DNA of 64,000 bases. Source: Thermodesulfobacterium sp. GTDB taxonomy: Bacteria > Desulfobacterota > Thermodesulfobacteria > Thermodesulfobacteriales > Thermodesulfobacteriaceae. Within the stretch, counting starts at the first letter, position 1. Each line of letters begins with the position of its first letter. Below, one piece after another: positions 1 to 64,000 of the stretch. The stretch covers positions 1-64,000 of the forward strand of contig JACDNX010000007.1 in the NCBI GenBank assembly GCA_017656385.1, read 5' to 3'. The notes beneath the pieces were generated by a model, which saw nothing but the letters and a program-made list of their open reading frames with translations, was not told the DNA's origin and did no database searches. Position numbers and translations under genes: made by a program.

Positions 1-1132
1 CATTTTCATACTTTTTCTTAATTATCCTGTAATCTTCTTCCACACTTTTTAACCAGGCAAGTGCAGTTTCATAGTTTTCCTTTGCGGTTTGCCAGTTTTT
101 ATAGTTGCTAAAAATTTCCTGTTTTATATTAAGTTCTGTGGAAATTTTTTCAAAGTTCTTTTGCTCCAAAACTGCTCTTTCTTTTTGAAGCTTTGCAACC
201 CTTGAAAAACCTAAAAATATAGGAAAGGTTATCCTTATTCCTGCTATAAATTCTTCATCTGGCTGGGGTAAATTTTCATATTTATAGTAACTACTAAAGA
301 TATCTACAGATGGATAAAATTCACCCTTTACACTTTTAATCTTTTCTTCCTGAGCAAGTATCTCCTTTTCTTTAGCTTTTAATTCTGGTCTTTTGGTTAG
401 TCCTATCTTAATACAATCTGCTAATTCTTTAACTTTAAGTTTTTCTTCTTCAACTGGTAAAAATTCAAATTTATCTATTTTGGCAATATCATAATTTATC
501 AGAGTAAAAACATTAGCTTTGGCAATTTCAGCAGTGTATTTGTGATTTGTTACATTAAACTCAGCTTCTTTAACTTTTGCCTGTGCATCAAGAACATCTG
601 CATAAGGGGAAAGTCCCACTTCATACCTTTTTTGAGCAAGTTTGAGCAATGTTTTTGCATCTTCTAAATCTGCTAAGGCTGCTTCGTAAAGAGCTTTTTG
701 TTTAAAATACTCTAAATAGGCTTGAACTATATTAAGAGATATATTTAAGATAGTACTTCTGATATTTTCATCCTGAGAAGAAATTAAAAGAAGAGCCTCT
801 TTATAGCTATGCCAGGTTGAAAAACCAGAAAAAATGTTCCAGTTTAAATAAGGTCCCCATTTTTGATAATCAATAGTGGGGGCATTTTTTCCTTGATCCC
901 ATCTCTGAAAACTATACTCTAAATATAAATAGGGGAAAAACTCTGATTTAACAAGATTTTTTTGGTAGAAATACTGCTCTTTTACTTTTGATGCAATATT
1001 AATTTGAGGATTGTTTTTAATTCCTATTAGGATGACATCCTCTAAGGATAAGGTTTGAACTCCCCAAAGATTAGAAGTCCAACTAAAACTGAAAACCCAG
1101 ATAAATAATATAAACCATAAAAACTTTCTCAT
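1..1132 (-). CDS. TolC-family outer-membrane efflux protein (C-terminus cut by window edge)
   Basis: Reading the minus strand from the ATG at 1130-1132 gives an open frame of 377 codons that runs off the window. The product starts with a signal peptide (MRKFLWFILFIWVFSFS...) and continues with TolC-type helical repeats. Recognisable pieces are 'LSLEDVILIGIKNNPQI', the repeat 'AQKRYEVGLSPYADVLDAQ' and the second-repeat 'GLTKRPELKAKEKEIL'. TolC-family proteins form trimeric outer-membrane/periplasmic channels for tripartite RND or ABC exporters or type I secretion. Partner genes would lie beyond position 1, so the substrate cannot be given. The start is supported by an AGGAAA ribosome site and an upstream promoter with an operator-like palindrome. 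The family call is secure; the specific role is not. Confidence 0.88.
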   Translation of the reverse strand, partial: MRKFLWFILFIWVFSFSWTSNLWGVQTLSLEDVILIGIKNNPQINIASKVKEQYFYQKNLVKSEFFPYLYLEYSFQRWDQGKNAPTIDYQKWGPYLNWNIFSGFSTWHSYKEALLLISSQDENIRSTILNISLNIVQAYLEYFKQKALYEAALADLEDAKTLLKLAQKRYEVGLSPYADVLDAQAKVKEAEFNVTNHKYTAEIAKANVFTLINYDIAKIDKFEFLPVEEEKLKVKELADCIKIGLTKRPELKAKEKEILAQEEKIKSVKGEFYPSVDIFSSYYKYENLPQPDEEFIAGIRITFPIFLGFSRVAKLQKERAVLEQKNFEKISTELNIKQEIFSNYKNWQTAKENYETALAWLKSVEEDYRIIKKKYEN

Positions 1133-1148
1133 AGAAAATTTCCTTTAT

Positions 1149-1160
1149 GTAAGTGCTTAC
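1149..1160. promoter_or_regulatory. Operator-like palindrome GTAAG-TG-CTTAC
   Basis: A perfect 5-bp inverted repeat with a 2-nt centre lies just downstream of the -10 box, between promoter and ribosome site of the tolC-like gene. Position and symmetry fit a repressor operator, for example TetR-type, which commonly controls efflux operons. The regulator is not in the window. Confidence 0.4.
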
Positions 1161-1162
1161 TT

Positions 1163-1191
1163 AATTTATTATCTTTTTAAATATTTGTCAA
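1163..1191 (-). promoter_or_regulatory. Sigma-70-type promoter of the tolC-like gene
   Basis: On the minus strand a perfect -35 TTGACA (complement of 1186-1191) is followed after 17 nt by TAAATT (complement of 1163-1168). It lies in the 66-nt gap between the permease stop and the tolC-like start. This suggests the efflux gene is transcribed separately from the infB operon. Confidence 0.6.
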
Positions 1192-1198
1192 GATGGAT

Positions 1199-2590
1199 TT
1201 ACCTGGGGGATTTTTGATTTATTAAGCTATGTTTATATCCGTAAAAGCGGTAGATTAAAATTCCCAAAAAGCTCCATACCAAAAATCTAATCCAAGTATC
1301 AAAAGGAAGTCCAAGCATTATAAATAGTAGAAAAACTAAATTTATGGGAAGAACAACCTTGGAAAAAGGAACCCTAAAAGCAGGTTTGTATTCTTTGTAT
1401 CTTCTAACCATGATTACAGCTATTCCTATTATGAAGTATGCAAAAAGAGTTCCTATATTTATTAATTCTGCAAGGATTTTTAAAGGAAGAAAACCTGCAA
1501 AAAGAGACAAAAATATCGCACCAAAAAGAGAAGCTTTATAAGGGGTGAAGTATTTATAATGAACTTCAGAAAAAGACTTAAATATTAATCCATCTCTTGC
1601 AAGAGCATAAAGAACTCTTGTAAATCCTATAGCCATAACAAGCATCACTGAGGTTATTGTTATTACTGCTCCTAAGGAAATAAAGTTAGCCACCCATTTT
1701 TCGTTAACTTTATACATGGCATAGGCAAGGGCATCAGGTTTTCCTTCATACTCCCAGTAAGGAAGCATTCCTACCAAGGTAAAAGAGACTATTATATAGA
1801 GAAAGGTTATTATCAGTAAAGATAAGAGTAAACCTCTGGGGAGGGTTTTTTTAACATCCTTAGTTTCTTCAGCAAGTGTAGCAAGTGCATCAAATCCAAG
1901 GTAGGCAAACACTATAAGAGAGGCTCCACTCCATACCCCTTTCCATCCATAGGGCATAAAGTTTTTTAAATTTTCCCAGTTTATATACTTTACTCCCACT
2001 ACCACAAAAATTGTCAAAATAAGCAATTTTAAAGTAACTACGAGATTATTCACTAAAGCACTTTTTCTTATTCCTATGGTTACAAGAAAAAATATTAGAA
2101 TAACAGCAAGGAAGGCAAAAAGATCAATAAAAGTGCCTTGCTGAAAATTTATAGGACCTGATAAAGCTTTTGGTAATACAAAGTTAAAGTTATTTTTTAA
2201 AAAAGCTTTTAAATAGCCTGACCATCCTGTTGCAACAGCAGCTGTTGCAACACCGTATTCAAGTAGAATGTTCCAGCCTACTAACCAAGCAAAAAACTCT
2301 CCCAAAACAAAGTAAGTGTAGTTGTAAGCACCACCTGCAAGAGGAAAAGCAGAACAAAGTTCAGCATACACAAGAGCTGTGATTCCAATTCCTATACCAG
2401 CTAATGTAAAAGAAAGTATAATAGCAGGTCCTGCGTAAGAAGCTGCTGCCTCTCCTGTGATAACAAAAATACCTGCACCAACAACAGCCCCAATCCCTAT
2501 AAAGACTATATCCCATAAACGAAGCGCTCTTTTTAACTGAGATTCTGTCTTTTCAGCAAGATTTAAGGGCTTTTTTCTAAATATTTCCAT
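1199..2590 (-). CDS. APC-superfamily amino acid permease
   Basis: Inner-membrane secondary transporter of the amino acid/polyamine/organocation superfamily, likely importing or exchanging an amino acid. The frame is open from 2647 (482 codons), but the first 19 codons overlap marC. I prefer the ATG at 2588-2590 (MEIFRKKPLN), giving 463 aa; the ATG at 2600-2602 is an alternative, and no start has a clear ribosome site. The N-terminal helix-1 signature GIGAVVGAGIFVITG is typical of the family's substrate-binding break. About twelve hydrophobic segments follow, with the conserved 'IVFAYLGFDALATLAEE' region in the middle. It is the last gene of the infB-led minus-strand run and starts about 20 nt after the marC stop. 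Substrate specificity cannot be read from the sequence. Confidence 0.85.
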   Translation of the reverse strand: MEIFRKKPLNLAEKTESQLKRALRLWDIVFIGIGAVVGAGIFVITGEAAASYAGPAIILSFTLAGIGIGITALVYAELCSAFPLAGGAYNYTYFVLGEFFAWLVGWNILLEYGVATAAVATGWSGYLKAFLKNNFNFVLPKALSGPINFQQGTFIDLFAFLAVILIFFLVTIGIRKSALVNNLVVTLKLLILTIFVVVGVKYINWENLKNFMPYGWKGVWSGASLIVFAYLGFDALATLAEETKDVKKTLPRGLLLSLLIITFLYIIVSFTLVGMLPYWEYEGKPDALAYAMYKVNEKWVANFISLGAVITITSVMLVMAIGFTRVLYALARDGLIFKSFSEVHYKYFTPYKASLFGAIFLSLFAGFLPLKILAELINIGTLFAYFIIGIAVIMVRRYKEYKPAFRVPFSKVVLPINLVFLLFIMLGLPFDTWIRFLVWSFLGILIYRFYGYKHSLINQKSPR

Positions 2591-2609
2591 AATTGAAATC
2601 ATAATTATA

Positions 2610-3224
2610 CTAAAAAATTTCTCTGAGTCCAGTAGTAATATACTCAACAGCTATACTTGCCAGAATTAAACCAAGAATTCTTACTACAGCTTTGGTTCCG
2701 AGCTCTCCCAGAAATTTTGAAATCCTAAAAGATTGTGAAAAAATCAAAAAAGTTATCAGTAAAACTAAAAAAATTACTATAGATAGCCACAACTTTATAT
2801 AAATCCCGGAGGTATTGCTTAAAATAATAGTAGTTGTTATAGCTCCAGGACCAGCTAAATAAGGGATACCAAGAGGAACAATGGAGACATCTTCTCTTTC
2901 TTTGATTTTAACAGTCTCTTTTTCGGTAGTTTTTACCTGGGTAGTTTTTCCAAAAAGCATTTCTATTGCTATAAGAAAAAGAAGTATCCCTCCAGCTATT
3001 TTAAAAGAAGAAATAGAAATTTGAAAGAAAGAAAGCAGATAGTTCCCCATCCATAAAAAAAGTAGAAGAGTTATAAAAGCTGTAAAGGAAGCTCTTAAAG
3101 CTATCTTTCTTCGCTCATACTCGGTATAACCTTCTGTGATACTTAAAAAGAAAGGGACACCACCTATAGGATCGATAATTGTAAAAAGAGTTAAAAAACT
3201 TTTTATTAAGAAGCCTGTTTCCAT
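2610..3224 (-). CDS. MarC-family integral membrane protein
   Basis: A 204-aa protein with about six membrane segments matching the MarC/YhgN (UPF0056) family. Typical features are the N-terminal 'FLTLFTIIDPIGGVPFFLSI' and 'PLGIPYLAGPGAITTTIIL' in the second half. Members are inner-membrane proteins of unresolved function; the old link to multiple antibiotic resistance was not upheld. The ATG has an AAGGA ribosome site inside the end of the upstream flippase-like gene, which it overlaps by 19 nt, so the two are probably translationally coupled. Confidence 0.85.
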   Translation of the reverse strand: METGFLIKSFLTLFTIIDPIGGVPFFLSITEGYTEYERRKIALRASFTAFITLLLFLWMGNYLLSFFQISISSFKIAGGILLFLIAIEMLFGKTTQVKTTEKETVKIKEREDVSIVPLGIPYLAGPGAITTTIILSNTSGIYIKLWLSIVIFLVLLITFLIFSQSFRISKFLGELGTKAVVRILGLILASIAVEYITTGLREIF

Positions 3225-4102
3225 AAGTTTTTTTCCTTAAGATAAAAATAAATTCCTGGCAATGCGGAAATTAAAATCAGGGAATATCCCAGAAGTCCTA
3301 AGGAAATTCCATATTCTAAGGAGTAATGTAAAAAGGATAAAAAGTAGCCCAAAGTTCCTTCTCTTACTCCCAAACCCGAAATACTCAAAGGTAAGGCAGC
3401 AAGAAAACTAACTACTGGAATAATTACAAAAAGATAATAAAACTTAAGATTAAGGTGCAAAGCTTTACTTAGAAATACAAACTGCAAGACAAAAAGAGTT
3501 TGTATCACAAAACCCAGCAGTAAAGGTTTTATATTATGAGGGAAAAGGACAGGCTTTAGATATTCTGGAGGATAGTATTTTAAAATTATTATATTTCCTA
3601 GAATTCCTCCTAATATCACTCCATAAACTAAATATGTTAAGAAATAATAGAAGTTATGTGGTAGAAATTTTCCAAAAGCAGGTAAAGACCAAGCTAAAAT
3701 TAAAAAAATTCCAGAAAGACCAAACATCCTGTCAAAAAAAACACTTAAACTTGCTTTTTTCCAGTCTAATCCTGCTCTGGTGAGTAAAAAAGTTCTTAAT
3801 ACATCTCCTCCTATAATACCTGGAAAAACAGTATTTAGAGAGAAACCCATTAAGTATGTTTTTAAATAGAATAGATACTTGGTTTTGAATTTCCAGCTTT
3901 CACAAATACTTTTCCAGCGCAATGCTATTAAAGCCTGAAAAGTGTAAAAACTCAGCAAAGCCAAAAAGTAGTAAAAAATAGAAATATTTTTGAATATGTT
4001 TTTAAGTTTTTCAAAGTCGGTTTTTTTAAAGAGTATATAAAAAATGGAAAATGTAATAGAAATTCTCAAGAAAAGAAAAAAATAAGATTTAAATTTTTTC
4101 AT
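3206..4102 (-). CDS. Flippase-like membrane protein (LPG_synthase_TM/YbhN family)
   Basis: A 298-aa polytopic protein related to the transmembrane region of lysylphosphatidylglycerol synthase (UPF0104, AglD/YbhN-like). Seen directly: several hydrophobic helices, the signature 'NTVFPGIIGGDVLRTFLL' and a C-terminal 'PLSISGLGVREG', both hallmarks of the family. There is no catalytic lysyl-transfer domain, so it is not MprF itself. Family members are thought to move or modify lipids or lipid-linked sugars. It starts 3 nt after the truB stop, within the same operon. The family call is firm; substrate and role are unknown. Confidence 0.8.
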   Translation of the reverse strand: MKKFKSYFFLFLRISITFSIFYILFKKTDFEKLKNIFKNISIFYYFLALLSFYTFQALIALRWKSICESWKFKTKYLFYLKTYLMGFSLNTVFPGIIGGDVLRTFLLTRAGLDWKKASLSVFFDRMFGLSGIFLILAWSLPAFGKFLPHNFYYFLTYLVYGVILGGILGNIIILKYYPPEYLKPVLFPHNIKPLLLGFVIQTLFVLQFVFLSKALHLNLKFYYLFVIIPVVSFLAALPLSISGLGVREGTLGYFLSFLHYSLEYGISLGLLGYSLILISALPGIYFYLKEKNLWKQAS

Positions 4103-4105
4103 TTT

Positions 4106-5056
4106 TTAGTCTTTAAATACCCTGAAGTATTTAATGTAAGTAGCAGAGGGATTAAGAAGCGGATTTTCTATAATAGCTACCAGTTTGCCTTTTGTATTGA
4201 CAATTCTCATCCATTTTTCAGTAGGTGAAACCACGAGTTTCTGAAATTTTATAAAAGAAAGAAAAGATGAAGTGTAAATTTGGCGTCCATCTTTTATTTT
4301 TTGTGAAAGGTCTTCACTTACTATAATTTTAGGCAGGAATTCAAGAGCTTCTTCTGGAGGAATGATAAAGGGCATAATTTTGTCTATCCCTTCAGAAACA
4401 AGCTCTTTCAATTCTTCCAAAGATATAGCTTTATCTAAGGTAAAAACACTTTTTTTCAATCTTCTCAAACTTGTAAGAACTGCTCCACATTCTAATTTTT
4501 CTCCAAGCTCATGAATTAAAGATCTTACATAGGTTCCTTTAGAGCAGTGAAGGTAAAAACGAACCTTTGAATTCTCCTTAGCAAGGATTTTAAATTCGGT
4601 AATTTTTATTTTCCTGGGCTTTTTGGGAATAAAGATTCCGTTTCTGGCATATTTATAAAGAGGTCTTCCTTTATACTTGGTAGCAGAAAAAGGAGGTGGA
4701 ACCTGTTCAATCTCTCCTAAGAAAGAGTTAGCTACTTTCTGTATTTTATTTATATCTATTTCTGGAACATCTTTTTTAGCTACAATCTCTCCGGTTATGT
4801 CATAAGTTTCTGTAGTTATACCAAGCTGAAATTCACCTTCATAAACCTTGTCTCCTTCCAGAAAAATTTCTGCCAATTTCGTGGCATTATTTAGAAAAAT
4901 AGGTAAAACACCTGTAGCAATAGGATCAAGTGTTCCTCCATGCCCGGCTTTTTTTACTCTTAAAATTTTTCTAACCTTTTCTAAGGTCTCAGTAGAGGTA
5001 AGACCTTTTGGTTTATCTACTACTAAAATACCGTTTAATGAAGATTTAACCTTCAT
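4106..5056 (-). CDS. truB: tRNA pseudouridine(55) synthase TruB
   Basis: Converts U55 in the T loop of tRNA to pseudouridine. The 316-aa protein has the N-terminal 'GILVVDKPKGLTS' motif and the catalytic loop GHGGTLDPIATG, with the nucleophile Asp at residue 44. It also has 'SATKYKGRPLYKYAR' and 'GTYVRSLIHELGEKL', and a C-terminal PUA-like region that may bind the tRNA acceptor stem. The ATG overlaps the nrnA stop (ATGA), indicating coupled translation. The order infB, DUF503, rbfA, nrnA, truB is a classic bacterial translation-operon arrangement. Confidence 0.97.
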   Translation of the reverse strand: MKVKSSLNGILVVDKPKGLTSTETLEKVRKILRVKKAGHGGTLDPIATGVLPIFLNNATKLAEIFLEGDKVYEGEFQLGITTETYDITGEIVAKKDVPEIDINKIQKVANSFLGEIEQVPPPFSATKYKGRPLYKYARNGIFIPKKPRKIKITEFKILAKENSKVRFYLHCSKGTYVRSLIHELGEKLECGAVLTSLRRLKKSVFTLDKAISLEELKELVSEGIDKIMPFIIPPEEALEFLPKIIVSEDLSQKIKDGRQIYTSSFLSFIKFQKLVVSPTEKWMRIVNTKGKLVAIIENPLLNPSATYIKYFRVFKD

Positions 5057-6033
5057 AGGAAACTTTTTAACTCCTCTTTAAAAGATTTTAAAAATTCATA
5101 AAAATTGTTAACTTTTGTTTTAAAACCACAGGCATATTTATGTCCGCCACCTCCAAAATTTTTAGCCAATTCAAGAATTTCAATAGGAGCTCTACTTCTA
5201 AGACTTACACTTACTATATTTTTTTCAACTTCTTTTACCAAAGCTGAGATTTTAACTCCTTTTATACTTCTTAAAAAATTGGCAAAATCACTCAAGTTTT
5301 TAGAACCTATTTTTTGAATATCTTCATAAGTTAAGTAAGAGATTGCTATAACTCCATTTTTTAAAAATTCAAGTCTTGCTAAAACTATCTTTAGAGTTTC
5401 AACCTCATTCAGGGAAATGTTTTCAAAAAGGGAAGTAGCCACTAAATAGGGTTTAGCACCAAGATTAGAAAGCTCACTTGCTATTAGAAAAGTCTCACTG
5501 TTTACATTTTCGTATTTAAAACAACCAGTGTCAAAGTAAAGTCCTGCAAGTAAATTTTGTGCCATCTCTGGTGTGATGAGAAAGTTTCCACTTTTAAGAA
5601 GTTTGTAGATTAAAACAGTGGTAGAAGGTGCTGAAGGATCAATTATTGCTATTTCTTTTCCAGAAAAAGCTTTTTTATTTGTGTCAGGGTGATGATGATC
5701 TATAATAATAAAAACTTTAGAAAAAGATACTTTTTCAAGCACCTTTTCTGGAATTCTTTCTGGAGTATGTGCATCCAAGACAATTGTAACAGGATTGTGG
5801 AGTTTTAAATTAAAGTTATCTACCAAAATAAGATCTTTTGAATAAAGTAAAAATTCAGCATTTTCAGGAATATTCTCTACAAGAGGAAAGGATTTTTTAT
5901 TAAGTGATTTGAAAAGAATGTGCAAACTAAGCATAGAAGAAATTCCATCTATATCTGGATTAATATGAGTAATTAGCACAAAGTTTTCAAAAGAATTGAA
6001 GATTTGAAAAACTTTTTCCGATTTTTCATTCAT
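5053..6033 (-). CDS. nrnA: DHH-family phosphoesterase NrnA-like (nanoRNase / pAp phosphatase)
   Basis: A 326-aa cytoplasmic DHH/DHHA1 phosphoesterase. NrnA-type enzymes degrade 2-5 nt RNA fragments and dephosphorylate 3'-phosphoadenosine 5'-phosphate (pAp). Metal-binding motifs are visible: 'HINPDIDGISS' (Asp27, Asp29), 'VLDAHTPER' near 86-93 and the DHH triad at 112-114. The DHHA1 substrate loop GGGGHKYACGF lies near the C-terminus. It overlaps rbfA by 8 nt and truB by 4 nt. pAp phosphatase activity would suit a sulfate-metabolising or acyl-carrier-active cell, but this is known only for relatives. Confidence 0.9.
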   Translation of the reverse strand: MNEKSEKVFQIFNSFENFVLITHINPDIDGISSMLSLHILFKSLNKKSFPLVENIPENAEFLLYSKDLILVDNFNLKLHNPVTIVLDAHTPERIPEKVLEKVSFSKVFIIIDHHHPDTNKKAFSGKEIAIIDPSAPSTTVLIYKLLKSGNFLITPEMAQNLLAGLYFDTGCFKYENVNSETFLIASELSNLGAKPYLVATSLFENISLNEVETLKIVLARLEFLKNGVIAISYLTYEDIQKIGSKNLSDFANFLRSIKGVKISALVKEVEKNIVSVSLRSRAPIEILELAKNFGGGGHKYACGFKTKVNNFYEFLKSFKEELKSFL

Positions 6034-6382
6034 TTTTTATTTTAGCTTTTTGAGAAATTTTGGCAAAAAGTTCGTCTAACTTTTTTTCTTTTTCCAATCT
6101 ATCATCTTTGCGAAACTCAATATCAGGTAGAAACTTGAGAGTTATTTTTTCTCTCAGAAGTTTTTTAATATATCCTTTGGCTTTATTTAAAGCTTTTTCT
6201 ACTTCTTCGGTGTCTCCTTTATATACCGTAAAGTAAACAATTGCTTTTTTTAAGTCATCTCCGATCCTTACTTCAGTAAGAGTTATCAATTGTTTAAATA
6301 CAGGATTATTCAGCTCATACATTATGATTTCTGAAATAACTTCTTGCAATAAACTGGCTACTTTTTTTGATCTGTGAGACAT
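6026..6382 (-). CDS. rbfA: 30S ribosome-binding factor RbfA
   Basis: A 118-aa single KH-fold protein needed for maturation of the 16S rRNA 5' end in 30S subunits. The sequence has the family opening 'RSKKVASLLQEVISEII', the central 'VRIGDDLKKAIVYFTVY' and 'LKFLPDIEFRKDDR' near the end. Length is normal for the family. It sits between DUF503 and nrnA in the standard infB operon order. Confidence 0.95.
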   Translation of the reverse strand: MSHRSKKVASLLQEVISEIIMYELNNPVFKQLITLTEVRIGDDLKKAIVYFTVYKGDTEEVEKALNKAKGYIKKLLREKITLKFLPDIEFRKDDRLEKEKKLDELFAKISQKAKIKNE

Positions 6383-6389
6383 TTAATTA

Positions 6390-6680
6390 TTAATAGGATA
6401 TGAAATCTATTTCTGCCTTAATAATTTCTAATCTTCCGTCATTTTGAATGAAATTCAAAATAGAAGTCAGTTTCCTATCTACGAATTTTTGGTCTTTCCC
6501 TACTATACTTATACCAAGAGTTGTTTTTTGCCAGAGATCATGTCCATCTACTTCAGCCAAAGATATTTTTTTAAACTCAGACTCAATTTTATGAAGAAGT
6601 CCCTTTAGTATCTGTCTTTTTGATTTTAAAGAATTAGGCTCAGGAAAGAAAATCTCAATTTTAGCTACACCAACCACCAT
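6390..6680 (-). CDS. DUF503-family protein (YlxP-like)
   Basis: A 96-aa protein of the DUF503/YlxP family, recognised by 'FFPEPNSLKSKRQILKGLL' and 'SLAEVDGHDLWQKTTLGISI'. The family is usually encoded between infB and rbfA, as here. Its biochemical role is unknown; a part in ribosome maturation is assumed only from gene order. It starts 1 nt after the infB stop, so its ribosome site lies within infB. Confidence 0.9.
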   Translation of the reverse strand: MVVGVAKIEIFFPEPNSLKSKRQILKGLLHKIESEFKKISLAEVDGHDLWQKTTLGISIVGKDQKFVDRKLTSILNFIQNDGRLEIIKAEIDFISY

Positions 6681-6681
6681 T

Positions 6682-9243
6682 TTATAGCTCCGGTGCTACT
6701 TCTCTTATTTCAAATGCCTCTATTATGTCTCCTTCTTTTATATCTTGAAAATTTTCTATTCTGAGTCCACACTCGTATCCTGCTGCTACCTCTCTTACAT
6801 CTTCTTTAAAACGCTTTAGAGAGGCTATATTACCTGTAAAGATTACAACTCCATCTCTTATTACTCTTACTTTGTTATTTCTATGAATTGTTCCCTCTTT
6901 TACATAGCAACCAGCAACAATCCCGATCTTGGGTATTTTGAAGGTTGCTCTTACTTCGGCAATACCTGTAATATGTTCTTCAAGCTTAGGTTCAAGAAGT
7001 CCTGCCATAGCTTTTTTGATATCATCAAGAAGCTGATAAATTACATCATAGAACTTGATCTCTACTTTTTCATTTTTAGCAACATTTTTAGCATTAGGAG
7101 TAGGTCTTACATTGAATCCTACTACTATGGCATTAGAAGCCGAAGCAAGCATAACATCACTTTCTGAAATTGCTCCAATTCCTGCACGAATAACATTAAC
7201 CTTTACTTTTTCAGTAGAGAGTTTTGCTAAAGAAGTTTTTAATGCTTCTAATGTGCCTTGAGTATCTGCTTTTAATACGATATTTAGTTCTTTTATTTCT
7301 CCCTCTTTAAGTTTTTCAAAAAGTTTTTCCAAGGAGAGTTTAGCTTCTTTTGCAGCTTCTGCTTCACGGGCTTTTCTCTGACGATACTCTGCGATTTTTC
7401 TTGCCTTTTCTTCTTCATCAAGCACAATAAAGTCATCTCCTGCCTGAGGGACTTCTTCAAATCCAAGTATTTCAACAGGGATAGAGGGTGTAGCAACTTT
7501 TATTCTATTTCCATAACTATCAAACATAGCTCTTACTCTTCCATAAGTAAGGCCAGCTACAAAAACATTTCCTTCCTTTAGAGTTCCTTCCTGAACAATA
7601 ACTGTAGCAACAGGTCCTCTTCCTTTGTCAAGCTTACTTTCAATAATTCTTCCTCTGGCTGGTCTATCGTAAGCTGCTTTTAATTCAAGCATTTCTGCTT
7701 GTAAGAGCACAAGCTCCAAAAGCTCTTCTATTCCTACTCTTTTTTTGGCAGAAATATTAGCTACAAGAGTATCTCCTCCCCAGTCTTCAGGAACAAGTCC
7801 CAGTTCTGCTAACTGAGATTTAACTTTTTCAGGGTTAGCCTCTGGTTTATCAATTTTGTTTATGGCAACTACAATGGGAACTTTTGCTGCTTTTGCGTGT
7901 TCAATGGCTTCTTTTGTCTGTTCCATAACTCCATCGTCAGCAGCAACAACAAGAATAACTATATCTGTAACCTGAGCCCCTCTTGCTCTCATAGAAGTAA
8001 AAGCTTCATGCCCTGGAGTATCAATAAAAGTTATAACCTTTCCATCTTCCAGCTTTACAGTATATGCTCCTATATGCTGTGTGATCCCTCCAGCTTCTTT
8101 ACTTACTACATCAGTTTTTCTTATAGCATCAAGAAGCGTTGTTTTTCCATGGTCAACATGTCCCATTACTGTAACTACAGGAGGTCTTGGTTTTAATTCC
8201 TCTGGAGATGGAGGAATATATTGAAGAAGAATTTCTTCTTCAATTGGAGCTTTTTCTACTTGGTATCCAAATTCATCAGCTAAAATAGCTGCAGTATCAG
8301 CATCTATTGATTGATTAGCAGTTAAAGGCATGCCCATTTGCAAGGATTTCTTTATAAGTTCACTTATTTTTACTCCCATTAACTTAGCTAATTCGCTAAC
8401 CTGAATGGTTTCATAGATTTTGATTTTTCTTTCTTTAGGAGGAAGTGTAGGAGGTCTTTCTGATTTTTTCTCTGCCTTTTCTTTTGTCCTTTTGTGCTTT
8501 TCTTCTTCAATTTCTTCTTCTTTCTCAAAAAGAACCTCTGGCTCTTCTTCAAATAAGAAATCTTCTATTTCTTTTTCAAGTTCCTTTTTAGGTTTTTTAC
8601 TTGGTCTCTTTTTACCTTTTCTTTTTTCTTTTCGCTCAAGCTCTTTTTCTTTCTTTTTCTTTTTTATTTCTTCCTCTGGTTTAGGAGGTTTTTCAGGTTT
8701 TTCTTCAGTAACAGCTACAGGAGGCTCCTCTTTTTTTGGTTTAAAAGGTTTTTCCCTTCTTGTTCTGAAATCAGTAACTACTCTTTTTTCACGAGAGGGT
8801 TTTTCCTCTTTTTGAGCTACTTCTAAGGCCTCTTTTTTCTCTTCTTTTTCTTCAAGTTTGATACTTTCTTTTTCAGGGGTTTTCTCTTTAACAGCAACCT
8901 TTACTTCAGAAGGTTCAGAAGGAACTTCTTTAGGAACTTTCTCTTTCTTCTTTTTTCTTATGATTAATTTTTTCTTCTTAGGTTTTTCTAATTCTTCAGG
9001 CTCTAAAATTTCTGAAATGGTGCTTTCTGAAAGATCAGTTTGATGTTTTTCAATTTCTTCCCTTTTTATGACAATAAAGTCTGCTCTTTTGTTAAAAAGA
9101 GCTTTTATCTTTTGAGCTTCTTCCTCATTTACAGAAGAGGCTATTGTTTTTACACTAAAACCCTTTTCTTGAAGCTCCTTAAGAAGCTCTTTTGGATCTA
9201 AATTTAATTCCTTAGCCAGTTCTCCAACTTTTATCTTTGCCAT
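6682..9243 (-). CDS. infB: Translation initiation factor IF-2
   Basis: An 853-aa GTPase that brings initiator fMet-tRNA to the 30S subunit and promotes subunit joining. Domains in order: an IF2_N module (residues 1-55); a long Lys/Glu-rich linker of low complexity (about 85-270); a second IF2_N (about 275-330). The G domain has GHVDHGKT at 361-368, DTPG at 408-411 and NKID at 462-465. Beta-barrel and C-terminal tRNA-binding domains follow. The gene heads the minus-strand operon directly, with no nusA upstream; the divergent kdsB begins 120 nt away. The frame opposite the charged linker gives a Ser/Phe-rich spurious ORF. Confidence 0.98.
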
Positions 9244-9363
9244 TAGACACCTTCGATTTAAAGAATTTTTTAAGTTTTAAAAAAGTTTAAATAAGTTTAA
9301 TAGTAAAGTCGGAAAATTCAAGAGCTCCTTTTATTTTAAAAAAATTAGATTAAATTTAACTTA

Positions 9364-10089
9364 ATGAGAAAAGTAATTATTATTCCCGCAAGGTATGGTT
9401 CTACAAGATTTCCTGGTAAACCTTTAGCATTGCTTTGGGGTAAAACAATAATTCAACATGTATATGAAAGGGCTTTAGCTTCAGAAATTTCAGAAATATA
9501 TGTAGCTACAGATGACAAAAGAATTTTTGATGAAGTAACGAGCTTTGGAGGTAAAGCAATTTTAACTGGTAAAGAACACACCTGTGGCACAGAAAGAGTT
9601 GCTGAAGCTTCTAATATTTTAGGGCTTGATGATGAAGATTTGATAATTAATTTGCAGGGTGATCAGCCTCTTTTTCCATCTGAGTATTTTTCTTTACTCG
9701 TAAAACCTTTGCTTTTTTCTTCTGATATTCACATAAGCACCCTTGCAACTCCTATAAAGAGTTTAAAAGACCTTGAAAATCCAAATAAGGTAAAAGTAGT
9801 GCTTGATAAAGAGGGTAGGGCACTTTATTTTTCAAGGTCCCCAATTCCTTACTTTATGCCACCTGGTAAAGAACCTTTTTATTTAAAACATATAGGAGTT
9901 TATGCATACACTAAAGGATTTTTAGATAAATTTATTAATCTTCCTCAAGGAGAGCTGGAGAAATCTGAAAGGCTTGAACAGTTGAGAGCATTGGAGCACG
10001 GTTATAAAATAGCTGTAACGGTGGTTCCTAAGGATGTTCCAGAGGTTGATACCCCAGAAGATTTGGAATACATAAAAACTTTAAAATAG
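9364..10089 (+). CDS. kdsB: 3-deoxy-manno-octulosonate cytidylyltransferase
   Basis: Activates Kdo with CTP to form CMP-Kdo for lipid A inner-core assembly. The 241-aa protein has the nucleotide-binding N-terminus 'IIPARYGSTRFPGKPLA', 'IYVATDDKRI', 'INLQGDQPLF' and 'LYFSRSPIPY', all diagnostic of KdsB. The ATG at 9364 has no clear ribosome site. It shares a 120-nt divergent intergenic region with infB. The matching transferase waaA lies at 37510-38775, so the two Kdo genes are unlinked. Confidence 0.96.
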   Translation: MRKVIIIPARYGSTRFPGKPLALLWGKTIIQHVYERALASEISEIYVATDDKRIFDEVTSFGGKAILTGKEHTCGTERVAEASNILGLDDEDLIINLQGDQPLFPSEYFSLLVKPLLFSSDIHISTLATPIKSLKDLENPNKVKVVLDKEGRALYFSRSPIPYFMPPGKEPFYLKHIGVYAYTKGFLDKFINLPQGELEKSERLEQLRALEHGYKIAVTVVPKDVPEVDTPEDLEYIKTLK

Positions 10090-10098
10090 GGGTAAAAG

Positions 10099-10905
10099 AT
10101 GAAAAGAGAACCAGCTGTAGCAGGATATTTTTATAGTAATAATCCACAGGAACTTAAATTTCACCTATCAACTCTTGTTGTTTTTAGAGAAAATAGGATA
10201 AAAGCTAAAGGTGTGATTGTTCCTCATGCAGGTTATATGTATTCTGGATGGGTGGCAGGAAAAGTTTATGGAAGCATAGTTCCTCCTGAAATAGCTATAA
10301 TAATAGGTCCAAATCATACAGGATTAGGAGAAAGGGCATCTGTATTTAATGGAGACTCCTTCATTACCCCTCTTGGTGAAGTGCTGGTTGAAAAAGAATT
10401 GGTAGAGGCCCTGGTAAAAGAAGTGCCTTTTCTTTCTAAGGATGTGATGGCACATCTTCACGAGCATTCCATAGAAGTTCAAGTTCCCTTCCTTCAATAT
10501 ATAAACCCACAAATAAAAATAATTCCTATATGTTTGAGTGAAATGAACTTAGAAGAAAATATGAGTCTGGGAAAAGGGATAGCAGAAGTAGTAAAAAAAC
10601 ATCCTGATAAGGATATTTTAATAGTTGGAAGCAGTGATTTTAGTCATTATGTGCCTCATGAAACTGCCAAGGAAAAAGATATGATGGCTATAAAAAAAAT
10701 ACTTGAGCTTTCAGAAGAGGACTTTTTTAAACTGGTTTTAGAGGAAAGACTTAGTATCTGTGGGTATAATCCTATAGCAGTTACTATTAGTGCCTGTAAA
10801 AATTTGGGAGCAGAAAAAGCAGAACTGATAGAATATATGACCTCAGGAGATGTGATAAAGGATTATTCTTCTGTGGTTGGTTATGCAGGTATAATAATTT
10901 ATTAA
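10099..10905 (+). CDS. MEMO1-family protein (AmmeMemoRadiSam system protein B)
   Basis: A 268-aa protein of the MEMO family, distantly related to class III extradiol dioxygenases. The metal-ligand candidates are retained: 'VPHAGYMYSG' (His43), 'GPNHTG' (His73) and the late 'SSDFSHYVPHE'. In many prokaryotes MEMO is encoded beside an AMMECR1-domain gene and a radical SAM gene. Neither is next to it here, where it sits between kdsB and gltX with 9- and 20-nt gaps. Its reaction in bacteria is not settled. Confidence 0.88.
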   Translation: MKREPAVAGYFYSNNPQELKFHLSTLVVFRENRIKAKGVIVPHAGYMYSGWVAGKVYGSIVPPEIAIIIGPNHTGLGERASVFNGDSFITPLGEVLVEKELVEALVKEVPFLSKDVMAHLHEHSIEVQVPFLQYINPQIKIIPICLSEMNLEENMSLGKGIAEVVKKHPDKDILIVGSSDFSHYVPHETAKEKDMMAIKKILELSEEDFFKLVLEERLSICGYNPIAVTISACKNLGAEKAELIEYMTSGDVIKDYSSVVGYAGIIIY

Positions 10906-10925
10906 AGAATGGAGGTGGATCTGCA

Positions 10926-12314
10926 ATGGTTGTAACCAGGTTTCCTCCCAGTCCTACAGGACATTTACATCTGGGTGGAGCAAGAACAGCTTTATTTAAC
11001 TGGTTATTTACAAGGCATAATAGAGGTAAATTTATACTTCGGTTTGAAGACACAGATAGAGAAAGATCTAAACAGGAATATGTGGATTCTATTATAGAAG
11101 CTTTAAAGTGGCTTGGACTTGACTGGGATGAAGGTCCCTATTTTCAGAGTAAAAGATTAGAGATTTATCAAAGTTATGCTCAGAAACTTTTTGAAGAAGG
11201 TAAGGCATATTATTGTGAATGCCCGAAAGAAATTTTGGAAAAGAAAAGAAAAGAAAGGTTAGAAAAAGGTCTTAAACCAAGATATGACGGCACTTGCAGA
11301 GATAAAAAATTGGGACCAGGTGAGGGCAGAGTTTTAAGAATTAAAGCACCTGAAATAGGAGAAATAGTTTTTGAAGATTTACTAAGAGGAAAAATTGTTT
11401 TTCCAGCAGAAGAGATAGATGATTTTATTATTCTTCGTTCAGACGGAACACCCACCTACCACTTTGCAGTAGTGATAGATGATATAACAATGGGAATCAC
11501 TCATGTTATAAGAGGAGATGATCACATTTCTAATACTCCAAAGCAACTTCTCATTTATAAAGCCCTTGAGGTTGATCCACCAGAGTTTGCTCACATTCCT
11601 ATGGTTCTTGGATCTGACGGAGCAAGACTTTCTAAAAGACACGGTGCTAAATCTATACTTGAATACAGAGACGTAGGCTTTTTACCAAAAGCTCTCCTTA
11701 ACTATCTTGCCCGTCTTGGCTGGGGATATGGAGATCAAGAATATTTTACAGTTGAAGAACTTATAGAAAAATTTGATTTAAAAAGCATTAACCTTTCTCC
11801 AGCACGATTTGATCAGGATAAACTCTTAGCCATAAATGCTTACTGGATTAAAAATAGTGATAATAAGTATTTATTGGAGCACCTTAAATATTTTCTTAGA
11901 GGCTACGATTTAGGTAAATTTTCAGAAGAATATCTCCTTTCTGCTATAGAAACTGTAAAAACAAGGAGTAAAACCTTGGTTGAAATGGCTGAAATGATAG
12001 AGTTTTACTTGGTAGAAGAGGTTAGCTACGATTTAGATGGAGCTAAAAAGTTTTTGGTTCCAGAAATAAAACCTTTACTTCAAAAAATTGGAGAGGATTT
12101 AAAAAATTTACCTCTGGATGAGAAAAGATTGGAAGAATACTTTAGAAATCTTGCTGAGGAGTCTGGTGTAAAACTCAAAAATATTGCTCAAGCTGTAAGA
12201 GTTGCTTTAACTGGCAGAACTGTAAGTCCTGGACTTTTTGAGATTATAAAAGTTTTAGGAAAAGAAAAAGTTGAAAAAAGACTTAAAAAAGCTATAGAGT
12301 TTATAAGAACTTAA
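10926..12314 (+). CDS. gltX: Glutamyl-tRNA synthetase
   Basis: Charges tRNA-Glu with glutamate (possibly also tRNA-Gln if the cell uses the transamidation route, which cannot be judged here). The 462-aa class I synthetase has the HIGH-type signature HLHLGGA at 13-19 and a KMSKS-type loop around RLSKR (234-238). Cys97, Cys99, Tyr120 and Cys124 form a likely zinc-binding insert like that of E. coli GluRS. A C-terminal helical anticodon-binding domain follows. The ATG has a strong GGAGGTGG ribosome site. It is the last protein gene of the kdsB run and is followed by tRNA-Pro. Confidence 0.97.
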   Translation: MVVTRFPPSPTGHLHLGGARTALFNWLFTRHNRGKFILRFEDTDRERSKQEYVDSIIEALKWLGLDWDEGPYFQSKRLEIYQSYAQKLFEEGKAYYCECPKEILEKKRKERLEKGLKPRYDGTCRDKKLGPGEGRVLRIKAPEIGEIVFEDLLRGKIVFPAEEIDDFIILRSDGTPTYHFAVVIDDITMGITHVIRGDDHISNTPKQLLIYKALEVDPPEFAHIPMVLGSDGARLSKRHGAKSILEYRDVGFLPKALLNYLARLGWGYGDQEYFTVEELIEKFDLKSINLSPARFDQDKLLAINAYWIKNSDNKYLLEHLKYFLRGYDLGKFSEEYLLSAIETVKTRSKTLVEMAEMIEFYLVEEVSYDLDGAKKFLVPEIKPLLQKIGEDLKNLPLDEKRLEEYFRNLAEESGVKLKNIAQAVRVALTGRTVSPGLFEIIKVLGKEKVEKRLKKAIEFIRT

Positions 12315-12342
12315 CAATATACAAAACTTACTCTTAAAAAGC

Positions 12343-12370
12343 TTGTAATTTACAAAAAACTTTTTATAAT
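12343..12370 (+). promoter_or_regulatory. Promoter of tRNA-Pro
   Basis: TTGTAA (12343-12348), a 16-nt spacer and a perfect TATAAT (12365-12370) precede the tRNA 5' end by 16 nt. Transcription would begin around 12377. This makes tRNA-Pro independent of gltX. Confidence 0.6.
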
Positions 12371-12386
12371 TATTTTTAGATTTAAA

Positions 12387-12460
12387 CGGGGCGTAGCGCA
12401 GCCTGGAAGCGCACCTGCCTTGGGAGCAGGGGGTCGGAGGTTCAAATCCTCTCGCCCCGA
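12387..12460 (+). tRNA. tRNA-Pro (UGG anticodon)
   Basis: A 74-nt cloverleaf folds by eye. The acceptor stem is CGGGGCG/CGCCCCG with discriminator A. The anticodon stem is CCTGC/GCAGG, with loop CTTGGGA giving anticodon TGG. The T arm is GGAGG-TTCAAAT-CCTCT. The 3' CCA is not encoded (the gene is followed by TTTT), so it must be added by tRNA nucleotidyltransferase. Confidence 0.96.
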
Positions 12461-12548
12461 TTTTCAAAGGATTTCTAAAAAATTCTAATCTTTTCAAAAG
12501 AGGAAGCTCTAAAAAACTTCTTTTAAAAATTTATATCAAATTTTCTGC

Positions 12549-12577
12549 TTGTTTTATAAAATTAGATATCTTATAAT
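12549..12577 (+). promoter_or_regulatory. Promoter of the mntA-hepT locus (near-leaderless)
   Basis: TTGTTT (12549-12554), a 17-nt spacer and a perfect TATAAT (12572-12577) place the start of transcription about 12584. That is only about 2 nt before the mntA ATG at 12586, so the mRNA would be essentially leaderless, and no ribosome site is visible. The box match is good; the leaderless reading is inference. Confidence 0.5.
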
Positions 12578-12585
12578 TAAAAATT

Positions 12586-13041
12586 ATGATGGTTAAAGAA
12601 AAATGGAAAAAAACAAAACCTTTAAAATTTTCTACTAAAGAAGCCGTAAATAAGTTTTTAGAGATCGTTAGTAAGGACAGAAGGATTTTAGTAGCATATC
12701 TTTTCGGTTCCCGCGCAAAAGAAACCGAAAATTTAGACTCTGATATAGATTTTGCCATTTATACCTCTATGGATTTTTCCTTTGAAGATTGTCTGCTTTT
12801 GAGGAGTGATTTAAGTTTAATTTTAAAAACAGATAGATTCAATCTTCTCTGGATGAATGTTGCTGACCCTATAATTAAATTTGCTATAATAAAAGAAGGA
12901 AAATGTATTTTTTATAGAGATGATGAAATTCTTAATATGTTTGAAATGAAAATTAGAAAGGAGTTTTATGATTATTGTATAAGACAGAAAAAGAGGCTGA
13001 AATTGAGAAAAAATGGTGTTCAAAGAAAGCACACTTCTTAG
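12586..13041 (+). CDS. mntA: MNT-type nucleotidyltransferase, antitoxin MntA
   Basis: A 151-aa minimal nucleotidyltransferase. The active-site signature GSRAKETENLDSDID (from Gly41; metal-binding Asp53 and Asp55) matches the family's GSxARx...SDxD motif. In studied MntA/HepT pairs the antitoxin transfers AMP from ATP to a tyrosine of the HEPN toxin and inactivates it. Consecutive ATGs at 12586 and 12589 are possible starts. It overlaps hepT by 29 nt. The family and pairing are clear from sequence; the AMPylation chemistry is inferred from homologues. Confidence 0.9.
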   Translation: MMVKEKWKKTKPLKFSTKEAVNKFLEIVSKDRRILVAYLFGSRAKETENLDSDIDFAIYTSMDFSFEDCLLLRSDLSLILKTDRFNLLWMNVADPIIKFAIIKEGKCIFYRDDEILNMFEMKIRKEFYDYCIRQKKRLKLRKNGVQRKHTS

Positions 13042-13438
13042 AAAATGGGAAAAACTTAATGAATATTTTAATGATCTTTATACTTTTAAAGATCTATCTT
13101 TATCTGAATATTTAAAACAAAAAAATACTAAATATGTGGTAGAGCGATTATTATTTTTAATTGCTGAAACTATTTTAGATTTTTTAGAACATATTTTGGC
13201 TTCTAAATTTGCTGTGGTAAGTGAAAGTTATGAAGATATCATTAAAAATGCTATGAAATGTGAAATTATAACCGAGAATCTCTACAAAGACTTAAAAGGA
13301 CTCGGAAGTTTTAGAAATATTTTAGCTCATGAATATTTAGAATTAAACGATGAACATGTTTATCAAAATATGAAAAAAATGATAGAAATTTCTGACAAAG
13401 TTTTAAAAGAGCTTAAAGATCAAATTTTTATGATATGA
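13013..13438 (+). CDS. hepT: HEPN-domain RNase toxin HepT
   Basis: A 141-aa alpha-helical HEPN (DUF86-like) protein. It carries the RX4HXY motif as RNILAHEY (Arg101, His106, Tyr108); Arg and His form the RNase site in characterised HepT toxins, and the Tyr is the residue AMPylated by MntA. The gene overlaps mntA by 29 nt at its start and the next small gene by 4 nt at its end, so all three are probably co-translated. The intact motif suggests the toxin is functional. Confidence 0.88.
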   Translation: MVFKESTLLRKWEKLNEYFNDLYTFKDLSLSEYLKQKNTKYVVERLLFLIAETILDFLEHILASKFAVVSESYEDIIKNAMKCEIITENLYKDLKGLGSFRNILAHEYLELNDEHVYQNMKKMIEISDKVLKELKDQIFMI

Positions 13439-13746
13439 TTGATAAGGAAGTATTTTTGAAATTTATACTTAAAAAAGTAGAAAAGCTTCCTGTGGGACAT
13501 TATTTAGATATAAGAACTTATAAAAGGAATAGAAGTGTGCTTTTAATAAAAGAAGGTGAAGATTTTTTCAGGATAATTGAAAATGGGTTTTATCAGAATG
13601 AATTTAAAAGTTCTTTTAAAGAATTGAAAAAGGTTTTTAAAAAACTCTTAAAAACAGAGTTTCCCCGTAGTCATAAAATCAGAGTTTATAATATGGGAGA
13701 ATACAAAGAAGCCGAAGCAAAGAAAATAAAAAGAAAAAAGTTATGA
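13435..13746 (+). CDS. Unknown 103-aa basic protein coupled to the MntA/HepT pair
   Basis: I do not recognise this family with certainty. The ATG overlaps the hepT stop (ATGA), and the frame is open for 103 codons. The product has a central 'LPVGHYLDIRTYKRNRS' stretch followed by 'VLLIKEGEDFFRIIENGF', which looks like a small mixed alpha/beta domain. The C-terminus is strongly basic (AKKIKRKKL). Lys/Arg richness suggests nucleic acid binding, but that is inference. It could be a third component of the toxin-antitoxin module or simply a co-transcribed housekeeping gene. Confidence 0.7.
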   Translation: MIDKEVFLKFILKKVEKLPVGHYLDIRTYKRNRSVLLIKEGEDFFRIIENGFYQNEFKSSFKELKKVFKKLLKTEFPRSHKIRVYNMGEYKEAEAKKIKRKKL

Positions 13747-13756
13747 AAGATTTTAA

Positions 13757-15535
13757 TTATAAATGTGTTTTTATCTTGTTTTTACCATCCCTTTTAGCTT
13801 CATAGGCAAGTTTATCTGCTAAATCTAATATTTCATTTATTTCTTTTGTTCCATCAATTTCAACAAGACCTATACTTACACTTGCTTTGATTTTATTAGA
13901 ATTGATATTAATCTCAGATTTTTCTAAATTTTCAAGAATTCGTTGTGCTATTTTTATTCCGCAGTCTTTATTACAATGATTTAAAATTACTACAAATTCA
14001 TCTCCTCCCCAACGAGCTGCTATATCTTCTTTTCTGAGATTTTCTTCTATAATTCTGGCAACTGTTTTTAAAACTTCGTCTCCTGCTAAATGACCATAAG
14101 TATCATTTACAATTTTTAAATTGTCACAATCTATAAAAAGCAGAGAAAAAATTTCGCCCCTTTTTGAAGCTGCTACAGTTCTTTCTAAGACATCCTCAAA
14201 ATATCTGCGATTGTAAAGATTGGTTAGAAAATCATGAGTAGCCAAGTTAAAAAGTTCCTCTTCCTTTACTTTAATTTTAGTTATGTTCTGACCAATTAAA
14301 AGGTATAAATTTTCATGAACTTGGATTGTCCGAAAGGAAAACCAAGTATCTTTAATCTGGATTTCATTAGTTATATTCACTGGTGATTTTAACTTTTTAA
14401 TTTTTTTCAAGAAGTTTTTAATTAGAAATTTAAGTTCTTCAGAATTGAAATATCTTGTTGCAAGCACATTTTTGAAAAGAATATTTTCATTTCTGTCAAA
14501 AAGTAAAATTAAGTTTTCGGTTTTCTCAGCAATAGCTGTATAGATTTTTTCTCTTATAGAGAGCTCTTCCAGAGCTTTATTTATAGTCACAGCTAAATTT
14601 TTATATTCCTTGGTAGGATATTGAGAGGAAAGCTTTGATTTTCTTCTCTTTTTTACTTGGTCAATCTCCTTTAGTAAATTCTGCAAAGGATTGAAAAAGT
14701 ATTTTTCAAATAAGAAAATTATAACTAAACTAAATATTAGAAATATACTTAGGTGAGTAATAATTAAAATAGAAATAATAGATTTAATTAAAAATTTTTC
14801 TACAGGATAGAATACTTTAATTTTTAGAGTTTTATTGTTTAAAAATTGTGGTTTTTCTAATACTATTTCATCAAACCCTACTTTTAAAAATACAAGATCT
14901 TCGGAGGAGCCGGAAGACCTAAGGATTTGAAAATTTTTTATTTCAAGTAGATTTGATAAATATTTCTTCTCTTCTGATGTTAAAAACTTACCCATAAAAA
15001 TATAACCTTTTTTTGGACCTGTATAATCTGACTTTAAAATAGGATAAACTGCTACCATAAGAGGTTTGTCCATAAAGAATGTTAATTTTTTAATACTGGA
15101 CAGATTTTTATTTGAAAGTTCTTTAACTAAAAAATTAACAAAAGTTAAAAGCTCTTTATTAACATAAATTTTTTCAGTATCTTTATCAAAAAGCCCTCCA
15201 GCTTTAATCTTTCCGTCTAAATAGGTGTAAATAAGAAAATCTATTTTAAGATTGGGGAAAATATCGGGAGTAAGATTAGAACTTACAAAATCTGGATTTT
15301 TGTCCTGCATAAAAAGGTAAGCATCATCCCAGGCTCCCCAATCTTTTGCAAGACCATAGAGATTGTTCAATTCTTTTGTAAAATAAATTTCAACATTTTT
15401 TACAACATTTTTCGCTGCTTCTTTTTCTAAGGATAAAAAGGCTTCCTTTAAAGAGTGGTAAAATATAAAGTTACCAATTGTTAGAAAAAAAGCAGCTATA
15501 ATTAAGACTAAAGTGTAAAATTTCTTCAAAGTCAT
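13757..15535 (-). CDS. Membrane diguanylate cyclase (CHASE4-HAMP/PAS-GGDEF)
   Basis: A 592-aa sensor that likely makes cyclic di-GMP in response to an extracytoplasmic signal. An N-terminal membrane helix (about 7-27) is followed by a periplasmic CHASE4 domain with the hallmark DWGAWDDAYLF (65-75). A second membrane helix comes near 255-275, then a HAMP-like linker and a degenerate PAS-like region. The C-terminal GGDEF domain contains 'HDFLTNLYNRRYF', 'LFIDCDNLKIVNDTYGHLAG' and RWGGDEF. An RxxD inhibitory site (RKED) lies exactly five residues before GGDEF, so product feedback is probable. No EAL domain is fused. It diverges from the archaemetzincin gene and converges on the toxin-antitoxin locus with a 10-nt gap. 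Confidence 0.92.
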   Translation of the reverse strand: MTLKKFYTLVLIIAAFFLTIGNFIFYHSLKEAFLSLEKEAAKNVVKNVEIYFTKELNNLYGLAKDWGAWDDAYLFMQDKNPDFVSSNLTPDIFPNLKIDFLIYTYLDGKIKAGGLFDKDTEKIYVNKELLTFVNFLVKELSNKNLSSIKKLTFFMDKPLMVAVYPILKSDYTGPKKGYIFMGKFLTSEEKKYLSNLLEIKNFQILRSSGSSEDLVFLKVGFDEIVLEKPQFLNNKTLKIKVFYPVEKFLIKSIISILIITHLSIFLIFSLVIIFLFEKYFFNPLQNLLKEIDQVKKRRKSKLSSQYPTKEYKNLAVTINKALEELSIREKIYTAIAEKTENLILLFDRNENILFKNVLATRYFNSEELKFLIKNFLKKIKKLKSPVNITNEIQIKDTWFSFRTIQVHENLYLLIGQNITKIKVKEEELFNLATHDFLTNLYNRRYFEDVLERTVAASKRGEIFSLLFIDCDNLKIVNDTYGHLAGDEVLKTVARIIEENLRKEDIAARWGGDEFVVILNHCNKDCGIKIAQRILENLEKSEININSNKIKASVSIGLVEIDGTKEINEILDLADKLAYEAKRDGKNKIKTHL

Positions 15536-15606
15536 AGCTAAAAATTTAAAATTTTTGATAGTAGATTACCAAAAAATTTGGTTTTGAAAAGTAAAATAAA
15601 TTTGTC

Positions 15607-15639
15607 TTGACAACAAATTTGTTTTATTAAAAATATTTT
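15607..15639 (+). promoter_or_regulatory. Weak promoter candidate upstream of the archaemetzincin gene
   Basis: A perfect TTGACA lies at 15607-15612, but no good -10 box occurs at 16-18 nt. The nearest TATTTT (15634-15639) is 21 nt away and overlaps the first palindromic repeat. The -35 alone makes a promoter plausible but not secure. Confidence 0.3.
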
Positions 15640-15665
15640 ATTTAATAAAATTTTATTTAATAAAA
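15636..15665. repeat. Tandem pair of near-palindromic 15-bp repeats
   Basis: TTTTATTTAATAAAA occurs twice back to back (15636-15650 and 15651-15665), identical in all 15 positions. Each copy is itself an inverted repeat apart from the central base. The pair ends 20 nt before the archaemetzincin ATG. It could be a double operator or simply slipped AT-rich DNA. Confidence 0.6.
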
Positions 15666-15685
15666 TTTCAATTTTGGTTCAAAAA

Positions 15686-16231
15686 ATGGACAAAATTTTT
15701 ATTAAATTTGTTTTTTGCAATTTAAAAGAAGAACAACTAAAAAAATTGAGGGAGCATCTTGCAGATGTTTATTTTTCAGAGCTGGATGTATCCTATTTTT
15801 TCTTTGACATAGCCAGAGCTTATAATTTCAAGAGAAATCAGTATTTGGCAGATATTATACTCAGAGAGGCGGAAAGATTTAAGAAAAATCCTCAAGAAAA
15901 GTGGCTTCTTGTGGTAGATGTAGATCTTTATGCTTCTGGTTTAAATTTCATTTTTGGTCAGGCAGATCCAAGATCAGGAATAGGAATAATTTCTTTAACA
16001 AGGTTAAAACCTGAATTTTACAAACAAAAACCAGATGAAAAACTTTTTTTAGAAAGGATTTTAAAAGAGGCTACCCATGAATTAGGTCATCTTTTTTATC
16101 TGCCTCATTGTGAAAATCCTGAATGTGTAATGAGTTTTTCTAATTCTATTTTAGATACAGATAAAAAAGATAGTTACTTATGTTTAACTTGCAAACATAT
16201 TTTAAGAGTCTATAGAGGGATAAAAACTTAA
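15686..16231 (+). CDS. Archaemetzincin-like zinc metalloprotease (atypical zinc site)
   Basis: A 181-aa protein of the archaemetzincin (AmzA) family. The C-terminal signature is mostly intact: HELGHLFYLPHC with Zn-binding histidines, then 'ENPECVMSFSNS' (the Met-turn) and 'CLTCKHIL', giving the family's second four-Cys zinc site. The family pattern HExxHxxGxxHC has Tyr here in place of the conserved Gly (codon tat). The frame is open from a TTG at 15674, but I chose the ATG at 15686 as the conventional start; neither has a clear ribosome site. Substrates of bacterial archaemetzincins are unknown. It stands alone between the diguanylate cyclase and the cytochrome operon. Confidence 0.85.
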   Translation: MDKIFIKFVFCNLKEEQLKKLREHLADVYFSELDVSYFFFDIARAYNFKRNQYLADIILREAERFKKNPQEKWLLVVDVDLYASGLNFIFGQADPRSGIGIISLTRLKPEFYKQKPDEKLFLERILKEATHELGHLFYLPHCENPECVMSFSNSILDTDKKDSYLCLTCKHILRVYRGIKT

Positions 16232-16305
16232 AAATTTATATAAATTAGAAAAAATCAAAATAAAATTGCTAAAAACTAAAATTTATTTATAAAAAAAAGC
16301 GAAAT

Positions 16306-16347
16306 CTTAAATTTATTTTTCTTGACAAAAATTTAAGTTTTTATAAA
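16306..16347 (+). promoter_or_regulatory. Promoter and overlapping inverted repeat of the cytochrome operon
   Basis: TTGACA (16322-16327) is followed 14 nt later by TATAAA (16342-16347), a shorter spacer than usual. A perfect 9-bp inverted repeat, CTTAAATTT (16306-16314) and AAATTTAAG (16329-16337), encloses the -35 box in its 14-nt centre. That is where a repressor or activator site would lie. The leader to the ATG at 16417 is about 60 nt and ends in a strong AGGAAGGAGGAG ribosome site. Confidence 0.45.
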
Positions 16348-16416
16348 GATTTTATTTATCAGATTCTGTTAAAATGATAGTGGTGTATTTTTTACTACTT
16401 CAGGAAGGAGGAGAGG

Positions 16417-19131
16417 ATGAAATTAAATAATAAACTTTTTTATATCTTTGCAGGATGTTTATTCTTGCTGATTTTTGTAAGTTTTTATTTATTTTCTGAT
16501 AATATTACTTTTGCAAAAAGTGAAAACAGCTGTTTAAGATGTCATTCAGTGAAGAGGCTTCCCAAGGTTCTTTCCAATGGTGAGAAGATGGATCTTTATG
16601 TAGATAGAGAAAAATTTTCAAATTCCGTTCATGGAGATTTTAGTTGCACAGATTGTCATATAGATATTGACACTTCCACTCATCCAAGACCTATTAAAAT
16701 AGAGAGTAAATTAGCATACGCTAAGGAAGTTTCTCAAAACTGTGTAAACTGTCACATGGAAGATAGTTTGTCTCCCATTCATCAGGGAATACTAAAAGAG
16801 GGGAAATTATCTTGTGCAGAGTGCCACGGTTCTCACTATATAACACCAGTTTCTCAGTTAAAAGAAAAATCTGAAAAGTGTTTAAGATGTCATTCAGTGA
16901 AGAGGCTTCCCAAGGTTCTTTCCAATGGTGAGAAGATGGATCTTTATGTAGATAGAGAAAAATTTTCAAATTCCGTTCATGGTAAATTGGGGTGTCTCTT
17001 TTGCCATAAGGATATAGATCCTTTAGCTCATCCTAAACCTGTTATAATAGAGAGCAAGAGAGCATATGGTAACAAAATCTTCAAAAATTGTCTGAACTGT
17101 CATCCTTTAAATTCAATATCCCCTATCCATAAAGATTTTCTTAAAGAAGATAGAATGGTTTGTTTAGGATGTCATGGTAATCACTATATAAAATCAAAAG
17201 CTCAGTGGAGTAAGGAAACTAATAAGTGTTTAAGATGTCATTCAGTGAAGAGGCTTCCGAAGGTTCTTTCCAATGGTGAAAAGATGGATCTTTATGTGGA
17301 TAAAGAAAAATTTAAAAAGACAGTTCATACAGATGTAGGCTGTTGGGCATGCCATCAGGGAATTAACTTTTCCAATCATCCTCGTCCGTTGTTTATAGAA
17401 AGTAAAAGAAAATTTACTGAAAAGGTTACTTCTGGGTGTTTCAGATGTCATCCGAAGAATGTTCTTTCAGTACATCCTGGACACGCGAAGATAATAAATA
17501 TTTCAACATTTGTGTGTGTTGATTGCCATGGATATCACAAAAATCAATCAGTTAAAGCATGGAAAAAGAAAGTTAGTACTAATGAATACTGTATGAGTTG
17601 TCACAAATTTAATATAGTAAAAAAACTACCAAGTAAAGAAAAACTGAGTATGAAAGTTGATCTTTCCCAGATTGAACATTCTGTTCATGCAGGATTTAGC
17701 TGTACCGACTGTCATATGGATTTTTCAAAAGATGAACATCCTGTTTATAAATTTAAAAATAGAAAAGAATATACCGTAAATTTTTCTCGTAATATTTGTC
17801 AAACTTGTCATACTGATGAAGAATTAAAGGAAAATCCTGTGCATTACTCTATATCAAAGACTGCTTCCTGTGTGGAATGCCATGGAGCTCATAATGTAAA
17901 ACCTGCAAAGCTCCCTGCAGGGGTATCAGAAAAAGAATATTGTATGTCTTGTCATTCTGGAGCTTTGACCAAAAAGATGGAAAATGGAGAAAAACTCTCT
18001 CTTAAAGTAGACGAAAGTCAAATTCTGCATTCAGTTCATGGTAAATTAAAATGTTCTGACTGTCATAAAGGATATTCTACTAAATCACACCCTATAAGAA
18101 GTTTTAAATCTATTTCAGAATATAGAAGCAAAGCCCAAGAAGTGTGTAGAAATTGTCACGCTAAAGAAGTAAGTGAATACAATAGCAGTATTCATAAAGC
18201 TTTGGTTTCAAAAGGATATCCAGAGGCCCCTGATTGTCTGAGTTGTCATGGTTATCACGGAGTAAGTAGAATTTCTACTGATGATATTGCAAGATATAAT
18301 CTCTGCTCAAGCTGTCATAGTAAAGAGAGTGATAGTTTTAAGGAAAGTATTCATTATAAAGCCTTTGAAGAAGGTAAGGAAGGGGCACCTGTATGTTCAA
18401 GTTGTCACGGAGCTCATAAGGTATTACCTACCAGTGTAGCCAATTTAAAAGATTCCTGTATAAGTTGTCATAGTGAAGCAAAGAGTTATCACAATAAATG
18501 GCTATATAATCCACCATTTAAGTTAGAAAGTTTTGTTGATGTCCATTTTAATGGAAGCTCCTGTTCTGCATGTCATGCATCTGGTGAAAAAGCTGTTATT
18601 TTAACTTTAGCTACCTCAGAAAGCAAAGTCTTAACTCTTGAAGAACTGTCTAAACTTACAAATTGGGATATAGAAGAAATAAGAGCAAAACTTGATGTAA
18701 ATGGTGATAATTTAGTTCAGAAAGAAGAACTTTGGGAATTTTTAGGTGATCTCAAAGGATTGGTAAAAGTTGAGCTAAAAGGTAGATTAGATATGGTTAA
18801 TAAAAATGATGCTCACAAGATAATTTCTAAAAAGAAGGCTATAAAAGATTGTGCCTTCTGTCATGATCCAAAAGCTCAGTTTGTAGGAAGACTTGAAATT
18901 AATAAAGAAGAAGGAAAGGCAGAAAGAATAAGCGTAGAAAGAAGTGCTGTTAATTCAGCCTATGCTATACCTAACATTAAAGATTTCTATGTATTGGGAT
19001 TGACCAAAATAGATGTTCTGGATACTCTATTTGTAATTGCTTTAATTGCTGGTATTGGGGTGGTGGCAGGACATATCTTTTTAAGAATCGTTACCATTCC
19101 TGTTAGGAGAAAGAAAAAGGAGGGACAATAA
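16417..19131 (+). CDS. 25-heme c-type cytochrome with C-terminal membrane anchor
   Basis: A 904-aa exported multiheme cytochrome with 25 CXXCH haem-attachment motifs by my count. An N-terminal signal anchor (about 8-28) precedes the haems. Hemes 1-12 lie in three tandem modules of exactly 116 residues (348 nt), each opening with the same CLRCHSVKRLPKVLSNGEK segment. Hemes 13-16 and 17-20 form two more divergent four-heme units; hemes 21-25 follow. Between hemes 24 and 25 is an EF-hand-like loop DVNGDNLVQKEE (760-771). The C-terminus has one membrane helix and a basic tail, so the haem domain should face the periplasm, tethered to the inner membrane. It overlaps the cytochrome b gene by 1 nt. 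Likely role: a long electron wire between the quinone pool and periplasmic carriers; physiological donor and acceptor are unknown. Confidence 0.93.
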   Translation: MKLNNKLFYIFAGCLFLLIFVSFYLFSDNITFAKSENSCLRCHSVKRLPKVLSNGEKMDLYVDREKFSNSVHGDFSCTDCHIDIDTSTHPRPIKIESKLAYAKEVSQNCVNCHMEDSLSPIHQGILKEGKLSCAECHGSHYITPVSQLKEKSEKCLRCHSVKRLPKVLSNGEKMDLYVDREKFSNSVHGKLGCLFCHKDIDPLAHPKPVIIESKRAYGNKIFKNCLNCHPLNSISPIHKDFLKEDRMVCLGCHGNHYIKSKAQWSKETNKCLRCHSVKRLPKVLSNGEKMDLYVDKEKFKKTVHTDVGCWACHQGINFSNHPRPLFIESKRKFTEKVTSGCFRCHPKNVLSVHPGHAKIINISTFVCVDCHGYHKNQSVKAWKKKVSTNEYCMSCHKFNIVKKLPSKEKLSMKVDLSQIEHSVHAGFSCTDCHMDFSKDEHPVYKFKNRKEYTVNFSRNICQTCHTDEELKENPVHYSISKTASCVECHGAHNVKPAKLPAGVSEKEYCMSCHSGALTKKMENGEKLSLKVDESQILHSVHGKLKCSDCHKGYSTKSHPIRSFKSISEYRSKAQEVCRNCHAKEVSEYNSSIHKALVSKGYPEAPDCLSCHGYHGVSRISTDDIARYNLCSSCHSKESDSFKESIHYKAFEEGKEGAPVCSSCHGAHKVLPTSVANLKDSCISCHSEAKSYHNKWLYNPPFKLESFVDVHFNGSSCSACHASGEKAVILTLATSESKVLTLEELSKLTNWDIEEIRAKLDVNGDNLVQKEELWEFLGDLKGLVKVELKGRLDMVNKNDAHKIISKKKAIKDCAFCHDPKAQFVGRLEINKEEGKAERISVERSAVNSAYAIPNIKDFYVLGLTKIDVLDTLFVIALIAGIGVVAGHIFLRIVTIPVRRKKKEGQ
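16531..17313 (+). repeat. Three-copy near-identical DNA repeat inside the multiheme cytochrome gene
   Basis: A 104-nt stretch at 16531-16634 recurs without a mismatch at 16879-16982. It recurs again with a few substitutions from 17227 to about 17313. The copies are exactly 348 nt apart and in frame. Outside them the modules have diverged, so the identical blocks point to recent duplication or gene conversion limited to the first quarter of each module. Confidence 0.9.
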
Positions 19132-19763
19132 TGAAGAGAGTTTATTTACACCCTATACCTGTTAGAATTTGGCATTGGATAAATGCCATTTGTTTTATCA
19201 TACTAATTATTACAGGTTTACAAATAAGATTGGGAGATAAATTGGGTTTGATGTCTTTTCAAACTGCGGTTAAAATACATAGCTGGCTGGGGTTTGTTTT
19301 AATTGCTAATTACTTTATATGGTTCATTTATTACTTTGCCACTTTGAAGTTTTTCAAGATTTATTTACCTCCTTTCTGGAGACCCATTGAATTTACCAAA
19401 AAGGCTTTGCGTCAAGCTAAGTATTATGGATATGGAATAATGGTAGGAGATAAGAATCCTCATCACCCAACCCCTGATAATAAATTCAATCCTTTACAAC
19501 AGGTTGCCTATTTTTTGATTATGATAGTTTGTATCCCTCTTCAGCTTATTACAGGGCTTATTTTATGGGATCCTGTGAAATTTCAATTTTTAGGTAATCT
19601 TTTAGGGGGAATTCAGATTGTCTCTTTAATTCATGTAGGGTTATGGATATTTTTTGCCGCTTTTATAATAGTTCATTTCTATTTAGCAACCTTGGGACAT
19701 ACAGTCTTAGCACATATTATTGCTATGTTTACTGGATATGAAGAAGAACACGAAGAACATTAA
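19131..19763 (+). CDS. Membrane cytochrome b subunit (HydC/cytochrome b561-like)
   Basis: A 210-aa protein with four hydrophobic helices and paired histidines that could bind two b haems. Features are 'HPIPVRIWHWINAICF' in helix 1, 'VKIHSWLGFVL' in helix 2, and 'SLIHVGLWIFF' and 'IVHFYLATLGHT' in the last helix. It resembles cytochrome b subunits of hydrogenases, thiosulfate reductases and formate dehydrogenases, which exchange electrons with the menaquinone pool. An AAAGGAGGG ribosome site lies inside the 25-heme gene, and the TAATG overlap ties it to that protein. It most likely anchors the large cytochrome to the quinone pool (inference from pairing). Confidence 0.88.
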   Translation: MKRVYLHPIPVRIWHWINAICFIILIITGLQIRLGDKLGLMSFQTAVKIHSWLGFVLIANYFIWFIYYFATLKFFKIYLPPFWRPIEFTKKALRQAKYYGYGIMVGDKNPHHPTPDNKFNPLQQVAYFLIMIVCIPLQLITGLILWDPVKFQFLGNLLGGIQIVSLIHVGLWIFFAAFIIVHFYLATLGHTVLAHIIAMFTGYEEEHEEH

Positions 19764-19784
19764 TTCTAAAAGGGAGGTGATTGT

Positions 19785-20162
19785 ATGAAATTAAAAAAAT
19801 TTTTGATAGGATTTTTTAGTGGAGCTTTTTTACTTGGAGGAACATATCTTTTGGCACAGCAAATTCCTGAAGAATGCGTTGTAGATGTAGGTGGAAGAAT
19901 GGCACCTGTTAAATTTTCCCATGCTAAACATGCAACAGAATATAAGATAGATTGTAAAACATGCCATCATAAAGCACAAGATCCTACTAAAGGAGTTCAA
20001 AAGTGTGTTGAATGTCATGGATTAAAAGGAGGAAAAGAAGGAGCACCAAAGGCAATGCTTGCTTATCATAAAAATTGTGTTAATTGCCACAAAAAAGTCA
20101 ATGCTGAACAGCAGAAAAAAGCTCCAACCAAATGTAACGAGTGTCATAAAAAAGGATCTTAA
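19785..20162 (+). CDS. Periplasmic class III cytochrome c3 (tetraheme)
   Basis: A 125-aa exported protein with an N-terminal signal sequence (to about residue 25) and four CXXCH sites: CKTCH, CVECH, CVNCH and CNECH. The preceding 'VKFSHAKH' supplies the two distal His ligands typical of cytochrome c3. Such proteins shuttle electrons in the periplasm of sulfate reducers. It follows the cytochrome b gene by 21 nt with a strong GGGAGGTG ribosome site. It is the probable soluble partner of the 25-heme/cytochrome b complex. A bidirectional terminator follows. Confidence 0.92.
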   Translation: MKLKKFLIGFFSGAFLLGGTYLLAQQIPEECVVDVGGRMAPVKFSHAKHATEYKIDCKTCHHKAQDPTKGVQKCVECHGLKGGKEGAPKAMLAYHKNCVNCHKKVNAEQQKKAPTKCNECHKKGS

Positions 20163-20196
20163 TTAGAAATTATCTGAGATTTAACCAATTTTGAAT

Positions 20197-20222
20197 AAAA
20201 GAGGGGGGTATTCCCCTCTTTT
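20197..20222. terminator. Bidirectional rho-independent terminator
   Basis: A 10-bp perfect stem AAAAGAGGGG/CCCCTCTTTT with a 6-nt loop (GGTATT) lies between the cytochrome c3 stop and the convergent small ORF. The stem has A-runs on one side and T-runs on the other, so it can terminate transcription from both directions. Confidence 0.85.
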
Positions 20223-20225
20223 ATT

Positions 20226-20501
20226 TTAATATTCTTCTTCTATTTCTTCTGTTTCTTCTTCATATAGATATTCTTCTTGTATATTTGACCTTAATTCTTC
20301 AGAAGAAGGAAAGGTATGAGGCACTCTTATGATTTCTCTTAGCTGATCAAGCTCTAAGGGTAGGTCTTCGTCTTTTTGGCAGATTTCACATATTTTTATA
20401 TGTTTATTTATCAATTCCATCATCTTAATAGGAGAAAGAGTAAAATTTCTTACTTCCTGATACCAATCTCTAATTAAATTTTTTAATCTCTGACACTGCA
20501 T
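20226..20501 (-). CDS. Small Cys/His protein with acidic tail, anti-sigma-like zinc motif
   Basis: A 91-aa protein I cannot assign to a named family. It begins MQCQRLKNLIRDWYQEV and continues to an HxxxCxxC motif (HIKICEIC, about residues 33-40). Together with Cys3 this resembles the zinc site of ZAS-type anti-sigma factors. The last 20 residues are strongly acidic (Glu-rich). No membrane helix is present, so if it is a regulator it is soluble. No sigma factor gene is nearby. Convergent with the cytochrome operon and divergent from trpS. Confidence 0.7.
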   Translation of the reverse strand: MQCQRLKNLIRDWYQEVRNFTLSPIKMMELINKHIKICEICQKDEDLPLELDQLREIIRVPHTFPSSEELRSNIQEEYLYEEETEEIEEEY

Positions 20502-20636
20502 TTTATAAACCCTTAATATAATTGTTTTTAATAATGCATTAAAATATAAAATAAAAGTTTAAAATTTTCAAATTTGTGATATTTTATAAAATTTCATAAA
20601 AAATGCAATAATCAAAAACTAAAAAGGAGTCTGAAT

Positions 20637-21632
20637 GTGTCAAGAACAAGGATTTTAAGTGGAATGAGACCTACAGGTCCTTTGCATCTCGGACACCTTC
20701 ACGGCGTTCTAAAAAATTGGTTAGAATTGCAGGAAAAATATGAATGTTTTTATTTTATTGCAGACTGGCATGCTTTAACCACCGAATATGAGAGTCCTGA
20801 AAAGATATTTGAATTTTCTGAAGAATTATTTTTAGAATGGTTGTCTGTGGGACTTTCTCCTGAAAAGAGCACTCTTTTTATTCAATCTGCTATAAAGGAA
20901 CATGCAGAGCTTCATTTAATTTTTAGCATGTTTGTTCCTGTATCATGGCTTGAGAGGAACCCTTCTTATAAAGAGATGCTCCAGAATATTCAAAACAAAG
21001 AATTGAATACATATGGATTTTTAGGTTATCCGGTTCTTCAAGCTGCAGACATTCTTATTTATAAAGCTCAAAAAGTTCCTGTAGGACTTGATCAAGTGCC
21101 TCATTTGGAACTAACGAGAGAGATTGCAAGAAGATTTAACTATCTTTATAAAGTGGATTACTTTCCTGAGCCCGAGCCCATACTTTCTGAGGTCCCAAAG
21201 ATTCCAGGAATTGACGGAAGAAAAATGAGCAAAAGTTATGGGAATGCTATATTTTTAAATGACCCACCGGAAGTGGTGAGAAAAAAGATAATGAGCTATG
21301 TCACAGATACACAGAGACCGAAAAAGAGCGATCCAGGAGATCCTGAAAATCGCTGTATCGCTTTTAACTTAATAAAACTTTATTTTGAAGCTGGAGAAAG
21401 AGAAGAGATTGTAAAAGATTGTAAGAAGGCAGTGTTAGGATGTGTAGAATGTAAAAAAAGGTTAGCAGATAAAGTAATATTTGAACTTGAAAAAATTTGG
21501 GATAAAAGAAAAGAGATAGAAAGGGAAGACTGGAGAGGGATGCTTTATAAGGGAATAGAGACTGCTCGGGATATAGCTCGTCAAACAATGGAAGAAGTAA
21601 ACATTATTGTGTTTAGGAAAAAAATGTTTTAA
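20637..21632 (+). CDS. trpS: Tryptophanyl-tRNA synthetase
   Basis: Charges tRNA-Trp. The 331-aa class I enzyme has the HIGH-type motif 'PTGPLHLGHLHGVLKNW', 'LGYPVLQAADIL', 'VPVGLDQVPHLELTREIARRF' and the KMSKS loop in GRKMSKSYGNAI. The start is GTG at 20637, seven nt after an AAGGAG ribosome site. An overlapping ATG at 20635 in another frame would give only seven codons. The stop is 5 nt from the convergent ligA stop. Confidence 0.96.
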   Translation: MSRTRILSGMRPTGPLHLGHLHGVLKNWLELQEKYECFYFIADWHALTTEYESPEKIFEFSEELFLEWLSVGLSPEKSTLFIQSAIKEHAELHLIFSMFVPVSWLERNPSYKEMLQNIQNKELNTYGFLGYPVLQAADILIYKAQKVPVGLDQVPHLELTREIARRFNYLYKVDYFPEPEPILSEVPKIPGIDGRKMSKSYGNAIFLNDPPEVVRKKIMSYVTDTQRPKKSDPGDPENRCIAFNLIKLYFEAGEREEIVKDCKKAVLGCVECKKRLADKVIFELEKIWDKRKEIEREDWRGMLYKGIETARDIARQTMEEVNIIVFRKKMF

Positions 21633-21637
21633 GGATA

Positions 21638-23737
<2,100 letters not shown>

Positions 23738-23802
23738 TTAAAAATTTTACTTTAAAAAATAAAAACTTCAAAATAGATTCCTAAATTTAATAAGGATATA
23801 TC

Positions 23803-23830
23803 TTGCTATTTTTGATAAAATGTCTATAAT
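23803..23830 (+). promoter_or_regulatory. Promoter of resB
   Basis: TTGCTA (23803-23808), a 16-nt spacer and a perfect TATAAT (23825-23830) lie 30 nt before the resB ATG at 23861. Confidence 0.5.
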
Positions 23831-23860
23831 ATCTAAAATTTTCTAAAAGGAAATCAGGTT

Positions 23861-25165
23861 ATGAATAAAATTTGGAATTTTCTTAGTTCAGCAAGAGTTG
23901 CAATAGTTTTATTTCTAATTTTGGCTTTTATTTCTATCTTTGGGACTATTATTCCACAGGGTCAACCTCATGAGTTTTATATTATGAAATATGGCTCTTT
24001 CTTAGGAAAAGTAATCAATTTTTTAAAACTTTACGATGCTTATCATTCCTGGTGGTATGTAGGAACTTTAATTTTATTTCTGTTTAATTTAATTGCCTGT
24101 TCTATAAAGAGATTTCCTGTAAGCTGGAAATTGTATAAAAAAGATCCTGCTGAAATTAATCCAGAAAAATTGCCGTATAAATATGAAATTACCTTAAAAA
24201 GAAGTCTTTCTCAAGTTGCAGAAATTCTTTCTAATAAATTAAAATTTAAAAAAGCGGAAGGAGAAACTAAAGGAGGGATACTTTTCTATAAAGACCTTAA
24301 TAGATGGGCGCATCTTTCTGTGTATGTGGTTCATTTTTCTATAGTAGTAGTAATTATAGGTGCTTTAATAGGAGCTATTTGGGGGTATAGAGGCACTATG
24401 TCAATAGTGGAAGGGCAAAGTTCTAATACCGTGCTTCCTTTTAGAGACAAAAATCCTATATTTTTAGATTTTTTTGTAAAACTTAATAAATTTAATATAG
24501 AATTTTATCCTGAGGGAACTCCAAAAGAATATGTTTCAAATGTTACAATAATAGATGGAAATAAGACATTTAATACACTTATAAAAGTGAATTCGCCCTT
24601 TAGATATAAGGGATTGTCTTTTTATCAGGCAAGTTATGACACCATTCCCGTATTCAAAATAAAGGTAAAATACAAAGGAAGTGAAAAAACTTATACTCTG
24701 GATCCTTTTTCCCCTATTGCTATTGATAAGAGATATACAATAGCTTTAAGTGATTTTGGTGAAGCTCATGGACTTATCTATGCCAGAGTTGTGCTTTTTG
24801 ATTCAAAAACCAATCAACAAATTCCTGGTATTATAATAAAAGGGATTCCCCATTTTCGTGTTTTTTTAGATAAAGGCATGTTACAAATCTTATTAGAAGA
24901 TGTACAAAAAGTTATTTATGTTTCTGGTCTTCAGGTAAAAAAAGATCCAGGAGCTGGGATAGTTTATGCAGGTTTTGTTTTAATAATATTAGGACTTTTA
25001 GGGGTTTATTTCTTTGAGCCTAAAACATTTTGGATATTTGTAAGCTCTTCTGAAAAGGATAAAGTAGTGCTTAAAATGGGAGCTTATGCTAAGAGAGAAA
25101 GAGAAACTTTAAAACTTAAACTTGAAAAAATAGCAAACAAAATTAAAAGTTTAGCAAAGTCTTAA
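23861..25165 (+). CDS. resB: Cytochrome c biogenesis protein ResB (system II)
   Basis: A 434-aa membrane protein of the ResB/Ccs1 family. With ResC/CcsA it delivers haem and attaches it to CXXCH motifs outside the inner membrane. The family start 'LSSARVAIVLFLILAFISIFGTIIPQ' and a second helix after 'YDAYHSWWYVGTLILFLFNL' are seen. A third helix follows 'LNRWAHLSVYVVHFSIVVVIIG'. A large extracytoplasmic domain and a final helix near 365-385 complete the fold. No resC/ccsA gene is adjacent. It is the only cytochrome c maturation factor in the window and would service the 30 CXXCH sites encoded here. Confidence 0.92.
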   Translation: MNKIWNFLSSARVAIVLFLILAFISIFGTIIPQGQPHEFYIMKYGSFLGKVINFLKLYDAYHSWWYVGTLILFLFNLIACSIKRFPVSWKLYKKDPAEINPEKLPYKYEITLKRSLSQVAEILSNKLKFKKAEGETKGGILFYKDLNRWAHLSVYVVHFSIVVVIIGALIGAIWGYRGTMSIVEGQSSNTVLPFRDKNPIFLDFFVKLNKFNIEFYPEGTPKEYVSNVTIIDGNKTFNTLIKVNSPFRYKGLSFYQASYDTIPVFKIKVKYKGSEKTYTLDPFSPIAIDKRYTIALSDFGEAHGLIYARVVLFDSKTNQQIPGIIIKGIPHFRVFLDKGMLQILLEDVQKVIYVSGLQVKKDPGAGIVYAGFVLIILGLLGVYFFEPKTFWIFVSSSEKDKVVLKMGAYAKRERETLKLKLEKIANKIKSLAKS

Positions 25166-25170
25166 AAGTC

Positions 25171-25198
25171 TTGACAAACTCTAAAAAAAAAGTATATT
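25171..25198 (+). promoter_or_regulatory. Strong promoter of the 70-aa basic protein
   Basis: A perfect TTGACA (25171-25176), a 16-nt spacer and TATATT (25193-25198) are close to consensus. The ATG at 25235 follows, with a GGAGGT ribosome site at 25225-25230. Confidence 0.7.
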
Positions 25199-25234
25199 TG
25201 GAGTGATTTTTTTTACTAAAGAATGGAGGTTTAA

Positions 25235-25447
25235 ATGGCAAGGCATAAGAAAAGAGAAAGGGAAAGAGAAATAGAGAGAAGAAGAAGGAGGAGAGCAAAA
25301 CTTGCTAAACTTCGTGCTAAAGGTCTTTTCCCAAGACCAGAAGGTTATGATCCAAGAGTGTATTCCTATGTCGCTTATGCTGTAGCAAAAGGTATTATGA
25401 GTTTAGAAGAAGCTTTGGCAAAATTAGAAAAAGCAAAAATTTCTTGA
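25235..25447 (+). CDS. Arg-rich 70-aa conserved-looking small protein
   Basis: A small, very basic protein: residues 1-32 are dominated by Arg, Lys and Glu (the run ERRRRRRAKLAKLRAKG). The C-terminal half is more ordered, with 'YDPRVYSYVAYAVAKGIMS' followed by a short helix. The layout suggests a nucleic-acid- or ribosome-binding N-terminus with a small C-terminal domain, but I cannot name a family with confidence; a distant DUF6800-like protein is possible. It has its own near-consensus promoter and ideal ribosome site, so it is probably abundant. Confidence 0.72.
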   Translation: MARHKKREREREIERRRRRRAKLAKLRAKGLFPRPEGYDPRVYSYVAYAVAKGIMSLEEALAKLEKAKIS

Positions 25448-25507
25448 ACCAATCTTTTTAAGTTTCTTCATTTTGAAAATTCAGTTTAATTATAAGTCTA
25501 TTTTTTA

Positions 25508-26227
25508 ATGTTTCCTGTTCTTACAGTAGAAGATTTAAGCAAAAAATATGGTAAGAAGTTAGTATTGGATAAAATTTCCTTTGAATTGTATCCATCAGAT
25601 ATTCTTGGTATAATAGGTCCCAATGGAGCAGGAAAGAGCACTTTACTTTATATTCTTTTGGGTATAGTCTCTCCTACCACAGGAAAAATATATTATTTTG
25701 GAGAAAATTTTTTTAAAAATAGAAGTAAAATTCTTTATAAAGTAAGCTTTGCATCTCAATATATAAGCCTACCTTATTCGCTTACTGTAGAGGAAAACTT
25801 AAAAGTTTTTGCCTACTTGTATGAAATTCCAAATATAAATAAAACAATAGATGAACTCCTTGAACTTTTTAAGCTTATTGACAAAAAGAAGACTCTTACA
25901 AGAGCACTTTCTTCAGGGGAGATGATGAGACTTAATTTAGTTAGAGCCTTTTTAAATAATCCAGATATTTTACTTTTAGATGAACCAACAGCAGGATTGG
26001 ATCCTGAGTATGTGAAATATATAGGAGATTTGTTTAAAAAGTTTTCTCAAAAAAAAGGTCTTTCTATAATTCTTACCTCTCATCAATTAGGAGAACTTGA
26101 AAAGATAATTAATAAAGCTCTTCTCATAAAAAATGGCAACCCCATCGCTTATGGAAATCTTACAGAGCTTTTTCAAAAATTTGGAGTCTCTTCACTTGAG
26201 GAACTCTATTTCAAAATTTTTGTTTAA
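25508..26227 (+). CDS. ABC exporter ATP-binding protein
   Basis: A 239-aa ATPase subunit with Walker A GPNGAGKST, a signature LSSGEMMRLNLVRAF in place of the usual LSGGQ, Walker B ILLLDEPTAGLDP and the switch His in LTSHQLGELE. It resembles subunits of ABC-2-type exporters (NatA/CcmA-like). It is followed after 11 nt by a matching permease, with which it forms a two-gene transporter. Substrate is unknown. Confidence 0.9.
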   Translation: MFPVLTVEDLSKKYGKKLVLDKISFELYPSDILGIIGPNGAGKSTLLYILLGIVSPTTGKIYYFGENFFKNRSKILYKVSFASQYISLPYSLTVEENLKVFAYLYEIPNINKTIDELLELFKLIDKKKTLTRALSSGEMMRLNLVRAFLNNPDILLLDEPTAGLDPEYVKYIGDLFKKFSQKKGLSIILTSHQLGELEKIINKALLIKNGNPIAYGNLTELFQKFGVSSLEELYFKIFV

Positions 26228-26238
26228 ATTTATAAAAA

Positions 26239-27036
26239 ATGATTTTTAGACCGAAAAGAGTATGGAGTGTAGTTTTAAGGCATCTATATTTATTGAAACA
26301 CAGTCTCAGTAGGTGGATTGATCTTTTATATTGGCCTACGGTTGATTTACTTTTATGGGGATTTATAACTCTTTATTTACAAAAAGGGGGTTACCAAGAA
26401 GGCTATTGGGTATTTCAATTTTTGGGAGCTCTTATTTTTTGGAATATTCTTATTCGTGCTCAACAAGGGCTGGCAGTAGGTTTTTTAGAAGATGTATGGG
26501 CAAGGAATCTCCTTCATATATTCGTTTCACCTTTAACAATTTTTGAGTACCTTTTGGGGCTCTTTATATATAGTTTGTTTAAAGCTTTTATCGCTTCCTT
26601 GTTAATGGCAGTTCTTGCTTTTTTTGCATTTAATTTCAAAATCTGGATTCAGGGAGTAGATGTTTTTCTTTTAACTGCCTGTTTGATAATTTTTGCTTGG
26701 AGTATTGGACTTTTGACGATGGCTTTTATTTTATTTTTTGGACAGGAGGCAGAAATTTTAGCTTGGGCTTTAGCACTTCTATTTTTGCCTTTTTCAGCAG
26801 TATTTTATCCAGTAGAAGTATTACCAGAAAGCTTTCAAGCTGTAGCTAAGCTTGTTCCTACATCTTATATATTTGAAACCTTTAGACAAATTCTTTTAAA
26901 AGGTTATACCCCCTATGTTTTTATCTTAAAGGCTTATGTTCTGGTTTTTGTATATTTCTTTTTAAGTGTAGGGATATTTATATTAGCTTTTAATTTTGCT
27001 AAAAAAACAGGAAAGATTACTAAAATAGGAGAGTAA
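26239..27036 (+). CDS. ABC-2-type permease
   Basis: A 265-aa membrane protein with about six helices and the ABC-2 family pattern, including 'FLFLPFSAVFYPVEVLPES' before the last helices as 'LLFLPFSAVFYPVEVLP'. It pairs with the ATPase immediately upstream. The substrate (drug, polysaccharide or lipid) cannot be read from the sequence. The lepA gene starts 42 nt downstream. Confidence 0.86.
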   Translation: MIFRPKRVWSVVLRHLYLLKHSLSRWIDLLYWPTVDLLLWGFITLYLQKGGYQEGYWVFQFLGALIFWNILIRAQQGLAVGFLEDVWARNLLHIFVSPLTIFEYLLGLFIYSLFKAFIASLLMAVLAFFAFNFKIWIQGVDVFLLTACLIIFAWSIGLLTMAFILFFGQEAEILAWALALLFLPFSAVFYPVEVLPESFQAVAKLVPTSYIFETFRQILLKGYTPYVFILKAYVLVFVYFFLSVGIFILAFNFAKKTGKITKIGE

Positions 27037-27078
27037 CGCCTTGTTTTTTAAAATAGATTTGTTATTTTTAAAATTGCT

Positions 27079-28878
27079 ATGAAACCCATACCCATAGAAA
27101 GGATTAGAAATTTTAGTATAATTGCACATATTGATCACGGTAAATCTACGCTTGCAGACCGTGTTCTTGAATTTACAGGAGCTGTTTCTGCAAGAGAAAT
27201 GAGAGAACAATACTTAGATCGTTTGGAGCTTGAAAGAGAAAGGGGCATTACTATAAAATCTCAGGCAGTAAGGCTTTATTATCAAAGAGAAAATGGAGAG
27301 ATTTATCAGTTGAATCTAATAGATACTCCTGGACATGTTGATTTTACTTATGAAGTTTCACGAGCACTTTCAGCTTGCGAAGGAGCATTGCTTGTGGTAG
27401 ATGCATCTCAAGGAGTAGAGGCTCAAACTCTTGCTAATGTATATTTAGCATTAGAAAACAATTTAGAAATAATACCAATCATAAATAAAATAGATTTGCC
27501 TCAGGCTGACATAGAAAAAACTAAAAAGGAAATTGAAGAAATTATAGGACTTGATTCTCAGGATGCATTATTGGTTAGTGCTAAATTGGGAAGAGGTATA
27601 AGAGAGGTTTTAGAGGCAATTGTTAATAAAATTCCTCCGCCAAGAGGTAAAAGAGAATCATCCTTAAGAGCACTGGTTTTTGATTCTTGGTATGATCCAT
27701 ATCTGGGAGTAGTGGTTTTGGTAAGAGTGGTAGATGGGAAACTCTATCCTGGGCAGAAGATAAAATTTCTTTCAACAGGAAAGACATATGAAATTACCAA
27801 GGTAGGAGTATTTGCTCCAGAAGCAGCAACCTTAGACTGTTTATTTGCAGGAGAAGTGGGATTTATTGCTGCGGGAATAAAAGAGGTCAGAGAGGCTAAA
27901 ATAGGAGATACCATAACAGAAGCTAATGCTCAGGTAGAACCACTCCCGGGATTTAAAGAAGTAAAACCTGTGGTTTTTGCAGGTATCTTCCCTGTTGATA
28001 ATGATGATTTTGAAGATCTCAGAGAAGCTGTAGAGAGATTATGGCTTAATGATCCTGCTTTTTCTTATGAAGCAGAAACCTCGGCAGCTTTAGGATTTGG
28101 TTTTAGATGCGGTTTTCAAGGACTTCTTCATATGGAAATTGTTCAGGAAAGATTAGAAAGAGAATTTAAATTAAATCTCATTACTACAGCTCCTACAGTA
28201 AAATATAGAATAAAGCTTAAAAATAAAAAGGAAATTGAAATAGAAAACCCTGCAAATTGGCCTGATCCGGGATTAATTGAAGAGGTTTTGGAACCTTATA
28301 TAAGAGCTGAAATTTATACTCCTAAGGAATATATAGGTTCTCTTATTAAACTTTGTGAAGAAAAAAGGGGAATACAGAAGGAGATTAAATTTTTAACCCC
28401 TGAGAGATGTATTCTTATATATGAACTTCCTTTCAGTGAGGTTGTGCTTGATTTTTATGATAAGCTAAAAAGCTATTCAAGAGGTTATGCCTCCTTAGAT
28501 TATCAGTTTATTGGATATAAACCAGGAGATCTTGTAAAAATGGATATATTAATAAACAAACAACCTGTGGATACTTTATCCTTGATTGTTCATAGAGATA
28601 AGGCCTATTACAGAGGAAGAGAACTTACCTCCAAGTTAAAAGAAGTTATTCCAAGACAGCTTTTTGAAGTGGTTATTCAGGCAGCCATAGGAAGCAAAGT
28701 AATAGCTCGTGAAAGAATACCGCCATTAAGAAAAGATGTTCTGGCAAAATGTTATGGAGGAGATGTGACAAGAAAAAAGAAACTTCTGGAAAAACAAAAG
28801 GAAGGTAAGAAAAGATTGAAAGCTATAGGTCATATAGAAATCCCTCAGGAGGCATTTTTAGCGGTTCTGAAAATTTAA
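27079..28878 (+). CDS. lepA: Elongation factor 4 (LepA)
   Basis: A ribosome-associated GTPase that acts on stalled or mistranslocated ribosomes and influences initiation. The 599-aa protein has G1 [10 protein letters not shown]2/G3 '[12 protein letters not shown]' and DTPGHVDF, G4 NKID, EF-G-like domains II, III and V, and the LepA-specific C-terminal domain '[24 protein letters not shown]' region (start [15 protein letters not shown]). No EF-G-like domain IV is present. It is followed by lepB, the standard lepA-lepB pair. Confidence 0.97.
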
Positions 28879-28899
28879 TCTCAAGGAGGTTAAATTCAG

Positions 28900-29511
28900 A
28901 TGAAAAATTTTCAGAGTAAAATCTGGGATTGGACTAAAAGTATATTAATTGCCTTGGTTCTTGCTCTTTTTATCAGAGCTTTTATAGTGCAGGCTTATAA
29001 AATACCTTCTGGTTCTATGATACCTACACTTCTTATAGGAGATTATTTACTGGTTAATAAACTTGCTTACGGTATAAGAAATCCAATTAAGAATGATTTT
29101 ATTTATTTTAGGAAACTCCCAGAAAGACAGGAAATTGTAGTTTTTACTTATCCACTTAATAAAAAACTGGATTTCATTAAAAGAGTTATTGGGCTTCCTG
29201 GAGATACTGTGGAAATTGTTAACAAAAAGGTTTATGTAAATGGTAAATTATTAAAAGAACCATATATTCAATTTAATGATCCAGAAATTTATCCTAAGGA
29301 GGTAAGTCCCAGAGATAACTATGGACCTGTAAAAGTTCCGCCTGGTTATATTTTTGTATTAGGAGATAACAGAGACCAAAGTTATGATAGTAGATTTTGG
29401 GGATTTGTTCCTATTAACTATCTTAAAGGTAAAGCTTTAATAATTTATTTTTCCTGGGATTCAAAAAATTTCAGAATAAGATTTAATAGAATAGGAAAAT
29501 TAATTCAATAA
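28900..29511 (+). CDS. lepB: Signal peptidase I
   Basis: Cleaves Sec/Tat signal peptides on the outer face of the inner membrane. The 203-aa protein has one N-terminal membrane helix. The catalytic Ser is in IPSGSMIPTL (Ser39) and the general-base Lys in FIKRVIGLPGD (Lys94). The conserved 'VLGDNRDQSYDSRFWGFV' box is near the end. A good AAGGAGGT ribosome site precedes the ATG. It follows lepA by 21 nt. Confidence 0.97.
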   Translation: MKNFQSKIWDWTKSILIALVLALFIRAFIVQAYKIPSGSMIPTLLIGDYLLVNKLAYGIRNPIKNDFIYFRKLPERQEIVVFTYPLNKKLDFIKRVIGLPGDTVEIVNKKVYVNGKLLKEPYIQFNDPEIYPKEVSPRDNYGPVKVPPGYIFVLGDNRDQSYDSRFWGFVPINYLKGKALIIYFSWDSKNFRIRFNRIGKLIQ

Positions 29512-29606
29512 AAATCATTAAGTTTCTTATACTCTATCTTAAGATGCATTGCTGAATCATAATAACTATAATTTTGTATTAATTTAATTTTTTAGTAATT
29601 ATTTTA

Positions 29607-29634
29607 TTGACTTATTTTTTATCACAAATAAAAT
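29607..29634 (+). promoter_or_regulatory. Promoter of the 93-aa membrane protein
   Basis: TTGACT (29607-29612), a 16-nt spacer and TAAAAT (29629-29634) precede an AAAGGAGGT ribosome site and the ATG at 29669. The rest of the 157-nt intergenic stretch shows only AT-rich sequence. Confidence 0.6.
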
Positions 29635-29668
29635 TTTAAAAATAAATTTTTATAAAAGGAGGTATAAA

Positions 29669-29950
29669 ATGATAGGAATGGATTTTGCTAGTTTCTTAAT
29701 TCTTTTAATTATTTCTGTAATTATTACAGCAATTATTCATTTTGGATTAAAGTATTATATAATTCCTGGTTGGGGTTCTTTTTTATCAAAGGTAATTGTT
29801 GGATGGATAGGAGCATGGCTTGGGAGCCCTGTATTTGGGTATTGGTTTAAGGGTTTGGCTTATCAAAACATATATATTATTCCTGCAATTTTAGGAGCTA
29901 TAGCTGCAAATATTTTAGTTGTGGATATATGTAAAACTTTAAAAGGCTAA
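29669..29950 (+). CDS. Small three-helix membrane protein, GlsB/YeaQ-like
   Basis: A 93-aa hydrophobic protein with three predicted membrane helices separated by short Gly-rich turns ('VGWIGAWLGSPVFGYW'). The layout resembles the small GlsB/YeaQ/YmgE (transglycosylase-associated) stress proteins, but the match is not strong enough to be sure. It has its own promoter and a strong ribosome site. It converges with the PhoU-like gene. Confidence 0.7.
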   Translation: MIGMDFASFLILLIISVIITAIIHFGLKYYIIPGWGSFLSKVIVGWIGAWLGSPVFGYWFKGLAYQNIYIIPAILGAIAANILVVDICKTLKG

Positions 29951-29958
29951 TTTTTAGC

Positions 29959-31299
29959 TTATTTTGCTATCATAGCCCTCATTAGATCCGCTGTATTTTC
30001 TGCATGGTGAGGAATACCTAAGATTAAATCAACAAGTTTTAGTGTATAAAAAAGAATTAAAGAATTATCTAAATGGGTAAAAATGTCTTTTTTAATTTTG
30101 TTTCCAAACTCCTCTGCTAAATATTGTGAATATCTGATATTTCTTACAATTTCTTTTGCTTGATTTCTGCTCTCTTCTGTTCTATTAAGAAGAAAATCTG
30201 CAGAATAGAGAATTAGATTTTTCAAAAACTTTAAAGATTCAGTGCTTTTGGTTAAAAGTGCTTCTATATCTTTAAAAAGCATTTCAGGTATTTCTAAGTG
30301 CTTAAAAGACAACCAGTTAATAATTTCCTCAGCTACATCAGCTATAGCATCCTGTTCTTTGAGATACATAAAAAGTTCAAATCTTTCTACTGGAAGGATA
30401 ATACCTTTGGGAAGATGCCCTCTTATATTTCTTTTTAATTGATCTGCTTCTTTTTCTATTTCAAAGATGTGTTTTGCAATTTCTTCAAGCCTTTTGCTAT
30501 TTTTTTTATTATAAGCTTCAAAAGCAAGAGAGAGTCTTTCTACACATTCAAGAACCAAATGAGCGTGTTTTTTCAGTAGATCAAATACTGGCAGTTCCTT
30601 TAAAACTGTTTCTTTTATTTTTTCTACTTTTTCGCTTTCTATTTTAGGAATTTTACCTTCTATAGTAAAAATAACTCCTTCAGCAATATTGGTAGCTAAA
30701 TCTCCAACTCTTTCCAGATTTTGAACCACTATAATGTAATCTATACCAATTTCTAATAGTTCAGGATTACCTTTCATACAATCTTTGATTTGCTCAATAT
30801 TATCTTTTTGAAATCTATCAACTATGTCGTCATACTCAATTACAGAATAAGCTTTTTTAGTATTTTCTGTAACGAAAGCATTTATAGCAGATTGTAACAT
30901 GTAAAGAGCTTCATTTGCCATTTCGATAATAGTTACTTTGCATTGAGGAATATTTTTTTCTCTGGTTTTGTATATATCAATTACTCTAAAAGCAATATTT
31001 ACAGACTGATCAGCTACTCTTTCTAAATTTCTTGCTATATCTATGGCAGTAATTATAAATCTCAAATCTTTTGCTACTGGTTGTTGTAAAGCAATAATTT
31101 CAAGAGCTGTTTGAGATACCATGTTTTCATAGTAATCTACTTGCTCATCAAATTCTATAACCTTTTTAGCTAACTCTGGATTTAATTTATCAATAGCTAA
31201 AATGGCACCATTGACCATGTCATTTACTATTTTTGCCATATCCAATAAAAGATTTTTTAGTATTTGCAATTCTTTCTCTAAGGTTACTCTTGTCATCAA
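29959..31299 (-). CDS. Double PhoU-domain protein (PhoU + PhoU-like)
   Basis: A 446-aa all-helical protein. Residues 1 to about 215 form a PhoU domain ('LEKELQILKNLLLDMAK', 'QQPVAKDLRFIITAIDIARN', 'YIIVVQNLERVGDLATNI'). The second half looks like another PhoU/DUF47 (TIGR00153) unit with 'EQDAIADVAEEIINWLS'. PhoU proteins restrain phosphate uptake and PhoR signalling; DUF47 proteins accompany Pit-type transporters. No pst, pit or phoR gene lies nearby. It is preceded 6 nt upstream by the tRNA thiolase gene. Confidence 0.85.
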   Translation of the reverse strand: MMTRVTLEKELQILKNLLLDMAKIVNDMVNGAILAIDKLNPELAKKVIEFDEQVDYYENMVSQTALEIIALQQPVAKDLRFIITAIDIARNLERVADQSVNIAFRVIDIYKTREKNIPQCKVTIIEMANEALYMLQSAINAFVTENTKKAYSVIEYDDIVDRFQKDNIEQIKDCMKGNPELLEIGIDYIIVVQNLERVGDLATNIAEGVIFTIEGKIPKIESEKVEKIKETVLKELPVFDLLKKHAHLVLECVERLSLAFEAYNKKNSKRLEEIAKHIFEIEKEADQLKRNIRGHLPKGIILPVERFELFMYLKEQDAIADVAEEIINWLSFKHLEIPEMLFKDIEALLTKSTESLKFLKNLILYSADFLLNRTEESRNQAKEIVRNIRYSQYLAEEFGNKIKKDIFTHLDNSLILFYTLKLVDLILGIPHHAENTADLMRAMIAK

Positions 31300-31305
31300 A
31301 ACCTC

Positions 31306-32538
31306 CTAATTCTCTGAATTTTTAACACTATAAGCTTTAAATCCCATTTTCCTAAGCTTTAAAGCAAGAGAATAAGCAATTTCAGGATCAGTAGCATTTA
31401 GAAATATGTATTTGTCTCTGTAAGGCTTAAAAAATTTTCTCAATTTTCTAACTGAATCTTTTAGCAGATTTTCTTTTTCTTTCAAATCTATAAGGATCCA
31501 GTTAGAATCCAAGTTTTTTACATAGTTTTCAAACATTTCCTGAGTTAGCTCTATGTTTTTATCTTCTACTCTATTTAAAAGTTCCACTCTTTTACACCTG
31601 CTACAGATTTTATCAGTAGCACTGGTAATTTCTCCACATTTACTACATGTGCTTAAAGGTTCATTCTGGTGATAAGATTTTATAAGAGGAATAAGTTTTT
31701 TGGTAAAGACCGAAAGTAATTGATACTTAATCTGTCTATTCTCTTTTTCTAATTCTATCAGAATTTTTTTTGTTTTTTTGGGTGGATTGTTGTCTGCGTG
31801 GGGACAGAGAAAGTTTGCTATAGGTATTTCGTTTAGAGCAACATAATAAAATATTTCTTTTTCAGGAGTGGTATAGAAAGGTTTAACTTTTTTAATCTGA
31901 TTTGGAGAAAGAGGAGGTAGCACAGGTTGGAGTTTTGCTATTCCTGAAAAATCTCCATGGAAAAAGAGTGTTAACATTGTAGAAACAACATCATCTAAGT
32001 GGTGTCCAGTTGCAACAACCGTCAGTTTTAATTCTTTTGCAATTTTTGAAAAAAGATACCTTTTTATTGCTCCACAAGCTGAACAAATTTTATTTTTGAA
32101 ATAAGTGAAAACAAAATCGTCAATTCTGTAACCCTCTTTTTCTGGTAAATTATATACATAAAGAGGAACATCCAAATTGTTACATAAGGTTCTAACCAGA
32201 TTTTCTATTTTTTCTGAATGATATTTAATTCCCAAATTTATAAAAATAGCCTGTAGGTTTATCTCAGGATAAAGTTTTTTTAGAACAGTAAGCAAAGCAG
32301 AACTATCTTTACCACCAGAGAGAAACACCCCCACCTTATCCTGGGATTTAATCATTTTATACTTTTCTATGGTTTTTCTTACTCTGTTCTCAAAAAAGGT
32401 GTTGTAACAGTTCTTGCAAACTTTTATTCCCTGAGAGGGAATATCTATTAGAGCTTTTTCTTTTTTGCATAATTTACAAAGAAATGGATATTCTTTAAAC
32501 TCAAATTCAAAAAATTCGCCGTACTTGTAATACCTCAT
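31306..32538 (-). CDS. TtuA-like tRNA 2-thiolation enzyme with degenerate rhodanese-like C-terminus
   Basis: A 410-aa PP-loop ATPase of the TtuA/Ncs6 (TIGR00269) type, which activates uridine of tRNA for sulfur insertion. Two N-terminal Cys pairs (21/24, 41/44) and Cys298/301/312/315 form zinc fingers. SGGKDS is at 74-79. Cys152, Cys155 and Cys245 are positioned as the three [4Fe-4S] ligands. A further ~80 residues follow the standard end. 'NWILIDLKEKENLL', then 'YIFLNATDPEIAYSLALKL' and 'MGFKAYSV', resemble a rhodanese fold, but with Asn-Ala where the catalytic Cys loop should be. Thermophile TtuA makes 2-thio-ribothymidine-54, which stabilises tRNA; that role here is inference. Confidence 0.87.
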   Translation of the reverse strand: MRYYKYGEFFEFEFKEYPFLCKLCKKEKALIDIPSQGIKVCKNCYNTFFENRVRKTIEKYKMIKSQDKVGVFLSGGKDSSALLTVLKKLYPEINLQAIFINLGIKYHSEKIENLVRTLCNNLDVPLYVYNLPEKEGYRIDDFVFTYFKNKICSACGAIKRYLFSKIAKELKLTVVATGHHLDDVVSTMLTLFFHGDFSGIAKLQPVLPPLSPNQIKKVKPFYTTPEKEIFYYVALNEIPIANFLCPHADNNPPKKTKKILIELEKENRQIKYQLLSVFTKKLIPLIKSYHQNEPLSTCSKCGEITSATDKICSRCKRVELLNRVEDKNIELTQEMFENYVKNLDSNWILIDLKEKENLLKDSVRKLRKFFKPYRDKYIFLNATDPEIAYSLALKLRKMGFKAYSVKNSEN

Positions 32539-32596
32539 AGCTCTTTATTTTAACCTAAATATTTTATTGTGAAAAGAAGAATCTATTTTATTTCAC

Positions 32597-32625
32597 TTGT
32601 ATTTCTTGTGTTTTAAGATTAAAAT
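32597..32625 (+). promoter_or_regulatory. Promoter candidate for the lipoprotein-pcm genes
   Basis: TTGTAT (32597-32602), a 17-nt spacer and TAAAAT (32620-32625) place the start about 10 nt before the lipoprotein ATG at 32642. The leader would be very short and lacks a ribosome site. Confidence 0.42.
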
Positions 32626-32641
32626 ATAAACCATTGTTATA

Positions 32642-33010
32642 ATGGATAAGAACACAAATGTTAGTTTTTTGAAAAAGTTATTTTTTTTAATAGGAGTTAT
32701 TGTTTTTATTTATGGATGTGCAGTAAAACCAGGACCCAATCTGGCTTCTAAAGCTTCTTTAATTCATCCTCAGCAGACTACAAAAGCAGAGATTTTGCAA
32801 TTTTTGGGTCCACCTGTGCAGATATTTACCTTCCCCGATGGTAAAGAAGAATGGTACTATTATTATAGAGTTAGAAACTTCTGGGAAAAAGTACCTGTTG
32901 TTAGAAATTACAAAGGAGAAGATTATACAGAAGTTTTAAAAATAGTTATAAAAGGTAAAAAAGTAATAGATTGTATATACTATACTGTTTCTTCTCCTAA
33001 GAAGGAGTAA
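32642..33010 (+). CDS. Small outer-membrane-type lipoprotein (SmpA/BamE-like)
   Basis: A 122-aa exported protein with an N-terminal signal sequence ending in the lipobox IYGC, so it should be lipidated at Cys28. The mature part begins with a linker, then '[25 protein letters not shown]', a pattern seen in SmpA/OmlA (BamE-like) domains. Members aid outer-membrane protein assembly or have unknown envelope roles. It precedes pcm by 2 nt, probably as one transcript. Domain match moderate; lipoprotein nature strong. Confidence 0.75.
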
Positions 33011-33012
33011 TT

Positions 33013-33681
33013 ATGCAACACTTTTCAGAAGCTGAAAAAGATTTATATAGAGTTGCAAGAGAAAAGATGGTAGAAACCCAGATCAAAGCTCGTGGTATAA
33101 AGGATTCAAGGGTTTTACAGGCAATGCTTAAAGTTCCTCGTCATTTGTTTGTAGATGAAGCATTAAGAGATCAAGCTTATGGTGATTTTCCTCTTCCTAT
33201 AGGAGAAGGACAAACCATTTCACAACCCTATATAGTAGCTGTTATGACCGAGGCTCTTGAATTAAAGGGAAATGAAAGAGTTTTAGAGGTTGGCACAGGT
33301 TCAGGATATCAAACTGCAATTTTAGCAGAACTATCCCTCTGGGTGTATACTATAGAAAAGTATCCTTCTTTACTTGAAAGAGCAAAAAAAATTCTCTTTG
33401 GTCTTGGTTATAAAAATATCTCTTTTAAATCGGGGGATGGCAGTTTGGGATGGAAGGAAGTTTCTCCTTTTGATGCAATTATTGTTACTGCTGCTGCTCC
33501 CAAAATTCCACAACTTTTTATAGATCAACTTTTAGAGGGTGGAAGGATAGTAATTCCTGTAGGAGATGAATATTCTCAGGTATTAGTAAAAGGTGTGAAG
33601 AGGGGAGGAAAATTATATACTCAAACTTTAGAACCTGTTAGATTTGTAAAATTGGTGGGTGCTTATGGATTTAAAGAATAA
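33013..33681 (+). CDS. pcm: Protein-L-isoaspartate O-methyltransferase
   Basis: Repairs isoaspartyl damage in proteins using S-adenosylmethionine. The 222-aa protein has '[18 protein letters not shown]', '[20 protein letters not shown]' and the SAM-binding [18 protein letters not shown]. '[20 protein letters not shown]' and 'GGRIVIPVG' complete the family set. Common in thermophiles, where damage is frequent. Overlaps the next gene by about 17 nt. Confidence 0.96.
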
Positions 33682-34126
33682 AAGAATAGGAATAATAGGG
33701 GCAGGAATAGCAGATAAGGAGACTTATGAGTTAGCTTATAAAGTAGGAAAACTGCTTGCAGAAAGGGGAGCCATTATATATACTGGAGGACTTGGAGGAG
33801 TTATGGAAGCTGCCTCAAAAGGGGCTTTTGATGCAGGAGGTATTACAGTTGGAATTTTACCTGGTAATAAAGCTGAGGATGCGAATCCTTATGTGAAAAT
33901 TGTTATTTTAACTGATATGGGACATGCAAGAAATGTAATACTTGTAAGATCAGTAGATATAGTAGTTGCAATTGCTGGGGGATACGGAACTTTATCAGAA
34001 ATTGCTCTTTCCTTAAAAATGTGGAAGCCTGTTATAGGACTTAAGACCTGGGAAAACATACCAGGTGTTCACTATGTAAATTCTGCCGATGAAGTCTTAT
34101 CTAAAATTTTGGAATTTTTAAGCTGA
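33665..34126 (+). CDS. LOG-like nucleotide-binding protein (TIGR00725 family)
   Basis: A Rossmann-fold protein of about 154 aa related to the LOG/lysine decarboxylase-like family (YvdD subgroup). Glycine-rich '[20 protein letters not shown]', '[20 protein letters not shown]' and the motif '[18 protein letters not shown]' are seen; the last matches the PGGxGTxxE active-site motif of LOG proteins with Ala-Gly-Gly-Tyr. The frame is also open from a GTG at 33659; I prefer ATG at 33665. Activity unknown. Its 3' end overlaps the convergent pseudouridine synthase gene by 55 nt. Confidence 0.82.
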
Positions 34127-34836
34127 GACACAAAAGAAAACAAATCTTTAACTTCCTTTTCAGAAAGGGGTCTTATTTCTCCAGGCTTTAAATTTTTCAA
34201 AGAAAGAGGTCCAAACTTTATTCTAACTAATCTGTAAACTTTTCCTCCAAGATAGGCTATCATTTTTCTCACTTCTCTTTTTATTCCCTCCTTAACAGCC
34301 ACTTCATAAATCCATTTAGTTTTATCTTTTCTTAAGAGTTTAAAACTTAAAGGCTTAACAAGCTTATTTTCTATTTTAATTCCAGATTTAAGTAATTTTT
34401 CAATTTTTTTATTCTCAATTTTTGGGGTTACCCAAACTCTATAAACCCTTTTTACTTCGTATCTCGGATGTAACAATAAATTGGCAAGATCACCATCATT
34501 GGTAAGCAAAATTAAACCTTCGCTGTGCTTATCAAGTCTTCCCACAGGGAATACCTTATAGGGCAATTTTTCTAAAAAAGGCTTGATAGTTTCTCTATGA
34601 TGAGGATCATACAGAGAAGTAAGAACCCCCTTTGGTTTATAAAAAAGGTAGTAAACTTTAGGAGGTAGTTTAATAAGTTTCCCTTCTACATATACTTTGT
34701 CTTTTTCAAGATTAACTCTGTAGTTTAGATCTTTTACTATTTTACCGTTTATAGAAACTTTACCTGATAAAATTAAATTATCAGCTTTTCTACGAGAGGC
34801 AATTCCACAAAAGGATAAAAATTTATTTAATCTCAT
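34072..34836 (-). CDS. RsuA/RluB-family pseudouridine synthase
   Basis: A 254-aa rRNA pseudouridine synthase with an N-terminal S4 domain ('LNKFLSFCGIASRRKAD'). The catalytic motif is GRLDKHSEGLILLTNDG (Asp102), followed by the C-terminal 'KEGIKREVRKMIAYLGGKV' and 'RIKFGPLSLKNLKPGE'. Members modify 16S U516 (RsuA) or 23S U2605 (RluB); which applies here is uncertain. The last 18 codons overlap the opposite-strand LOG-like gene. Confidence 0.9.
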   Translation of the reverse strand: MRLNKFLSFCGIASRRKADNLILSGKVSINGKIVKDLNYRVNLEKDKVYVEGKLIKLPPKVYYLFYKPKGVLTSLYDPHHRETIKPFLEKLPYKVFPVGRLDKHSEGLILLTNDGDLANLLLHPRYEVKRVYRVWVTPKIENKKIEKLLKSGIKIENKLVKPLSFKLLRKDKTKWIYEVAVKEGIKREVRKMIAYLGGKVYRLVRIKFGPLSLKNLKPGEIRPLSEKEVKDLFSFVSQLKNSKILDKTSSAEFT

Positions 34837-34840
34837 AAAA

Positions 34841-35761
34841 TCACTTTTTCTTTTTTTCTTCTTCTGGTTCTATGTGAATAGTTACAGAAAGTTCGGGGAA
34901 TTTGTCCATAATTTTCCTTTCAAGGTCATTGCATAAATTATGGGCTTCCTTTACAGGCATATTATCCGAAACTGTGAGGTGAAATTCCACAAATCCTTTT
35001 CTTCCAGCCCTTCTTGTTTTCAAATCATGGACATCATGTATTTTGTAATCTTTGTGAGAATAGGTTTTGATAGTGTTGTCTATAATGTTTTGAATAGAGG
35101 TTATTTTTTCTTGAGGCAAACTTGCGTCAAGTAAATAACTTATTGAATTTTTGATTATTTTATATCCTAAATACAGTATGTTTATGCTTATTAATAGTGC
35201 AATTAAAGGGTCTATAATCCATGTTTTTAATAAGTTTGTCAAATAAACTCCAGCTATTACTCCAGCTGTAGTTATTACATCGGTAAAAAGATGAGAAGCA
35301 TGAGAAATAAGTATAGGAGAATTTTCCTTTTTTCCTTGTCGGTAAAGATAGTAAGAAAGAGAGGAATTTAGAACTATGGTAGTAAAAATTATTAAAATAC
35401 CTGTATCCAGATTTTTAAGAGGACCAGGATTTAAAAAACTTCGATAGACTTTCCATATTATGGAAATTGAAGCTCCAATAATAAAAAGAGCCTCACATAT
35501 AGATATGAGATACTCAAATTTATAATAACCATAAGGATGTTCTTTATCAGGAGGTTTTAAAGCTATTTTGCTTCCCCAAAATGCTATAGTAGCAGATGCA
35601 ATATTAATTACCGATTCCATAGCATCAGAATATATAGCTACAGATTTAGTGACAAAGAAAGCAAATAATTTAGCTAAGAAGATTAGGATACTTATAAATA
35701 AACTTAAGAAAGTAAGTTTTACTGCTTTGGAATCCTGAAAAAAGTAATGGTTATGTGTCAA
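34841..35761 (-). CDS. Cation diffusion facilitator (CDF) transporter
   Basis: A 306-aa divalent-metal/proton antiporter. Six helices are visible. The metal-site motif in helix 2 reads 'SVAIYSDAMESVINIASA' (DxxES in place of the common HxxxD first site), and 'ISHASHLFTDVITTAGVI' in helix 5 (HxxxD). A C-terminal cytoplasmic domain ('VKEAHNLCNDLERKIM', 'VTIHIEP') follows. The metal (Zn, Fe or Mn) cannot be decided. Its start overlaps the upstream ABC permease stop by 4 nt. Confidence 0.92.
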   Translation of the reverse strand: MTHNHYFFQDSKAVKLTFLSLFISILIFLAKLFAFFVTKSVAIYSDAMESVINIASATIAFWGSKIALKPPDKEHPYGYYKFEYLISICEALFIIGASISIIWKVYRSFLNPGPLKNLDTGILIIFTTIVLNSSLSYYLYRQGKKENSPILISHASHLFTDVITTAGVIAGVYLTNLLKTWIIDPLIALLISINILYLGYKIIKNSISYLLDASLPQEKITSIQNIIDNTIKTYSHKDYKIHDVHDLKTRRAGRKGFVEFHLTVSDNMPVKEAHNLCNDLERKIMDKFPELSVTIHIEPEEEKKKK

Positions 35762-36492
35762 TTCTTAGCTCCTTTTATAGAGTAAAGAGCAATCATAAAA
35801 GAAATTATAGCTATTACCAATAAAATAAATAAAGAAGAATACTTAAAAGAGTTGTATAAAGCAATACTTCTTAAAGTATGAGATGTTATGGTAAGAGGCA
35901 AAGCTTCAATAACGGGTTTTATGAAGAAAGGTAGATTTTCTGTAGGAAAGAAAGTTCCTCCAAGGAACATCATAGGAGTGATAATAAAATTGGTTACCAA
36001 AGCCTGATCAGCATGAGATTTGATAAGCATTGCTGATGCAAGTCCAAGACTTGCAAAAACAAAGGCATTTAGAAAGACCGTAAGAAAAAAATAGAAATTT
36101 AGATAAAATTTAACTCCTGCTAAAAAAGAAATTACAAGAATGATAAAAGTAGCCAGAAAAGCTCTGGTAACACCACTTAAAACTTCACCAAGAGCATAAC
36201 TGAAGTGGGAAATAGGAGAAGATTGAAATTCTTCAAAAATTTTTAAATAAAAACGAGCTATGTTAATTTCTACATTTATAGCAAAAGCTTGCATCATGCT
36301 TGTGGCAGATATTAAACCAGGGATAAGAAACTCCAAATAACTTTTTCCACCAATGGTTATGTTTTTCCCTAAGCCTATCCCAAAGGCAAAAATGTAAAGA
36401 AGAGGATTTATGGAAAAAGAAATAAGTACCCTTATAAATCTTTTTTTTAAAAGTAAAAATTCTCTTAAATAAGTAGCAAAAAAGCCCTTCAT
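35758..36492 (-). CDS. ABC-2-type permease (second system)
   Basis: A 244-aa inner-membrane protein with about six helices and the ABC-2 family pattern 'SINPLLYIFAFGIGLG', 'FLIPGLISATSMMQAF' and 'TPMMFLGGTFFPTENLP'. It overlaps the ATPase gene by 4 nt (upstream) and the CDF transporter gene by 4 nt (downstream). Substrate unknown. Confidence 0.88.
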   Translation of the reverse strand: MKGFFATYLREFLLLKKRFIRVLISFSINPLLYIFAFGIGLGKNITIGGKSYLEFLIPGLISATSMMQAFAINVEINIARFYLKIFEEFQSSPISHFSYALGEVLSGVTRAFLATFIILVISFLAGVKFYLNFYFFLTVFLNAFVFASLGLASAMLIKSHADQALVTNFIITPMMFLGGTFFPTENLPFFIKPVIEALPLTITSHTLRSIALYNSFKYSSLFILLVIAIISFMIALYSIKGAKN

Positions 36493-37340
36493 AAGTTTTT
36501 TTCTACATATTTTAAAAACGCATCTTCCAAGGTTACTCTTCTCAAACTTACAAAATGATTTTTACTATACTTTAGTAATTCTTTTTCAGCCTCTTTTTTT
36601 TCTTTAAAGTAAAAGGTTTTTAACTTATCTGAGAGATACACATCAACTGCATAATTTCCCAACTGTTTTATAAAGTCCTTAGGAGTATTTATAGCTTTTA
36701 TTTCTCCTGAAAAAATAAAAGCTACTCTGTCTGCCAGATACTCAGCTTCTTCCATATAATGAGTTGTAAGGAGTATAGTGGTTCCATTTGCTTGTATATT
36801 TTTTATAAAACTCCATATTTTTCTTCTTATATGAGGATCAAGACCAACTGTAGGTTCATCAAGAAGTAACAACTTAGGCTTATGCATAAGTGCCCTTATA
36901 ATTAGTACTCTTCTTTTTAGTCCTCCTGAAAGTTCTTTAATTTTAGAATTTTTTCTTTCTTTTAAGTCTGCAAGTTCTAAAAGCTCAGATATTCTTTTTT
37001 TTATAAGAGATAGAGACAATTTGTAAAGTAATCCATGTATTAAAAGATTTTCTTCTACAGTTAGTTCCATATCCAGATTTATGTGCTGCGGAACAATTCC
37101 TATTTGAGATTTAGACCAGATAGGATTATCGTAAAGACTTTTTCCAAATAAATAAATTTTTCCCGAAGTAGGATTGGTAAGACCAGCGATTATTCTAATA
37201 GTGGTTGTTTTTCCAGCACCATTGGGTCCTAAGAGAGCGAAGAGTTCTTTTTTCTTTATTTCAAAAGAAATTCCTTTTAAAGCAACAACTGAGGAATATT
37301 TTTTGACAAGATTTTCAACCTTTAAAGCGATTTTAGACAT
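36489..37340 (-). CDS. ABC exporter ATP-binding protein (second system)
   Basis: A 283-aa ATPase with Walker A GPNGAGKTT, Q-loop 'GIVPQHINLDMELTVEEN', signature LSGGLKRRVLIIRALMH, Walker B LLLLDEPTVGLDP and the switch His in LTTHYMEEAEYLAD. It belongs to the DrrA/NodI/CcmA-like subfamily and drives the permease encoded immediately downstream. tRNA-Ser lies directly upstream. Confidence 0.92.
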   Translation of the reverse strand: MSKIALKVENLVKKYSSVVALKGISFEIKKKELFALLGPNGAGKTTTIRIIAGLTNPTSGKIYLFGKSLYDNPIWSKSQIGIVPQHINLDMELTVEENLLIHGLLYKLSLSLIKKRISELLELADLKERKNSKIKELSGGLKRRVLIIRALMHKPKLLLLDEPTVGLDPHIRRKIWSFIKNIQANGTTILLTTHYMEEAEYLADRVAFIFSGEIKAINTPKDFIKQLGNYAVDVYLSDKLKTFYFKEKKEAEKELLKYSKNHFVSLRRVTLEDAFLKYVEKNL

Positions 37341-37359
37341 TAAGGAAATTGAGTAATAA

Positions 37360-37453
37360 TGGCGGAGGAGGCGGGATTCGAACCCGCGGTACGGGTTTTA
37401 ACCCGTACATGCGATTTCCAGTCGCACCCCTTCGTCCACTCGGGCACTCCTCC
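37360..37453 (-). tRNA. tRNA-Ser (GGA anticodon)
   Basis: A class II tRNA on the minus strand. The acceptor stem is GGAGGAG/CTCCTCC with discriminator G at 37363. The anticodon stem is TGCGA/TCGCA with loop CTGGAAA, giving anticodon GGA. A long variable arm is closed by TACGGGT/ACCCGTA. Unlike tRNA-Pro in this window, the 3' CCA is encoded (37360-37362). It lies in the gap between waaA and the ABC ATPase gene. Confidence 0.96.
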
Positions 37454-37509
37454 AATTTTTTATTAAATTTTAAGACCTGATTTTAATTTTGCAATACCAT
37501 CAAGAGTTT

Positions 37510-38775
37510 TTAGAAAGCTTTGTATTCCAGAAATGATTTAAGCACTTTCAATATTTTCTCGGTAGCACCGGTTTTTTGTTTAAAAATCTGATAAGCTTTT
37601 TTACCCAGCTCAACTCTTTTATCTACATTCTGAATTAGATCTTCCAAAACATCCTTTAAGTATGTTTCTGTTACCTGTAAACAGGCTTTTTCCATTAAGA
37701 ATTCATTGATAAAAGGAAAATTTTCCATAGAAGGTCCAAAAATTACAGGTTTTTCCCAGTAAATAGCTTCTAAAGGATTTTGTCCTCCATGAGGAATAAA
37801 ACTTCCTCCAATTATAGCAATATCACAAATTCTATAAAGAGGAGCAAGAACTCCTATTTTATCTACCAACACAATGAGTTTGGAAAAGGTATCTCTTTTT
37901 ATGTTTTCAGATAAAGTGCTTAATTTGTAAAAACCTATTTCTTTTTTTCCTTTAATTAGTGACTTTACAATTTCTTCAACCTCTTTAAATCTTCCTGGAT
38001 GTCTTGGAGCAAGAAAAAGTGATCCAGAAGAAGTTTTAATAAAAACTTCAGTAATTAACTTTTCTTCGGGAAAATGGGTGCTTCCAGCTACAACAACAGG
38101 TCTGGGAATTAAATTTTCCCACAGAAAACAGATAGGAGATATTTCTATATCAAATTTGGTATTACCCGTAACTATAATTTTCTCTTCAGAAACTCCTAAG
38201 GTCTTAAATCTCTCTTTATACTTTTCATCTTGGACAGCGATTAAAGATATGGAGTTTAAAATAGGTTTTAGAAAAAACTTAATTTTTTTATATCTTTCAA
38301 AGGATTTGTCACTGAGCCTTGCATTTATTAGAAAGACAGGAATATTTTTGGAAGCTGTTAAAATTAAATTTGGCCAGATTTCAGTTTCAGCAATTACCAG
38401 AGCTGAAGGATTAAAAGCATTTAATGTTCTTTTTATAGCAAAGGGGCAATCAAAAGGAAGATAAATAATTTTGACCGGAAGATTTTTAAATTTTTGAAAA
38501 GCCACTTGGTTTCCGGTGTCAGTGATAGTGCTCAATAAAATATCATATTTTGAAGCTAAGTTTTTCAGGAGATTTGAAATTGCACTCACTTCTCCTACAG
38601 AAACAGCATGTATCCAAATAACCTTTCTTTGAGAAATATGCTCTCTTTTCTTAAAAAAAGCAAATTTTTCTTTAAGCCACCTTTTTCTAACATCCCGAGG
38701 TCTTTTAAAATATTCTTTGGGCAGTAATACTCCGGCAGCTAAATAGTATAAAAAGGTATACAACCAGAACATCAT
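37510..38775 (-). CDS. waaA: 3-deoxy-D-manno-octulosonic acid transferase
   Basis: Transfers Kdo from CMP-Kdo to lipid A precursor at the inner membrane. The 421-aa GT-B enzyme has an N-terminal membrane anchor. It has 'VIWIHAVSVGEVSAISNLL', 'ETEIWPNLI', 'FLINARLSDKSFERY', 'VVAGSTHFPEEKLI', 'LAPRHPGRFKEVEEIV' and 'GGSFIPHGGQNPLEAIYW', all diagnostic of WaaA/KdtA. It overlaps the pgeF-like gene by 4 nt. Confidence 0.95.
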   Translation of the reverse strand: MMFWLYTFLYYLAAGVLLPKEYFKRPRDVRKRWLKEKFAFFKKREHISQRKVIWIHAVSVGEVSAISNLLKNLASKYDILLSTITDTGNQVAFQKFKNLPVKIIYLPFDCPFAIKRTLNAFNPSALVIAETEIWPNLILTASKNIPVFLINARLSDKSFERYKKIKFFLKPILNSISLIAVQDEKYKERFKTLGVSEEKIIVTGNTKFDIEISPICFLWENLIPRPVVVAGSTHFPEEKLITEVFIKTSSGSLFLAPRHPGRFKEVEEIVKSLIKGKKEIGFYKLSTLSENIKRDTFSKLIVLVDKIGVLAPLYRICDIAIIGGSFIPHGGQNPLEAIYWEKPVIFGPSMENFPFINEFLMEKACLQVTETYLKDVLEDLIQNVDKRVELGKKAYQIFKQKTGATEKILKVLKSFLEYKAF

Positions 38776-39515
38776 CTCAGTTTCCCTATAAATGAAATTT
38801 GAAATCCTCTTTTCTCTTTATGAAATCTGTGTGACCAATAATAATTGTTTAAACAACAGGTACAATCTTTTGAAACCCAGATATTATCTGGAGGGATTGA
38901 GCATTTTAAAGCCTGATAGTAGTTTAATTTTTCCAGGTCAAGGAAAATCTTCTTATTTTTAAAAATTAAAAAGTTTTCCGCTTTTTTAAAGTTTTTTCTT
39001 AACACCTCAATTACATCTTCTCCCACTTCATAACAGCAGACCTTTACATGAGGTCCTATAGCAATTAATATGTCCTCTGGTTTGTAACCAAAACCTATAA
39101 TTTTTTGTAGAAATTTAAATAAAAGTTTATTAACTGATCCTCTCCATCCTCCATGAACAACTCCTACAAAATCAGCACTTTTATTAGTAACTAAAACAGG
39201 CACGCAATCTGCGGTCCTAACGCCTATAAAGATATGTTTTTGAGTTGTAAATACTGCATCTCCTTCAATTTTAAAAAAACATAAAAATAAATCGTAAGAG
39301 ACAGTTTCTTTAAGTTCTATTATTTTTGTGCTGTGAAGCTGTTTTGGAAAAAAAAATCTAAAAGAGTTTAAAGAGTTTAGTAATTCAAAATTAAAAGAGT
39401 AGGGTAATTTTTTGGAAAAGGCACCTATTAAGGGAAGATTTTCAAAAACAGGCGGAAGTATCAATTCGGTATTGAGTAAAGTCTGAAGAGTTGGTAATAA
39501 ACCTTTCATAGACAT
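38772..39515 (-). CDS. pgeF: PgeF/YfiH-family (LACC1-like) protein
   Basis: A 247-aa protein of the multicopper-polyphenol-oxidase-like family. Members have been reported as purine nucleoside phosphorylase/adenosine deaminase-like enzymes (LACC1) or as editors of peptidoglycan precursors (PgeF). Metal-site motifs VRTADCVPVL, VVHGGWRGSV and IGPHVKVCCYEVGEDV are present. A distinct purine nucleoside phosphorylase is encoded at 51580. The family is clear; which activity applies is not. Confidence 0.88.
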   Translation of the reverse strand: MSMKGLLPTLQTLLNTELILPPVFENLPLIGAFSKKLPYSFNFELLNSLNSFRFFFPKQLHSTKIIELKETVSYDLFLCFFKIEGDAVFTTQKHIFIGVRTADCVPVLVTNKSADFVGVVHGGWRGSVNKLLFKFLQKIIGFGYKPEDILIAIGPHVKVCCYEVGEDVIEVLRKNFKKAENFLIFKNKKIFLDLEKLNYYQALKCSIPPDNIWVSKDCTCCLNNYYWSHRFHKEKRGFQISFIGKLR

Positions 39516-40136
39516 TTATTGCTTGAGAGATTTTAAAAAGTCCGAGAAAGTTTTTTTAAGTGCTTCTAAAGCTTTTCCTCTATGACTTAATCTATTTTTT
39601 TTCTCAATCGGGAGCTCAGCTGCGGTTTTTTCGTAATTATACTCAGGTACTAAAAAAATGGGATCATATCCAAATCCATGAGAACCTTTTGGCTCAAATC
39701 CAATTAAACCCTCCCAAGTTCCCTCAGTTTTTATGTATTTTCCACTTGGATGATAAACCACTATAACGCACACAAAACGGGCTTTTCTTTTTTCAAAAGG
39801 TATTCCTTGAAGCAGTGCCAGAAGTTTTTTATTGTTTTCCTCATCAGTAGCATTTTCTCCTGCAAAACGGGAAGAATAAATTCCTGGTGCTCCGTTTAAA
39901 ATATCCACTTCTAAACCAGAATCATCTGCTAAACACATAAGTCCGGTTTTTTCTGTATAATATTTAGCCTTAAGATAGGCATTTTCAAAAAAAGTTTTAC
40001 CAGTTTCTTCAGGAGGATTTATTTCACAATAGTCTTTAAGGGTTTTTATTTCAAGATCAAAATCTCTTAAAGCCTCACTTATTTCTCTTACCTTACCCAT
40101 ATTGGAAGTTGCTATTAACAGTATTTTATTATCCAT
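39516..40136 (-). CDS. rdgB: XTP/dITP pyrophosphatase (RdgB/HAM1)
   Basis: Hydrolyses ITP, dITP and XTP to prevent misincorporation. The 206-aa protein has the N-terminal 'LLIATSNMGKVREISEAL', 'ETGKTFFENAYLKAKYY', 'LADDSGLEVDILNGAPGIYS' and 'HGFGYDPIF', all family hallmarks. It is coupled to rph (8-nt overlap), a very common bacterial pair. Confidence 0.96.
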   Translation of the reverse strand: MDNKILLIATSNMGKVREISEALRDFDLEIKTLKDYCEINPPEETGKTFFENAYLKAKYYTEKTGLMCLADDSGLEVDILNGAPGIYSSRFAGENATDEENNKKLLALLQGIPFEKRKARFVCVIVVYHPSGKYIKTEGTWEGLIGFEPKGSHGFGYDPIFLVPEYNYEKTAAELPIEKKNRLSHRGKALEALKKTFSDFLKSLKQ

Positions 40137-40842
40137 CTTCTAACACCTCTTTTTGTTTTTTTATAAGTTCAGAAATTCCCTTGTAAGCAATATCTTTCAT
40201 AATAGTAATTTCTTCCCATGAAAAGGGTGCCTTTTCTGCTGCAGCCTGTATTTCAATAATTTTTCCTGATTCGGTCATGAAAAAGTTGGCATCAACTTCT
40301 GCAATAATATCTTCTTCAAAGTTAAGATCCAGATAATATTCTCCACCTATTTTCCCTACACTTATACCCGCCAGATAATCTAAAACTGGATCTTCGGCAA
40401 TAATACCTTTTTCCAGAAGTTTTTTTATTGCGAGCTTTAATGCAACAAATCCTCCTGTTACAGAGGCGCTTCTTGTTCCTCCATCAGCATTAAGAACTTC
40501 ACAATCTACCCATAAAGTTCTTTCCCCAAGTTTTGTTAAATCTACAACTCCTCTTAAGACCCTACCTATAAGTCTCTGAATTTCCATAGATCTTCCCTTT
40601 CTACCCATAATTTCGCGAGGTGTTCTTTCTGCTGTTGCACCGGGAATAAAGGCGTATTCTGCAGTAATCCACCCTGTGGCTGTTCCTTTTAAAAAAGGTG
40701 GAACTTTTTCATCCAAGGATACTGTGCATAAAACCTTAGTATTTCCAAATTCTACAAGAACCGAACTTAAAGGATTTTTTAGAAAATCAGGAGTAAATTT
40801 TACAGGTCTTAACTCATCAGAAGATCTTCCATCACTTCTCAT
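40129..40842 (-). CDS. rph: Ribonuclease PH
   Basis: A phosphate-dependent 3'-5' exonuclease that trims tRNA 3' ends; useful here because at least one tRNA lacks an encoded CCA. The 237-aa protein has 'RSDGRSSDELRPVKF', 'AEYAFIPGATAERTPRE', 'LIGRVLRGVVDL' and 'DCEVLNADGGTRSASVTGGF'. It starts 1 nt after the SPL-like gene's stop. Confidence 0.97.
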   Translation of the reverse strand: MRSDGRSSDELRPVKFTPDFLKNPLSSVLVEFGNTKVLCTVSLDEKVPPFLKGTATGWITAEYAFIPGATAERTPREIMGRKGRSMEIQRLIGRVLRGVVDLTKLGERTLWVDCEVLNADGGTRSASVTGGFVALKLAIKKLLEKGIIAEDPVLDYLAGISVGKIGGEYYLDLNFEEDIIAEVDANFFMTESGKIIEIQAAAEKAPFSWEEITIMKDIAYKGISELIKKQKEVLEDG

Positions 40843-41961
40843 TTAATTTCCTCCTTTTTTAGTTTTATCATAACAGAGATTTAAAGCAACCTCATCAAGA
40901 AGAGTTTTAACTTGGAAAGAAGAGGTTATCTTTTTTCCCAATACCTCTTCCCACATTCTTTCTCCTTCCATGCAAAAATAAAAAGTAACTAAACCTTTTG
41001 TCTCATCAATTATTTTTTTTAAAGAATTATAAAGTTTTCTTCTTAAGTCTATAAAATAACGCTTTTTTCCATCTAAACCTTCTATAAATTCTTGAGAGTA
41101 AATTTTGGTTTTCGGAAATCTGTTTTCTGCTATAGCTTTTAAATCCTTGGGATATCTCAGGGTCCCAAGACTGATCCAGGCTATTTTATTAAGAGGGACA
41201 GAATTTAAAATTTTTTCTAAAACCAAAGGATATTCTTTTTCTGCATCTTCGTAAAATATTATGGGATCAAAGTGAAAAGCTACTGTAAATCCGTGTTTTA
41301 CAGCTTTTTTTGCACTTTCTAATCTTTTTTCTAAAGGGGCAGTTCCCTTTTCTTCATATTTTATAATTTTTTCTGGGTTCACAGACCAAGCAAAGATAAT
41401 TCTCGGATCAGGGTAAAATTTGGAAAAATAGTTTTCAGAAAGAGCTACCTTTGTTTTTAGTTCAAGAACAGCTAAAGGATTTACTTCTTGCCAAAAATTT
41501 ATCAAGATTTCAGATACATTACAGATTGATTCTAAAGCTAAGCTGTCAGCAAATTCTCCTGTTCCTATTCTTAAAACCTGTTTTTTCTCTTTATGTTCTT
41601 TTAAAACCCTTTTCAATTCTGGCAGTCCATCTTCTATTAAATTTGCCCAAATTTTTAGTCCTGGTCTATTTAGATAAAGTTGTAATATACAATAACTACA
41701 ATCTAAGGGACATCCTTCTCCAAAGTGAAATATCTTATATCTACAGCAAAAGTAAGCTTTGGTTCCAGGGCAATTTCTGAAGAAATTACCCTTATAGTGA
41801 ATTAGAAATAGTCTTTTTTTTCCTATGGAGATAAGTTCTGGAAACGGCTTTTTTTCCCATTTGAAATTTTCATAAGAGGATATTATCTTAGCTGGATAAC
41901 TTTTAATAATATTTTGTGCTAACTTGAAGGAAAGGGCAGACTCCTCAATAAAAATTTCCAT
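40843..41961 (-). CDS. Spore photoproduct lyase-like radical SAM protein
   Basis: A 372-aa radical SAM enzyme with the cluster motif in FGEGCPLDCSYCILQLYLN (CxxxCxxC). It also has 'VLRIGTGEFADSLALE', 'ELKTKVALSENY', 'IIFAWSVNPEKIIKYEEKG' and 'VAFHFDPIIFYEDAE', which match the SplB/DUF-type spore photoproduct lyase-like family. True SPL repairs UV spore photoproduct in endospores. This genome looks Gram-negative and non-sporulating, so another DNA lesion or substrate is likely. It lies between asd and rph. Confidence 0.83.
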   Translation of the reverse strand: MEIFIEESALSFKLAQNIIKSYPAKIISSYENFKWEKKPFPELISIGKKRLFLIHYKGNFFRNCPGTKAYFCCRYKIFHFGEGCPLDCSYCILQLYLNRPGLKIWANLIEDGLPELKRVLKEHKEKKQVLRIGTGEFADSLALESICNVSEILINFWQEVNPLAVLELKTKVALSENYFSKFYPDPRIIFAWSVNPEKIIKYEEKGTAPLEKRLESAKKAVKHGFTVAFHFDPIIFYEDAEKEYPLVLEKILNSVPLNKIAWISLGTLRYPKDLKAIAENRFPKTKIYSQEFIEGLDGKKRYFIDLRRKLYNSLKKIIDETKGLVTFYFCMEGERMWEEVLGKKITSSFQVKTLLDEVALNLCYDKTKKGGN

Positions 41962-41974
41962 TTAACAAATTTTT

Positions 41975-42997
41975 CTATAGATAGTTTTTAATTAAAACTT
42001 CTGCAATTTGAACTGCATTGGTTGCAGCACCTTTTCTTAAATTGTCAGCAACTACCCATAGATTAAGTCCATTTTCTATAGAAAAATCTTCTCTTATTCT
42101 TCCCACAAAAACCTCATCCCTTCCTGCAACATCAATCTGAAGAGGATAAAGTTTTTCTTCGGGATTATCAATCACTATTATTCCTGGAGCATTTTCTAAA
42201 AGTTCCTTAGCTTTTTCTACTGTGATTTTCTTTTCTGTTTCAACATTTATTGCTTCTGCATGCCCGTAAAAAACAGGCACTCTTACAGTTGTAGCTGTTA
42301 CTTGTATATCAGGATCTTCCATAATTTTTTTTGTTTCGTTTACCATTTTCATCTCTTCTTTGGTATATCCATTGGGTAAAAATACATCTATATGAGGGAC
42401 ACAGTTAAAAGCTATTGTTTGAGGGATATACTTAGCCGAAGGCATAGGAGATCCTTCACACCAAGCCTTTATCTGATTTTCCAGTTCATTTATAGCCTTT
42501 TGCCCTGCTCCTGAAACTGCCTGATAGGTGCTAACTACTACTCTTTTGATTTTTCCATAATCATGTAAAGGCTTTAATGCTACTACCATTTGAATAGTAG
42601 AACAATTAGGATTAGCAATGATGCCTTTATTTTTATATCCTGCAACTGCATGAGGATTAACCTCAGGAACTACTAAAGGTATTTCTGGATCCATTCTCCA
42701 GGCACTTGAATTATCAATAACTACAGCTCCATCTCTTGCAAAAAGAGGAGCGTAATCTAAACTTCTTTGAGCTCCAGCAGAAAATAAGGCAATATCTATT
42801 CCTTTAAAACTTTTGGTCTCCTCCAATACCTCTACTTCAATTTCTTCGCCTTTAAAAGACAGTTTTAAACCCTTTGATTTGGGTGAGGCAAAAAGTCTTA
42901 GATTTTTAATAGGAAAGTTTCTTTCTTCTAATACAGTAAGCATCATTCTGCCTACTGCTCCTGTTGCTCCAACTACAGCTACATTATATTCTCCCAC
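41975..42997 (-). CDS. asd: Aspartate-semialdehyde dehydrogenase
   Basis: Reduces aspartyl phosphate to aspartate semialdehyde for lysine/diaminopimelate, threonine and methionine synthesis. The 340-aa protein has 'VAVVGATGAVGRMMLTVLEE', the catalytic Cys in 'GIIANPNCSTIQMVVAL' and the late 'VRVPVFYGHAEAINVE'. The start codon is GTG, preceded by a strong AAGGAGGG ribosome site. A candidate promoter (TTGAAC, 18-nt spacer, TATATG) lies about 50 nt upstream. No other DAP gene is nearby. Confidence 0.96.
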   Translation of the reverse strand: MGEYNVAVVGATGAVGRMMLTVLEERNFPIKNLRLFASPKSKGLKLSFKGEEIEVEVLEETKSFKGIDIALFSAGAQRSLDYAPLFARDGAVVIDNSSAWRMDPEIPLVVPEVNPHAVAGYKNKGIIANPNCSTIQMVVALKPLHDYGKIKRVVVSTYQAVSGAGQKAINELENQIKAWCEGSPMPSAKYIPQTIAFNCVPHIDVFLPNGYTKEEMKMVNETKKIMEDPDIQVTATTVRVPVFYGHAEAINVETEKKITVEKAKELLENAPGIIVIDNPEEKLYPLQIDVAGRDEVFVGRIREDFSIENGLNLWVVADNLRKGAATNAVQIAEVLIKNYL

Positions 42998-43150
42998 TTT
43001 TGGCCCTCCTTAAACCAAAGTTTTAAGGTTAAGTTTAAAAACTATCATATAACAAAAAGATTTCAATAGGTTCAAATATTATAGTTTTAGTAACAAAAAT
43101 TTATTCATATGTTTGCACAAAATTTTACATTTTTTCTCAGAAAACTTTAC

Positions 43151-43174
43151 AAAATTAATATTCATGTTAATTTT
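43151..43174. promoter_or_regulatory. Inverted repeat upstream of nikR, possible operator
   Basis: AAAATTAA (43151-43158) and TTAATTTT (43167-43174) form a perfect 8-bp inverted repeat with an 8-nt centre. It lies 67 nt before the nikR start in the divergent asd/nikR region. It could be an autoregulatory site, but AT-rich palindromes arise easily and it does not match a known NikR consensus. I see no strong promoter in the 243-nt gap for nikR. Confidence 0.3.
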
Positions 43175-43240
43175 ATAACCTAAATTTTGAAAACAAAAAA
43201 TTAAAAAGTAATATCAAAAATACTAAGAAGGAGGAATGAA

Positions 43241-43663
43241 ATGGAAAAGTTAGCACGCTTTGGAATTTCTATTCCAGAAGAGCTTTTAAAAACTTTTGAT
43301 AGATATATAGAAAAAAAACACTATGCTAACCGTTCAGAAGCAATAAGAGATTTGATAAGACAGAAACTGGTAGAAGAGGAGTGGAAGGAGTCAAGGGAAG
43401 AAGTTGTTGGAGTAATAACTTATTTATATGATCATCATAAAAGAGAACTTACGGATAAATTGATTGAAATTCAGCATGATCACTATGACAAAATTATTAC
43501 CACCCAGCATATTCATGTGGATCATGATAGATGTCTGGAAGCAGTTTTGGTTAAAGGAAAGGCAAATGAGATAAAAGAACTTGCAGATAAAATCCAAGCA
43601 CAAAAGGGAGTTCTTCACCTCAATGTAGCTTTAACTACTCTTGGAAAGAGTTTGCCTTCTTAA
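43241..43663 (+). CDS. nikR: Nickel-responsive regulator NikR
   Basis: A 140-aa transcription factor: ribbon-helix-helix DNA-binding domain ('RFGISIPEELLKTFDRYIE', 'NRSEAIRDLIRQKLVEEE') joined to a C-terminal ACT-like nickel-binding domain. The high-affinity Ni ligands are visible in the pattern H-x10-H-x-H-x5-C within 'HYDKIITTQHIHVDHDRCLE'. In E. coli it represses nickel uptake when Ni is sufficient. No nickel transporter or hydrogenase is in the window, so its targets lie elsewhere. Strong GGAGGA ribosome site. Ends one base before the convergent rnr stop. Confidence 0.95.
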   Translation: MEKLARFGISIPEELLKTFDRYIEKKHYANRSEAIRDLIRQKLVEEEWKESREEVVGVITYLYDHHKRELTDKLIEIQHDHYDKIITTQHIHVDHDRCLEAVLVKGKANEIKELADKIQAQKGVLHLNVALTTLGKSLPS

Positions 43664-43664
43664 A

Positions 43665-45782
43665 TCATTCTAATGGTTCAAAATTAATGTAGAATCTTTT
43701 TAGATCTACATCTTTTAATCTTACTTTAACTTTTTGTCCCAACTGAAAGACTTTCCCTGTTCTTTCCCCTATAAGTGCTATTCCTTTTTCATCAAGGTTG
43801 TAATAATCGTTTTTAATATCAATTACCCTTACCACTCCACTCACCAAATATTCTTCCAGATCTACAAAAAATCCGAAGGCAGTAACTCCTGTAATAATTC
43901 CGTGAAAGACCTCTCCAATCTTGTCCTTCATAAAGAATGCTTGAAATCTTTTTAATACATCTCTTTCAGCTTCTTCTGCTATTCTTTCTCTTTCAGAAAG
44001 AAATTTTCCCATAACTTCAAGTTCTTCATCTTTATAGGGTGGTTTTTTATTTCTCAGAGCTCTTTTGAGTGTTCTGTGAACTACAAGATCAGGATATCTT
44101 CGTATAGGAGAAGTAAAATGGCAGTAACAATTAGAAGCAAGTCCAAAGTGACCTGCATTTTCTGGAGAATATTTTGCTTGTTTGAGAGATCTTAAAAGTA
44201 GAGAATTAAATAAGTAAGCATAAGGTTTATTGCTAAACTTTGCGATGAGGTCCTGAAAAAAATAAGGGGTTATCTCTTCTGGGTAATCAATATCTATCCC
44301 GTAAGCTAAAAATATCTCTGCCAGTTGTTTAAATCTATTTAAATCGGGTTTTTCATGAATTCTATAAAGAAAGGGGTATTCTCTTTTAGTAAGATATTCT
44401 GCTACTGCTTCATTGGCTACAATCATGAAATCTTCTATAAGCATGTGAGCTAGGTTTCTCTCTCTTTTTATAATATTTTCTACTTCTCCTTTCATATTTA
44501 TAATTACTTCTGGTTCTGGAAGGTCAAAATCAAGACTTCCTCTTTTTAGTCTTTTTTCTCTTAAAATCAAAGCAAGTTCCGCCGCTATGTCTAACATGGG
44601 ATATAGGTCTCTATATTTTTGGATAGTATTTTTATCCCTATCAACTATCATTTTTTTTACTTCTGTATAGGTTAAACGAGCATGAGATTTTATAGCAGCT
44701 TCATAAAAATCTTTTTTTATAATTTCTCCATCTTTGCTAAAATCTATTTCTACTACCATAGCAAGTCGTTCCACATTTGGATTAAGGCTACAAAGATGAT
44801 TGGAAAGTTTTTCAGGAAACATAGGAACAACCATGTTGGGAAAATAAACGCTCGTGCCTCTTAAATAAGCTTCTTTGTCCAAAAAGGTATTTTTGAGAAC
44901 ATAATGAGAAACATCTGCTATAGCTACCCAGAGCTTATAACCTCTTTTAGTTCTTTTTACACAAATTGCATCATCAAAGTCTCTAGCATTTTCTCCGTCT
45001 ATGGTGACTAATGGAATTTTGGTAAGGTTCTTTCTCTTTTCTTTATCTTCTGGGGTCACCTCTGAAGGTATCCTTGCAAGTTCTTTTTTAACTTTATGAG
45101 GCCAAAGATGAGGAAGTTCATAACTATAAATTACAGCCCATGTATGAGTTTCCAGATTTTGTGGATCTCCTAAATCTTTTACAATTTCTCCTATAGGTAA
45201 GCCAAATTCTGAAGTATTTTGAATAATTTTTGTAACTACCAGATGTTCCCTTTTTGCTCCGTGAAGTCTTTTTTTAGGAATATAAATTTCAAATGGAAAC
45301 CTTGGGTCTTCTGGTTCAACAAAAAAGAACCTTTTTCTCTTTAGTAAATAACCAATAATATTCTTTTGCTTTCTTTCTAAAACTTTAATAATGCTTCCTT
45401 CAGGCCCCTTAGGTGTTATTTTCTCAATTCTTACAAAAACAATATCTCCATTAAGGGCATTTTTAATTTTTCTTGGAGGAATAAAGACAGTTTGACCTTC
45501 TTCGGTTTCAACAAATCCAAATCCATCGGGATGAACTCTTAACTTTCCTTTATACACAGGATAATTTTCTGGAAGACCATATTTTCTTCTTTTTATCTGA
45601 ATAACTTTTCCTTCTTCAAGAAGATTTTTGATAGCCGATCTAACTAATTTTCTTTTTTCAGAGGGAATGTGAAGTAAATGATAGATTTCTCTCAGGAGAA
45701 GGGGTTTCTGATATTTTTTAAGCAAAGAAAGAATTTTCTTTTCTAAATTATCAGAGAATTTTTTTTTCTTTCTTGGAGACAT
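43665..45782 (-). CDS. rnr: Ribonuclease R
   Basis: A processive 3'-5' exoribonuclease of the RNB family. The 705-aa protein has an N-terminal winged-helix-like region and cold-shock domains. The RNB catalytic signature is 'TIDGENARDFDDAICVKR', with further motifs 'YFPNMVVPMFPEKLSNHLCS', 'NRFKQLAEIFLAYG' and 'HFTSPIRRYPDLVVHR'. A C-terminal S1 domain follows. Length is shorter than E. coli RNase R but normal for many bacteria. Cytoplasmic RNA turnover. Confidence 0.95.
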   Translation of the reverse strand: MSPRKKKKFSDNLEKKILSLLKKYQKPLLLREIYHLLHIPSEKRKLVRSAIKNLLEEGKVIQIKRRKYGLPENYPVYKGKLRVHPDGFGFVETEEGQTVFIPPRKIKNALNGDIVFVRIEKITPKGPEGSIIKVLERKQKNIIGYLLKRKRFFFVEPEDPRFPFEIYIPKKRLHGAKREHLVVTKIIQNTSEFGLPIGEIVKDLGDPQNLETHTWAVIYSYELPHLWPHKVKKELARIPSEVTPEDKEKRKNLTKIPLVTIDGENARDFDDAICVKRTKRGYKLWVAIADVSHYVLKNTFLDKEAYLRGTSVYFPNMVVPMFPEKLSNHLCSLNPNVERLAMVVEIDFSKDGEIIKKDFYEAAIKSHARLTYTEVKKMIVDRDKNTIQKYRDLYPMLDIAAELALILREKRLKRGSLDFDLPEPEVIINMKGEVENIIKRERNLAHMLIEDFMIVANEAVAEYLTKREYPFLYRIHEKPDLNRFKQLAEIFLAYGIDIDYPEEITPYFFQDLIAKFSNKPYAYLFNSLLLRSLKQAKYSPENAGHFGLASNCYCHFTSPIRRYPDLVVHRTLKRALRNKKPPYKDEELEVMGKFLSERERIAEEAERDVLKRFQAFFMKDKIGEVFHGIITGVTAFGFFVDLEEYLVSGVVRVIDIKNDYYNLDEKGIALIGERTGKVFQLGQKVKVRLKDVDLKRFYINFEPLE

Positions 45783-45805
45783 GAAAAAATATAAATGGAT
45801 TAAAC

Positions 45806-46153
45806 TTATTCCAGATCTAAGTATTGAATAGCTTTTTCTAAGTCTTCATCTGGAACAGTTACATGGAGACCAGATTTAGGCCCTTTTCTTATTAAAAATC
45901 TAAGCTTTTCTGCAGAAGTAATCTCTTTTTCTTTTGCCAAATTTTCAAGACTTTTAGAACCTTTATGACATTTCAAACATTTGAAATCTTTTGGTTTTTC
46001 CTCTGCAGCATTTATAGCGTTCCCCGTGTTTTCCTCTTCACTCTGAGCTATTACAATATAATTTTTACTGTACCCGTTTAGGATTACCAAACTACCTACA
46101 AGAAAAAATAGAGAAAATACAACTACACTCAGAAGTTTCATTTTGTTTTCCAT
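45806..46153 (-). CDS. Exported monoheme cytochrome c
   Basis: A 115-aa protein with an N-terminal signal sequence and one CLKCH haem site. It is followed by a class I-like fold pattern 'LRFLIRKGPKSGLHVTVPDEDLEKAI' in pieces. The usual distal Met region (GxxMPxxxxxdeel) reads GLHVTVPDEDL here, with no Met after the haem; the His is the likely sixth ligand. The frame also permits an ATG four codons downstream at 46141. It lies 46 nt downstream of hisC; a TTGACA at 46186-46191 (minus) may give it its own promoter. Confidence 0.85.
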   Translation of the reverse strand: MENKMKLLSVVVFSLFFLVGSLVILNGYSKNYIVIAQSEEENTGNAINAAEEKPKDFKCLKCHKGSKSLENLAKEKEITSAEKLRFLIRKGPKSGLHVTVPDEDLEKAIQYLDLE

Positions 46154-46162
46154 TTTATTCTT

Positions 46163-46191
46163 AGCTTAATCACTTTAGGATTTTTTGTCAA
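46163..46191 (-). promoter_or_regulatory. Promoter candidate for the monoheme cytochrome
   Basis: A perfect minus-strand TTGACA (complement of 46186-46191) sits 33 nt before the cytochrome ATG. The -10 element at 17 nt (TAAGCT) is poor, so the call rests mostly on the -35 box. Confidence 0.35.
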
Positions 46192-46199
46192 GTTAGTTT

Positions 46200-47285
46200 T
46201 TAAATCAGTTTTTTTATATTTTCAACTAAGATTCTATTTTCTTCAGGGAGACCTATGGAAATTCTAAGTGCATTTGGATATCCATAAGCTTTTAAAGAAC
46301 GGATCAAAATACCTCTTTTTAAAAGTTCCTGATAGATTTTTTCTGCCTTTTCTCCAAAGTCAACCATAATAAAGTTAGCTTGAGAAGGATAAACTCTAAA
46401 TCCAAGGTCTGTTAAACTCTCAGTTAAATATTTTCTTCCTTCTATCACAAGTTTTATACTTTTTTCTATATATTCTTTATCTTGAAGCACAGCCAATCCT
46501 GCTTTGTAAGCCAACAGATTTATATTGAAAGGTTGTCTTACCAAATCAAGGATTTTAGAAAGCTCTAAAAAAGTAATTCCATACCCGAGTCTTAGTCCAG
46601 CAAGGCCATAAGCTTTAGAAAAAGTTCTGAGTATTAGCACTTTATAACTATCTTTTAAAAATTCTATTCCCAGAGGAATGGAGGGGTCATTTATAAACTC
46701 TCCGTAAGCTTCATCTACTACTACCAGAGTAAAAGGTGGGACTTTTTTTAAAAAGGTTTTCCAGGCTTCTCTATTTAAAACACTTCCTGATGGATTTTGA
46801 GGGTGATCCAAAAATATGACTTTGGTTTTTTCTGAAATATTTTTTAAAATTTCGTCAAAATTGTGAGTCAGATTTTCAGTTAGCGGGATAGACTTTATAT
46901 TTACTCCGTATATCTGTGCAAACTTTTCATACATCAGAAAACTCGGATTGCTAACGATAATTTCTTCACCAGGGTTTACAAGAGCTTTAAAGATAAATTC
47001 TATTATCTCATTTGAGCCATTTCCCAGTATAATTTGTTCTGGCAGAACATTCCATTTTTCTGCGAGAGCTTTTTTTAATTCTCTGTAACTTGCTTCAGGA
47101 TAGTGATGAACTTGAGAAAGGCAATCTTTAATAGCCTCTATTACTTTGGGTGAAGGACCCAAAGGATTTTCATTTGAGTTCATTTTGTATATTTTACCTG
47201 AAAGATTTAATTCTTTTCTAATTTCATTAACAGTTTTTCCTGGAGGATAGGGAGATAAGTTTTTTAAATGAGATTTAATCTTCAT
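46200..47285 (-). CDS. hisC: Histidinol-phosphate aminotransferase
   Basis: A 361-aa PLP-dependent enzyme converting imidazole acetol phosphate to histidinol phosphate. It has 'LNSNENPLGPSPKVIEAI'-type opening (KMNSNENPLGPSPKVIEAI), 'ILGNGSNEIIEFIFKAL', 'FLDHPQNPSGSVL' and 'VVVDEAYGEF'. The PLP lysine motif is RTFSKAYGLAGLRLGYG. No other his gene is adjacent; it follows the SufBC pair by 10 nt. A broader aromatic aminotransferase role is possible. Confidence 0.93.
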   Translation of the reverse strand: MKIKSHLKNLSPYPPGKTVNEIRKELNLSGKIYKMNSNENPLGPSPKVIEAIKDCLSQVHHYPEASYRELKKALAEKWNVLPEQIILGNGSNEIIEFIFKALVNPGEEIIVSNPSFLMYEKFAQIYGVNIKSIPLTENLTHNFDEILKNISEKTKVIFLDHPQNPSGSVLNREAWKTFLKKVPPFTLVVVDEAYGEFINDPSIPLGIEFLKDSYKVLILRTFSKAYGLAGLRLGYGITFLELSKILDLVRQPFNINLLAYKAGLAVLQDKEYIEKSIKLVIEGRKYLTESLTDLGFRVYPSQANFIMVDFGEKAEKIYQELLKRGILIRSLKAYGYPNALRISIGLPEENRILVENIKKLI

Positions 47286-47295
47286 TTTAAGATTT

Positions 47296-48453
47296 TTAAA
47301 ATCCTAATTTTGCAAGTTCCAAAGTTTTATCAATTTGAGCCTGCAAAGCAGGTGGAATTCCTTCTATTTTAACAGTTAAAAATCCTTTTACAATAAGGGA
47401 AGTTGCTTCATCTTCACTGAGTCCTCTTGCCATAAGGTATTCTACTTCCTCTTGAGCAATTTTACCCACCGCAGCTTCGTGAGTTAATTCTACATCATAG
47501 AAATGACTATCTAACTCCGGTATAGCCCTCATAATTCCCTCATCTGAGAGCATAAGCCCCTGACATTCAAGATGTCCTTTTACTTTAGGCGCTTTGGCTA
47601 TTATTTTACCTCGGGCAATATTTTCTCCTCCATATACCACATTACGAGAGATTATCTCTGTTTTCGTTTCCTCTGCTTCTAAGTGAACCTCTCCTCCTAT
47701 ATTTACATAAGAACCTGGATAATTGGCAATTATTGAAATGAAAGAGGCTTTAGCATCTTTACCCAGCAAACGGCATACAGGAGCTGTTTGAATATTTCTC
47801 ACTGGAAAAAGACTAACATAAGTTGAGATGTAAGTTCCTCCCTCTTCTACTATAATTCCTGTTCTGGGTCTCACATCTGTTTTTTCTCCCCATACATGTA
47901 TCATGCTGAAAGTTAGCTTTCCTCCTTTTTTCACATAAAATTCAGATACCCCTATATGAAGAGCCGAGCCAATATGAGGGTGAACCGAACAAGAGGTAAT
48001 TAGATTAAGCTCAGCTCCTTCTTCTACAATTACAATATTATGAACCTTTTGAGCTATATTTTCAGTTCTTATATAAAGACAGGTCTGCACAGGATAGACC
48101 AATTTATAACCAGGCAAAACTCTTATAAAATAACCATTGTCCAGATCTTCAGCAACAGCTTTTGTGAACTCATCTTTTTCAGAAGATACAGCTTTCCAGT
48201 AGTAATCACTAATAAAATCATATTTTTTGAAAACTTCAGTAATAGGAAAAATTTCAAGTCCTTCGATTTTCTTTCTGCAAAGTAAGGGAGTAGCATCTAT
48301 CTGAACATATTCTCCTTCTCTTTTTAATTTTTCATCTAATCCCAAAAGTTTAAGACGCTCCTTTTCTTCTTCAGTAAGTTCTGATAAATCCTTAGGTTTA
48401 GAAGTTTCTTTTGCAGATTTAAACTTTTTAAGATTTATCGTTTCTTTTTTCAT
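47296..48453 (-). CDS. SufB/SufD-family Fe-S scaffold protein (SmsB-like)
   Basis: A 385-aa SufBD-domain beta-helix protein. With its ATPase SufC it assembles Fe-S clusters. Only one SufBD gene is present. It retains Cys297 in 'GHLECQGLMLSDEGIM', which aligns with the essential E. coli SufB Cys405. It also retains His325 in 'DVELTHEAAVGKIAQEEV', corresponding to the conserved SufB/SufD His region. The closing 'RGLSEDEATSLIVKGFL' is typical. A single SufB-like protein with SufC fits the minimal SMS-type system proposed as ancestral, likely as a homodimer (inference). Confidence 0.9.
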   Translation of the reverse strand: MKKETINLKKFKSAKETSKPKDLSELTEEEKERLKLLGLDEKLKREGEYVQIDATPLLCRKKIEGLEIFPITEVFKKYDFISDYYWKAVSSEKDEFTKAVAEDLDNGYFIRVLPGYKLVYPVQTCLYIRTENIAQKVHNIVIVEEGAELNLITSCSVHPHIGSALHIGVSEFYVKKGGKLTFSMIHVWGEKTDVRPRTGIIVEEGGTYISTYVSLFPVRNIQTAPVCRLLGKDAKASFISIIANYPGSYVNIGGEVHLEAEETKTEIISRNVVYGGENIARGKIIAKAPKVKGHLECQGLMLSDEGIMRAIPELDSHFYDVELTHEAAVGKIAQEEVEYLMARGLSEDEATSLIVKGFLTVKIEGIPPALQAQIDKTLELAKLGF

Positions 48454-48477
48454 AATTTCCTCCTGGAAAGCAAAATT

Positions 48478-49227
48478 TTACCAACTAAATCTTTTTAAAC
48501 ACTTTTTACAACCTTCATATCCATACTTTTGAATACCTTCAAATATTTCTACAGGATTTCCTTTGCAGTAAATTTCTCCATCCATAATTACATATCCGAG
48601 ATCAGCAGCCACATATTGAAGAATGAACCCAGTATGTGTTATTATTAATCCACTTTTATTTCTCGGTTTATGAGGTGTATCTTTTTGTAGAAGCTTTTTT
48701 ATCATTTTTCCAATTAACTGGATATTTTCCACATCAACTCCAGATTCAGGTTCATCAAGTAAGACCAAATCAGGATTTTGGACTAAAAGTTGAAGAAGTT
48801 CGCTCTTTTTAAGCTCTCCACCAGAAAATCCTTTATTAAGTTCTCTATCAAGAAATTTTTCAAACTGAAAAGTTTGTGCCAACTCTTCAATTTTTATATT
48901 ATTTTCTTTAGCACAAAGCTTTAAAATATCTCTTAGTTTAACCCCTTTTATAGTAGGTGGTCTTTGAAACATTATACCAATTCCTTTTTTTGCTCTTTCA
49001 TAAGGTGGAAGATTAGTTATATCTTCACCTTTAAAGTAAATTTTTCCATGTTTTATCCTGTAAGAAGGGAATCCCATAATAGTCATAAGAAGCGTAGTTT
49101 TCCCCGATCCATTTCTTCCAAAAATTATATGGGTTTGTCCTACAGGAAGTGTTAAATTAATGCCCTTTAATACTTCTTTACCTTCTACTTCTACCCAGAG
49201 ATCTTTGATTTCTAAAAGTATCTTCAT
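48478..49227 (-). CDS. sufC: SufC-type ATPase (SmsC-like)
   Basis: A 249-aa cytosolic ABC ATPase that powers the SufB scaffold. It has Walker A GRNGSGKTT (from about residue 36), 'GIGIMFQRPPTIKGVKL', signature FSGGELKKSELLQLL, Walker B LVLLDEPESGVDVENI, the family's 'SGLIITHTGFIL' switch and the late 'GEIYCKGNPVEIF'. The LDEPESGVD form is typical of SufC. It precedes the sufB-like gene by 24 nt; there is no sufS, sufD, sufE/U or iscR beside it. Confidence 0.92.
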   Translation of the reverse strand: MKILLEIKDLWVEVEGKEVLKGINLTLPVGQTHIIFGRNGSGKTTLLMTIMGFPSYRIKHGKIYFKGEDITNLPPYERAKKGIGIMFQRPPTIKGVKLRDILKLCAKENNIKIEELAQTFQFEKFLDRELNKGFSGGELKKSELLQLLVQNPDLVLLDEPESGVDVENIQLIGKMIKKLLQKDTPHKPRNKSGLIITHTGFILQYVAADLGYVIMDGEIYCKGNPVEIFEGIQKYGYEGCKKCLKRFSW

Positions 49228-49353
49228 TTTAAAACTCCTTCTTTTTCAAAATTTTATTTTTTAAAAAATTATAAACTCTCTCTTAAAAAACTATAGTATA
49301 ATGCTAAACAATTTTTCTAAAATCTTTTGAGATTTTAATAAAACTTTAAAAAC

Positions 49354-49379
49354 TTGACAAGTGGAAAATTAAGTATACA
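49354..49379 (+). promoter_or_regulatory. Promoter candidate for pnp
   Basis: A perfect TTGACA (49354-49359) is followed 14 nt later by TATACA (49374-49379); the spacing is short. The leader to the ATG at 49497 would be about 110 nt, long enough for post-transcriptional control as known for pnp in other bacteria. The remaining 269-nt gap, also upstream of sufC, shows nothing else definite. Confidence 0.35.
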
Positions 49380-49496
49380 AGAAAAATCTGAATTTTAGAA
49401 ATTAATTGTTTAAAATTAGTTTTATCTTGAAAAATTTAAGTTATATTCTAAACTGTAAAACCAAAATTTAAATTTTGAGGGAGGGTAAGTGTATAT

Positions 49497-51605
49497 ATGG
49501 AAAAAGTTGAGGTAGAAATTGGTTCATCAGCTCCGATCATTATTGAAACTGGAGATTATGCAAAACTTTCTGATGGAGCAGTAGTTGTAAAGCAGGGAGA
49601 TACATCAGTTTTGGTTACTGCTGTAATGGGAGATACTTTGGTAGAAGGAATTGACTTTGTCCCGCTTTCAGTTGATTACAGAGAACAAGCTTCTGCCTGG
49701 GGGAAAATTCCTGGTGGATTTATAAAAAGAGAAGGTAAACCTACAGATAGAGAGGTTTTGGTCTCTCGTTTAATAGATCGCTCTATAAGACCTCTTTTTC
49801 CTGAAGGCTTTTTTTATGATGTTGTTGTAACAGCTTTGACTCTTTCAGCTGATGAACAGTATGATCCAGATGTTCTTTCTATTATTGGAGCTTCAACAGC
49901 TTTACATATCTCAAAAATTCCTTTTGAAGGACCCTTAGCAGGTTTAAGGATTGCAAGGGTAGAAGGTAAATTTTTGATTAATCCAACTTATGAAGAAAGA
50001 CAGAAGGCAGATTTAGATCTGGTAGTAGTATGTTCCAAGGATGCAGTGGTCATGGTTGAAGGAGGAGGAAAGGAAGTTGAAGAAAAAGTAGTTGCTGAAG
50101 CTATTTATTTAGCACTGGAGAAGTGTCAACCCCTGATAGAAGTTCAGGAAAAACTTAGAGATAAGATAGGAATTTCCAAAAAAGAAATAGAACCACTTAA
50201 TCTTCCGGAGGAGTTAAAAGTCGCTTTAGAGGATTTTTGTTATGAAAAAATATTAAAAGCTTTTGAAATTTCAGATAAGAGATTAAGAAAAGAGAGGTTG
50301 AATAAAATTTTAGAAGAGTTTATAGCTAGTTTAGAGAATAAAGATATTAATAAAGTAGCTTTGGGTTATTTTTACAAAAAATTAGTAAGTCAAATTTTAA
50401 GAAAAAAACTTTTTGAAGAAGGTAAAAGATTAGATAGAAGAACACCAGATGAAATAAGACCTATAGATATAAAAATTCATCCTTTTGAAAGACCTCATGG
50501 AAGTGCTATTTTTGCTCGTGGACAGACACAGGTGTTTGCTACTGTGACCTTAGGCTCTCCTGAGGAAGCACAGCTTGTTGAAAGCATTTACGAAGGGGAA
50601 ACTTTTAAAAGGTTTATGCTTCATTACAATTTTCCACCTTTCTGCACAGGAGATGCAAGACCCTGGGGACCCCCAAGGAGAAGAGAAATAGGACATGGAG
50701 CTTTAGCTGAAAGGGCTTTAGAACCCTTTATACCTCCTGAAGAAGAATTTCCTTATATTATTAGAGTTGTTGCTAATGTGCTTGAATCCAATGGGTCCTC
50801 TTCTATGGCAACTGTATGTGCAGGTTCTCTTGCTCTTTTTGATGCAGGAGTTCCAGTTAAAAAACATATAGCAGGAATTGCAATGGGACTTGTTGTAGAA
50901 GGAGATAAGTATATAATCTTAACAGATATTCTGGGAGAAGAGGATCAGCTGGGAGATATGGACTTTAAAGTTGCAGGAACAAAAGAGGGAATTACAAGTA
51001 TTCAAATGGATATAAAAATAAAAGGCTTGAAAAAAGAAATTATGGAAGAAGCACTGCTAAAGGCTAAAGAAGCTCGTTTGTTTATTCTTGATAAAATGTA
51101 TTCAGCTATTTCTGAGCCTCGAAAAGAACTTTCACCTTTTGCACCAAAAATTGAAATTATCTCTGTTCCAGAGGATAAAGCCTTTCTTATCATAGGTCCC
51201 GGAGGTAAAACAGTAAAAGAAATAAGAGAAAAAACCAATACTGTGATATGGGTTCTTGAGGGAGGAAAAGTTTCTATTACAGGTCAGAGAAGAGAAGATA
51301 TAGAAGCAGCAAAAAAAGAAATAGAAGCCATAGTTTCTGAAGTAGAAGTTGGAAAAACTTATGAAGGAAAAATTACAAGGATAGAGCCCTATGGACTCTT
51401 TGTTGAGGTTCTTCCTGGTAAAATAGGACTTCTACATATTTCGAAAATGCAAAATCCACCTAAGGAGTTAAGGTCAGCTTATAAGATAGGTGAAAAAATA
51501 AAAGTAAAAGTTTTAGAAATTGATGAGCTTGGAAGACCAAAATTTACTACCAAATTTGATAATGGAGAAAAACTAACCGATGAGAGAGGAGGATCAATAC
51601 TTTAA
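49497..51605 (+). CDS. pnp: Polynucleotide phosphorylase
   Basis: A phosphorolytic 3'-5' exoribonuclease of the degradosome type. The 702-aa protein has two RNase PH-like domains: the first with 'SRLIDRSIRPLFPEGF', the second with 'GRTQVFATVTLG'-type (ARGQTQVFATVTLG) and 'LGEEDQLGDMDFKVAGT'. These flank an all-helical linker. A KH domain ('FLIIGPGGKTVKEIREKTN') and an S1 domain ('GKITRIEPYGLFVEVLPGK') follow. Ribosome site GGAGGG is 11 nt before the ATG. rpsO is not upstream. Overlaps the next gene by 26 nt. Confidence 0.97.
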   Translation: MEKVEVEIGSSAPIIIETGDYAKLSDGAVVVKQGDTSVLVTAVMGDTLVEGIDFVPLSVDYREQASAWGKIPGGFIKREGKPTDREVLVSRLIDRSIRPLFPEGFFYDVVVTALTLSADEQYDPDVLSIIGASTALHISKIPFEGPLAGLRIARVEGKFLINPTYEERQKADLDLVVVCSKDAVVMVEGGGKEVEEKVVAEAIYLALEKCQPLIEVQEKLRDKIGISKKEIEPLNLPEELKVALEDFCYEKILKAFEISDKRLRKERLNKILEEFIASLENKDINKVALGYFYKKLVSQILRKKLFEEGKRLDRRTPDEIRPIDIKIHPFERPHGSAIFARGQTQVFATVTLGSPEEAQLVESIYEGETFKRFMLHYNFPPFCTGDARPWGPPRRREIGHGALAERALEPFIPPEEEFPYIIRVVANVLESNGSSSMATVCAGSLALFDAGVPVKKHIAGIAMGLVVEGDKYIILTDILGEEDQLGDMDFKVAGTKEGITSIQMDIKIKGLKKEIMEEALLKAKEARLFILDKMYSAISEPRKELSPFAPKIEIISVPEDKAFLIIGPGGKTVKEIREKTNTVIWVLEGGKVSITGQRREDIEAAKKEIEAIVSEVEVGKTYEGKITRIEPYGLFVEVLPGKIGLLHISKMQNPPKELRSAYKIGEKIKVKVLEIDELGRPKFTTKFDNGEKLTDERGGSIL

Positions 51606-52416
51606 AAAGGTTGAAGATACATATCTTTTTTTAAAAGAGAAAATTTCTTTTTCTCCAGATATAATTATCACCTTAGGAACAGGGCTTTCATCTCTGGGAG
51701 AAAAAATAGAAAAGGTAGCTGCCTTTCCATACAAGGAAATTCCTAATTTTCCTGTTTCTACAGTAGAAACCCATAAAGGTGAACTTATTTTTGGACTTTT
51801 AGAAGGAAAAAAAGTAGCTGTTTTGCAGGGAAGATTTCATTATTATGAAGGTTATTCTGCTAAAGAGTTAACCTTTCCGTTAAGGGTTCTCACTCTTTTT
51901 AAACCTAAAATCTATATTGTTTCTAATGCTGCAGGGGGGTTAAATTTGTCCTTTAAATCCGGAGATATAATGCTTATAAAGGATCATATAAATTTAATTA
52001 CAGACAACCCTTTAAGAGGAATAAATAACGAAAAGTGGGGACCAAGATTTCCAGATATGTCATGTGCTTATGCTCCTGAGCTAAGAGAATTGTTCAAGAA
52101 AGTTTCTCAAAAGCTTAATGAAAAGGTAAGAGAAGGAGTTTATGTGGCAGTTCCTGGTCCAAGTTTGGAAACACCTGCAGAAACACGATTTTTGAAAATT
52201 ATAGGAGCAGATGCAGTTGGTATGTCTACAGTTCCAGAGGTTATTGTAGCTGTCCATGCTGGAGTAAAAGTTCTGGGAATTTCTATTATTTCTAATGTTA
52301 ATGATCCCGATAATTTTAAGCCTATACTTTTTTCTGAAGTAGTAGAAATCTCTAAAAAAACTGAAAAAAAATTGGGAAAATTGGTGAAAGCTTTTATTAA
52401 AGAATTAGAGTTTTAG
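51580..52416 (+). CDS. Purine nucleoside phosphorylase (class II, trimeric type)
   Basis: Phosphorolyses purine nucleosides for base salvage. The 278-aa protein has 'IIITLGTGLSSLGEKIE', 'FPVSTVETHKGELIFG', 'VLQGRFHYYEGYSA' and 'YIVSNAAGGLNLSFKSGDI'. 'VYVAVPGPSLETPAETRFL' and 'IGADAVGMSTVPEVIVA' complete the signature set of inosine-guanosine phosphorylases. It overlaps pnp by 26 nt and rng starts 2 nt downstream. Confidence 0.94.
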   Translation: MREEDQYFKKVEDTYLFLKEKISFSPDIIITLGTGLSSLGEKIEKVAAFPYKEIPNFPVSTVETHKGELIFGLLEGKKVAVLQGRFHYYEGYSAKELTFPLRVLTLFKPKIYIVSNAAGGLNLSFKSGDIMLIKDHINLITDNPLRGINNEKWGPRFPDMSCAYAPELRELFKKVSQKLNEKVREGVYVAVPGPSLETPAETRFLKIIGADAVGMSTVPEVIVAVHAGVKVLGISIISNVNDPDNFKPILFSEVVEISKKTEKKLGKLVKAFIKELEF

Positions 52417-52418
52417 AA

Positions 52419-53876
52419 ATGGAAAAGCTACTTATTAGTTATACTCCTTTTGAAATAAGGGTGGGGCTTATAGAAGGAAATCAGTTGGTAGAATTTTATG
52501 TGGAAAGACCTTCTGAAAAAGGTCTTGTGGGTAATATATATAAAGCTAAAGTTGTAAGAGTGGTTCCTGGGATTAATTCGGCTTTTCTTGATCTTGGTTT
52601 AACAAGAACAGCTTTTCTTTTTGGTAACGATATTATGACTTCGGGAGAAATAGACTGGGATAAAGAGAATATAGTGGTTACTAATTTACACGAAGTCTTG
52701 AAAGAAGGACAAGAAATTCTGGTTCAGGTTACTAAAGAACCTATAGGAAACAAAGGTGCAAGGGTTTCAACAAACCTTACCTTACCAGGACATTATTTAG
52801 TCTATCTTCCTTACATGAACCATGTAGGGATTTCAAGAAAAATTAAAAATGAAAAAGAGCGTAAAAGACTAAAAGAAACATTTGAAGAAATAAGGCCACC
52901 TAATACAGGATGGATTATTAGAACAGCAGCGGTGGAGGCTTCTCAGGAAGATTTAAAAACAGAGACTGAATTTCTTTTGTGTCTCTGGCAAGAGATAAAA
53001 GAAAGATCAGAAAAATTAAAAGCTCCGGCTCTTATTTATGAAGAATTGAATATAGCGCTGAGAGCAATAAGAGATCTTTTTAACAAACAAATTTCAGCAA
53101 TAGTAGTAGATAACAGAGAATTTTATGAAAGCATTAAAGATTTTTTGGAAAAATTTTTCCCTCATCTGGTTCCCTATGTGGAACTTTATGAAGGATATGA
53201 GGATATTTTTACAGCTCACGGGATCCAAATAGATATAAAAAAAATACTTTCTCGTAAAGTGTGGTTAAAGTCAGGCGGGTTTATTGTAATTGAGCCGTGT
53301 GAAGCTTTTACTGCTATTGATGTAAATACAGGAAGATATACTGGAGCAAAGGAACTTGAAGAAACAGTTTTTAAGATAAATTTAGAAGCTGCAGAAGAAA
53401 TTGCATATCAATTAAGATTAAGAAATATAGGAGGGCTTATTATTATTGATTTTATAGATATGGAAGATTCTGAACATCAGGAGCTTGTTCTTCAAACTTT
53501 GAAAGAGGCATTGAAAAAGGACAAAGCTAAGCACAGTTTTCTTCCTATTTCGCCTTTTGGAGTGCTTCAGATGACAAGAGAAAGAAAAAGAGAGTCTCTT
53601 TATCAAATATTTTACGAAACCTGTCCCTATTGTCAGGGAGAAGGAAAAATAAAAAGTAAAAGAACTATCTATTATGAAATATTAAGAAGACTTATAAAAA
53701 TGGGCCCCCATGTAAAAAATAAAAAAGTAGAAATAGAGATAAATCCTGAACTTTCTGAAATAATAGGTGAAGAGATTCATTATTTAGAGGATCTTGAAAA
53801 GAGATATAATTTTACAGCAATTCTTAAACCCAACAAAGAATTTCATATTTATGAATACAAATTTCATATAATTTAA
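52419..53876 (+). CDS. rng: Ribonuclease G/E
   Basis: A single-strand-specific endoribonuclease for rRNA and mRNA processing. The 485-aa protein has an N-terminal RNase H-like/S1 region ('GNIYKAKVVRVVPGINSAFL'), the 5' sensor, and the DNase I-like catalytic core. Catalytic Asp are in 'FTAIDVNTGRYTGAK' and 'GGLIIIDFIDMED'. The zinc-link CPYCQGEGK follows. There is no long C-terminal degradosome scaffold, so it is RNase G-like. It is directly downstream of pnp/punA. Confidence 0.95.
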   Translation: MEKLLISYTPFEIRVGLIEGNQLVEFYVERPSEKGLVGNIYKAKVVRVVPGINSAFLDLGLTRTAFLFGNDIMTSGEIDWDKENIVVTNLHEVLKEGQEILVQVTKEPIGNKGARVSTNLTLPGHYLVYLPYMNHVGISRKIKNEKERKRLKETFEEIRPPNTGWIIRTAAVEASQEDLKTETEFLLCLWQEIKERSEKLKAPALIYEELNIALRAIRDLFNKQISAIVVDNREFYESIKDFLEKFFPHLVPYVELYEGYEDIFTAHGIQIDIKKILSRKVWLKSGGFIVIEPCEAFTAIDVNTGRYTGAKELEETVFKINLEAAEEIAYQLRLRNIGGLIIIDFIDMEDSEHQELVLQTLKEALKKDKAKHSFLPISPFGVLQMTRERKRESLYQIFYETCPYCQGEGKIKSKRTIYYEILRRLIKMGPHVKNKKVEIEINPELSEIIGEEIHYLEDLEKRYNFTAILKPNKEFHIYEYKFHII

Positions 53877-53881
53877 AAAGT

Positions 53882-54445
53882 ATGAAAATTCCGGCAGTAT
53901 TTCTGGATAGAGATGGAACTTTAAATGAAGAAATGGGTTATATTAATGACCTTTCTCGCCTGAAACTTTTGCCAAATGTAGCAGAAGCTTTAAAACTTCT
54001 CAAAAATCACGGATTTAAGCTTATCGTAGTTACAAATCAGAGTGGTCCTGCAAGAGGCTATTTTCCAAAGGAACTCGTTTTTAAAACAAATGAACTTTTA
54101 CAAAAAAGATTAAAAAAAAGAGGAATTTCTATAGACGATTTTTTTATTTGTTTTCATCATCCAGATGAAAATTGCTCCTGCAGAAAACCAAAACCTGGTC
54201 TTATAAAACAAGCCCTTGAAAAATACCCTATTGAACTTAAAAAATCTTATCTAATAGGTGATAAAATCATTGATATAGAAACAGCACAAAATATAGGTAT
54301 TAAAGGAATTCTTGTGCTTACCGGCTATGGCAAAGGAGAGCTTAAATATGTAGCTCCTAAAAAGAAGGTCAAGCCTTATTTCGTGGCAAAAGACTTAAAA
54401 GAAGCAGCTGAATTCATTATAAAGGATTGTTTTCAAGAGAAGTGA
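53882..54445 (+). CDS. gmhB: D-glycero-D-manno-heptose 1,7-bisphosphate phosphatase
   Basis: Removes a phosphate from the heptose bisphosphate intermediate of LPS inner-core heptose synthesis. The 187-aa HAD enzyme has the nucleophile motif FLDRDGTLNEE, 'LIVVTNQSGPARGYF', a zinc-binding 'CFHHPDENCSCRKPKPGL', and 'SYLIGDKIIDIETAQNIGIK'. It is coupled to a heptosyltransferase gene (GTGA overlap), consistent with the pathway. Confidence 0.95.
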   Translation: MKIPAVFLDRDGTLNEEMGYINDLSRLKLLPNVAEALKLLKNHGFKLIVVTNQSGPARGYFPKELVFKTNELLQKRLKKRGISIDDFFICFHHPDENCSCRKPKPGLIKQALEKYPIELKKSYLIGDKIIDIETAQNIGIKGILVLTGYGKGELKYVAPKKKVKPYFVAKDLKEAAEFIIKDCFQEK

Positions 54446-55458
54446 AAATCTTAATAGTAAAGCTGTCAGCTCTGGGAGATGTTGTTCAAACTCTACCATC
54501 TTTGACTTTACTAAGAAGGGTTTTTCCTAACTCTGAGATTAATTGGGTTGTAGATGAAAGAAATGCCGAAATCCTGGATAAACATCCTTATATTAACAAA
54601 CTTCTTATTTTTTCTAACAACAATTTCTACTCTTTTAAAAAATTTAAAAATTTCTTGAAAAATTTAAGAACAGAAAGATATGATGCAGTGATTGATTATC
54701 AGGGCCTTTTTAAAAGTGGAATTATTACAGGACTTACAAAAGCTAAATATAAAATAGGATTTTCAAATCATAGAGAAGGGAGTCCTTTATTTTACAATGT
54801 AAAACTTCCTCCCTATGACAAAAACTTACATGCAGTAAAAAGATATCTTATTCTTACTAAAAAAGCAATTGAAATTTTAGGAAAAGTAGGAGGCTTGGAA
54901 GTTTTTGAAGAAAAAACAGAGCCTATTTTCTCTCCTGAAATACTTAAAAAAGACCTTCACTTTATAGAAAGACCCTATATAGTTTTTGTTCCCTCTGCCC
55001 GTTGGAAAACTAAGTGGTGGCCTTATTTTTGCTGGGAAAAACTTATTGAACTTTGCAAAGATATAGCTCAAAAATTTGATATCTTTATAACAGGAGGACC
55101 TTTTGAGATAGAGCTTAAATCCTGGGCAAAGGAACAGGAAAAGAAATATCCCTATGTTTATTCACTTGTTGGCAAGCTCTCCTTGAAAGAACTTGTTACT
55201 TTAGTAAAAAATTCTTCAGCTGTAGTAACTGTAGATACAGGTCCTATGCATATAGCTTCAGCCTTTGAAAGACCTACCGTTGCTCTTTTTGGACCTACTT
55301 CTCCTGAAAGAACAGGTCCTTGGGCTGGTAAATTTAAAGTTTTAAAAAGTTCTTTATCCTGCAGCCCCTGTTTTAAGAAAAAATGTGAAAACCAAATATG
55401 TATGAGCAAAATTCTTCCAGAAGAAGTAAAGAAAGCCTTAAATGAAGTGCTATATTGA
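54442..55458 (+). CDS. LPS heptosyltransferase (WaaC/WaaF family)
   Basis: Adds L-glycero-D-manno-heptose to Kdo or heptose of the LPS core. The GT9 protein (338 aa from this start) opens with 'ILIVKLSALGDVVQTLPSL', has 'WVVDERNAEIL', 'YDAVIDYQGLFKSGIITG', 'HAVKRYLIL' and 'VTVDTGPMHIASAFERPTVALFG' in pieces. The N-terminus is closer to heptosyltransferase I (WaaC). I chose GTG at 54442, giving a GTGA overlap with the gmhB stop; a TTG at 54427 in frame is the alternative. Confidence 0.9.
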   Translation: MKILIVKLSALGDVVQTLPSLTLLRRVFPNSEINWVVDERNAEILDKHPYINKLLIFSNNNFYSFKKFKNFLKNLRTERYDAVIDYQGLFKSGIITGLTKAKYKIGFSNHREGSPLFYNVKLPPYDKNLHAVKRYLILTKKAIEILGKVGGLEVFEEKTEPIFSPEILKKDLHFIERPYIVFVPSARWKTKWWPYFCWEKLIELCKDIAQKFDIFITGGPFEIELKSWAKEQEKKYPYVYSLVGKLSLKELVTLVKNSSAVVTVDTGPMHIASAFERPTVALFGPTSPERTGPWAGKFKVLKSSLSCSPCFKKKCENQICMSKILPEEVKKALNEVLY

Positions 55459-55476
55459 ATTAACTAATTACTAAAA

Positions 55477-57207
55477 TTACTCTTTGTGGAAGGTTTTGTA
55501 AAGATTTTTATAAAGAGGTGATTTTATAAGCAGTTCCTCATGGGTTCCTTCATTAATAATTTTGCCTTTTTCAAGCAGAATAATTTTATCAGCTTTTTTA
55601 ACGGTAGACAATCTGTGAGCTATTATGATAATAGTGTGATGCCCTTTAAATCTATCTAAAGCTGATTGTATAGCTGTTTCTGTAATGCTATCAAGCTGAC
55701 TGGTAGCTTCATCAAGAATAATAATTGGTGGCTTTTTGAGAAATACTCTTGCTAAAGCCAGACGTTGTTTTTGTCCTCCAGATAAAGAAAAACCTTCTTC
55801 TCCAATTACTGTATCATATCCTTTTGGTAATTTTTCAATAAATTCATGAGCCATGGCTAATTGACAAGCTTCTATTATTTCTTCCTTGGTAGCATCCGGT
55901 TTTGCCATCGTTAAATTGTCCCATATAGAGAGATTAAAAAGAAAAGGTTCTTGCATAACAATTCCAAAAAGTTCTCTAAGACTTAAAATATCAAAATCTT
56001 TTAAAGGTATTTCATCTAAATAGACAGTTCCTTTTTGTGGATCGTAAAATCTTGGTAGTAAAGAAACTAAGGTTGTTTTTCCAGATCCACTCGGTCCTAC
56101 TAAAGCTATCACTTGGTTAGCAGGTATAAAAAGCTTAACATCTTTAAGAACAAAGGGAAGGTGGGGTGCGTATTTAAAAAATACTTTTTCAAAATAAAAT
56201 CCTTTTTGTGGGGGAGAAGCTTTAATTATACCTCCTTTTTCTTCTTCCAAATTCATAACCTCTTGAATTCTTATCCAAGCTCCCTGAGCTTCTTTTAATC
56301 CTGTATAAGCTCTTGCAAGTTTTCTGACAGGATTAAAAATAAGAAGGATTGCAGTAAGAACCGATAAAAAAGCTCCAGGGCTCATAACATTATTTATTAC
56401 AAGATATCCTCCATAACCTATTACCAAAGCCCCTCCAAATCCTGTTACAACATCAACTAAACTTTTTGATCCTTCTCTGTATTTAGTAATTTTAAGGCTC
56501 CACCTGTAAAACCTGTTTAATTCTTTATGAAAAAGTTCTATTACCTTTTCATAAGAACCAGCTATTTTTATTTCTCTAATCCCATTTATAATTTCATTCA
56601 TTTTTTGAGTTAATTCTCCTGTAGCAGATTGAGCTAACCTTCTTGCCTCTCTTGTTTTTCTTCCTAAGATTTTAGCACCTATAATAACTACAGGAACCGT
56701 GGAAAGGGCAACTAAGGTGAGATCCCATTTCTGATAAAAAGCAACTCCTAACAAAACCAAAACAGTAAGAAGCTCCTTTACTATATTTTGAAAACTATTA
56801 CCCAGAATAGGTTCTATTTGAGCAGTATCATTTATAACTCTGGAAATAGTCTGTCCTGTTCCATGTTTACTTAATTTTTGAAGAGGAATATGAAGGCATT
56901 TTTTAAAGAGATGGAATCTAATAAGATTTACTACACCTGTAGAAACTGCTTTCATAAAATAAGCTTGAAGAAGAGAGAAAATTCCTGTTAAACTAAAAAC
57001 AAGAATCAAAAATAGAGGTACAAAATTGAAGTATTCATAGTGCTTTTCCACAAATACAAAATTGAATATAGGTTTTATTGCCCAGGTGCTAAATCCAGTT
57101 ATTCCTGAAACCAGGACAGCAAATATAATACCCAAAAAAAATTTTTTCCAGAAAGGTTTTATGTAAGAAAGAAGATCTTTTAAAAAAGAAATGAATTCTG
57201 AGGACAA
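55477..57207 (-). CDS. msbA: Lipid A ABC exporter MsbA
   Basis: A 576-aa half-transporter that flips lipid A-core across the inner membrane. Six N-terminal membrane helices with 'LSKHGTGQTISRVINDTAQIE' typical of MsbA are followed by the ATPase domain. That domain has Walker A GPSGSGKTT, 'MQEPFLFNLSIWDNL', signature LSGGQKQRLALARVFL, Walker B IIILDEATSQLD and the switch His in IAHRLSTVKKAD. It converges with the heptosyltransferase gene and is 9 nt downstream of htpX. MsbA is likelier than a general exporter given its LPS neighbours. Confidence 0.9.
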   Translation of the reverse strand: MSSEFISFLKDLLSYIKPFWKKFFLGIIFAVLVSGITGFSTWAIKPIFNFVFVEKHYEYFNFVPLFLILVFSLTGIFSLLQAYFMKAVSTGVVNLIRFHLFKKCLHIPLQKLSKHGTGQTISRVINDTAQIEPILGNSFQNIVKELLTVLVLLGVAFYQKWDLTLVALSTVPVVIIGAKILGRKTREARRLAQSATGELTQKMNEIINGIREIKIAGSYEKVIELFHKELNRFYRWSLKITKYREGSKSLVDVVTGFGGALVIGYGGYLVINNVMSPGAFLSVLTAILLIFNPVRKLARAYTGLKEAQGAWIRIQEVMNLEEEKGGIIKASPPQKGFYFEKVFFKYAPHLPFVLKDVKLFIPANQVIALVGPSGSGKTTLVSLLPRFYDPQKGTVYLDEIPLKDFDILSLRELFGIVMQEPFLFNLSIWDNLTMAKPDATKEEIIEACQLAMAHEFIEKLPKGYDTVIGEEGFSLSGGQKQRLALARVFLKKPPIIILDEATSQLDSITETAIQSALDRFKGHHTIIIIAHRLSTVKKADKIILLEKGKIINEGTHEELLIKSPLYKNLYKTFHKE

Positions 57208-57216
57208 TTAAACTCC

Positions 57217-58080
57217 TTATACTCCTTCTTTAGCCATTTTTATAAGTCTGGCAATTCTTTCTTCAATAGGAGGATGGGTAGATAACAACTTAAAAAGAGT
57301 TTTACTTGAAAGAGGATTTACAATATACATTTGGGCATGAGCTGGGTTTACATCCATTGGATAAGCTCTATTCCAGTTTTCCAGTTTTTCAAGAGCTTTA
57401 GCTAAGGCAACAGGATTTTTAATAGTCTTAGCACCTGTTTCATCTGCTAAAAATTCTCTGCTTCTACTTATAGCAAGCTGAATAAGAGTTGCAGCTATAG
57501 GAACTATAATAATAGCAACAAGAGTTGCTATAATGCTTAAAGGATTCCCACTATCCTCCTCATCCCTATGAAATCCTCCAAAAATAAGAGCCCATTGAGC
57601 CATGTGTGCCAGATAGGTGATAGCTCCTACCAATACAGCAGCAATAGTAGAGATTAAAATGTCTCTGTTTTTAATATGGGCAATTTCATGAGCTATTACT
57701 CCTTTCAGTTCTTCAGGAGTTAAAAGTTTTCTTATACCTGCAGTTACAGCTACTACTCCATTTTTAGGATTTCTTCCAGTGGCAAATGCATTGGGGGTTT
57801 CAACAGGTATAATATAAACCTTAGGTTTAGGAATACCAGCTCTTCTTGCAACATCTTCTACTATAGCATGAAGTTCAGGGTCCTGACTACGGTCAACTGG
57901 TATAGCACCACTTGTTGCTAAGACAATTTTATCCGAAAAGAAGTAAGCTATAAAATTCATTACTAAAGCCATAAAAAGAGCAATGGTTGCTCCTGTCTTT
58001 CCTCCAATTAAATTACCTACCACAATAAAAAGAATGCTTAATACAGCTAAAAAGAAAAAAGTTTTAAACATATTCCACAT
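57217..58080 (-). CDS. htpX: Membrane zinc metalloprotease HtpX
   Basis: A 287-aa inner-membrane protease that degrades misfolded membrane proteins. The zinc site HEIAHIKNRD is intact, and 'SREFLADETGAKTIKNP' supplies the third ligand (Glu). Four hydrophobic segments are visible, two at the N-terminus and two in the middle. 'PNAFATGRNPKNGVVAVTAG' is a strong family marker. A G-rich ribosome site (GGGGGGAGGGGG) precedes the ATG. Own promoter at 58139-58166. Confidence 0.95.
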   Translation of the reverse strand: MWNMFKTFFFLAVLSILFIVVGNLIGGKTGATIALFMALVMNFIAYFFSDKIVLATSGAIPVDRSQDPELHAIVEDVARRAGIPKPKVYIIPVETPNAFATGRNPKNGVVAVTAGIRKLLTPEELKGVIAHEIAHIKNRDILISTIAAVLVGAITYLAHMAQWALIFGGFHRDEEDSGNPLSIIATLVAIIIVPIAATLIQLAISRSREFLADETGAKTIKNPVALAKALEKLENWNRAYPMDVNPAHAQMYIVNPLSSKTLFKLLSTHPPIEERIARLIKMAKEGV

Positions 58081-58138
58081 ACTTCTTCCCCCTCCCCCCT
58101 TTATTATGCTAAACTCATATCAAAATTTTTAAAAATAA

Positions 58139-58166
58139 AATATAAAAATAAATAAAAGCATGTCAA
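58139..58166 (-). promoter_or_regulatory. Promoter of htpX
   Basis: On the minus strand a perfect TTGACA (complement of 58161-58166), a 16-nt spacer and TATATT (complement of 58139-58144) lie about 60 nt before the htpX ATG. It has the same -35, spacer and -10 as the promoter at 25171-25198. Confidence 0.68.
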
Positions 58167-58179
58167 GATAGATGGTCTA

Positions 58180-58494
58180 CGAGATAAAATAATTTAAAAT
58201 TAGCCTCATATTTTCCTATGGTTGATATTTTCAAAGCCCAATAAAGTTTGTCTTCCTGTTTATTCAAAAAACTTTTAAAGAAGGATGATATTTCTCAGCA
58301 ATTTCTATACTTTTTTAAAACTCTTTATAAGGATCATTATTGTTCGTGTGGATTTTTCTAATTTGTGTATCCTTCTGGCAAGTTCAGTAGAATGTTTATA
58401 ATTTTTTCTTGAGTTTGGAGATCGTTTGTTACTAATCGTGAGGCTTTTAGTGCTTATCTTAAAAGCAGAGCAAACAATCAAGCTGTAACTTCAT
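58180..58494 (-). pseudogene. Decayed DUF89/ARMT1-like gene remnant
   Basis: This gene-free interval holds a recognisable wreck on the minus strand. From an ATG at 58492-58494 the start reads MKLQLDCLLCF. After a frameshift comes 'ALKASRLVTNDLQTQEK' and 'IINILLNLPEGYTN', then a stop. Back in the first frame are 'NNNDPYKEF' and 'KSIEIAEKYHPSLKVF'. In the second frame again are 'NKQEDKLYWALKISTIGKY' and 'EANFKLFYL'. The order and spacing match the N-terminal half of DUF89 (ARMT1-like metal-dependent phosphatase) proteins, such as the CxxC-RQAL start and the 'ALKIS..GN' segment. At least three frame changes and several stops make it non-coding now; the C-terminal catalytic half is missing. The pattern match is by eye. 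Confidence 0.78.
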
Positions 58495-58558
58495 TTTTAG
58501 CTCTTTGTAATTTTTGAAATTTTTAATTTTAAAAGCTAAAATAAAATTTAACAAGATA

Positions 58559-58587
58559 TTGACAATTTTTGCTTTTAAAAATTTAAT
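58559..58587 (+). promoter_or_regulatory. Promoter of the RACo-like activator operon
   Basis: A perfect TTGACA (58559-58564), a 17-nt spacer and TTTAAT (58582-58587) lie about 30 nt before the ATG at 58619. The leader is short and shows no ribosome site. Confidence 0.62.
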
Positions 58588-58618
58588 TAAGCATTAACTT
58601 TTAGTTGTGTAGAAAAGC

Positions 58619-60502
58619 ATGTTTAAAATTAAATTTCTTCCACACAATATAGAAGTCAAAGGATCTTCAGAGGAAACCATTATAGATATTGCAATGAAAT
58701 ACGGAATTCATATAAATGCCTCCTGTGGAGGAGCAGGAGTTTGTAATAAGTGTAAAGTTTTTATTGAAGAAGGGAAAGTAAAAGGAGAGCTTATAGAGGA
58801 AAAATTCTACAAAGCTTGTGCAACTTTTCCTCTTTCAGATTTAATAGTGAGAATACCAGTAGAAAGTGATATAGACAGGAAAGCTCTTTTTAAAAAGACC
58901 ACCAAAAAAAAAGCTACTTTTATATCAAAAAAAATAGAAGAGCTACCAGAATCTCCTTATGAGAAACTTTATCTCAAGTTATCTTCTCCAACTATTGAGG
59001 AGAACTTCTCAGACTGGACAAGAATAAAAATTGCTCTTGAAAAAGAAGGGATTTTTAATCCCGAGATAAATATAGGTCTCTTAAAGAAGTTACCTTATAT
59101 TCTAAGAGAAAAGGACTTTGAAGTAACTCTCAGTTTATATCATGATCCCAGAAAAGATAGATACTACTTGGTGAATATAGAAAGTGGAGACACTACTTCT
59201 TCCAATTTAGGAGTTGCGATAGATCTTGGAACAACCACTTTGCAGATTGAACTTGTTGATTTAAATAGTGGAAAAACGCTCTCCTTAACCTCTGATTACA
59301 ATCCTCAAATAAGTTACGGAGAGGATGTTATAAGCAGAATTGAATTTGCCAAAAAAAGAGATGGACTAAAAATTTTAAGCCAAAAAGTGAGAGAAAAAAT
59401 AACTATTTTGATTGAAGAATTACTTAAGGCTGTGCAAAAAGATTTTAATAGTGTAAACTTAATTTCCATTGCAGGAAATACAGTTATGAGCCACTTATTT
59501 TTAGAGTTTGAGCCCAAATATTTGAGAGAATACCCCTATACTCCTGTAGCTACAGAATTTCCTTTAACTTTTGCTGCAGATTTAAATCTACCTTTTGGAG
59601 ATGGGACTGTGGTTCAAGTAGCACCCTGTAAAGCAAGTTATGTGGGAGGAGACATAATTGCAGGAATTGTAGCCTCTGGTATAGTGGATGAAGATCCTCT
59701 AACATTATTTATAGATCTTGGAACCAATGGAGAAATTGTATTAGGAAATAAAGATTTTTTAATGTGTGCATCCTGTTCTGCAGGACCTGCTTTTGAAGGA
59801 GGAGGAATAAAAAACGGAATAAGAGCAACCTCTGGAGCTATAGAAGTTGTGAATATTGATCCGTTTACACTTGAACCTATGATTTTAACTGTAAATAAAA
59901 AACCACCTAAAGGAATATGCGGTTCTGGAATAATTTCCCTTTTGGCAAACTTATTCAAAATAGGTCTTATAGATAAAGCAGGAAGGTTTGTGAAGAATAT
60001 AAAACATCCCAGAGTAAGGGAAGGGGAGGACGGATGGGAATATGTAGTGGTATGGAAAGAAGATTCTGCTACAGGTGAAGATATAGTTTTTACTGAAAAT
60101 GACATAGAAAATGTAATGAGAGCAAAGGCTGCTATGTTTGCTGGATATCAAATACTGCTTGAATCTGTAGGTCTTTCTTTTGAGGACATTGAAAGGGTTT
60201 ATTTAGCAGGAACCTTTGGAAATTATATAGATTTGGATGAAGCAATTACTATAGGACTTTTACCTGATATTCCTCGAAAAAAGTTTTTCTTCTTAGGTAA
60301 CACAAGTCTTGAAGGAGCCAAACTTGCTTTATTATACAAAAATACTCTTTTAAAAATGGAAAAAGTAGCTAATATGATGATGAATATAGAGTTATCTGTT
60401 TACCCAAATTATATGGAATACTATATGGCTGCTTTGTTTTTGCCTCATACCAATGAAAACCTTTTCCCCACAGTTAAAAATTTAAGCGAGGAGAGAAAAT
60501 GA
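58619..60502 (+). CDS. RACo-like ferredoxin-ASKHA protein (reductive activator of corrinoid proteins)
   Basis: A 627-aa protein. It has an N-terminal [2Fe-2S] ferredoxin domain (Cys36, Cys42, Cys45 and Cys67) and a linker region. The C-terminal ASKHA ATPase domain (DUF4445 type) includes 'GVAIDLGTTTLQIELVDL', 'LISIAGNTVMSHLFL', 'LFIDLGTNGEIVLGN', 'SAGPAFEGGGIKNG' and 'VYLAGTFGNYIDLDEA'. RACo proteins use ATP to re-reduce Co(II) corrinoids in methyltransferases, for example in the Wood-Ljungdahl pathway. No corrinoid protein or methyltransferase is adjacent. Its stop overlaps psd by 4 nt. Confidence 0.88.
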   Translation: MFKIKFLPHNIEVKGSSEETIIDIAMKYGIHINASCGGAGVCNKCKVFIEEGKVKGELIEEKFYKACATFPLSDLIVRIPVESDIDRKALFKKTTKKKATFISKKIEELPESPYEKLYLKLSSPTIEENFSDWTRIKIALEKEGIFNPEINIGLLKKLPYILREKDFEVTLSLYHDPRKDRYYLVNIESGDTTSSNLGVAIDLGTTTLQIELVDLNSGKTLSLTSDYNPQISYGEDVISRIEFAKKRDGLKILSQKVREKITILIEELLKAVQKDFNSVNLISIAGNTVMSHLFLEFEPKYLREYPYTPVATEFPLTFAADLNLPFGDGTVVQVAPCKASYVGGDIIAGIVASGIVDEDPLTLFIDLGTNGEIVLGNKDFLMCASCSAGPAFEGGGIKNGIRATSGAIEVVNIDPFTLEPMILTVNKKPPKGICGSGIISLLANLFKIGLIDKAGRFVKNIKHPRVREGEDGWEYVVVWKEDSATGEDIVFTENDIENVMRAKAAMFAGYQILLESVGLSFEDIERVYLAGTFGNYIDLDEAITIGLLPDIPRKKFFFLGNTSLEGAKLALLYKNTLLKMEKVANMMMNIELSVYPNYMEYYMAALFLPHTNENLFPTVKNLSEERK

Positions 60503-61137
60503 TTCACAAAGAGGGATTTCCCTGGATATTTTACCCGTTTCTTTTCTCCACCACAGCTTTGGTTTTTAAAAAGAAGAAAATGGCGATAGCAGGATTAATG
60601 CTATCTTCGTTAAATGCCTTTTTTTTCAGAAATCCAAAGAGAGAACCTGCATTGAACCCAGAACTGATTGTTTCTCCAGCTGATGGTAAAGTAGTTCTCT
60701 GTAGAATAGAAAGGAGAAAAGACTGGTATCCAGAAGCACTCTGGAGAATAGGAATTTTCATGAGACTCTGGGATGTTCATATTAATAGAAGTCCTGTTAC
60801 AGGAAAAATTTTGAAGATAAGTTATTTTAAAGGTGAAAAAAAACCTGTTTTTCAAGAACCTTCTTTTGCTCAAAATGAGAAACAGGTTTATCTTATTGAA
60901 AGGGAAGACGGATATCCTTTCTGGATGATTCAAATAGCAGGAGTTGTAGCAAGAAGAATAAAAAGTTTTGTTCTTCCTGGTGATGATGTGGTTGCTGGAG
61001 ATCCTATAGGAATAATTAAATTTGGTTCCAGAGTGGAACTGTTTTTCCCTTTAGAGGGAGCAGAAATTTATGTAAAAGAAGGGCATAGGGTTTTTGCTGG
61101 TGAAACTATTCTCGGAAGAATTCCTTTAAAAACTTGA
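60499..61137 (+). CDS. psd: Phosphatidylserine decarboxylase
   Basis: Makes phosphatidylethanolamine at the inner membrane. The 212-aa proenzyme is the short type. It has an N-terminal hydrophobic segment, 'SPADGKVVLCRIE', 'GIFMRLWDVHINRSPVTGKI' and the self-cleavage site IIKFGSRVELFFP (Gly-Ser, where Ser becomes the pyruvoyl group). It precedes pssA by 6 nt; together they convert CDP-diacylglycerol to phosphatidylethanolamine. Confidence 0.94.
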   Translation: MIHKEGFPWIFYPFLFSTTALVFKKKKMAIAGLMLSSLNAFFFRNPKREPALNPELIVSPADGKVVLCRIERRKDWYPEALWRIGIFMRLWDVHINRSPVTGKILKISYFKGEKKPVFQEPSFAQNEKQVYLIEREDGYPFWMIQIAGVVARRIKSFVLPGDDVVAGDPIGIIKFGSRVELFFPLEGAEIYVKEGHRVFAGETILGRIPLKT

Positions 61138-61143
61138 TTTTTT

Positions 61144-61875
61144 ATGGTTTATCTCTTACCTCACATATTTACTACTCTGAATATTTTTTGTGGATTTTAT
61201 GCTATTATTAGCGTTATAAATGGTGATTTTTGGAAAGCAAGCTGGAGTATATTGTTTGCTATAGTTTTTGATATCTTTGATGGAAGAATAGCAAGATTAT
61301 TTACAACTTCAAGCAATTTTGGATTGGAATACGACTCCTTATGTGATCTTGTATCTTTTGGAGTAGCTCCGTCTCTTCTTATTTATCAATTTTCTCTTAA
61401 AGATTTTAGTAAAATTGGATGGGTAGCAAGTTTTTTATATACTACTTGTGTAGCCTTGAGACTTGCAAGGTTTAATGTAAAAGCTTCTCTGAAAAATAAT
61501 TATTTTGAAGGATTGCCCTCACCTGCAGGAGCAGCTATCTTAGCTTCTTTTGTTCTCTTTTTTTTAAAAACAGATGTCAGCAGTGTTTACAAAAATTGGG
61601 TATTGCTTGGTTTAACATATCTTATTGCTTATTTATTGATTTCTCCCATCCAATACCCTAGTTTTAAAGAAATTAAAATTAAAAAAACACAAGCTTTTTA
61701 TCTTCTAATATTTTTTGTTCTTGGGCTGACAGTAATTGCCTCAAATCCTTCTTTTTATTTAGTTATTATATTTAGTTTTTATGTATTTCTGGGGCCTCTT
61801 CTGTTTTTTAAGAAAAATGGTAAATTTTTGAAAAAATCATTTATAAAAAAAATAAGAAATCAAAAGAAAAATTGA
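61144..61875 (+). CDS. pssA: CDP-diacylglycerol-serine O-phosphatidyltransferase
   Basis: Makes phosphatidylserine from CDP-diacylglycerol and serine. The 243-aa polytopic protein has the CDP-alcohol phosphotransferase motif D-G-x2-A-R-x8-G-x3-D-x3-D, seen as 'DGRIARLFTTSS' followed by 'NFGLEYDSLCDLVSFG'. 'LRLARFNVK' and 'FEGLPSPAGA' are typical of PssA. Downstream is the promoter of the remA-like gene. Confidence 0.95.
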   Translation: MVYLLPHIFTTLNIFCGFYAIISVINGDFWKASWSILFAIVFDIFDGRIARLFTTSSNFGLEYDSLCDLVSFGVAPSLLIYQFSLKDFSKIGWVASFLYTTCVALRLARFNVKASLKNNYFEGLPSPAGAAILASFVLFFLKTDVSSVYKNWVLLGLTYLIAYLLISPIQYPSFKEIKIKKTQAFYLLIFFVLGLTVIASNPSFYLVIIFSFYVFLGPLLFFKKNGKFLKKSFIKKIRNQKKN

Positions 61876-61899
61876 CAAAATAAAAAATTGATTTAAAAT
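61872..61899 (+). promoter_or_regulatory. Promoter of the remA-like gene
   Basis: A perfect TTGACA (61872-61877; its first base overlaps the end of pssA), a 16-nt spacer and TAAAAT (61894-61899) precede a strong AAGGAGGG ribosome site and the ATG at 61958. Confidence 0.65.
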
Positions 61900-61957
61900 T
61901 TTTGTTCAAAACTTGTAAAAATCTTTTAAGATTAAATATATTAGAAGGAGGGAAAAT

Positions 61958-62239
61958 ATGGGGAGTGGATGTAAGCTGTTAAATATCGGTTTTGGGAATT
62001 TTGTAGTAGCTAACAGAATTATAGCTATAGTTAATCCTAATTCAGCACCTATGAAAAGACTTAAAGAAGAGGCAAAAGAAGCTAAGCACCTTATTGATGC
62101 CACTCAAGGGCGTAAAACAAGATCTATTATAATTACTGATAGCAATCATGTTATTCTTTCTGCTATACAGGCTGAAACAGTGGCTCAAAGGCTTGTGAGC
62201 GATAATTTAGAAAGATTTGGAAAGGATGTTGAAGAATAA
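61958..62239 (+). CDS. RemA-like DUF370 protein
   Basis: A 93-aa protein of the RemA/DUF370 family with the characteristic '[19 protein letters not shown]', '[16 protein letters not shown]' and '[20 protein letters not shown]'. In Bacillus RemA is a DNA-binding regulator of matrix and osmolyte genes that forms a histone-like ring. In most bacteria DUF370 is found, as here, just before gmk. Its targets here are unknown. The last 14 nt overlap gmk. Confidence 0.9.
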
Positions 62240-62843
62240 ACCCTTAATAATTATCATTACAGGTCCTTCAGGAGCTGGTAAAACTACACTTCTTAAATAT
62301 TTACCTTCTGAAAAATTTTATTTTTCCATTTCCCATACCACGCGTTCTCCACGGAAAGGGGAAATAAATGGAAAAGATTACTATTTTGTAAGCAAAGAAA
62401 AGTTTCTGGAAATGGTTAAAAATGATGAATTTTTAGAATGGGTAGAGGTTTTTGGAACTTTTTATGGAACAGCTAAAAGCGAAATAGAAAAGGCTTTTTC
62501 TCAAAATAAACACTTAATTTTGGATATAGAAGTAATTGGTGCAACTCGTATGAGATCTTATTTTGGTAATTCTGCAGTATTTATATTTGTTCTTCCTCCA
62601 AGTATAGAAGAACTTAAAAAAAGGCTTGAAAAAAGAGGAACAGAAGATGCAAATAAAATTAGAGAACGTATTCAAAGATCAAAAGAAGAGATTAAGTTTG
62701 CAAGCTGGTTTGATTATATCATAATAAATGACGACCTTGAAAAAGCTAAAAATGAACTTTTTTCTATAATTAAAGCTGAAATGTGCAGACCTTTCAGAAA
62801 TACTTATTGGCATGATATTCTAAATTCTATAATTCATGAGTAA
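62226..62843 (+). CDS. gmk: Guanylate kinase
   Basis: Phosphorylates GMP to GDP. The 205-aa protein has the P-loop [14 protein letters not shown], '[20 protein letters not shown]', '[20 protein letters not shown]' and '[14 protein letters not shown]'. I chose the ATG at 62226; the frame is also open from a TTG at 62217. The remA-like gene, gmk and rlmB overlap and form one operon. Confidence 0.95.
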
Positions 62844-63582
62844 AATCATTTATGGAATTAATTCAGTATTAGAGGCTTTGAAATCACATCCAGAACTTGT
62901 GGAAGAAATATGGCTCAATAAAAACACTCTCTCAGGAAGAAAATATCAAATAGTAGAAAAAGCTAAAAAATTGGGAATCCCCTTAAAACTGGTTTCTAAG
63001 CATAGATTTAATCCTCCTAAGATCTCTCCACAGGCAAATACTCAGGGTGTGGTAGCATATTTAAGTGAATTTCTATACGCAAATCTGGAAGATATTGTAA
63101 AAAACTGGGAAAATAAAAAAGAAATACCTCTTGTGCTTATACTTGATGAAGTAGAAGATCCCCAAAATGTGGGGTCTATTATAAGAAGTGCAGATGCAGG
63201 AGGTGTTCACGGTATAGTTATACCTAAATTAAGGGGATGTGACATTAATGAAACAGTAATTAAAGTGTCTTCAGGCTCTGCATTTAATCTTCCTATAGTA
63301 AAGATTAATAATATCAAACATGCCATTTCTTTTTTTAAAGAAATGGGGCTCTGGATAATAGGACTTACTCATAAAGCTGATACTTCTATATATAGTTTGG
63401 ATTTAAAACAACCTGTAGCTATAATAGTGGGGAACGAAGGTAGAGGTATACGGCAAACAATATTAGAAAAATGTGATTTTTTGGTAAAAATTCCAATGAA
63501 AGGGAAAATAGAAAGTTTAAATGTTTCTATAGCTACAGCTGTTACAATTTTTGAAACTTTAAGACAGAGATTTTACATCTAA
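62836..63582 (+). CDS. rlmB: 23S rRNA (guanosine-2'-O-)-methyltransferase RlmB / TrmH family
   Basis: A 248-aa SPOUT methyltransferase, likely methylating G2251 of 23S rRNA. It has an N-terminal substrate-binding domain ('IIYGINSVLEALKSH') and 'LDEVEDPQNVGSIIRSADA' (motif 1). 'IIVGNEGRGI' and 'IPMKGKIESLNVSIATAVTI' form the SAM-binding knot. Overlaps gmk by 8 nt. Followed by a hairpin terminator. Confidence 0.94.
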   Translation: MSKIIYGINSVLEALKSHPELVEEIWLNKNTLSGRKYQIVEKAKKLGIPLKLVSKHRFNPPKISPQANTQGVVAYLSEFLYANLEDIVKNWENKKEIPLVLILDEVEDPQNVGSIIRSADAGGVHGIVIPKLRGCDINETVIKVSSGSAFNLPIVKINNIKHAISFFKEMGLWIIGLTHKADTSIYSLDLKQPVAIIVGNEGRGIRQTILEKCDFLVKIPMKGKIESLNVSIATAVTIFETLRQRFYI

Positions 63583-63585
63583 TTT

Positions 63586-63608
63586 CTTGCAGACTTACAA
63601 TCTGCAAG
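63586..63608. terminator. Rho-independent-type terminator after rlmB
   Basis: An 8-bp perfect stem CTTGCAGA/TCTGCAAG with a 7-nt loop lies 4 nt after the rlmB stop and 11 nt before the convergent gene's stop. The following T-rich run (TTCCTCCTTTTC) is interrupted, so termination may be partial; it may serve both genes. Confidence 0.6.
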
Positions 63609-63618
63609 TTCCTCCTTT

Positions 63619-64000
63619 TCATCCTCCACTCAGATAAATAGCAAGAATTTTCTTTTCTATTTCTGGATTAAAACTTTTTGTTATTTCTGTCTTATAATTT
63701 TTAAGTTTTATGAATTCAGGGATTATGTCTTTTCCTCCTCTTTCTTTTTCCTGTGTATATACATTTATCAGAACAAAATCTCTAAAATTAGTTATTAAGG
63801 CAAAATAGGGTGGGGGACTAAAAAGAACTCTTGCCAGAGCAATTATTCCTCTTTCTGAAATGCTCAAATTTTCTTGAGGCTTATAGTCCACTATAAGTAG
63901 GGTATTGGAATTATTTCTAATTATTAAAGGAATAGAAATTTCAAAGTCCAGTTTTTTATAAGAAAACTTTATTTTTTTTTCTTCTAAGAAGCATTTTTCA
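63619..64000 (-). CDS. HsdR-N-like (PD-(D/E)XK) nuclease-domain protein, N-terminus beyond window
   Basis: The minus-strand frame stays open from the window edge to the stop at 63619 (127 codons seen). The visible part reads 'KKLDFEISIPLIIRN', 'TLLIVDYKPQENLSISERGI', 'LARVLFSPPPYFALITNF' and 'GGKDIIP'. This pattern matches the small standalone 'type I restriction enzyme R N-terminal domain' family. DYK within LIVDYKP is the probable D/E-x-K catalytic pair. An in-frame GTG at 63889-63891 is not likely to be the start because homologous-looking sequence continues upstream. Full domain and partners lie outside the window. Confidence 0.65.
   Translation of the reverse strand, partial: EKCFLEEKKIKFSYKKLDFEISIPLIIRNNSNTLLIVDYKPQENLSISERGIIALARVLFSPPPYFALITNFRDFVLINVYTQEKERGGKDIIPEFIKLKNYKTEITKSFNPEIEKKILAIYLSGG

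Follow-up and report, generated by a model that had tools for sequence, protein, structure and literature searches.

A 25-haem c-type cytochrome of the thermophilic sulfate reducer Thermodesulfobacterium carries three homologous four-haem modules in its N-terminal part, and the heads of these modules have very probably been subject to recurrent gene conversion, in several species independently, while the module tails evolve on their own. The tracts are restricted to the heads, recur across module pairs and lineages, and are independent of selection on the protein.

Repeated module heads in a 25-haem cytochrome

The window (the whole 64,000-nt stretch that we analysed) comes from genome G000, which is assembled in 44 contigs. 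Its cytochrome gene encodes, from the N to the C terminus, a signal or anchor helix, the three modules (M1-M3), a 13-haem part and a membrane helix, and it belongs to a three-gene unit with the following features:

16417..19131, + strand: 25-haem c-type cytochrome gene, 904 aa (ORF with 25 CXXCH; multihaem Pfam and NCBIfam matches)
16531..16634, + strand: M1 head, haem 1 plus about 30 residues, identical to the M2 head
16636..16878, + strand: M1 tail, haems 2-4, clustering with congener M1 tails (tail tree, AU tests)
16879..16982, + strand: M2 head, 104/104 nt the same as the M1 head
16984..17226, + strand: M2 tail, haems 6-8, clustering with congener M2 tails (tail tree, AU tests)
17227..17330, + strand: M3 head, 11/104 nt different, reverting after its first 87 nt to M3-type sequence (KKTVH)
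17332..17589, + strand: M3 tail, haems 10-12, clustering with congener M3 tails (tail tree)
17590..18144, + strand: additional units of four-haem type, with heads at 17590 and 17941 and no exchange with M1-M3 (haem spacings; 39% protein match only)
18145..19128, + strand: CbcA-like core with seven haems, an EF-hand-like segment and a C-terminal membrane helix at about 19015-19116 (profile search; PDB 28pb match)
18145, 18235, 18304, 18394, 18457, 18562 and 18850, + strand: the last seven haems, in the core
19131..19763, + strand: cytochrome b subunit, CbcB-like (PF01292; adjoins the cytochrome gene in congeners)
19785..20162, + strand: tetrahaem class III cytochrome c, a likely periplasmic partner (PF02085)
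20193..20226, + strand: terminator-like hairpin closing the three-gene unit

Directly upstream lies a gene for an archaemetzincin-family metalloprotease (15674-16231), and several congeners have a gene of similar size next to their cytochrome gene or close by.

Haem spacings are 38/32/24/22 in both M1 and M2 and 38/32/26/25 in M3, and successive modules are 348 and 348 nt (116 codons) apart. Direct comparison of the identical run at 16531-16634 and 16879-16982 finds a mismatch at the very next base on either side; 4 of the 11 differences of the M3 head fall within its first 87 nt. The sequence-only reading had reported this perfect repeat, a third and slightly diverged copy starting at 17227, the equal spacing and the count of 25 haems, and all four observations hold. 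It had also placed the first haem in the repeated block, correctly, but with 28 further residues, where we count about 30, or 34.7 codons in all. In related multihaem genes outside the genus the longest exact internal repeats reach just 10-23 nt, so that a 104-nt repeat is far beyond chance. Searches of the G000 genome for head copies outside the gene, as possible donors, found none, and coarse windows showed no shift in composition at the heads of the kind expected from foreign DNA.

Heads and tails across the genus

We aligned 28 modules and divided each into a 35-codon head and a tail. The M1 and M2 heads of G000 differ by one synonymous and no amino-acid change in 35 codons (pS 0.05), and their tails are far apart (pS 0.67, pN 0.32), with dS among the G000 tails above 1.5 by the Nei-Gojobori method, near synonymous saturation. 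This is the comparison inside and outside the block that had been proposed as a check, and it agrees with the earlier statement that the rest of each module has diverged. Codon choice points the same way: the gene's own codon usage predicts 17.6/34 identical codons in the G000 heads, and 34/34 are observed (P 1e-13), with comparable departures for the tracts of G009 (P 1e-9) and G010 (P 4e-10); in M1-M2 pairs without a tract, codon identity is as expected from codon usage. For codons specifying the same amino acid, heads and tails contrast within genomes (Fisher p 8e-6 in G000, 0.002 in G009, 0.003 in G013 and 0.07 in G010 alone) and do not between orthologs (all p > 0.2), where heads are roughly as diverged as tails. 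Since synonymous sites are identical too, the identity of the heads is not the product of selection at the protein level.

Trees of the two parts disagree. In the tail tree, modules cluster by position, needing 3 changes where the minimum possible is 2, and M3 is separated by one branch (support 98/94). The head tree joins heads of the same genome and needs 10 changes to sort them by position, although its bootstrap support is moderate, the heads being short (105 nt). AU tests reject a single clade of the M1 heads of four species (p 1.7e-4) and, weakly, orthology of the M2 and M3 heads (p 0.047 and 0.033); for tails they reject pairing within a genome, namely M1+M2 in G000 (p 0.0025), M1+M3 in G009 (1e-34) and M1+M2 in G010 (1e-23).

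Exact tracts were found in three lineages, and the exchanged pair varies among them. They comprise 104 nt between M1 and M2 in G000 (where M3 is also involved), 87 nt between M1 and M3 in G009 with a different M2, and, in the clade of G010, G013, G001 and G007, 74 nt between M1 and M2. Within this clade the G010 tract has 5 additional nucleotides upstream, G013 and G007 show one mismatch within the 74 nt, and in G001 two contigs both terminate within the same 74-nt head. Each tract starts on the first nucleotide of the codon for the haem-1 Cys or no more than 5 nt from there. In the cytochrome genes of G005, G004, G002 and G008, searched for a tract, exact internal repeats do not exceed 20 nt.

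Each lineage's heads have their own sequence. Between G010 and G001 (M1 of the latter taken from contig C3), 9 sites differ between the species with both copies agreeing within each genome; because these sites changed jointly, with 0 differences within a genome, copying continued after the two species split. Had the G000 copies evolved apart ever since G000 and G012 separated (about 12% nucleotide divergence in the shared part), the probability of 0/104 differences would be about 2e-6, so the latest copying event in G000 probably postdates that separation. The G000 M2 head is 85% identical to the M1 head of G005 and 71% to its M2 head. With G005 as the sole reference for direction, this suggests that in G000 the M2 head was probably overwritten from M1.

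Sharp-edged identity that includes synonymous sites, tracts that follow the genome while their flanks follow orthology, and recurrence in three lineages are together the marks of gene conversion, and the earlier proposal of ongoing homogenisation is strongly supported and extended to other species. We propose that the first 74-104 nt of a module, covering haem 1, a beta-hairpin and the probable distal-His region, are repeatedly overwritten from a sister module of the same gene by non-reciprocal recombination, presumably through RecA-type homologous conversion. That tracts begin at or near this Cys codon probably reflects upstream linkers too unlike to pair, and they would stop where divergence sets in, heterology being the likely limit. 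Copying may thereby keep the heads alike enough for renewed recombination, with the tails now beyond its reach. G000 has two MutS-family genes; their presence would limit exchange between unlike copies and to that extent counts against conversion. A mismatch-repair defect, considered as a cause, found no support given these two genes.

Gene conversion and concerted evolution are known from bacteria (Santoyo & Romero 2005, as cited in PMC9205934), and in bacterial repeats and assembly-line modules homogenised units are more alike within a genome than orthologous units are (PMC9205934). The present case differs from these in concerning a multihaem cytochrome, in tracts of merely 74-104 nt between different module pairs, and in tract starts that, in three lineages, lie at most 5 nt from the codon for the haem-1 Cys. 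In the full text of open-licence PMC articles we found no paper containing both "multiheme cytochrome" and "gene conversion", and a search for literature on concerted evolution in multihaem cytochromes returned nothing relevant.

Module number and alternative explanations

The cytochrome gene is present in 11 of 14 genomes of the genus (G000 and ten congeners); in G003, G006 and G011 a search for additional modules, or for modules encoded separately, found neither it nor the cytochrome b. A single gene encodes all 25 haems in four genomes (G000, G004, G005, G009), and G010, G013 and G007 encode 12+13 haems in two adjacent genes, as does G001, there interrupted by a contig end. G002 has 8+13 haems, also split; G008 has 21 and G012 has 17, both fused. 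At loci L023, L027, L029 and L030 the same cytochrome is encoded either by one gene or by a pair of neighbours divided after module 3. The 13-haem gene of G007 (L032:4689-6391) is broken into frames of 421 aa and 139 aa and is intact in the nearly identical G013; either the assembly is wrong there or the frameshift is real. Across the genus haem spacings hardly vary, so the N-terminal part amounts to one, two or three four-haem modules ahead of a constant 13-haem part.

We built a locus tree from the C-terminal part, the cytochrome b and TrpS, with G008 set as outgroup for drawing. It places the two-module G008 and G002 outside both three-module clades (87/89) and pairs the one-module G012 with G000 as its sister (100/100); with TrpS alone, G002 takes another position (80/81). 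On this tree, one change from two to three modules deep in the genus would suffice, with moderate support, and a gain is favoured; three modules predate the split of the three-module congeners. The single module of G012 has a different look. Within the gene, nucleotide identity between G000 and G012 drops from 83-94% in the C-terminal half to 52-72% in the N-terminal one, and it averages 88% farther downstream; the G012 tail stays apart from the other nine M3 tails; and a search of G012 for more modules, in this gene or another, found a single such module only. Caution is due, as the G012 gene starts 48 nt from a contig end, but it looks as if a diverged one-module allele was imported and replaced the N-terminal half (L026:49-2052 compared with 16417-19131 of the window).

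These data bear on the suggestion that unequal crossing-over at the identical heads adds or deletes 348-nt modules and so tunes the length of a molecular wire, homogenisation being a by-product. Identical in-frame heads would indeed remove or insert exactly one four-haem module, and congeners with 1, 2 or 3 modules exist (17, 21 and 25 haems, some split as 8+13 or 12+13). However, the tails hold positional orthology across species, which argues that the array has not been turned over; the cytochrome-gene tree requires a single deep change from two to three modules; the G012 module sits in a diverged N-terminal half resembling an imported allele; and the G009 exchange between M1 and M3, with M2 untouched, is conversion. 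We regard crossing-over as unlikely. The hypothesis of an adjustable wire is thus half supported: module number does differ between species, and nothing in these data shows crossover at the heads.

It is quite unlikely that heads were acquired horizontally, through recombination with other strains or species, and not from a sister module. The apparent replacement in G012 indicates that divergent alleles do enter the gene, and sequence alone separates a strain-derived head from intragenic conversion incompletely. Against import, the incoming head always equals another head of the same genome, so that a donor would need identical heads itself, and head sequences are lineage-specific. There is a small chance that the identity of the heads is itself selected, the heads serving as in-frame docking sites at which four-haem modules are swapped, lost or gained.

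It is very unlikely that short reads were merged from similar heads into one consensus. The fragmented G000 assembly and a repeat length near usual read and k-mer sizes would allow it, but the third head was kept distinct in G000, the single-contig genomes G010 and G013 show the same pattern, and the two G001 contigs end in the same head, as a true repeat predicts. Selection on the head protein, whether strong purifying or convergent, is scarcely credible as the cause of the likeness, even though the head includes a haem motif and a His that is probably a ligand: synonymous codons are identical, and heads are no better conserved between species than tails. A recent duplication of M1 into M2 followed by fast tail divergence, for which tandem modules at equal spacing might speak, can be dismissed with equal firmness: the M2 tail sits with its M2 counterparts from other species (M1+M2 rejected, AU p 2.5e-3), and synonymous sites in the tails approach saturation. 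The sequence-only reading had likewise denied a single fresh whole-module duplication.

A probable lengthened CbcA-like conduit

Among 297 genomes of the phylum, a profile built from the C-terminal 299 residues (18235-19128) found relatives in 33, spread over 26 genera. At 14 of 16 inspected loci a CXXCH-rich ORF lies directly beside a cytochrome b; these ORFs have seven haems (about 350-400 aa), 13 haems (G064, G101), or 13 haems with the core doubled. The doubled form, with two profile matches per ORF beside cytochrome b, occurs at L069:3112-5175, L073:3270-5258, L074:3722-5734 and L075:3890-5872. Two loci have genes for a seven-haem core and cytochrome b and, after them, a gene for 12 haems spaced in triplets (about 28/15/32), at L077:5731-6750 and L078:5710-6708.

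Geobacter CbcA is a seven-haem cytochrome next to the b-type CbcB and passes electrons from the quinone pool (PMC10470525); for syntrophic sulfate reducers it has been suggested that CbcBA operates in the direction of quinone (PMC10553843). The core described here is homologous to ORFs that immediately precede a b-type cytochrome in other genera of the phylum, and it too is followed by one (PF01292), a layout that matches the bc-type quinone oxidoreductases CbcBA and, in G. metallireducens, CbcABCDE. However, the present protein has 25 haems, not 7, through an N-terminal extension with four-haem modules, which makes it CbcA-like and not CbcA, and its neighbour is a tetrahaem c3 cytochrome, not cbcC-E. 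The core matches PDB 28pb ("Cytochrome c", 278 aa; E 3e-18, seven CXXCH counted in the alignment); the match takes in the EF-hand-like segment, and 28pb has no N-terminal tandem modules. Profile matches to DmsE/MtrA-type decahaem and NrfB-type cytochromes are below cut-off only: TIGR03508 (DmsE family decahaem) scores 121.3 bits, under its curated cut-off of 192.2. A DmsE-family assignment was rejected on this score and on the membrane anchor and b-type partner, which point elsewhere.

AlphaFold predictions for the full-length cytochrome (pTM 0.36) and for M1-M3 (pTM 0.37) were poor and yielded no usable fold, with head segments among the better-scored stretches; these models gave no structural reason for the head boundary, and Foldseek with the whole-protein model found no match. 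From the homologous core, the neighbouring cytochrome b and the membrane helix, the gene most likely encodes a lengthened, CbcA-like, inner-membrane-anchored periplasmic electron conduit, the likeness to CbcA being one of layout and description. The seven-haem core and cytochrome b would exchange electrons with menaquinone at the inner membrane, and the N-terminal modules would take them further out into the periplasm. From a published estimate of 24 haems per 18-nm chain (PMC11520253), each four-haem module may be worth about 3 nm.

Head-restricted gene conversion makes a patchwork of a long multihaem conductor as it evolves: one third of each module is shared through copying and the remainder is free. 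Multihaem cytochrome trees built on whole repeats can mislead. If the heads were selected docking sites, populations would carry wires of several lengths. Across species there is a natural series of 13, 17, 21 and 25 haems upon one anchored core, in which electron-transfer distance can be tested per module.
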